From a virus, in IMG/VR virus record IMGVR_UViG_3300042526_001029, positions 1 through 28,523 of that record: a stretch of DNA of 28,523 nt; one strand, given 5' to 3'. Both the position numbers and the translations under genes were made by a program. The notes below the pieces were generated by a model that saw only the letters and a list, made by a program, of their open reading frames with translations, made no database searches and was not told the origin of the DNA. Positions 1 to 28,523 of this stretch are shown here, in pieces (the first letter of the stretch is position 1; every line of letters starts with the position of its first letter).

Positions 1-1
1 A

Positions 2-820
2 ACTGTAGAGTTTAGATCTAGAAACGGTCGAGAAATTATTATCCCAAATAAAACTTTTGCAGTGCCATTTATTAAAATGGCAGAGCATTATAAACAGGAT
101 ATGGTATTTGACGGCGAATTACTAATTGCAGACTTTGCGGGAAAGCCGGTCAACAGACAAACAGGTAATGGTATCCTTTCTAAGGCTATTAAGGGCACAA
201 TGTCAGAGACAGAGGCATTGCAAGTACGAGCCACTTTATGGGACTCTATTTCATATGACTCATTTAAGCTAGGTATTGATATTGAACCATATAATATTCG
301 TATGGCAAAATTATCAAATGCTATGTCAGATATGAAACATTCAAATTCTCAATTCGGACAATATGTTGATATGGTCTGGACAAAAGAAGTAACTGAACTA
401 TCGAGTGCTAAAACAATTTTTGAAACTTTTCTTGCACAGGGACAGGAAGGTACTATCCTTAAAAGCAAAACGGGTATTTGGGAAGATAAACGATCAAAGG
501 AACAAATTAAATTCAAAGGTGAACTTGAATGCGAATTGCGAGTAATTGATTGGGAAGAGGGTACCGGCAAAAATAAAGGTCGGTTAGGTGCATTAGTTTG
601 TGAATCCGAAGATGGTGTTATCCGGGTAAACGTAGGTTCGGGATATTCGGATGAGCAACGAGATGCATACACTAAACAAGTAATTGGTAAAGTAATAACA
701 GTAAAATATAATGCCCGTATCAAAGAACGAAGCGGTAATACCGAATCATTGTTTCTTCCAGTGTTTATTGAACTGCGTGAAGATAAAGACATTGCAGATA
801 TGGCAAACAAAATTAAATGA
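2..820 (+). CDS. 30: ATP-dependent DNA ligase, C-terminal part (T4 gp30-like)
   Basis: The reading frame is open from the first bases, so the N-terminal part with the adenylated lysine lies outside the window. Visible nucleotidyltransferase motifs are SRNG just inside the window, DGELLI near base 110 (motif III), EGTILK (motif IV) and QIKFKGE (motif V). The C-terminal half, rich in G, D and V, fits the OB-fold domain of ATP-dependent ligases. It would seal nicks during phage replication and recombination. The stop overlaps the next start by four bases (ATGA). A GTG at 62 is internal and not a real start. Family assignment is firm; orthology to T4 gene 30 is inferred from the T4-like context. 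Confidence 0.88.
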   Translation, partial: TVEFRSRNGREIIIPNKTFAVPFIKMAEHYKQDMVFDGELLIADFAGKPVNRQTGNGILSKAIKGTMSETEALQVRATLWDSISYDSFKLGIDIEPYNIRMAKLSNAMSDMKHSNSQFGQYVDMVWTKEVTELSSAKTIFETFLAQGQEGTILKSKTGIWEDKRSKEQIKFKGELECELRVIDWEEGTGKNKGRLGALVCESEDGVIRVNVGSGYSDEQRDAYTKQVIGKVITVKYNARIKERSGNTESLFLPVFIELREDKDIADMANKIK

Positions 821-1302
821 AAAAACTTTTTGTAGATATGGATGGAGTCTTAGCTAATTTTGAAAAACGATATCGCGCACTGTTTGGTGCAGAACCTGGA
901 GAAGATCGAGATGTTAAATTTTCCGAAAGATGGCGTTACTTTGTTGACGATGATAATTTTGAGACACTAGATCTATTCCCAGGATCAACGGATTTGTTAA
1001 TTTATTTAGAATCTCTAAAAAATGTACAAATTGCAATTCTAGGATCTACTGGAGGATTCGCCGATCATAATGTAATTGTTCAACAAAAAATGAAATGGTT
1101 AAGATATCATGATATATCTTTTCCTGCAATATTTGTACCGGGAAAAAGATATAAAAGAAATTATGCAGAAGCCAGTTCTATTCTTATAGATGACACACCT
1201 GACATCATTGATAATTTTAAAAAATACGGTGGAGCTGCAATACTACATAAAGATGTTAAAGTTACAATTGATTATGTGGAGGACTGGTTAAATGACCGAT
1301 GA
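817..1302 (+). CDS. HAD-family 5'(3')-deoxyribonucleotidase-like phosphatase
   Basis: 161 aa. The N-terminus carries the HAD nucleophile motif DMDGV (D7 and D9). A ser/thr motif-II candidate lies in ILGSTGG (about 74-80), and the acidic motif IV is IDDTPD (about 124-129). The size and the short cap fit the small 5'(3')-deoxyribonucleotidase (NT5C) family common in T4-like phages, which dephosphorylates nucleoside monophosphates in pool recycling. The ATG overlaps the ligase stop by four bases, so translation is probably coupled. Exact substrate cannot be told from the sequence. Confidence 0.8.
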   Translation: MKKLFVDMDGVLANFEKRYRALFGAEPGEDRDVKFSERWRYFVDDDNFETLDLFPGSTDLLIYLESLKNVQIAILGSTGGFADHNVIVQQKMKWLRYHDISFPAIFVPGKRYKRNYAEASSILIDDTPDIIDNFKKYGGAAILHKDVKVTIDYVEDWLNDR

Positions 1303-1456
1303 GGAAATACTACTAAAATATAATGAGTTGTGCGAATATTATGGAAAAGATTTACCGAATCCTGAGCAAGAACCGATTCGTTTTGCACATTATGTTAAAC
1401 TTTTTAATTTTTATAAACAAAGATCTTCTGTTGAAGTTGTGACCAATGAAAATTAA
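1292..1456 (+). CDS. small hypothetical protein, 54 aa
   Basis: A 55-codon frame starts with ATG at 1292, inside the last codons of the upstream phosphatase gene. A strong Shine-Dalgarno GGAGG at 1278-1282 lies nine bases upstream, which is the main support. The product is acidic at the N-terminus (MTDEEILLKY) and has a central aromatic stretch (HYVKLFNFY). No family is recognised. It fits the overlapping layout of the neighbouring genes. Confidence 0.6.
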   Translation: MTDEEILLKYNELCEYYGKDLPNPEQEPIRFAHYVKLFNFYKQRSSVEVVTNEN

Positions 1457-1462
1457 TAAATA
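1455..1462 (+). promoter_or_regulatory. possible T4-type late promoter element (AATAAATA)
   Basis: AATAAATA differs by one base from the T4 late -10 element TATAAATA. It sits 26 bases before the ATG at 1489 and would start a transcript around 1468. In AT-rich DNA such a match can arise by chance, and it overlaps the stop of the preceding ORF. Confidence 0.35.
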
Positions 1463-1488
1463 CCTCGAGAACATTAATCTCTTAAGGT

Positions 1489-1761
1489 ATGACCGCAAGA
1501 ATTTATACATTTCCCGACAAATATACCAAACTTCTAAATGGTTATAAAATTCCACTCTACACAGAAGAGGAAGTGTTCATTACCATTTCTGCTATGAATA
1601 CATTTGGGTATTTTGAAGAAAGAATAACGAATAGCAATTTAGATAAGTACGATCCTTTTGATGTAATACATGCTCTAACCGAGGCAAAAGGATCCAACTT
1701 ATACTCGGCAAAAACAAAACAAATTATTATTAAAATTATGAAATCTATTGAGCCAGTATGA
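1489..1761 (+). CDS. hypothetical protein, 90 aa
   Basis: The ATG at 1489 follows TTAAGGT, a weak ribosome binding site. The product has a mixed alpha/beta composition and ends in a basic segment (KTKQIIIKIMKS). No motif or family is recognised. Its stop overlaps the start of the next gene (ATGA at 1758-1761), so it is probably co-translated with the glycosylase-like protein. A possible late-promoter element lies just upstream. Confidence 0.65.
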   Translation: MTARIYTFPDKYTKLLNGYKIPLYTEEEVFITISAMNTFGYFEERITNSNLDKYDPFDVIHALTEAKGSNLYSAKTKQIIIKIMKSIEPV

Positions 1762-2306
1762 ATATTTTTTACTTAGATAATGATGTAAAAGAGTGTGCAG
1801 AAATGCACAATGATAAACATTGCGTAAAAATGATTTTAGAATATGCCCAACTACTTTCTACTGCTCATCGCGTTCTTGATGGGATTCTAACTGACGGTTT
1901 TAGTCAGTCTGGGCGTAAAGCTAAACGGTATATTCTTTCCGACAAGCGTGATTCCATTTTGTATATTGCTACTCATATTAATCATCCTTCCGCAGTTTGG
2001 GTAAGACAATCTAGAGATAATTATACATGGCTATGGAAATTATTAACTTCGTTATGTAAAGAATATACATATAGATATGAAAAGGTTCATAAAGTAGAAC
2101 GAGAAGGATTGTTAGAGGAGTTAAGATTTGTACCATCAGGAATTGCAGAGCATCCTAAATTTACAGAACCTACTCCTGCAATGCCTGATAAATATAAGGT
2201 CGCAAATGATAGTATTATATCATATAAAAATTATTATGTAGGTGACAAGCAACACTTAGCATCATGGAAAAAACGAACCGTGCCAAATTGGTATGCATTT
2301 AATTGA
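1758..2306 (+). CDS. conserved phage protein, possibly pyrimidine-dimer glycosylase-like
   Basis: 182 aa. The N-terminus MNIFYLDNDVKECAEMHNDKH, followed by a KM-LEYAQLLSTAHR segment, is a pattern I know from T4-like phage proteins often annotated as pyrimidine-dimer DNA glycosylase-like. The conserved His, Asp and Lys residues of HNDKHCVKM could form an active site. It has no obvious similarity to T4 DenV, so a repair function is only a suggestion. It sits close to DNA ligase, which fits DNA metabolism. Start overlaps the upstream stop by four bases. Confidence 0.55.
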   Translation: MNIFYLDNDVKECAEMHNDKHCVKMILEYAQLLSTAHRVLDGILTDGFSQSGRKAKRYILSDKRDSILYIATHINHPSAVWVRQSRDNYTWLWKLLTSLCKEYTYRYEKVHKVEREGLLEELRFVPSGIAEHPKFTEPTPAMPDKYKVANDSIISYKNYYVGDKQHLASWKKRTVPNWYAFN

Positions 2307-2315
2307 AAGGGAATT

Positions 2316-2708
2316 ATGACTACACATAAATTACAACTAGAAGAAGGTTTCACTGACACCCGAGGTAAAATTCTTCCTTTAGTACATGACTTCGCGAACG
2401 TACAAATGATTTGGTCAAAGAAAGGCGCTCTACGTGCCAATCATTATCATAAGACAGATACACATACTTGTTATTTAGTAACAGGTACAATTGATTATTT
2501 TTGGCGCAATCACGGTGAAACAAAAATTCACAAAGAACAATTTGGCCCAGGAGATTTATTTAAAACTGGCCCTTTGATTGATCATGAAATGGTATTTACC
2601 GATGATTCAATTATGGTTGTCGTATCTGAGCATAAGCGAGATGCGAATACCTATGATGAGGATATTGTGAAAATTCACCCATTGCATGAAAAATATGAAA
2701 ACGTATAA
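2316..2708 (+). CDS. cupin-fold protein, dTDP-sugar epimerase/isomerase-like
   Basis: 130 aa. HYHKTDTH (residues 43-50) gives the first cupin motif, and GPGDLFKTGPLIDHEM gives the second. N-terminal FTDTRGKILPL is typical of RmlC/WxcM/FdtA-type sugar cupins. Such enzymes epimerise or isomerise nucleotide-linked 4-keto sugars. Ribosome binding site AAAGGGA precedes the ATG at 2316. It is the first gene of a nucleotide-sugar run with the next three genes, which supports a carbohydrate role over a generic metal-binding cupin. Confidence 0.72.
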   Translation: MTTHKLQLEEGFTDTRGKILPLVHDFANVQMIWSKKGALRANHYHKTDTHTCYLVTGTIDYFWRNHGETKIHKEQFGPGDLFKTGPLIDHEMVFTDDSIMVVVSEHKRDANTYDEDIVKIHPLHEKYENV

Positions 2709-3828
2709 TGAATGTAGATGCTGCGGAGATACCGAATTACAATCCTGGTTAACGCTAGGAGAGTCTCCTGTAGCAAATGCGCTATTCTATGCGCCTAACT
2801 ACGAAAAATTTCCCTTAGATTTAAACTACTGCACTAGTTGCGGGCATATGCAATTAGCAAGTGCTCCGGATCCAGACAGTGTGTTTGCCGAATATAGATA
2901 TCGTTCCGGGGTGTCATCCTCATTCAGAAAACATTTTGAGGATTATGCCGCAACTATTAATAGCATGTATGCTACTCCAGGAGCTGTCCTAGAAATTGGT
3001 AGTAACGACGCATACTTACTACAACAATTTAAGAATAAGGATTGGATTGTTTTCGGAGTAGAACCATCTGGGTTTCTTAAACAAGATCACGATGAGAAAA
3101 AAATTCCGGTTTATCAAGATTACTTTGGAACTAAACTTGTAGACAATAACGAATGGTATAGTTATTTTGATATCATATGTGCTAATAATGTATTGGCACA
3201 TATTCCAGATATGAAAGATGTTATTAAAGGTATTTCATATGCATTGAAAGATGACGGAATTCTTGTTGTTGAATGCGGAGACCAAGAAGGTATAACAACT
3301 GGCAAATATTTAGATAATGTGTATCATGAACATATTGATTATTATACCCCTCATTCCTTTTCAGTACTAGCAGCTTCGGTTGGTCTTGTGGTAGAGTCGG
3401 TAGAAAAAATTAATACACATGGTGTTAGTTTTAGAATAATTGCCAGAAAAAAGATTGGTAAATCCATTACAACATTTAAACCATTAAGTAATACCGCAAT
3501 GGAAAATGTTGTAGATAGCATTCATGCTAGACAAGAAAAAATGCAGGCATTAATTAACAATCGTAAATTTTATGCGTATGGGGCTGCAGCTAAAGCAGTA
3601 ACAGCGCTATATACTCTAAATTTAGTTAATGACAATCTTGTAGGTGTCGTAGATGACAATGAATTAAAACAAGGTTGCTATTTCCCCGGTACAAGTATTA
3701 TGATTACCATGCCGGACCATTTAGATAAAAATGAATTGGTTGTAATTACTGCATGGAATGTTTATGATGATATTAAGCGTAAATTGGTAGAACGTGGGCA
3801 CCTTGGAGAAATAATTTGCATGCAGTAA
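2686..3828 (+). CDS. SAM-dependent sugar C-methyltransferase
   Basis: 380 aa. Three parts are visible. An N-terminal zinc-binding region has CRCC (10-13) and CTSC (49-52). A class I SAM-binding fold has VLEIGSNDAYLL (about 100-111). A C-terminal domain contains YGAAAKAVTAL (297-307). VYHEHIDYYT (211-220) is the usual catalytic-region signature. This is the Methyltransf_13/Methyltransf_14 architecture of NovU/TylCIII-type enzymes, which add a methyl to C3 or C5 of a 4-keto nucleotide sugar. The start at 2686 lies inside the cupin gene; ATG at 2695 is an alternative and neither has a clear ribosome binding site. Confidence 0.85.
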   Translation: MKNMKTYNECRCCGDTELQSWLTLGESPVANALFYAPNYEKFPLDLNYCTSCGHMQLASAPDPDSVFAEYRYRSGVSSSFRKHFEDYAATINSMYATPGAVLEIGSNDAYLLQQFKNKDWIVFGVEPSGFLKQDHDEKKIPVYQDYFGTKLVDNNEWYSYFDIICANNVLAHIPDMKDVIKGISYALKDDGILVVECGDQEGITTGKYLDNVYHEHIDYYTPHSFSVLAASVGLVVESVEKINTHGVSFRIIARKKIGKSITTFKPLSNTAMENVVDSIHARQEKMQALINNRKFYAYGAAAKAVTALYTLNLVNDNLVGVVDDNELKQGCYFPGTSIMITMPDHLDKNELVVITAWNVYDDIKRKLVERGHLGEIICMQ

Positions 3829-4550
3829 TTTATGGTACTGGTAAGTGGGCTACTCTTATAAAATTTTCATTACAGAGGTTAGGTATAGAAACAATTAATG
3901 TAGGAAGCAATACTTCATTTTCTACATTTACCCGGGACAGTCTACCCAAAGAACAATATCAAAATTTATTTGTAATAATTGCATCGGCAACTGCGGATCA
4001 TCTTACTGATCTGCAGCATTGTCTTGATTTAAATCCTGCTGCGATTTTTATCGAAAAAGGGTTTTCTGACGCATTGGAAAAAACTAATGCTAAAGAATTG
4101 TGCAAAGGTATACCTACATTTATAATGAGTCAATATAGGTATTCTTCCGTATTAGAAAATTTAAAAGAATTTACTGATATTCGTAAGATACATTACAGTT
4201 GGCAAATAGATAAAGATGATATTTCAGAGTGGGTACCTCATATTATATCTATTGACAATTTCATTAAAGGTGCATATAATGAATATTATACGTCGGAAGA
4301 GGGAAATCATACTATAGATACAATTAGCTCCTTTACTGTAAAACGAAGTATGTTGCGATTACTTCGAATACATGTGGAGTGCGGACACGAAGATATCTAT
4401 ATCAATTTGGGCAAGACTAATAACATATTGATTAAAAAGAAAAATTTAGATATTGTCGGCAATCTAGAATACAAAGAAGAAGATTGTCTAAGTAAGCAAT
4501 TGAAAGATATTATAAAAAATATTGATAATTTAAAATTGGAAAGGCTGTAA
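3816..4550 (+). CDS. NAD(P)-binding Rossmann oxidoreductase (Gfo/Idh-like), TTG start
   Basis: 244 aa. The N-terminus AVIYGTGKWA is a dinucleotide-binding glycine motif, followed by VIIASATADH and AAIFIEKGF, the layout of short Gfo/Idh/MocA-type dehydrogenases where EK precedes the catalytic region. No ATG precedes the Rossmann motif. TTG at 3816, seven bases after GGAG (3805-3808), is therefore the likely start; the next ATG would delete about half the protein. It overlaps the methyltransferase gene by 13 bases. Likely a nucleotide-sugar keto-reductase in the same pathway; the substrate is unknown and the C-terminal half is divergent. Confidence 0.65.
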   Translation: MHAVIYGTGKWATLIKFSLQRLGIETINVGSNTSFSTFTRDSLPKEQYQNLFVIIASATADHLTDLQHCLDLNPAAIFIEKGFSDALEKTNAKELCKGIPTFIMSQYRYSSVLENLKEFTDIRKIHYSWQIDKDDISEWVPHIISIDNFIKGAYNEYYTSEEGNHTIDTISSFTVKRSMLRLLRIHVECGHEDIYINLGKTNNILIKKKNLDIVGNLEYKEEDCLSKQLKDIIKNIDNLKLERL

Positions 4551-5549
4551 ATGCGACTTTTAATATTAGGATCGGATGGATTCATCGGATATCATCTAAC
4601 AAATTCTATTTTATCTGATAGTAGATTCGATAAATGGAAAATTGATGGCGTAGATTTTAATACTGCCAGAACAAACATGCTACCGAAAGATAGTAGATTT
4701 ACTTTTCACCAAACTGATATTATTAAAGATAAAGAATTGGTAGATAGTCTAATACTTGAGGCCGATATCATTATGCCGTTGGTAGCTATCGCAACACCTA
4801 AACTTTATGTGGAACAACCCTTAAAGGTTTTTGAGTTAGACTTTGAGGAAAATCTTAGAGTAATTAAACTTGCTCACAAATTAGGTAAACGAGTCATCTT
4901 CCCATCTACGTCTGAAGTATACGGAAAAGGCGAGGCACCTTTTGATGAGGAACAAACTGATTTGGTATATGGTCCAATTAAATATTCTCGCTGGATTTAC
5001 GCTTGTTCTAAACAATTGTTGGATCGAGTAATTTTTGCAATGAATCAGCGTGACCCATTCAGATTCACATTATTCCGCCCTTTCAACTGGGTAGGTCCTT
5101 ATTTGGACTCGTTGGAATCTACGTCGGAAGGATCATCTAGATTAATTACTCAATTGATGGGTGATGCGATTCAGCGTAATATGGTTACCCTTGTCGACGG
5201 TGGTCATCAGAAACGTTGCTTCACAGATGTTCGAGATGGGGTTGATGCATTAAAAGAAATCCTGTTAAATGAACCAGCATCAAACGGTAAAATATTTAAT
5301 ATTGGAAATCCGTGGAATAATTTGTCGGTACGAGATGTTGCTGTGTTATTAATTGATAGATTAAAAAATCGAGGCATTGTAGATACAGTAGATATTAAAG
5401 TGAAATCAAGTGGAGATTTTTATGGTGCAGGATATCAAGATGTATCGAATCGGGTACCTAGTATTAATGCCATAGGTAATGCGTTAGGTTGGACACCTAA
5501 ATACGGATTCACTGACTCCTTAGAAAATATTTTGGATTCGTTAGGCTAA
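4551..5549 (+). CDS. NAD-dependent epimerase/dehydratase, ArnA-type UDP-glucuronate decarboxylase-like
   Basis: 332 aa, short-chain dehydrogenase fold. GSDGFIGYHL (7-16) binds NAD. The catalytic set is TSE (120-122) with Y150 and K154 (YACSK). PFNWVGP, then DGGHQKRCFTDVRDG, and GAGYQDVSNRVP with its Arg are strikingly like the decarboxylase domain of ArnA, whose Ser-Glu and Arg act in decarboxylating UDP-glucuronic acid to a 4-keto-pentose. The ATG directly follows the previous stop, with GGAAAGG as ribosome binding site. Together with the upstream methyltransferase and oxidoreductase it suggests synthesis of a modified or branched pentose. Family is firm, exact product inferred. Confidence 0.85.
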   Translation: MRLLILGSDGFIGYHLTNSILSDSRFDKWKIDGVDFNTARTNMLPKDSRFTFHQTDIIKDKELVDSLILEADIIMPLVAIATPKLYVEQPLKVFELDFEENLRVIKLAHKLGKRVIFPSTSEVYGKGEAPFDEEQTDLVYGPIKYSRWIYACSKQLLDRVIFAMNQRDPFRFTLFRPFNWVGPYLDSLESTSEGSSRLITQLMGDAIQRNMVTLVDGGHQKRCFTDVRDGVDALKEILLNEPASNGKIFNIGNPWNNLSVRDVAVLLIDRLKNRGIVDTVDIKVKSSGDFYGAGYQDVSNRVPSINAIGNALGWTPKYGFTDSLENILDSLG

Positions 5550-5600
5550 TTGTTACAGTTTTGTTTCAGAATTGTTTCAGTTTTGTTGCCTTATAGATAT
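5550..5600 (+). promoter_or_regulatory. Pho-box-like promoter of pstS (four 11-bp tandem repeats plus -10)
   Basis: Four head-to-tail 11-bp units lie at 5550-5560, 5561-5571, 5572-5582 and 5583-5593. Their cores are TTGTTACAG, TTGTTTCAG, TTGTTTCAG and a degenerate TTGTTGCC. On the opposite strand the units read CTGWAACAAWW, close to the PhoB-box unit CTGTCATAWWW, which also repeats every 11 bp. A -10-like TATAGA at 5592-5597 lies about 10 bp after the third unit, the spacing of PhoB-activated promoters where the box replaces the -35. The CTG-first orientation is opposite to the usual one relative to transcription. Control by host PhoB is an inference. Confidence 0.6.
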
Positions 5601-5628
5601 TAGCGTCATGTTGACAATAGGAGATTAA

Positions 5629-6654
5629 ATGAAAAAATTATTAGCAGTATTGTTATTAGCAGTTTCTACATTGGTATCGGCAGCAGATTTAACAGGAGCG
5701 GGGGCTACATTTCCGTACCCTATTTACTCAAAGTGGGCAGAAGCTTACAAGGCAGCTACTGGCATCGGCCTCAATTATCAGTCAATCGGCTCCGGCGGCG
5801 GCATCAAGCAAATCAAAGCCAAAACCGTTGACTTTGGTGCGTCTGACATGCCATTGAAACCGGAGGATCTAGAAAAAGAAGGTCTAATGCAATTCCCAGC
5901 CATTATTGGCGGTGTAGTTCCAGTAGTAAACCTAGATGGTATTGCTCCGGGGCAATTGAAACTTACAAGTGATGTCATTGCCAATATCCATTTGGGTAAA
6001 ATTACCAAGTGGAACGATCAGGCCATTACCAGTTTAAATCCTGGCATTACTTTACCTGCACAGGCAATAACAGTGGTACATCGCGCTGATGGATCAGGTA
6101 CAACATTTATTTGGTGTGATTATCTAAGCAAAACTAACGCAGAGTTTGGTAAAGTAGTTGGTGCTGCTACAGCAGTCAAGTGGCCGGTGGGTATTGGCGG
6201 CAAAGGTAACGAAGGTGTTGCAGCGCAGGTACAAAGAATCAAAGGTTCATTTGGTTATGTAGAATATGCGTATGCTAAAAAGAACAAAATTGCTCATGCT
6301 CAACTAAAGAACCGCGATGGAAACTTTGTTCAGCCGAGCGACGATGCATTTAAAGCGGCAGCTGCCAATGCAGATTGGAACAATGCCCCAGGAATGTATT
6401 TGTTGTTAACGAATCAGATTGGTAAAGATTCATGGCCAGCAACAGGTGCCAGCTTTATCATAATGCACAAGCAACAGGCCGATCTATTAACGGGTCGTGC
6501 AATACTAAAATTCTTTGACTGGAGCTATAGAAACGGTTCCAAGATGAGTGAAGAATTAGAGTATGTGCATATGCCAGTTTCAGTGATTAAACTAGTGCAG
6601 GACAATTGGAAAAAAGAACTTAAAGATCCTAGCGGTCAGGCAATTTGGAAATAA
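5629..6654 (+). CDS. pstS: periplasmic phosphate-binding protein PstS
   Basis: 341 aa with a signal peptide (MKKLLAVLLLAVSTLVSAAD). GAGATFPYPIYSKW, YQSIGSGGGIKQI, DFGASDMPL and HRADGSGTTFI are the phosphate-binding loops of PstS. It binds inorganic phosphate in the periplasm for the PstCAB transporter, which is not in the window, so it would supply the host complex. Ribosome binding site AGGAG precedes the ATG. The sequence resembles beta/gammaproteobacterial PstS. The stretch around 5760-5830 is visibly richer in G and C than neighbouring genes, which suggests acquisition from a host. It is followed after eight bases by the porin gene, likely in one operon. Confidence 0.95.
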   Translation: MKKLLAVLLLAVSTLVSAADLTGAGATFPYPIYSKWAEAYKAATGIGLNYQSIGSGGGIKQIKAKTVDFGASDMPLKPEDLEKEGLMQFPAIIGGVVPVVNLDGIAPGQLKLTSDVIANIHLGKITKWNDQAITSLNPGITLPAQAITVVHRADGSGTTFIWCDYLSKTNAEFGKVVGAATAVKWPVGIGGKGNEGVAAQVQRIKGSFGYVEYAYAKKNKIAHAQLKNRDGNFVQPSDDAFKAAAANADWNNAPGMYLLLTNQIGKDSWPATGASFIIMHKQQADLLTGRAILKFFDWSYRNGSKMSEELEYVHMPVSVIKLVQDNWKKELKDPSGQAIWK

Positions 6655-6662
6655 GGATTATT

Positions 6663-8066
6663 ATGAAAAAAATTACTATTATATCTCTCTTAGCACTATG
6701 CTTTGCGTCACCTGCAATGGCAGATGATTACACAGATACCTTGGATATTCTTTTGCAAAAAGGAATATTAACCAAGGAAGAACATTATAGAAAAGTTACC
6801 GCGCACGAAGACAAGGCAGAAAATGTACAGTTTAATTCTTCTCGTGTGGACAAGGACTTGCGAGACAACAACAACTACAGACTAAGTAAAGCCAGTGATG
6901 GTGCTGTAATGGAAAACGGACTTGGAATCAAATCCAAAGACGGAAATACCACTGCACAATTCACAGGTAGAATTCACATGGATTATAGAAGTTATAGTCC
7001 AGCCTACGGTGCAGGCCAAACCGCAGACTCGTATCAAGATGCGCTAGAAGTCAGACGAGGTCGCTTTGGAGTTAGGGGACAGATTGCTAAAGACTTCAAA
7101 TATCAATTACTAGCAAACTTTGGAAATGATGTTGGTGCAAGTTCTACCACATCCACAATAGATGAATTCTGGGTGAATTATGCAGCAAATCCTGCTATGC
7201 AACTTCAGTTTGGTACGTTCAAAATGCCTTTCAGTCTTGAGCAATTGACCAGCTCTAACAACATTGACTTTATGGAACGCAGTTTAATTGGACAAACAGA
7301 GGGTGAGTTTATTCCGGCTAAAGAAACGGGTATCATGTTACATGGTGTCCCTAGAGCAGGTATAACTTATGCATTAGCTGCAAGCCGTGGACGTGCTAAT
7401 AAAACTGCCACCGTAGATGGTGTAGATTTTATTGGACGTATAACTACAAACTTTGCTGAGTTAATTCAGAACAAAGACTTTGTGGCTCATTTAGGTGCAG
7501 CATACAGTACCGGCGATGTAAAAACTGGAGTAACTCCTTCAAGTGGGCGTACTGAAGCTCGTCAACAAAGTGCTTGGTTCACAGGGCCAGCTCTAAGCGG
7601 CGACACTGCAAGAACACGCCAAGGTATTGAGGCAGCGTTTGCTTGGAAAGGATTAAAAGTACAGGGAGAGCAATTTAATTACAAATATGACCCGGCTACA
7701 GGATCCAATCAAGAAGTAAAAGGTAACTATGTTCAGTTGGTATACAATTTAACCGGCGAAAGTCATGCTTACAAAGATGGCACATTTGGTTGGATTAAAC
7801 CAAACAACGCATTTACCAGCGGCGGTCCTGGGGCATGGCAAGTGGGTATTAGATCCAGTGAATTTGATGCTGAAAAAATTGCGGTAGTATCAGGCAAAGC
7901 TAACCAGGCTACAGCAATGACATATGGTATTACTTGGTTCTTAAATGACAATGTTCGATTCATGCTTAATTATGTAGATACCAAATTTAACTCCCCAGTT
8001 GGCGCAACAGGTAGTAGAGTAAACGGCGAAAAAGCAATTATGCTAAGAAGTCAAATTAGTTTCTAA
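6663..8066 (+). CDS. phosphate-selective porin (OprO/OprP family)
   Basis: 467 aa. Signal peptide MKKITIISLLALCFASPAMA, then a short helical region and a 16-strand-type beta barrel rich in alternating aromatic and polar residues, ending in a terminal Phe (RSQISF), the outer-membrane insertion signature. FTGRIHMDYR, VRRGRFGVRGQIAKDFKYQL and GTFKMPFSLEQLTSSNNIDFMERS are typical of Porin_O_P proteins. ATG at 6663, five bases after AAGGA, is preferred over an upstream in-frame TTG. It probably admits phosphate across the outer membrane and works with the adjacent PstS. Anion selectivity is inferred from family and neighbour. Confidence 0.88.
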   Translation: MKKITIISLLALCFASPAMADDYTDTLDILLQKGILTKEEHYRKVTAHEDKAENVQFNSSRVDKDLRDNNNYRLSKASDGAVMENGLGIKSKDGNTTAQFTGRIHMDYRSYSPAYGAGQTADSYQDALEVRRGRFGVRGQIAKDFKYQLLANFGNDVGASSTTSTIDEFWVNYAANPAMQLQFGTFKMPFSLEQLTSSNNIDFMERSLIGQTEGEFIPAKETGIMLHGVPRAGITYALAASRGRANKTATVDGVDFIGRITTNFAELIQNKDFVAHLGAAYSTGDVKTGVTPSSGRTEARQQSAWFTGPALSGDTARTRQGIEAAFAWKGLKVQGEQFNYKYDPATGSNQEVKGNYVQLVYNLTGESHAYKDGTFGWIKPNNAFTSGGPGAWQVGIRSSEFDAEKIAVVSGKANQATAMTYGITWFLNDNVRFMLNYVDTKFNSPVGATGSRVNGEKAIMLRSQISF

Positions 8067-8172
8067 AGTGTTAAAATCGAGCACACGATAGAGTGCTTCT
8101 GGAACTCGTAACCAGACATTGTTTGTTCTTTAAGGTTTCATAGGTAATATATAATGTATAGGGAGTTGATAA

Positions 8173-8433
8173 ATGCCATTTTACGATTTTAGATGTTCTG
8201 AGTGCGACACCGTGTTTAACGTCATGTGTAAGATATCCGAAAGGGAATCGCAAGTTTGCCCGTCATGCGATTCAAACAATTACAAAACACATCACGCAGG
8301 CATGGCTGCTTTGGGAGATCCCGTGCGGCTAGGTATAAGAACTGTTGATAATGGGTTTCGAGAAGTACTATCAAAAATTAACTCTGCTAATGGTAGAAAA
8401 GCTAATCTTAAAGATAAATTGAGTAGAAATTAA
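8173..8433 (+). CDS. FmdB-type zinc-ribbon protein
   Basis: 86 aa. The N-terminus MPFYDFRCSECDTVFNVMC with a second CPSC at about 33-36 is the CxxC...CxxC ribbon of the FmdB/Zn-ribbon regulatory family seen in many T4-like phages. The rest is basic and probably disordered. Strong ribosome binding site GGGAG precedes the ATG. A nucleic-acid or regulatory role is usual for the fold but unproven. It is followed by a strong terminator hairpin, so it may be the end of the transcript. Confidence 0.78.
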   Translation: MPFYDFRCSECDTVFNVMCKISERESQVCPSCDSNNYKTHHAGMAALGDPVRLGIRTVDNGFREVLSKINSANGRKANLKDKLSRN

Positions 8434-8462
8434 ATTATGGCAATTCTTGTTTTAATCGGTTT

Positions 8463-8490
8463 GGAGGACAGAATCTAGCTGTCCTCCTTT
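8463..8490 (+). terminator. rho-independent terminator before phoH
   Basis: A perfect nine-base stem (GGAGGACAG with CTGTCCTCC) around the loop AATCTAG at 8472-8478 is followed by a T-rich run (TTTCGTT). It separates the zinc-ribbon gene from the PhoH gene. Confidence 0.75.
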
Positions 8491-8513
8491 CGTTCCATTT
8501 TACGAGGGCATTC

Positions 8514-9272
8514 ATGGCAAAAACAAAAAGCAATATTCAAACTCAATCTATTCAGAAACCTCAACTGACTATTGCAAATAATACTAAACTTAAAATACGA
8601 ATAGATGACCTTAAGGTAATAGAACCACTAACTGAAAATCAGAAAGGATTTTTTGAAGCCTACGATAAATCTAAGATTATGTTATTACACGGTATCGCCG
8701 GTACAGGTAAAACCTATATTGCGCTTTATCATGCAATAGAAGAAGTTTTAGATAAATCTAATAACAGTTATGAAAAGGTAGTAATAGTAAGATCTGCCGT
8801 GCCAAGCAGAGACATTGGACATTTACCTGGAGACGAGAAGGAAAAAACTGAAGTATACACAGAGCCCTATGTGGAGATATGCTCAGATTTATTTAATCGT
8901 GCAGATGCATATCAAAGATTAACAGAACAAAAGGCAATACAATTTTTAATTACATCATATGTTCGAGGTATTACATTAGATAACTCAGTCATTATTGTAG
9001 ATGAATGCCAAAATATGACTGACATGGAACTTAATTCGATTATCACTAGAGTAGGAGAAAAATCAAAAATTATATTCTGTGGAGATTTTAGACAAACAGA
9101 TTTGTATAAGAAAACCGATATGTCGGGATTGAAGAAGTTTATGCGAATCGCAGATATGATGCCTAGCTTCAAAACTTTTGAATTTGGTGTTGATGACATT
9201 GTAAGATCAGCGATAGTAAAGGAATATATATTGGCAAGGCTTCAATACGAAAGTACTTACGAAGCGGCATAA
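8514..9272 (+). CDS. phoH: PhoH-like P-loop ATPase
   Basis: 252 aa. Walker A GIAGTGKT is at 60-67 and Walker B VIIVDECQN at 159-167. SAVPSRDIGHLPGDEKEK and IIFCGDFRQTDL are diagnostic of the PhoH family. The N-terminal 35 residues are a low-complexity, basic extension. PhoH-like ATPases are widespread in aquatic T4-like phages; the biochemical role in infection is unsettled, with an RNA-helicase-like activity proposed for some. Though named for phosphate starvation, it is separated from the pstS island by a terminator, so shared control is not shown. Ribosome binding site GAGGG lies nine bases upstream. Confidence 0.92.
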   Translation: MAKTKSNIQTQSIQKPQLTIANNTKLKIRIDDLKVIEPLTENQKGFFEAYDKSKIMLLHGIAGTGKTYIALYHAIEEVLDKSNNSYEKVVIVRSAVPSRDIGHLPGDEKEKTEVYTEPYVEICSDLFNRADAYQRLTEQKAIQFLITSYVRGITLDNSVIIVDECQNMTDMELNSIITRVGEKSKIIFCGDFRQTDLYKKTDMSGLKKFMRIADMMPSFKTFEFGVDDIVRSAIVKEYILARLQYESTYEAA

Positions 9273-9285
9273 AATAGGAGAAGGT

Positions 9286-9837
9286 ATGAGTATGAATCAA
9301 ATATATGAAATTGAGAATTTTTTAACTGAAGACGAATGCGATAACATCGTAAGATGGTTTGCAAGTACTCCAAAAATGAGCACTAACGGACAATCTCTCT
9401 TCAATGGTAAGGCAATTGACTATAGTAATATTCAAAATTATGATATTAAACGAATAGTAAGTACATTTAAATATAATGCTACAAGTGAAGCTAGGCGTTT
9501 ATTTCAAGAGGAATACTTATACCCCGATTACACTGCATTGGTATTATGGGAAAGTGGTTCAGGCATGGTTGTCCATGCAGATAATAGTGACCTAGAGGGC
9601 AATCCAAATTATTGCGGATGGCGAAATTACTCAGGAGTACTTTACCTAAATGATGATTTTATGGGGGGAGAAACTTTCTTCCCAGAACACGGACCTCTAT
9701 TCATAAAACCAATGAAGGGAAAATTAGCATTGTATCCATCTGGCCTTAAACATAAACACGGTGTTAGCACCGTAGTAGGAACAAGATATACATTGCCTAT
9801 TTGGTTTACAACTAATAAACAATATACTGAAGTATAA
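9286..9837 (+). CDS. 2OG-Fe(II) oxygenase, prolyl-4-hydroxylase type
   Basis: 183 aa. The iron facial triad is H97 and D99 (HAD) with distal H158 in KHKHGVSTV. R167 in GTRYTLPIWF would bind 2-oxoglutarate. LYLNDDFMGGETFFPE and GKLALYPSG are the usual strands of the P4Hc double-stranded beta helix. AGGAG at 9276-9280 selects ATG 9286 over ATG 9292. The substrate is unknown; such enzymes are frequent in T4-like aquatic phages and may hydroxylate a protein or nucleic acid. Confidence 0.88.
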   Translation: MSMNQIYEIENFLTEDECDNIVRWFASTPKMSTNGQSLFNGKAIDYSNIQNYDIKRIVSTFKYNATSEARRLFQEEYLYPDYTALVLWESGSGMVVHADNSDLEGNPNYCGWRNYSGVLYLNDDFMGGETFFPEHGPLFIKPMKGKLALYPSGLKHKHGVSTVVGTRYTLPIWFTTNKQYTEV

Positions 9838-9847
9838 GGAGAATTGA

Positions 9848-10699
9848 ATGGCATTTAGCTTTGACTTTACGGCGGACAAATTAAAAAAATGTGTACCGAA
9901 CAATAAGAATCCAAACGACTTATTTAAAGCGTTAGAGACTGTTTTACCTAAATATGATATTACCACAAAGGAACGAGTAGCAGGATTCCTCGCACAATGT
10001 GGACATGAATCAAATGAATTTACGGTACTTAAAGAAAATTTAAATTATGGCGCCAAGGGGTTGCGGGCAACATTTTCTAAATATTTTCCAGATGATGCAA
10101 CTGCTGCTAAGTATGAAAAACAACCCGAGAAAATTGCAAATAAAATTTACGGCGGGCGAATGGGAAATGGACCGGAAGCATCAGGTGACGGGTATAAGTA
10201 CAGAGGTCGCGGAGCAATTCAATTAACGGGACATGATAACTACAAAGCCTTTTCTACCGCAATTGGTAAATCTATTGATGAGACTATTACGTATTTAGAA
10301 ACACTAGCAGGAGCAATTGAGTCTGCAGCTTGGTTTTGGAAAAAGAATGGTCTAAATGAAATTGCAGATAAAAAAGATTTACTACTAATGACTAAACGAA
10401 TCAATGGTGGTACGATTGGTTTAGAAGATCGTAAAAAACATTGGGAACATGCATTAGATGTATTCGGCGGAAGCACCGTGGCAGATGTGGGTAAAGCTGT
10501 GACAGAACTTGTTCTTGAAACTATTAAGGTTGGTAGTAAAGGCGAAGTGGTGAAAAAGGTTCAGGAAAAACTTGGGCTCGCCGCCGATGGATCGTTTGGA
10601 CCCGGAACCGAAAAAGCATTAAAGGCCTGGCAAACATCAAATGGTCTTACAGCAGATGGTATTGCAGGTCCGGCAACCTTAAAGAAGATTTTAGGGTAA
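9848..10699 (+). CDS. endolysin: GH19 domain plus peptidoglycan-binding domain
   Basis: 283 aa. The N-terminal GH19 (chitinase-like) domain spans about residues 1-205, with catalytic Glu candidates E54 (AQCGHES) and E63, and the signature YRGRGAIQLTGHDNY (118-132). A C-terminal PG_binding_1 domain covers about 228-283 with AADGSFGPGTEKALKAWQ. It would cleave peptidoglycan glycan strands at lysis. There is no signal peptide, so it needs a holin, which I do not see here. Ribosome binding site AAGGAG precedes the ATG. Confidence 0.9.
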   Translation: MAFSFDFTADKLKKCVPNNKNPNDLFKALETVLPKYDITTKERVAGFLAQCGHESNEFTVLKENLNYGAKGLRATFSKYFPDDATAAKYEKQPEKIANKIYGGRMGNGPEASGDGYKYRGRGAIQLTGHDNYKAFSTAIGKSIDETITYLETLAGAIESAAWFWKKNGLNEIADKKDLLLMTKRINGGTIGLEDRKKHWEHALDVFGGSTVADVGKAVTELVLETIKVGSKGEVVKKVQEKLGLAADGSFGPGTEKALKAWQTSNGLTADGIAGPATLKKILG

Positions 10700-10706
10700 A
10701 TTTGTA

Positions 10707-10735
10707 TAGACTTTTGTATCTTAGAATGTTATAAT
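10707..10735 (+). promoter_or_regulatory. sigma70-like promoter for the MazG/nuclease pair
   Basis: TAGACT (10707-10712, four of six matches to TTGACA) and a perfect TATAAT (10730-10735) are separated by 17 bases, in the gap between the endolysin and the MazG-like gene. Confidence 0.6.
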
Positions 10736-10755
10736 ATATTTTTAGTGAGGTGATC

Positions 10756-11109
10756 ATGTCAATGCAGTTAGATGTTAAAATGTTTCTACTAGCCTGTCAA
10801 CAAACAGAATCGACAGATGAAAATGTTAGTTTATACGCAAAATTAATTGAAGAAGAATTTAATGAATTCTTAGTAGCTTATAAAGAGAATGACAATGTAG
10901 AGCAACTAGATGCGTGCATGGATATGATCTGGGTTATCCTCGGTTATTGCCATATGAAGAAATTTGACATTAAAGGTGCATGGGAAGAGGTTGCACGAAG
11001 CAACCTCTCCAAAATTGATTCTAATACAGGTATGGTTTTGCGAAGAGACGATGGTAAAATTTTAAAACCTGCAAACTGGACTCCGCCAAATTTAACTAGA
11101 TTTGTATGA
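10756..11109 (+). CDS. MazG-like NTP pyrophosphohydrolase
   Basis: 117 aa from ATG 10756, which follows GTGAGGTG. The all-alpha MazG/PRA-PH signature is visible: EEEFNEF (32-38) and, after a loop, LDACMDMIWV (51-60), giving the acidic metal-binding residues. Enzymes of this group hydrolyse (d)NTPs or ppGpp-like substrates to monophosphate and pyrophosphate. A GTG at 10750 in the same frame is less likely because it overlaps the ribosome binding site. Its stop overlaps the nuclease start (ATGA). Confidence 0.75.
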   Translation: MSMQLDVKMFLLACQQTESTDENVSLYAKLIEEEFNEFLVAYKENDNVEQLDACMDMIWVILGYCHMKKFDIKGAWEEVARSNLSKIDSNTGMVLRRDDGKILKPANWTPPNLTRFV

Positions 11110-11765
11110 TTTTTACTCACGTTGATATAGGGGAATTGCCTAAATTAAATCGGGTAACTCGAGAAGATGGAGTTAGAACATATGAAACTCCTACTGGAGA
11201 AAAGTACCCGTCTGTTACTACAGTTACCGGATTATTAAAACGAGATATAATTAAAGCATGGCGGGCTCGTGTAGGTAATGATGCAGCTAATAAGATTAGC
11301 ACCACTGCCAGTAAACGAGGTACTCGAATACATACATTATGTGAGCAATATCTGTATAATCAAGATGTTGCTCCTAGTGTGTTCGATACTCAAAATTGGA
11401 CAGAGATTAAACCCTACCTACATAAGATAGACAATATCCATGTTATGGAAAAATCTCTATTTTCTCATCATTTACAAATTGCAGGGACCGTAGATTGCAT
11501 AGGTGAATATGAAGGAAAGTTATCGGTAATAGATTTTAAAACATCTAAGCGGAATAAAACACGCGACGATATTCACGATTACTTTATGCAATGTTCTGCT
11601 TATGCGGTAGCATATGAGGAGATGACCGGTAATCCGGTTTCTCAATTAGTAATTATAATTTCAACCGACGATCACGGTATTCTAGTTTTTAAAGAAAAAC
11701 GAAACACGTGGATCAACGGGTTTAAAGATTTGAGAGATATATATAGGAAAGAATTTAATATCTAA
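11106..11765 (+). CDS. PD-(D/E)XK nuclease (Cas4/RecB-like exonuclease)
   Basis: 219 aa. RGTRIHTLCE (71-80) is the helical RecB motif I, GTVD (127-130) supplies the metal-binding Asp, and VIDFKTSK (141-148) is the D-X-K core. QCSAYAVAY (162-170) is the conserved QxxxY motif. YPSVTTV at the N-terminus is typical of phage members. It probably trims DNA ends in recombination or degrades host DNA. No four-cysteine iron-sulfur set is seen, so a Cas4 assignment is not justified. Confidence 0.85.
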   Translation: MIFTHVDIGELPKLNRVTREDGVRTYETPTGEKYPSVTTVTGLLKRDIIKAWRARVGNDAANKISTTASKRGTRIHTLCEQYLYNQDVAPSVFDTQNWTEIKPYLHKIDNIHVMEKSLFSHHLQIAGTVDCIGEYEGKLSVIDFKTSKRNKTRDDIHDYFMQCSAYAVAYEEMTGNPVSQLVIIISTDDHGILVFKEKRNTWINGFKDLRDIYRKEFNI

Positions 11766-11784
11766 ATAAATAGCGGAGACTAAT

Positions 11785-11943
11785 ATGTCTGTTTATGTTT
11801 TATTTGTAGTACTACTATCTCAAGATGTAGAACAAGAGTGGAAATCATATCCTAGATTTGAAGAATGTTGGGAAGCAGCAACTGCTATAGTAAAAAACAG
11901 AAATGATATTATTGCTAGATGTGTGTTACGTGAAACAGAATAA
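11785..11943 (+). CDS. small hypothetical protein, 52 aa
   Basis: A 53-codon frame with ribosome binding site CGGAG (11775-11779) six bases before the ATG. The N-terminus MSVYVLFVVLLSQDVEQEW looks like a short beta strand or a weak membrane segment, followed by an amphipathic helix with FEECWEAA. No family is recognised. AATAAATA at 11765-11772 upstream could be a late-promoter element but leaves a very short leader. Confidence 0.6.
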   Translation: MSVYVLFVVLLSQDVEQEWKSYPRFEECWEAATAIVKNRNDIIARCVLRETE

Positions 11944-12057
11944 ATGTGCGACCAAACAGGAGATTTTTTGGTCGGTTTCATTCTAGGAACTACACTAATA
12001 TGTACTATTAATTTAGCAATGTGGTTACTTTGGGATGAAGTAAAAGAATTATTGTAA
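11944..12057 (+). CDS. small putative membrane protein, 37 aa
   Basis: The ATG directly follows the preceding stop. The product starts MCDQTGDF and has one hydrophobic helix of about 20 residues (VGFILGTTLICTINLAMWLL) with an acidic/basic tail, consistent with a single-pass inner-membrane peptide. No clear ribosome binding site, so expression would rely on coupling to the upstream gene. It ends immediately before the tmRNA gene. Holin or inhibitor roles are possible but not supported. Confidence 0.45.
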   Translation: MCDQTGDFLVGFILGTTLICTINLAMWLLWDEVKELL

Positions 12058-12125
12058 ACCCCGAAAGGGAAGAAGTTGACTGAAAGGTGTTCAAGACGAG
12101 GGTTCGATTCCCTCCATCTCCACCA
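12058..12125 (+). other. tmRNA acceptor piece
   Basis: This contains the T-arm, the 3' acceptor strand and CCA, plus the 3' strand of P2. A small GNRA hairpin CCC-GAAA-GGG at about 12060-12069 may mark its 5' region. GGAAGAA at 12067-12073 can also pair with TTTTTCC in the coding piece (12325-12331). The true 5' end after processing is not visible. Confidence 0.8.
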
Positions 12126-12191
12126 AAAGCATAGTAGATACATCGGTGTTATTTAACGGCATCGGTCACTGAGAACTAATATGCTTTTGAT
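12126..12191 (+). other. intervening segment of the pre-tmRNA
   Basis: 66 bases join the CCA end to the 5' G of the coding piece. CAAAAGCATA (12124-12133) pairs perfectly with TATGCTTTTG (12180-12189), extending the acceptor stem after one A-U pair and one C/A mismatch. The loop carries two copies of CATCGGT (12141-12147 and 12160-12166). In known two-piece tmRNAs such a segment is removed by the tRNA processing enzymes. Confidence 0.75.
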
Positions 12192-12274
12192 GGGGATGAC
12201 CAGGTTTCGATTGGGCAATAAGTAACGATACAGACAATTCGGTAGGCGATGACCGTAAATCAAGCAAAATAGTA

Positions 12275-12310
12275 AATGCAAACGATAACTCGTATCGCAT
12301 GGTAGCGTAA
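12275..12310 (+). CDS. tmRNA proteolysis tag, (N)ANDNSYRMVA
   Basis: After AAAATAG, the conserved bases before a resume codon, the frame reads AAT GCA AAC GAT AAC TCG TAT CGC ATG GTA GCG TAA. By E. coli spacing (two bases after ATAG) the resume codon is AAT at 12275; GCA at 12278 is the alternative and would give ANDNSYRMVA. The stop codon begins in the loop of a GTAGC/GCTAC hairpin (12303-12307 with 12311-12315), as in P5 of other tmRNAs. With the alanine charged on tmRNA the tag would be A(N)ANDNSYRMVA. Confidence 0.82.
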   Translation, partial: NANDNSYRMVA

Positions 12311-12329
12311 GCTACTCGCTGAGGTTTTT

Positions 12330-12358
12330 CCGGTTGTCCTTATCATCCAATCAACCGG
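12330..12358 (+). terminator. hairpin at the tmRNA 3' end (terminator or structural)
   Basis: CCGGTTG (12330-12336) pairs with CAACCGG (12352-12358) around a 15-base loop. It is followed only by ATATGATTTT, a poor U-tract, so it may be a 3' structural element or a processing signal of the tmRNA instead of a terminator. Confidence 0.4.
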
Positions 12359-12381
12359 ATATGATTTTATCAAGGAAATAT

Positions 12382-12990
12382 ATGAAATTTGAGACAAATT
12401 TATATGAAATTGTTCGCGGAGCAATTTCAAAAGATTTACTAGTGCATTTAGATACAGAATTTGAACTAGTAAAAACTCTTCAGTATATGCAAAATAATAA
12501 GCAACAGACTGAGGAGAATAAATTTCTTTTCAATGACGAGCAAATTATGAATTCATATTCTCATTATTCTGCTCTTTGTTTTGAATCTTTATCTCTTCAA
12601 CTTAAACCCCTTTTAGAAACAGTTACAGGTAAATTGCTTAATCCTACATATACTTATGCTAGGATATACTATACTGGCGCTGAAATGGCAATACATAAGG
12701 ATAGGCCAAGTTGCGAATATTCCACTACTATCTGCATTTCAAATGATCCAGAACCATGGGAAATTTGGTTTGAGACTTTAACCGGCGAACACAAAGCAAT
12801 ATACTTGGAACCAGGTGACTTAATTGTTTATAAGGGGGATGTACTTAATCATTGGAGAACTCCCTATACCGGTACTAGACAAACACAAGCATTCCTACAC
12901 TACGTCGATAGAAAAGGTAAGTATCGGGATTACAAATATGATCACAGACCATACATTGGATATCCGGCAAACCCAAGAAAAGGTAACTAA
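12382..12990 (+). CDS. 2OG-Fe(II) oxygenase next to heme oxygenase
   Basis: 202 aa. Iron ligands are H105 and D107 (IHKDRPSCEYS) with H157 (LNHWRTPY); R166 would bind 2-oxoglutarate. ARIYYTGAEM before the HxD and LEPGDLIVY after it are standard for the fold. ATG 12382, five bases after AAGGA (12372-12376), is preferred; a longer in-frame version from TTG 12334 would start inside the hairpin of the tmRNA. It shares TAATG with the heme oxygenase gene, so the two are translationally coupled. Substrate unknown; the longer C-terminal tail (YKYDHRPYIGYP) is a feature shared with phage and cyanobacterial relatives as far as I recall. Confidence 0.82.
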   Translation: MKFETNLYEIVRGAISKDLLVHLDTEFELVKTLQYMQNNKQQTEENKFLFNDEQIMNSYSHYSALCFESLSLQLKPLLETVTGKLLNPTYTYARIYYTGAEMAIHKDRPSCEYSTTICISNDPEPWEIWFETLTGEHKAIYLEPGDLIVYKGDVLNHWRTPYTGTRQTQAFLHYVDRKGKYRDYKYDHRPYIGYPANPRKGN

Positions 12991-13523
12991 TGTCTACATT
13001 AAAAGAATTAACTTTAGAAAAACATAAAGAAGCTGAGACACAACCATTTATTAAATCCATTTTTAGTAAAACGGTAGATGTTAAAAAATATACAGATTAT
13101 CTATATCAACTTAGATTAATATATTTGCGCTTAGAATATTTGGCAGATGGGTTAGGTATCTTCGAAGGAATAGAGGATATTAAACGAGCAAAAGCTATAG
13201 AATTGGATTTTGCTGAATTGGCAAATACTAATATGCAAATATTTTTGATGAAAAATTCTACCGCTCAATATTTAGAATATATTGAGTCTATTAAGTTAGA
13301 TAAAGATAAATTACTTGCTCACATTTATGTTCGTCATATGGGAGATTTATTTGGAGGACAGGCATTAGCTAAGTTGCTCCCTGGTCCTAATAATATGTTT
13401 AAGTTTGATGATATTCCTGGGCTTGCAGCTAAGATGAGAAGTAAATTAGATATTTCATTAGCAAGTGAAGCAAATTTAGCATTTGACTTTAATATTGCTA
13501 TGCTTAAGGACTTTAATGATTGA
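12990..13523 (+). CDS. hemO: heme oxygenase
   Basis: 177 aa, all-alpha. H12 in LEKHKEAE is the proximal heme ligand. The distal-helix signature GDLFGGQ (118-124) sits in the usual YVRHMGDLFGGQALAK context. It would open heme to biliverdin, Fe2+ and CO using host reductant. It is slightly shorter than the 190-240 aa typical of bacterial and cyanobacterial enzymes. It starts at the overlapping TAATG and ends eight bases into the bilin reductase gene, so heme cleavage and biliverdin reduction are made from coupled genes. Confidence 0.93.
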   Translation: MSTLKELTLEKHKEAETQPFIKSIFSKTVDVKKYTDYLYQLRLIYLRLEYLADGLGIFEGIEDIKRAKAIELDFAELANTNMQIFLMKNSTAQYLEYIESIKLDKDKLLAHIYVRHMGDLFGGQALAKLLPGPNNMFKFDDIPGLAAKMRSKLDISLASEANLAFDFNIAMLKDFND

Positions 13524-14193
13524 AATTTGGCCGCAAGTAAATTTATTATCACAATTAGTTATTGATAAATTTAAACAATATTCCGCAGAAACACTTAAAC
13601 CAGAATATGAAATACATGTTGATAATTTTTCATGGAAGAATTATATTTGGACATCTGATAAATTTAGACGAGCCCATATTGAGATAGTAGACGCTACTGC
13701 AACTAAAAAAATGTGGGTCATGCATATGTGTATTTTTCCCCATTATGATTCTCCAGATCCAATCTTTGGATTTGATATAGTGTGCGGCCAGAATAAAATA
13801 ACAGGTGCATTTCATGATTTTTCTAAAGTAGGAAAATCAGATTTGTATGAGTGGTATCAAAATAGAATGAGTGGAGTACAATGGAGTAAGCCAAGAGAAC
13901 TTCCGGAATGGGCACAGAAGATTTTTAGTCCAAAAATGTTAGCTGCAGGTAATATTCATACTCAAGAAGAATATGATCAACTAGTAAATACTTTTATTGA
14001 CAACTTGGATTATTACCTTTATAATATAGGTAATAGTGTAAAAGATGCAGATTTTATATCTATGCAAAATCGATATTGCAAAAATCAAAAGTTGAATCCT
14101 CATACCCCAGCAATGATGGTAAATTTTGGAGTAGACAAACAAGTTTTTACAAATTTTATGGACGAAGTATTATTCCCGGAAACACATGGATAA
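13516..14193 (+). CDS. ferredoxin-dependent bilin reductase (PcyX/PebS/PcyA family)
   Basis: 225 aa from ATG 13516, preceded by AAGGA at 13506-13510. The family core is H54 and E56 (RRAHIEI), then H70 and D87 spaced 17 residues apart (MHMCIFPHYDSPDPIFGFD), matching His88 and Asp105 of PcyA. GAFHDFS follows, and NRYCKNQKLNPHTP (185-198) is the conserved C-terminal motif. It would reduce biliverdin IX-alpha from the upstream heme oxygenase to a phycobilin using ferredoxin. The short N-terminus resembles phage enzymes such as PebS and PcyX. Which bilin is made cannot be read by eye; PcyX is my first guess because the phage lacks other cyanophage traits here. Confidence 0.92.
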   Translation: MIEIWPQVNLLSQLVIDKFKQYSAETLKPEYEIHVDNFSWKNYIWTSDKFRRAHIEIVDATATKKMWVMHMCIFPHYDSPDPIFGFDIVCGQNKITGAFHDFSKVGKSDLYEWYQNRMSGVQWSKPRELPEWAQKIFSPKMLAAGNIHTQEEYDQLVNTFIDNLDYYLYNIGNSVKDADFISMQNRYCKNQKLNPHTPAMMVNFGVDKQVFTNFMDEVLFPETHG

Positions 14194-14452
14194 CGAAATA
14201 GAATACATTTTAACAGATAGTTTAATTATAACCAAAAAATTTAGATCACCTAATGAATTTTCCCTGCATATTGAAGAGCGTGTAATTAGAGAAAAAATTG
14301 GATATATGGATGCGATTATACAATACTGCGAAGAAGTAGATATTGAAATTGAATCTATATCAAAATTGATAAATCAGTCGCTTAAAGATAAAGTACAAAA
14401 TGAAGCAGAGGAACAGAATTATTTAAAACGTAGAGGGAAATTACCACTTTGA
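14186..14452 (+). CDS. 33: late transcription co-activator gp33
   Basis: 88 aa. EFSLHIEERVIREKIGYMDAIIQYCEE and the C-terminal half with EIESISKLINQSLKDK, ending NYLKRRGKLPL, match my memory of gp33 of aquatic T4-like phages. T4 gp33 (112 aa) binds RNA polymerase and connects it to the sliding clamp at late promoters. The position directly before gp59 and gp32 agrees with the T4 order. It overlaps the bilin reductase gene by eight bases. The presence of TATAAATA elements in this window agrees with a gp33-dependent late system. Confidence 0.75.
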   Translation: MDNEIEYILTDSLIITKKFRSPNEFSLHIEERVIREKIGYMDAIIQYCEEVDIEIESISKLINQSLKDKVQNEAEEQNYLKRRGKLPL

Positions 14453-14454
14453 TT

Positions 14455-15054
14455 ATGGATGAATTCGCAGTATATAAAATGTATATAGCATTGAAGTTGC
14501 ACTTCACTACAGATAATTATGACATAACTAAGAGAAATGGAAAAGTTAAAGCTAGCAGACAGGCGTTCGCAAAAAGAAAAGATCTTTTCTCTATTAGAAA
14601 AATTTCCAAAACTTATACAGATGAAGAAGTTGCAAATTTCTTAGTTTCAAATTTTGTATCAGGTGATCGTTGGGGCGGTATGTTTGATTCTGAAGCAGGA
14701 AAAACATACGTAGAATGGAAAGGTAAGATGGAGAGCCTAACCTATAATTTTACCAAAGAACTTGATGCAATTATACATGAATTAGAAGTAGGTGGGAATA
14801 AAATTGAAGATGCTTTTATGATTACAAAAGCACAACATCCATATATATTGAAAGCATATCTGAGAAAATCCATATCTATTGAAACTTTAGTTATTTTAGA
14901 TAAAGTGTTTCCATATATCGAAACCTTCGACGATAAGCTTTCTGCGGACATTCTTTGGCCAGATGTATCAAGATTAGTCAAAAAATATAAACCATTTTTA
15001 CGAATAGATAAAGACCGATATCATGCAATATTCAGAGAACGAGTTGGAACTTAA
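14455..15054 (+). CDS. 59: helicase loader gp59
   Basis: 199 aa from ATG 14455, compared with 217 aa for T4 gp59. FAVYKMYIALKLHFTTDNYDITKRNGKV is the family N-terminus, followed by FLVSNFVSGDRWGGMF. The C-terminal half is alpha-helical with LRKSISIETLVILDKVFPYI. gp59 loads the gp41 helicase onto gp32-coated DNA at forks, and its gene lies just upstream of gp32 here as in T4. The frame is also open from a TTG at 14449, but the ATG is preferred. Confidence 0.85.
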   Translation: MDEFAVYKMYIALKLHFTTDNYDITKRNGKVKASRQAFAKRKDLFSIRKISKTYTDEEVANFLVSNFVSGDRWGGMFDSEAGKTYVEWKGKMESLTYNFTKELDAIIHELEVGGNKIEDAFMITKAQHPYILKAYLRKSISIETLVILDKVFPYIETFDDKLSADILWPDVSRLVKKYKPFLRIDKDRYHAIFRERVGT

Positions 15055-15265
15055 TCTTAGATCCAAAAAAATACAAGATTTGGAAATAGAACTTAATTTA
15101 ACAAAAGAACTACTTACTACTTGTATCGAATCATTAAAAGATACTCAAAGGTATCTAATGAAAATGGCATACAATCAATCTGAAATTACAAAGAGGGTTG
15201 CATCTTGGCCTTATATTGTAGTATCCTCAACAGGTAATGATGGGGACGAGGATTCTAATTACTAA
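15023..15265 (+). CDS. hypothetical coiled-coil protein between gp59 and gp32
   Basis: 80 aa. The ATG at 15023 lies 32 bases inside gp59 in another frame. The first 50 residues have heptad-like leucines and charged residues (KKIQDLEIELNLTKELLTT) suggesting a coiled coil; the end is acidic. No function recognised. Since the neighbours are replication proteins, a role at the fork is possible but not shown. No strong ribosome binding site is seen, so translation is probably coupled. Confidence 0.6.
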   Translation: MQYSENELELNLRSKKIQDLEIELNLTKELLTTCIESLKDTQRYLMKMAYNQSEITKRVASWPYIVVSSTGNDGDEDSNY

Positions 15266-15286
15266 TACTAGGAGAGTATTTTTAAG

Positions 15287-15481
15287 ATGGCAAGTAAAAA
15301 ACGAAACAATGATTTCGACCGAGAGAAAAAAATTAAAAAAATTAAGGACAAAAATGTCCTTGACAAGCACCGAAAACTTATATATAATATAGCATCGGCT
15401 AAAGTAATGCAAAATGATTACGAGGACGATGACGAATTAGATTATGCTTATGTGATAGATGCAAAAACTAAACGTCGCTAA
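15287..15481 (+). CDS. small highly charged protein, 64 aa
   Basis: The ATG follows AGGAG at 15270-15274. The N-terminal half is very basic (KKRNNDFDREKKIKKIKDK) and the C-terminal half is acidic in the middle (DYEDDDELDY), a bipolar layout that could contact DNA or a partner. No family recognised. It sits immediately before gp32. Confidence 0.65.
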   Translation: MASKKRNNDFDREKKIKKIKDKNVLDKHRKLIYNIASAKVMQNDYEDDDELDYAYVIDAKTKRR

Positions 15482-15517
15482 TACAAAACATACACCGTTA
15501 ATACGAAAGGAAGTACA

Positions 15518-16450
15518 ATGGCATTTAAATCTTTATCCGACTTACGCAAAAGTCGAGGTGGCTTCGATACCCTAATGAAGGAAGTCGAAAAAATCGCAAA
15601 TCCTCAAACCGAATCACGTGGTGCAGACGAACGCTTCTGGCAACCAGAGGTAGACAAAGCTGGCAATGGCTACGCTGTTATTCGGTTCCTATCCCCGCCA
15701 AAAGGTGAAGAACTACCCTGGGTTCGTATTTGGAATCATGGATTCCAAGGACCGACCGGCAAATGGTATATTGAAAATTCTTTGACCACTTTGGGTAAGG
15801 CTGATCCAATTTCAGAACATAACACTGAACTTTGGAATTCGGGGACAGAAGCAAATAAGGAAATTGCTCGTAAGCAAAAACGCAAACTATCTTATATTAC
15901 AAATGTTCTTGTAGTTAAAGATCCAGCACATCCTGAGAATGAAGGTAAGGTATTTCTTTACAAATTTGGTAAGAAGATCTTTGATAAAATTAAAGACATC
16001 GCCGAACCACAATTTGAAGATGAGAAACCTATTAATCCTTTTGATTTCTGGGAAGGCGCGAACTTTAAACTTAAGATTCGTAATGTGGAAGGTTATCGAA
16101 ATTATGATAAATCGGAATTCGATGGCCCAAGTGCAATTTCAGAAGATGATAGTAAAATTGAAGCTATCTGGGATGGGCAACATTCGTTGTTGCAATTCTT
16201 AGATGAAAAGCATTTTAAATCATATGACGATCTAAAGAAAAAATTCAATATGGTGATGGGGTTGACCGGAGGACTATCTGCTGCAAAAAATGCGGAAGAC
16301 ACATTCCTCGATAACTATCCTGTATCTGAATCTACAGCTTCTCCTCCACCCACAATGGAAAGAAAAGTAGAAAAAGCTCCAGCAAAGGAAGTAGACTTTG
16401 ATAATGACGATGAATCATTATCATATTTTGCAAAATTAGCTGAAGATTAA
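15518..16450 (+). CDS. 32: single-stranded DNA-binding protein gp32
   Basis: 310 aa. The N-terminal LAST-like basic motif LRKSRGG (9-15) precedes the OB fold: NGYAVIRFLSPP, NHGFQGPTGKWYIEN and NVLVVKDPAHPENEGKVF. The C-terminus is acidic (DFDNDDES, then LAED), the tail that recruits replication partners. Compared with T4 gp32 (301 aa), the zinc-site cysteines are missing: ENC is ENS (S88) and the following Cys pair lies in DPISEHN. I believe other marine T4-like gp32 share this loss. Ribosome binding site AAAGGAAG precedes the ATG. A terminator follows the stop. Confidence 0.95.
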   Translation: MAFKSLSDLRKSRGGFDTLMKEVEKIANPQTESRGADERFWQPEVDKAGNGYAVIRFLSPPKGEELPWVRIWNHGFQGPTGKWYIENSLTTLGKADPISEHNTELWNSGTEANKEIARKQKRKLSYITNVLVVKDPAHPENEGKVFLYKFGKKIFDKIKDIAEPQFEDEKPINPFDFWEGANFKLKIRNVEGYRNYDKSEFDGPSAISEDDSKIEAIWDGQHSLLQFLDEKHFKSYDDLKKKFNMVMGLTGGLSAAKNAEDTFLDNYPVSESTASPPPTMERKVEKAPAKEVDFDNDDESLSYFAKLAED

Positions 16451-16477
16451 AAAAGCCCCGAAAGGGGCTTTTATTTT
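16451..16477. terminator. bidirectional rho-independent terminator
   Basis: A perfect nine-base stem AAAAGCCCC/GGGGCTTTT closes a GAAA tetraloop (16460-16463). Plus-strand transcripts end in TTTTATTTT and minus-strand transcripts in a run of Ts. It serves gp32 and the converging tail operon. Confidence 0.9.
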
Positions 16478-16479
16478 GG

Positions 16480-18078
16480 CTATCGTTTACCTAATCCATC
16501 AGTCCATATTCCCCAGGAGTCTCTAACATTTCTTTTAGCACTGCCTGGTATAACAGCAGATGTTGATCCTTGATTATTCCCCGTACCCATAACAGTATTA
16601 TTAGTTACAATATTTGTTGCTGCCGCAGCCTTGTCACTTACATAATCAGTTAGCTTACCCGCTTCTTCCGTTATATCTTTAAGTGTTTGTACTACCGCCG
16701 TACCTAAGTATGGTGCTAAATTTATAGTATCCGTGGGTTGTTCGCCAAAACTAATAGTTAATAAATTATTCAACATGTCCTCAATTTTCGAAGGATTTAA
16801 CGTGTCTTTTGCTATACCAATTATATTATCACCGATTGTATCCAATCCTTCGAGTGCTTTCTTTAATCCTTCGTTGAAATCTTTAAAATAATCTGTAGTA
16901 GTATCTAAAGTATCATCTAACGTATCCATTACATCTTTATCTGTAGGATCAGGTCCTTCTTGTGCCCCGCCAACTCTCCAACCTTTATTTGGTACGTATA
17001 TTGGTCCCCTAGTTCGATTAACAATTTCTTGCTCAAATTCTGGAAGCGGGTTGCCGGTTAAAGGATCATATTTTCCGCCAAACTGTTTATCCCACACTGC
17101 AGCTGCAGCAGGATCTGCTGGTCTAGGAGATGCTTGGACCATTCCTTTAAAGGTTCTCGAGTTCCGCTTCTGCATTATTTGAGCTTTTTCGCTACCTTCT
17201 TTATTCTTTTTATCGAATACGTCAGATGCCAATTCGCCATCAATAAATACCCTCTTTAATTTATTTACAAAGGATTCATCTCCTACAGATTGTTTTATAG
17301 GTTCACCGTCTGCATCAAGCTCAGCTCCTTCCGATTTTCCTTGTAGTTCTTTATATGCCTTTACGCCTATTAACGCAGCAATTATTGCAGCAATACCTAC
17401 GGGTGTTAACGCAAAACGCAGAGCACCTATAAATAAACCAGGTAAACTTTTTCCAAATTTAGTAATTAACATCGCGGCGCCTGTCAACGCTGCTCCGAAT
17501 CCTACAATTAGTGTTTTTAATACCCCTCCAATCCCTTTAGCTGCTCCTGAAAGAACACCACCTGTGCCGTCTGGGGAGTCGGATGGTCTTTCTGTTTCAC
17601 CCATTGCTTTTGCAATTGCTGATGCTAATAAAGATCTTTCCCGAGATTTTGCACCTTCTTCAGATTGATTTTTAATGAAGGCAATATCCTGAGCCTGACG
17701 CTGCGTAATTTCTTTTAATACTACTACTTCATTAATTAGTTGTTGCTGGTATTTGGATGGGCCTGTAATTTGGTTAACTATTTTTTTAAAGAACCCTGTG
17801 TTGGTTTCATCTTTGGGTCCAAGTGGAGAACCTTTTAAACCTGCACCCTTTGCACCAAACATTTTAGCTAATGATGACATTCCCCCATTTCCACCTAGGA
17901 TTTGTCTTTGATTAGTTGATGATCGTTTCAACTCATCCAATTCTTTCCGTTGTTTTAATATTGATTCGGACAATCCTTTTAATACCGAACCTTGTTTATT
18001 CAACAAAGAAGTTTGAGATTTAGCAGCAGATAATAATTCTTTATCTACAGAAGTTAATTGATTGGTTGGCAAAGCCAT
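16480..18078 (-). CDS. tape-measure / baseplate-hub protein candidate (gp29-like)
   Basis: 532 aa, close to T4 gp29 (590 aa). Residues 10-55 and 105-150 are heptad-rich coiled coil. A hydrophobic Gly/Ala helix region spans about 172-240 (GGVLKTLIVGFGAALTGAAM and on to IAAIIAALIGVKAY). The rest is polar, with Asp/Thr-rich linkers and an Asn/Thr-rich end. This layout is typical of tape-measure proteins, which set tail length and pass through the tube. It lies two bases after the gp26/gp51 frames and after a tube-like gene, the standard tail order. No sequence motif proves the assignment. Confidence 0.6.
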   Translation of the reverse strand: MALPTNQLTSVDKELLSAAKSQTSLLNKQGSVLKGLSESILKQRKELDELKRSSTNQRQILGGNGGMSSLAKMFGAKGAGLKGSPLGPKDETNTGFFKKIVNQITGPSKYQQQLINEVVVLKEITQRQAQDIAFIKNQSEEGAKSRERSLLASAIAKAMGETERPSDSPDGTGGVLSGAAKGIGGVLKTLIVGFGAALTGAAMLITKFGKSLPGLFIGALRFALTPVGIAAIIAALIGVKAYKELQGKSEGAELDADGEPIKQSVGDESFVNKLKRVFIDGELASDVFDKKNKEGSEKAQIMQKRNSRTFKGMVQASPRPADPAAAAVWDKQFGGKYDPLTGNPLPEFEQEIVNRTRGPIYVPNKGWRVGGAQEGPDPTDKDVMDTLDDTLDTTTDYFKDFNEGLKKALEGLDTIGDNIIGIAKDTLNPSKIEDMLNNLLTISFGEQPTDTINLAPYLGTAVVQTLKDITEEAGKLTDYVSDKAAAATNIVTNNTVMGTGNNQGSTSAVIPGSAKRNVRDSWGIWTDGLGKR

Positions 18079-18079
18079 T

Positions 18080-18274
18080 TTATGAATCCTTTATTGCTTT
18101 TTGTTTTAGTTTATCATTCTGTTCATCAATGTATCGAATTAATAATGTAGTATAAATTTCTCTTTCCCATGGTATCATATCTTCTATTTCAGACAGCGAA
18201 TATTTGTGATGCTGCATAAGTGAAAAATTCAGCTGATAATAATTTAAAAGACCTTCATGGGAAAGAGTTAGGCG
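18080..18274 (-). CDS. 51: gp51-like -1 frame, probably expressed by frameshift from gp26
   Basis: 64 codons, read right after a U UUU UUC site (18280-18274) near the end of gp26. It begins RLTLSHEGLLNYYQLNFSLM and continues QHHKYSLSEIEDMIPWERE. The only ATG is at codon 20 (18217), has no ribosome binding site, and would remove the first half of the LNYYQLNF region. The -1 frame is closed by TGA just upstream of the slip site, so a free start is unlikely. The -1 product would be gp26 residues 1-229 plus 64 residues, 293 aa. The compact helical tail with a Trp-Glu motif resembles T domains of tail-assembly chaperones. The gp51 name rests on position only. Confidence 0.62.
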   Translation of the reverse strand, partial: RLTLSHEGLLNYYQLNFSLMQHHKYSLSEIEDMIPWEREIYTTLLIRYIDEQNDKLKQKAIKDS

Positions 18275-18960
18275 AAAAAATTTTGCAAACCCTCCAAATC
18301 CGTTTCATTTTTAGCTCCGCATTCTGGGCAATCATGTTCAATATGCTGTACTACTTTTGGCATAGTTAAAAAGAATTGTTCCAAAATATCAAATTGAGCT
18401 TTAGAAAAGGAATTTACAAATTCTACCATTTCTTCTTTAGTATAATTATCATAATTTTCTTCTTCAGTAAATACAGATTTTATACACATACATAGTAATT
18501 CTACAACATTATCCGATTTAAAATCTTTATAGATATTCATCAATTCATCAAATCTAGGATATCGCATTTCTAAACCAATTTTATCAGTAATAAAAAGTTT
18601 AGTTGAATGGTCCGGATTCTTTTTAACTTCGGCTTTGGTTAAATCTAATTCAAATTGTATTTTTGCGTTACAATTAGTACATTCTAAAGTTAAATTTGTT
18701 TTTTCTCCAATTGACTTTGCTCGTAGGTTTAAAAATATATATTCTATATCAAAACTAGGAATCTCTTTAATCTTTAATTTATTGTATGTGCAAACATCAA
18801 CGAGATCTGTTATTACTCTTTGAATTTCTTCAGTATCAGAATCTAACGAAGTCAATAAAATTTTATATTCCTTTACTAAAAAAGGACGATATCTAATTTT
18901 TTCACCTGTTGACGGTAATATCAATTCATAGCTAGGTGTTTCTAATTTAGGCAATGCCAT
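18268..18960 (-). CDS. 26: baseplate hub protein gp26 (T4_baseplate family)
   Basis: 230 aa compared with 208 aa for T4 gp26. LETPSYELILPSTGEKIRYRPFLVKEYKIL is the family N-terminus. Two CxxC pairs (C94/C97 and C211/C214) can form a zinc ribbon bringing both halves together. It ends DLEGLQNFFA, with the slippery heptamer at its last Phe codons. It may act as the shorter tail-assembly chaperone (G-like) if frameshifting is real. It is preceded by a divergent spacer of 37 bases after the tube-like gene. Confidence 0.82.
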   Translation of the reverse strand: MALPKLETPSYELILPSTGEKIRYRPFLVKEYKILLTSLDSDTEEIQRVITDLVDVCTYNKLKIKEIPSFDIEYIFLNLRAKSIGEKTNLTLECTNCNAKIQFELDLTKAEVKKNPDHSTKLFITDKIGLEMRYPRFDELMNIYKDFKSDNVVELLCMCIKSVFTEEENYDNYTKEEMVEFVNSFSKAQFDILEQFFLTMPKVVQHIEHDCPECGAKNETDLEGLQNFFA

Positions 18961-18997
18961 ATGTTATCCTCAAAAATGTTATTATAAAGTCAGTTAA

Positions 18998-19777
18998 TTA
19001 TTCGATTGGTGCAGATTGAAATATTTTGTATTCTTGTTCAGATACTTGTTGACCCTTTACCCAATATGTATCTGGACCAACGGTGCCTTCAACGTAATCT
19101 CGCCCCGAAGAAAATCGCGATCTAACTTCGTAATCCGGCGAAGGTACTGAAAATAATTGGGTTTCTGGGTTCACTGGTTTTGATGCTGCCACAATTGGAT
19201 TTTCTATTGAATTCGGAGGAAGATTAATTTTATTAATAGCCCGATGCTGAGGCCACCATCTTCTATATGCAAAACTAACATTTAATCTATGTGAAGAGTT
19301 TTGTGTAGTATTATTTAAGTCTAACATAGACACACTTCTGGGAAATGCGTCTTCTAATATCACAGCATATGTTTCATTATTGTAGTCATCTAATTGAGAA
19401 ATACGAATAGATGTTGCATATGTACTTTGATAATGGACGTAGTACTCATTAGGATTAATAATTATATTCATCCATGCATCAAAGAATCCTTTGATGTCCA
19501 TTTCTCTATCTACAACGAAAGTCATGTTAATATTGTCCCCACCATAATCAACATTCATTGGTCTTTGATATGCTGGTCCTTGTATTCGTTGTTGTTTCAC
19601 ATTTATATTACGTACAGGTAAACTTGTACTTTCGCAAAATAAAGTTACCAACTGAGGATAATCTAAGACTGCAGTTAACGCTACAGGTAATGGGATCAAA
19701 ACCTCAAACCTATTAGGTTTAGCTACGCCCCTTGTTCTAATTTGCGTTTGAAAATTTGATATATTAAAATATGACAT
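18998..19777 (-). CDS. tail-tube-fold protein (gp54/gp19 family)
   Basis: 259 aa. RGVAKPNRFEVLIPLP, LFCESTSLPVRNINVKQQ and YGGDNINMTFVVDREMDIKGFF are the tube fold of T4 gp19 and gp54. SHRLNVSFAYRRWW closes the domain at about residue 170. A tail of some 85 residues, Pro/Ser-rich with RFSSGRDYVEGTVGPDTYW, is extra compared with gp19 (163 aa) and makes the baseplate-tube initiator gp54 more likely than the main tube subunit. It follows the 190-aa gene after three bases. Confidence 0.72.
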   Translation of the reverse strand: MSYFNISNFQTQIRTRGVAKPNRFEVLIPLPVALTAVLDYPQLVTLFCESTSLPVRNINVKQQRIQGPAYQRPMNVDYGGDNINMTFVVDREMDIKGFFDAWMNIIINPNEYYVHYQSTYATSIRISQLDDYNNETYAVILEDAFPRSVSMLDLNNTTQNSSHRLNVSFAYRRWWPQHRAINKINLPPNSIENPIVAASKPVNPETQLFSVPSPDYEVRSRFSSGRDYVEGTVGPDTYWVKGQQVSEQEYKIFQSAPIE

Positions 19778-19780
19778 TTT

Positions 19781-20353
19781 TTATAATCCGTGTTTTTTTG
19801 AGACGTCTTTCCACGCAGTCTGTTTTCTACCATTTTTAAATTTTTCAACCGGTAGCATAGCTGCTGTTTTCCAATCATTAAATCCAATTCTCAAAAAACT
19901 ACTTCTAATATGTGAACTTAGATAATGTTTTACACAAGAAGTTGCCCCTAGATATCTAGAAGAACTATTTAATATTTGCCATGATAATCGTATTCTCGTA
20001 TCATCAGTTATTGTAGTATTGATTGCTAATTTACTCAATTCGCCTAAAAGGTTAAATCTTGCAATATGTGGCAAGTAATGTATATTAATACCCAAAAATC
20101 CATCCGGCAAAAGTCTAAAAGGCAATACCAATGGTGCTGCATCATAATAAGGAAGTTTTTCTTTATATTTAGGATCGTATATAAAAAGATACATTTGTCC
20201 TGGTTGTACCCGATTTACCGGTTTTATACTTGTCGGCAATTTAGTACTCATCCCATTGCGAGTAAATTTATTAACCTCATTTTTATACCATTGCTGTGCT
20301 TTTACATCATCCCCTTCGCGGATGGTTACCGTTTTAAATGCGTTTTCAGCCAT
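19781..20353 (-). CDS. conserved T4-like virion or assembly protein, 190 aa
   Basis: The core GQMYLFIYDPKYKEKLPYYD followed by PLVLPF and GFLGINIHYLP is a pattern I associate with aquatic T4-like phages, where it is annotated as structural. In T4 the genes 3, 2 and 4 are neighbours, so gp2 or gp3 could be considered, but I cannot assign it. It overlaps gp4 by eight bases and precedes the tube-like gene by three, so it belongs to the tail/head-completion operon. Confidence 0.6.
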   Translation of the reverse strand: MAENAFKTVTIREGDDVKAQQWYKNEVNKFTRNGMSTKLPTSIKPVNRVQPGQMYLFIYDPKYKEKLPYYDAAPLVLPFRLLPDGFLGINIHYLPHIARFNLLGELSKLAINTTITDDTRIRLSWQILNSSSRYLGATSCVKHYLSSHIRSSFLRIGFNDWKTAAMLPVEKFKNGRKQTAWKDVSKKHGL

Positions 20354-20801
20354 TGATTATTCCTAAATCTTTTTCGGTTAATATCATAAATTTCATGTTT
20401 CTATCTTGACAAAATTCAAATGCGGCTTTCCACTTTGCCTCATTTACCCCATATTGAAATACTTCATCTATAAATCGTTTCGTTTTCTTTTGAGGTATTG
20501 CTGGCGGTTTAGTAAATCTCTCAGGTTTTATTTCTATTAGATATTTTTGCGTAACATCATTTTTGTTTCTAACTTTTATGTAAAAATCTACGAAATATCT
20601 ATGTACCTTTTTATCGATAGGAGACACATAAGGAACAATTACTGTCTCAGATCCCCATTCTTCGACACTAGGAGTCATATCACACCACTTCATAAATCGA
20701 AGTTCCCATAAAGACCTATACACGATATTCGTGAAATCGCCCTTATATTTTTGGGGATTTTTCGGTTTAAACTTTCCTTTATAGGTTTTGGTGTATATCA
20801 T
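20346..20801 (-). CDS. 4: head completion protein gp4
   Basis: 151 aa, almost identical in length to T4 gp4 (150 aa). YKGDFTNIVYRSLWELRFMKWCD, VDFYIKV and YLIEIKPER form an endonuclease-like core with E, D and E-x-K in a PD-(D/E)XK order, as noted for gp4. It is required to finish filled heads before tail attachment. It is the first gene of the minus-strand operon, about 27 bases after a TATAAATA element on its strand. Confidence 0.82.
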   Translation of the reverse strand: MIYTKTYKGKFKPKNPQKYKGDFTNIVYRSLWELRFMKWCDMTPSVEEWGSETVIVPYVSPIDKKVHRYFVDFYIKVRNKNDVTQKYLIEIKPERFTKPPAIPQKKTKRFIDEVFQYGVNEAKWKAAFEFCQDRNMKFMILTEKDLGIING

Positions 20802-20805
20802 TTGC

Positions 20806-20813
20806 TATAAATA
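20806..20813 (+). promoter_or_regulatory. T4-type late promoter element for the gp48 operon
   Basis: A perfect TATAAATA lies 30 bases before the gp48 ATG, in the 43-bp divergent region. No sigma70 -35 is evident, as expected for gp55/gp33-dependent promoters. Confidence 0.75.
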
Positions 20814-20827
20814 TATAATTGTAACAA

Positions 20828-20835
20828 TATTTATA
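20828..20835 (-). promoter_or_regulatory. T4-type late promoter element for the gp4 operon
   Basis: TATTTATA on the plus strand is TATAAATA on the minus strand. It lies 27 bases before the gp4 ATG and is 14 bases from the opposing element. Confidence 0.75.
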
Positions 20836-20843
20836 AAAGAAAT

Positions 20844-22010
20844 ATGGCGCAAACTCTATCATCTGGCAATGATGCCGTATCTGCAGATAACTCTTCAGAT
20901 AAAGAATATCTTAATCAAAACTTAGGAAAACAATATGAAATAGGAACATTAGAATATCCTATTGGTCTTAGAAATATGCCAGATTTGCAGCATTACGTAG
21001 CATTTTTTATAAATGTTAGAGATAAGAGTACCCAAGGGGTACAGAATCGAGATAAAGAGTATTTTATATCGGTAGATTCTGAAGAAGGTAAGCGGTTGGC
21101 AGTTCTTCAAGCAGAGGAAAATCGCTTATCCCAAAAAGGCGCAGAAGCTGCAGTTTCAACCGTTGCGAAAAACATAGGCGCTATTACTGGCGCAGGTGTG
21201 TTATTATCCTCCGTGGGTAGATCTTCCGGAATATTAGATGCAATACGTAAAGTCCCAAAAGGCGCCGCAAAAGGATTAATTGCGGGCACTGGTGCACAGA
21301 TTATATCAAACGAAATTCAAAAAGAAAATTTCTATGCGTTTAGATCAGGTTCAACATCTAGATTAAAGGAAGTTATTACATTGCACGTTGAAGAGCGACC
21401 AAGCGTAAAATATGGTGTCAATTATTCCACATCTGATATGGCAGGATTTTTAGGTTTAGGCGGAATCTTTATACAAGGGTCTGTTGCAAAATCTACAGCT
21501 GGCGGATTACAGGCAATGGCGCCAGAAGCAAAAGCGAGAGTGTTAGCAGAAATCGCAAGAATCCCGTCTTTAGGCGGACAAGGATTTATTCCAAATTTGT
21601 TAGAATTATCGTCAAAAACAAAAACAAATCCTTTTAGAGAAACTTTATTTGAATCTGTAGATTATAGAACATTTAACTTTAGATATAGATTTTTTCCAAA
21701 AAGTTGGAATGAGAGCCAACGAGTGAAGCGAATAATAGATATGTTTAAATCTCATATGTATCCAGAATTAACTCCCGACAAAATGTTCTATGTATATCCT
21801 TCGGAATTTGATATACAATATTATTTCAAAAATAAAGAAAATAATTATTTGCATAAATTTACAAAATGCGCATTAACTGATTTGGCCATAGACTATGGCG
21901 GAGAACAATTTGTAACGTTCCAAGATGGTGCTCCTGCAGAAATATCTGTAAGTTTAACCTTTACAGAATTAGAACAACTATCGGCTCAAAGGGTAAGAAA
22001 TGGCTATTGA
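20844..22010 (+). CDS. 48: baseplate tail-tube cap gp48
   Basis: 388 aa; T4 gp48 has 364. LEYPIGLRNMPDLQHYVAFF is the family N-terminus. An Ala/Gly-rich middle (SSVGRSSGILDAIRKVPKGA) precedes the conserved C-terminal half with KTNPFRETLFESVDYRTFNF, followed by FFPKSWNESQRVKRIIDMFK. It caps the baseplate at the first tube ring. Stop overlaps the gp53 start. It is the first gene of the plus-strand baseplate operon. Confidence 0.85.
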   Translation: MAQTLSSGNDAVSADNSSDKEYLNQNLGKQYEIGTLEYPIGLRNMPDLQHYVAFFINVRDKSTQGVQNRDKEYFISVDSEEGKRLAVLQAEENRLSQKGAEAAVSTVAKNIGAITGAGVLLSSVGRSSGILDAIRKVPKGAAKGLIAGTGAQIISNEIQKENFYAFRSGSTSRLKEVITLHVEERPSVKYGVNYSTSDMAGFLGLGGIFIQGSVAKSTAGGLQAMAPEAKARVLAEIARIPSLGGQGFIPNLLELSSKTKTNPFRETLFESVDYRTFNFRYRFFPKSWNESQRVKRIIDMFKSHMYPELTPDKMFYVYPSEFDIQYYFKNKENNYLHKFTKCALTDLAIDYGGEQFVTFQDGAPAEISVSLTFTELEQLSAQRVRNGY

Positions 22011-22605
22011 TTTCTTTTCAGAATTTCCTAAAATTGGATATTCCTTAGATGACAACGCAACTCAACAAGTTGTGGTTGATATACTTAAAAGAGTAATCAT
22101 ACAAAAAGAATATCAAGAAAATGCCGCATATTATGAAGAATATGATATTAAACACGGAGAAACACCGGAAGAAGTATCTTTTAGATTTTATGGAACCACT
22201 ACGTTACATTGGTTAATATTAATGGTCAATAATATTATTGATCCCAGATTCGAATGGCCGATGTCTGAAGAAAATTTAATTAAACAAGTTGAGAGTAAGT
22301 ATGGAGGGGAAAATAATATTTTTACTCTCAATAGAGCAAAAAACGCAAAAGGATATCAAGTAGAAACATTCTTTATATTATCAGAAGAATCTACTCATAA
22401 AGACCAAGTTAGAATATTGTATGAGGGCATATCTGACAATATTAATACTCCCGTGATATATCAAGATTCATTAACCATTGCAGAGTATGAAAGTAATTAT
22501 GAAGTTGAATCTCAGAAGAATGAAAAAATAAGATCTATAAAAATTATAAAACCTGAGATAGTTCAGGATATTGCTATTAACTATAAACAACTTATCTCCA
22601 AATAA
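22000..22605 (+). CDS. 53: baseplate wedge gp53
   Basis: 201 aa (T4 gp53 has 196). FFSEFPKIGYSLDD, then HGETPEEVSFRFYGTTTLHW and DPRFEWPMSEENL are conserved in the Phage_gp53 family. It joins wedges around the hub. It overlaps gp48 by 11 bases and shares TAATG with the next gene, showing tight coupling. Confidence 0.85.
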   Translation: MAIDFFSEFPKIGYSLDDNATQQVVVDILKRVIIQKEYQENAAYYEEYDIKHGETPEEVSFRFYGTTTLHWLILMVNNIIDPRFEWPMSEENLIKQVESKYGGENNIFTLNRAKNAKGYQVETFFILSEESTHKDQVRILYEGISDNINTPVIYQDSLTIAEYESNYEVESQKNEKIRSIKIIKPEIVQDIAINYKQLISK

Positions 22606-23957
22606 TGCTTAACGAAATTTTACAAGCTCCAGGGCAAGTACAGATAGATAACCTAGTACTCGTTTCTTTTAATAAGGGCACATATGTTAGTTTAACTGAT
22701 TACTTAGTAGAAATTAATTTATATGAGAGTATCTTTGAAAATAGTATATCCGGAGAAATACTTCTAGCAGATAGTAGAAACTTAATACAAGAATTAGGTA
22801 TTATTGGAGAAGAATACCTATCGGTATCTTTTAGAACTACTACATTGTCTACGGAAAAAAGCATATCTAAAATGTTTAAGATATATGCTTTAAATGATAA
22901 AGAGTATGCTAAAGATGGTAGCGTTTTAATTTATAAACTAAGTTTTACTTCGGTAGAATCCTTTCAAGATATTATAAATCCAATATATCGGGCATTTAAT
23001 GGTTCTCCTAATGATATTGTTAAACTAATATTCGACGAGTATCTTTCATCTACTAGAAATATATCGATGGGTAAAAATACTACAGGCGTAGAAGAAATTA
23101 AAAGCAGTATAACTATTTTTGGAAATCCTGCAAATATTATTAATTTTGTTAGCCCAGGTTGGTCTCCAATTAAATGTATAAATTGGCTTGCAAGTAAATC
23201 CGTACCTAGCAATAATAAGGCTGCAAATTTTCTATTTTGGGAAACAACCAAAGGATTTTATTTTGGTAATATAGGCGAGTTAATACAAAAAGCAGATTCT
23301 TTATCTATAGGCACATACGATTATTCTTCTCCTAAAATAAAAAGTCCAACACAAGAAGATATTGAAAAAAATAAATTTATGTTTACAATTAGATCTATAA
23401 GCGTAAATAGCGCATTTGATCAATTGCGAAATTTAACTACAGGGTATGCTAGCAGTAGATTAGTGGATATTAATTTATATAATAAAGAATATAACCACGT
23501 AGATTATGACCATGGTGATAACTTTAATAATTACCCGCATCTTCAGACCGACATGCCTAATCCATTTTTTGATAAAGCCTCTCCGAGGAATCCATCTACA
23601 TATCTAGATGTTAACTATAGTTATCCAGCATTACATACGGGGAATTTTGAAAACTTTGATGTTAAACTAAAAGATATTTTTGGTAACAGAAGATCTAATA
23701 TGTTAGAGTTAAGAAATTTTAATATGGAAATAACTATTCCGGGCAGAACTGATATAGAAGTGGGTAGAACAATAAACATAAATTTACCTAAAGGAATCCC
23801 TGGAGATATTGCGAAACCAATGGATTATAAAGATGATGGTATATATTCGGGCAATTATTTAATAACTAGTTTATGCCATAAAATAAATTTAAAGTCCCAT
23901 TACATAATTATGGAAGTATCTAAGGACTCGTTACCTAATAGGGCGATTAAACAATGA
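22605..23957 (+). CDS. 27: baseplate hub gp27-like
   Basis: 450 aa compared with 391 in T4. It has the hub-domain layout: a beta-rich N-terminus (LYESIFENSISGEILLADSR), a middle with SPGWSPIKCINWLASKS and NKAANFLFWETTKGFYF, and a C-terminal beta segment with TIPGRTDIEVGRTININLP. It would form the trimeric hub that holds gp5. It lies directly before gp5 with an ATGA overlap, which supports the pairing; in T4 the two are apart. Confidence 0.8.
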   Translation: MLNEILQAPGQVQIDNLVLVSFNKGTYVSLTDYLVEINLYESIFENSISGEILLADSRNLIQELGIIGEEYLSVSFRTTTLSTEKSISKMFKIYALNDKEYAKDGSVLIYKLSFTSVESFQDIINPIYRAFNGSPNDIVKLIFDEYLSSTRNISMGKNTTGVEEIKSSITIFGNPANIINFVSPGWSPIKCINWLASKSVPSNNKAANFLFWETTKGFYFGNIGELIQKADSLSIGTYDYSSPKIKSPTQEDIEKNKFMFTIRSISVNSAFDQLRNLTTGYASSRLVDINLYNKEYNHVDYDHGDNFNNYPHLQTDMPNPFFDKASPRNPSTYLDVNYSYPALHTGNFENFDVKLKDIFGNRRSNMLELRNFNMEITIPGRTDIEVGRTININLPKGIPGDIAKPMDYKDDGIYSGNYLITSLCHKINLKSHYIIMEVSKDSLPNRAIKQ

Positions 23958-26575
23958 AAAATATGCATTGGTGGACAGGTGTCGTTGAAGATAGGTATGA
24001 TCCCGAAAAATTAGGTAGATGTAAGGTTAGAATATTTGGGTATCATACTGATGATATTACATTATTACCTACCTCAGATTTGCCCTGGGCTATACCTATG
24101 CAACCAATAACATCTGCAGCTACATCTGGAGTAGGCTCTTCCCCAGTTGGAATAGTTACAGGGTCATGGGTAGTTGGTTGGTTTTTAGATTCAGAGGAAG
24201 CACAGCAACCTATTATAATGGGGACCATTGCCGGAAAACCAGGTACAACTAGCAAAACTGATGCGTATAATAAAAACAAACAAATACAAACTAAAACAGT
24301 AAAAGATGCCGAAGGGAATGCACTATATGATACAAATAATAAACCAATTTCAGTTTCAAATGAATCCAGTGCAATCACAGATGAATCATTAAAACCTTTA
24401 GTATCATCAGATTTAGGTAAATTAAAAGAAGCATTAGGGAATAAATTATCTAATTCAAATTACGCTAAAATAGGCGAATTTGGAGAATTGGGCAAATACC
24501 AATTTAATTTAATGCAATTGCAGGATTTAGGTTATATACGCATTCCGCCTGCGGAGTATTTTGATCCTAATGCTGCAAATACTAATGCATATTGGACAGG
24601 TAAAGAAAACATAAAATCTAAAGATAATTTTTTATCCAATAAGGTAACGCAAGAAAATGCGATGGATAATACAATAAAATTAAATTATGAAAGAATGATT
24701 AGTACAAATAAAATTACCGAAGTTGAAGATAGATTTATTGTTGCCGGATTTTTAGCATCCGCCCATATAATAGGTGCAGAATATGCTGATAATCTACAAA
24801 GAAAAGATAACTACGGAAGAAAAGCTGAAGAATTTTTTATTATAGGTAATACCAGTATAGGCGGGGATATATTAGCCGGGTCAACAACTAAAAATACGTT
24901 TGATAATGAGATTGACAATACCTCCACTAAAGAAATACAAAATCAAAAAGCATTTGTAGACCCGGATAAAAAATATCCTAAAAAGGATTACATAGGGTAT
25001 ACAGATGTAAACAAATTAGCAATAGGCGATAAATCTCATAAGTATTTCGCAATCAAAGAAAATAAAAAAATAAAAAATGTTCAAATTGCAAATTCAAATG
25101 AAAGATGGAGCGAACCAAATTCAGCCTATAGTGCAGCATATCCATACAATCAAGTAATTGAAACTGAGGCAGGGCACGTGGTAGAGTTAGATAGTACTCC
25201 TAATGCGGAAAGAATACATCTATTTCATACGTCAGGATCTTATATTGAAATTGATATTAATGGATCCTCTGTAAGAAAAGTAATAGGCGATAATTATGAA
25301 CTAATAGATAAAAATGATTACGTATTTGTTAAAGGTGCAAAGAAAGTAACAATTGAAGGTAAAACTAGCATTTATGTAAAGGATGATGCATCTATCCAAG
25401 TTGACGGTGATACAACAATTATTAGTCATGGAAATATGACTGCAGAATGTGCAGGTGTCGTAGCAATTAATGCGAACAAAGCAGAAATTACTACAAAAGA
25501 TACTTTAAATATTGTATCAGGTGGAGCATTAAATATTATAGGTGAGAGCGTTAATATTCAATCTAAAAATAATTTAGCGCTTAGTGCAACAAATGATATT
25601 GCGATAGATGGTAAAATAAATGCAAGTATACGAGCCGGCGCAGTATTATCATTGGATGCGCCGCTCATAAAAAATAAAATGGGGGCGGCCGCTGTAGCTA
25701 ATACAAATTTTAAAGCATCTGATTTACCTAACGTAAAAGTTATTACTAAAACAGAACCAGCGGCAATGACTAGAGCATTAAGCGACGCAGAATGTATAGA
25801 TGATGCAGAAGAATATACTCCAACTGCAAGCGAATCTAAATATATTAGAGTTGCTACAGATGTGTCGGCAAGGGACACATACGCGGTTACAGATACAAAT
25901 GATTCCAAATTAAAATCTTTAAATTTTTCGGATATTCGAGCTGCAACATATTTTCCGGGTACGTTTAGATTATCTAAGAATTTTACTATTTCAGATTTAT
26001 CACCTGGTTCTTTAGGGTTGAGGCCATTAGTTTCGCAGCGCAATTTGACATCTAAAGAAATTGTTATCAATATGCGAATATTGGCTGAAAATGTATTAGA
26101 GCCCCTTTTAGCAAAATTTGGTATATTTCAAATAAACAGCGGATTAAGAAAAGCGGGAACATCCTCATCTGCTAGCGATCATGATATAGGTTGTGCAGTC
26201 GATATTCACTTTGGAACAGTTCCGTTTGAATCTTTGAGTAAATCTCAAAAGAATGTGGATCGATTAAAGCATATTAAAATTGCAGAATGGATGACACAAA
26301 ATGTCCCATTTAAACAATTATTTTTAGAATTTAAAACAGATACAATTTATTCTAGAGATATTACAAGCTTTTGGATTCATGTTGCATTACAAACTAAAGA
26401 TAATACTGTAATTCGGCCAAAAAGCGGAACAATTGCATGCGTAATGGATGGGGCATATCCAAAACTTGATTCGAATGACGAACCGATTATAGGTAAAAAT
26501 GGAAAACCAGAAACCTATATGCGATGTGCACCTGAAACTATAAATCGTTTACCTAGACCTCCCGCAGAGACATAA
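23954..26575 (+). CDS. 5: gp5-type spike: OB fold, cell-wall domain, beta-helix, M15 peptidase
   Basis: 873 aa versus 575 in T4. Residues 4-95 form the gp5 OB fold (WWTGVVEDRYDPEKLGRCKV). About 150-305 is a cell-wall-active-looking domain with GEFGELGKYQFNLMQLQDLG, in the place of the T4 lysozyme domain but with no resemblance to it; E175 or E178 before GKYQF could be catalytic. About 395-570 is the gp5C-like beta-helix of short repeats (VEGKTSIYVKDDASIQVDGD). About 665-830 is peptidase M15-like: S741, H743, G746, A748 and D750 (SxHxxGxAxD), then W807 and H809. The polypeptide could cut both glycan and peptide bonds during penetration. M4 is an alternative start. Confidence 0.85.
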   Translation: MKNMHWWTGVVEDRYDPEKLGRCKVRIFGYHTDDITLLPTSDLPWAIPMQPITSAATSGVGSSPVGIVTGSWVVGWFLDSEEAQQPIIMGTIAGKPGTTSKTDAYNKNKQIQTKTVKDAEGNALYDTNNKPISVSNESSAITDESLKPLVSSDLGKLKEALGNKLSNSNYAKIGEFGELGKYQFNLMQLQDLGYIRIPPAEYFDPNAANTNAYWTGKENIKSKDNFLSNKVTQENAMDNTIKLNYERMISTNKITEVEDRFIVAGFLASAHIIGAEYADNLQRKDNYGRKAEEFFIIGNTSIGGDILAGSTTKNTFDNEIDNTSTKEIQNQKAFVDPDKKYPKKDYIGYTDVNKLAIGDKSHKYFAIKENKKIKNVQIANSNERWSEPNSAYSAAYPYNQVIETEAGHVVELDSTPNAERIHLFHTSGSYIEIDINGSSVRKVIGDNYELIDKNDYVFVKGAKKVTIEGKTSIYVKDDASIQVDGDTTIISHGNMTAECAGVVAINANKAEITTKDTLNIVSGGALNIIGESVNIQSKNNLALSATNDIAIDGKINASIRAGAVLSLDAPLIKNKMGAAAVANTNFKASDLPNVKVITKTEPAAMTRALSDAECIDDAEEYTPTASESKYIRVATDVSARDTYAVTDTNDSKLKSLNFSDIRAATYFPGTFRLSKNFTISDLSPGSLGLRPLVSQRNLTSKEIVINMRILAENVLEPLLAKFGIFQINSGLRKAGTSSSASDHDIGCAVDIHFGTVPFESLSKSQKNVDRLKHIKIAEWMTQNVPFKQLFLEFKTDTIYSRDITSFWIHVALQTKDNTVIRPKSGTIACVMDGAYPKLDSNDEPIIGKNGKPETYMRCAPETINRLPRPPAET

Positions 26576-26587
26576 TAAATATCAATA

Positions 26588-26986
26588 ATGGCTACTAGTA
26601 AAAATACAAAAACTTTCGTCGATCTTGATTTGTCTTTTAAGGCAAATCCTTTTACTAAAGATATCTACCTAAAAACCGACGAAGAAGCAGTAAAGACTGC
26701 GCTAAAACATCTAATACAAACTAAAAACTTTGAGCGCCCGTTTCATCCGGAAATAGGCACACAAGTATATTCCTTATTGTTTGAAAATTTTTCCCCGGCG
26801 GTTCGTATTGCTTTGGAAAGAACTATTCGAGAAACTATAGAAAAATTTGAACCTCGAGTTAGAATAATTAGTATAACTGTACAGGAAACCGTAGAATCTA
26901 ATGATTTAGCAATCAATATAGTATTTGCACTAAAGAATACGGATACGCCTCTAACGATAACAACCTTTTTAAGTCGAGTAAGATAA
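26588..26986 (+). CDS. 25: baseplate wedge gp25
   Basis: 132 aa, the same length as T4 gp25. FVDLDLSFKANPFTKDIYLK, FERPFHPEIGTQVYSLLFENF and RTIRETIEKFEPRVRI are the GPW_gp25 family. It initiates the sheath and links to gp6. Its stop overlaps the gp6 start (TAAATG junction). An AATAAATA at 26574-26581 lies just upstream but leaves almost no leader. Confidence 0.92.
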   Translation: MATSKNTKTFVDLDLSFKANPFTKDIYLKTDEEAVKTALKHLIQTKNFERPFHPEIGTQVYSLLFENFSPAVRIALERTIRETIEKFEPRVRIISITVQETVESNDLAINIVFALKNTDTPLTITTFLSRVR

Positions 26987-28523
26987 ATGGCAAATTATAG
27001 AATTTCTGAATTAGATTTCGATGAAATAAAAATAAATCTAAAACAGTTCTTAATTAACTACAGAGATAAAGATAAAAACCTAATCTTTAAAGATTATGAT
27101 TTCGAGGCTTCCAGTTTATCTATTTTATTGGATCTGTTATCATACAATACTCATTATAACGCATATTTAGCAAACATGGCTGCGAATGAGATGTTTTTAG
27201 ATTCTGCAGTAAAAAGAGAATCTGCAGTATCAATATCAAAACATCTAGGGTATACCCCGTTATCTTATAGGAGTGCAAAAGCGCAGGTTAATTTTGCTAT
27301 TGCAAACCCTGCAGGGAATCCCACTACTTTAACTTTGCCTAAATTTTCGCCCTTCTCTACTATTATAGATGGGACAATTTATACTTTTGTAAATTTAGAT
27401 GCTGTTACTATTAGCCCAGTTAACGATGAATATTTGTTTTCAAATGTAGAATTAGTCGAAGGTCAACCTTTAAATTTTACATATAGAGTCAATGCATCGG
27501 GACCAGACGAAAAATATAGTATACCAAATAATAATATAGATACAAGTACTATCAGAGTAGTAGTACAAAATTCGTATTCAGATACTACGCAAACTACATA
27601 TACAGTAGCAGGAAACTTGGAAGCTCTAACTGGACAATCGCAAGTATATTTTATAGAAGAAAGCCCAACAGGATATTATGAGATATTTTTTGGTGACGGG
27701 GTATTAGGTAAAAAGTTGTCTGACGGAAATTTAGTTAGAATAGAATACCTAGTTAGTAACGGATCCAAATGTAATGTATCTAATGAAATTGACCAAGAGT
27801 TTTCATTACAAACTAATGTAGGTGGTGTCAATTTGGAAGCGCCTATTATAGCATCTCGCAATTCTACAGGTGGCGATGAAGCAGATAATTTAGAAGAAAT
27901 AAAATTTAAAGCTCCAAGATTTTTATCATCTTTTAATAGAGCAGTTACTGCAAATGATTACAAAGCAATTATTGAATCAAATTATCCGTTAGTAGAATCA
28001 ATTTCTGTTTGGGGCGGCGAAGAAAATATTCCTCCAGTATACGGCAAGGTATTTATTTCTCTAAAACCATATTCGGGATATACTATTAATACGGAACTTA
28101 AAGAAAAAATAAAATTGGAAATTTTGGCAGATAGAAAAATGATGTCTATAATTCCAGAATTTAAAGATCCAAATTATTTGTTTATTACAGTAAATGCAAA
28201 AGTAAAGTTTGATCCTAAAAATTCTAAGTATAATCAATCGGAAATTACTACTTTGGTTAGAGCAAAAATCGAAGAATATTTCCAACAGGAATTGCAAAAG
28301 TTCGATAAAGACTTTGTTTATTCTAAATTATCCAGAGCAATTGATTCTGTTGATATATCTATATTGGGCAATGTAGTATCTTTCCAAATACAGAAAAGAA
28401 TATCGCCGTTAGTGAATACTGAAAGTATTTACACTGGAACATCTGCATTAAAATTTGCAAATCAATTAGTATCGAATACAATACAATCTACTGCGTTTTA
28501 TTATAAAAAAGATAACATAATAT
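26987..28523 (+). CDS. 6: baseplate wedge gp6, N-terminal part (runs off the window)
   Basis: The frame is open from ATG 26987 to the last base, 512 codons without a stop. MANYRISELDFDEIKINLKQ, YDFEASSLSILLDLLSYNTHYNAY and ANMAANEMFLDSA are the conserved N-terminus of gp6/gpJ-like wedge proteins. SFNRAVTANDYKAI and ESISVWGGE further on are typical of the core. T4 gp6 has 660 residues, so about three quarters is present. It forms the wedge ring around the hub. Confidence 0.92.
   Translation, partial: MANYRISELDFDEIKINLKQFLINYRDKDKNLIFKDYDFEASSLSILLDLLSYNTHYNAYLANMAANEMFLDSAVKRESAVSISKHLGYTPLSYRSAKAQVNFAIANPAGNPTTLTLPKFSPFSTIIDGTIYTFVNLDAVTISPVNDEYLFSNVELVEGQPLNFTYRVNASGPDEKYSIPNNNIDTSTIRVVVQNSYSDTTQTTYTVAGNLEALTGQSQVYFIEESPTGYYEIFFGDGVLGKKLSDGNLVRIEYLVSNGSKCNVSNEIDQEFSLQTNVGGVNLEAPIIASRNSTGGDEADNLEEIKFKAPRFLSSFNRAVTANDYKAIIESNYPLVESISVWGGEENIPPVYGKVFISLKPYSGYTINTELKEKIKLEILADRKMMSIIPEFKDPNYLFITVNAKVKFDPKNSKYNQSEITTLVRAKIEEYFQQELQKFDKDFVYSKLSRAIDSVDISILGNVVSFQIQKRISPLVNTESIYTGTSALKFANQLVSNTIQSTAFYYKKDNII

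Follow-up and report, generated by a model that had tools for sequence, protein, structure and literature searches.

A putative −1 programmed frameshift joining gp26 to a gp51-like extension in a T4-like phage, with a conserved U_UUU_UUC heptamer and candidate stimulatory elements

A 2016 review (PMC5009743) states that long-tailed phages share a conserved G–T frameshift, "except T4"; it also gives the lambda model, in which G is assigned to the tape measure protein and T to the tail tube protein, and notes that the frameshifts of certain tailed phages seem to lack stimulatory signals. The tail chaperones of T4-like phages were assigned by Vladimirov, Gautam and Davidson (2022, Virology 566:9-15), in a paper whose title presents the result as suggestive of a non-frameshifting mechanism. 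This paper is cited by the authors of PRFect for T4-like phages that have a long fusion gene besides a short one, and in PMC12846349 for poly-T slippery sites in the TAC-N genes of T4-like phages. The signal itself is treated in PMC4066793, where U_UUU_UUC is reported to shift measurably in E. coli, and bacterial −1 signals are described as having structures 5–8 nt downstream and Shine-Dalgarno (SD)-like sequences 6–17 nt upstream.

The locus described here shares with the T4-like tail chaperones (gp26/gp51) the PHROG 150/PF12322 family, the TAC-N/TAC-NC logic and the poly-T sites (PMC12846349), and with lambda gpG/gpGT the position before the tape measure gene, the −1 direction and the short/long chaperone outcome, whereas its slippery sequence and protein family differ from those of lambda. 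Vandenendeviridae and Andersonviridae likewise form TAC-N and TAC-NC by a −1 shift at a T-rich site near the TAC-N 3′ end (PMC12846349); however, their motif is GTTTTT and they are other phage families. The first-pass annotation had considered such an arrangement not generally described for T4-like phages, which is out of date, and a frameshifted T4-like tail chaperone is not new, because Vladimirov et al. (2022) and PMC12846349 already cover it. In contrast to the tailed phages that seemingly shift without stimulators, the locus carries two conserved candidate stimulators, namely, an SD-like element and a long-range RNA stem. No earlier description of either was found in the searchable literature, most subscription papers lying outside it; stimulators that are conserved would depart from the picture in PMC5009743, where such shifts are described as seemingly free of stimulatory signals.

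The window, i.e., the whole stretch of 28,523 nt analyzed (IMG/VR record IMGVR_UViG_3300042526_001029), carries this locus on its minus strand. The gp26 ORF (18268..18960, 230 aa), assigned to the short form of the tail assembly chaperone (TAC-N) from PF12322, PHROG 150 and AlphaFold neighbours, ends with GAT TTG GAG GGT TTG CAA AAT TTT TTC GCC TAA. The T TTT TTC at 18280–18274 (U_UUU_UUC in the mRNA, 18274..18280) sits in the phase required for tandem slippage, and the 6-nt spacer GCC UAA (18268..18273), consisting of one Ala codon and the gp26 stop, separates it from the RNA stem. After the slip, the −1 frame would be read as FF and 64 further codons (FF RLTLSHEGLLNYYQLNFSLMQHHKYSLSEIEDMIPWEREIYTTLLIRYIDEQNDKLKQKAIKDS) up to a TAA stop at 18082–18080; the putative extension (TAC-C, "gp51-like", 18080..18280, FFRLTLSHEGLL...KDS*) thus comprises 66 codons and the stop. 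The heptamer, its phase and the 64-codon frame, all proposed in the first-pass annotation, were confirmed by reading the minus strand, and the absence of a well-placed start, also proposed there, was borne out, the earliest ATG/GTG/TTG of the −1 frame in the window being codon 22. The gap between the extension stop and the ATG (18078) of the downstream ORF, given there as two bases, is in fact one base. This 532-aa ORF (16480..18078, minus strand) is tentatively assigned as the tape measure gene by its position, together with its size, the profile match being weak (PHROG 1533, E=0.63). A short ORF with a −1 extension directly 5′ of the predicted tape measure gene is the layout of the TAC-N/TAC-NC (G/GT) pairs. 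Elsewhere in the window, the plus-strand ORF at 12334-12990 matched phrog_2954, named ferrochelatase (E=1e-50), and would, if that family is correctly named, be an auxiliary gene of an unusual kind; different segments of an 873-aa ORF at 23954-26575 (plus strand) matched several families of gp5, "baseplate hub and tail lysozyme".

Conservation of the junction was assessed in two sets of relatives that share a few contigs. The first set included 80 IMG/VR relatives of gp26 with protein identity down to 51%, and in all 78 that extended to the junction AATTTTTTC was retained. The second, more distant set was obtained by a search seeded on the extension and contained 103 usable loci, all with T6N in phase at the junction (94 U6C, 5 U7 and 4 U6A); the gp26 stop was located exactly one codon past the heptamer, 10 nt from the heptamer start, in 99 of them. 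In the genome-contig scan of this set, the sole seed pattern was the middle of the extension, so that the 23 genome-contig loci checked were unbiased as to the heptamer, and T6N was present in every one. Some of the phage-like contigs with this locus (L180-L203 of that scan) were binned in MAGs labelled as archaea, Bacteroidetes and others, which probably represents binning errors. The codons AAT TTT TTC were invariant in 40 non-redundant sequences, although synonymous codons were used elsewhere, and the A-site Phe codon was TTC in 121 of 125 Phe cases versus 22% in the rest of gp26 (non-redundant set, n=129; Fisher p = 3e-66, a value that ignores relatedness). Invariance in 78 and in 103 relatives rules out chance or sequencing error as the source of the junction. 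The alignment of junctions recommended in the first-pass annotation upheld the heptamer; the opposite outcome named there, the same frames kept without a heptamer, was not found in the window's group, but some distant relatives lacking the full heptamer do keep the extension. These are the gp26 relatives Vibrio K452, Ackermannviridae MAM1, A8-29 and ISTP3, where the −1 extension is open and only T_TTC or T_TTT tetramers are present.

The −1 frame is, judging by its codon pattern, under protein-level selection from the slip onward. The residues immediately following the slip (R, L/I, T, L, S, H and E/D) were conserved in the 40 non-redundant sequences, with most third positions variable, and the conserved stretch FFR[LI][TA]LSH, likewise with third-position variation, lies 5′ of any start codon. 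In 17 of 124 relatives, a stop closes the −1 frame 0–3 nt 5′ of the heptamer and none has a start before codon 11; therefore, the heptamer would be the only simple entry to the conserved first residues. The extension matched PHROG 634, named "baseplate hub assembly catalyst" (E=1.7e-26); a second match, to the C-terminal part of PHROG 150 (E=3.5e-7), suggests that gp26 and the extension are parts of one protein. A tblastn search with the extension yielded matches in 591 phage records. NCBIfam contained no family for gp26 or for the extension. In the S-PM2 and P-SSM2 records, the extension is given a start of its own inside the frame and annotated as a distinct gp51 gene; in those of Cronobacter S13, ACP17 and DSL-LC03, it is left unannotated, and the joined frameshift product is annotated in none of the records examined.

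Profile searches with gp26 revealed Pfam PF12322 (T4_baseplate; E=3.5e-60) and PHROG 150 (E=6e-62). T4 gp51 is an ordinary single gene of 249 aa on the strand opposite to T4 gp26, and its residues 15-244 aligned with residues 23-274 of the predicted fusion, across the junction (E=1e-12). Along the 282 positions of PHROG 150, T4 gp51 covered 13-280 and T4 gp26 covered 14-235. Consequently, T4 gp51 appears to be the natural equivalent of the frameshift product: in T4 itself, each form has its own gene, the two being placed divergently, whereas the phage of the window has one gene and a putative frameshift. Frameshifting is reportedly described, in the abstract of Vladimirov et al., as apparently conserved in several T4-like groups, with T4 using two genes. 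The −1 frame, named "gp51-like" in the first-pass annotation, is not a gene apart from gp26: T4 gp51 corresponds to the whole fusion, gp26-like domain and extension.

The gp26 structure was modelled with AlphaFold2 from 26 relatives (pLDDT 85.8). For residues 1-93 of the model, the top three VIA-align matches were 3fgx (Z 7.7), 2ob9, the HK97 tail assembly chaperone (Z 7.7), and YqbN, 3klu (Z 6.9), with the next row at 4.5; 3fgx and YqbN are presumably phage-tail-chaperone-like as well. Foldseek alone against the PDB gave weak matches (E about 1), and searching the PDB by sequence gave nothing relevant. The modelled gp26 N-terminal domain thus resembles the fold of the HK97 chaperone (gp13), which, at Z below 8, is supportive rather than proof. 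Because of this resemblance and the alignment of T4 gp51 over the fusion, the assignment of gp26 to TAC-N and of gp26 plus extension to TAC-NC is supported by model and sequence alike.

RNAalifold analysis of 25 relatives indicated that the start of the extension pairs with sequence lying about 90 nt further downstream. The corresponding stem of the window has 12 bp, all perfectly paired; it starts directly behind the gp26 stop, 6 nt past the heptamer, and is formed by the 5′ arm CUCUUUCCCAUG (18256..18267, minus strand) and the 3′ arm CAUGGGAAAGAG (18160..18171, minus strand), 18267-18256 pairing with 18171-18160 around a loop of 84 nt. The predicted pair probability was about 1.0 and the folding z versus shuffles was -3.2, whereas a shorter segment ending before the 3′ arm gave z +0.5 and no stem. 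Across 61 related sequences, 90.6% of the stem cells were paired, about a tenth being unpaired, and sliding the register destroyed the pairing; compensatory cells numbered 47 versus 15.1 in shuffles (0 of 500). The encoded amino acids by themselves fix about half of the twelve pairs, and free variation on both sides is limited to three. These free pairs (15-120, 18-117 and 24-111), each joining two synonymous third positions, ranked 2, 4 and 13 among 1770 third-position pairs after APC correction. Independent changes counted on the gp26 protein tree were concordant 2.1, 2.5 and 4.5 times, respectively, and discordant 0 times, and 0 of 120 third-position control pairs were as concordant; the independent-pairs sign tests per stem pair were underpowered, with about 2-5 informative pairs each, and are persuasive only against the control pairs. 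Folding energy compared with synonymous recoding had a mean z of -2.63 in the window's group versus -0.28 to -0.70 in gp26 control regions, the region folding more strongly than its recodings in 97% of the group.

The stem is not universal among relatives. Marine cyanophage-like relatives have no long-range stem; their region folds with z -2.10 against synonymous recoding and forms a 10-bp local hairpin (13-22 with 34-43) with nearly the same start, 93% of cells paired and covariation above 498 of 500 shuffles. A long local hairpin occurs at the same spot in S-PM2. That lineages differ in the structure but agree in its place suggests a role for its position relative to the heptamer. In the FRH group of relatives, there was no clear excess of structure (z -0.82 versus -0.53 to -1.59 in controls), and an Rfam search gave no family above threshold. 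A local hairpin just after the heptamer (15-20/25-30) was rejected as a candidate, with 73% of cells pairing in the wider set and covariation not above shuffles.

Upstream of the heptamer, the SD-like GGAGG (18291..18295, minus strand) lies within the gp26 codons L-E-G, at 18295-18291, with 10 nt between it and the heptamer. An SD-like sequence 6–17 nt upstream was found in 89 of 124 relatives versus 8.6% of in-phase control positions, and was missing from the other 35; its commonest spacing to the second heptamer base was 11 or 9. The Glu codon forming this element was GAG, not GAA, in 74 of 110 cases versus a 22.5% background (p = 2e-22, ignoring relatedness), so that selection apparently acts on the nucleotide sequence and not on the protein alone. 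The GGAGG of the window and the structure beginning after a 6-nt spacer fall within the ranges of bacterial −1 signals, i.e., 6–17 nt upstream and 5–8 nt downstream, respectively. The dnaX frameshift signal has an upstream SD-like sequence, a homopolymeric heptamer, a short spacer and a downstream stem. The same elements are found in the window; unlike in dnaX, the heptamer is U6C and not A6G, the predicted shift lengthens the product, and the stem is long-range.

The extension might instead be a stand-alone gp51, translated either from an internal start or by ribosomes that reinitiate once gp26 has terminated. It is annotated as such in many public records, among them S-PM2, P-SSM2, phi-ST2 and D527, where separate gp51 genes start near the gp26 stop. 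The first ATG/GTG/TTG is indeed codon 6 in 25 of 124 relatives, and the stand-alone start considered in the first-pass annotation as evidence against a frameshift does exist, as an ATG 5-6 codons in, in some marine and Vibrio relatives; it is lacking in many others, including the window, where initiation at codon 22 would drop a third of the conserved domain. Moreover, such initiation does not account for the conserved residues preceding any start or for the fusion of T4 gp51 to a gp26-like domain, and it leaves the strictly conserved heptamer purposeless. For the window's group it is ruled out by the selection acting from the slip and by the start-codon survey, and overall it is regarded as highly improbable. 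RNA polymerase slippage on the T6 run would, by adding one U, give an identical −1 frame protein, and PMC4066793 mentions that homopolymer runs can slip, referring to U7 and A7. However, in most relatives the run is just six T, its phase is invariably X_XXY_YYZ, and elements typical of ribosomal frameshifting (the SD-like sequence and the stem with its 6-nt spacer) occur beside it, making this source of the long form highly improbable. A −1 programmed ribosomal frameshift yielding the long chaperone form is, on the sequence evidence, very probable.

With regard to the stem, its apparent covariation might merely reflect constraint on the protein, codon bias or common descent, since the sequences are related and about half of the pairs are set by conserved amino acids; against this stand the ranks of the three free pairs, their tree-aware concordance, equalled by no control pair, and folding beyond that of synonymous recodings, which render an artefact quite improbable. 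The stem could also be real without being a stimulator, for instance concealing internal starts or protecting the mRNA, as two in-frame ATGs of the extension, codons 22 and 35, fall in its loop. This role seems unlikely, although it retains more weight than the preceding alternatives: the 5′ arm begins exactly 6 nt past the heptamer in the window's group, and other relatives have a different local hairpin there, as would be expected if position relative to the heptamer counts.

The first-pass reading, a −1 programmed frameshift producing a tail chaperone of the G/GT type, is strongly supported by the in-phase heptamer and its conservation, the coding selection and the T4 gp51 homology, with stem covariation in addition. 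Under this model, most ribosomes would halt at the gp26 UAA and produce TAC-N (230 aa), whereas some would slip at U_UUU_UUC, with two tRNA-Phe re-pairing one base back, and would read 64 more codons to give TAC-NC (293 aa). The upstream GGAGG and the downstream 12-bp stem probably make slippage more frequent. As in the lambda gpG/gpGT model, both TAC-N and TAC-NC would bind the tape measure protein of the following gene, with the TAC-C part recruiting tail tube subunits. For aquatic T4-like phages in general, a three-part cassette can be proposed, consisting of the SD-like sequence, U_UUU_UUC and a covarying stem directly behind the gp26 stop, which spans a long range in the window's group and gives way to local hairpins in marine relatives; such a cassette would imply a tuned shift rate, probably higher than that of lambda, and may be undescribed, a proposal for which the chances appear evenly balanced.

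In hundreds of genomes of cyanophages and other T4-like phages, the locus usually annotated as the pair "gp26" and "gp51" (or as gp26 with a missing gp51) is best interpreted as a single frameshifted chaperone gene. Should the stem and the SD-like element indeed stimulate the shift, tail chaperone frameshifting would not always be the bare low-level event reported for lambda, and the same protein ratio could be compared between the lineages using a frameshift, i.e., many T4-like groups, and T4 with its two genes.
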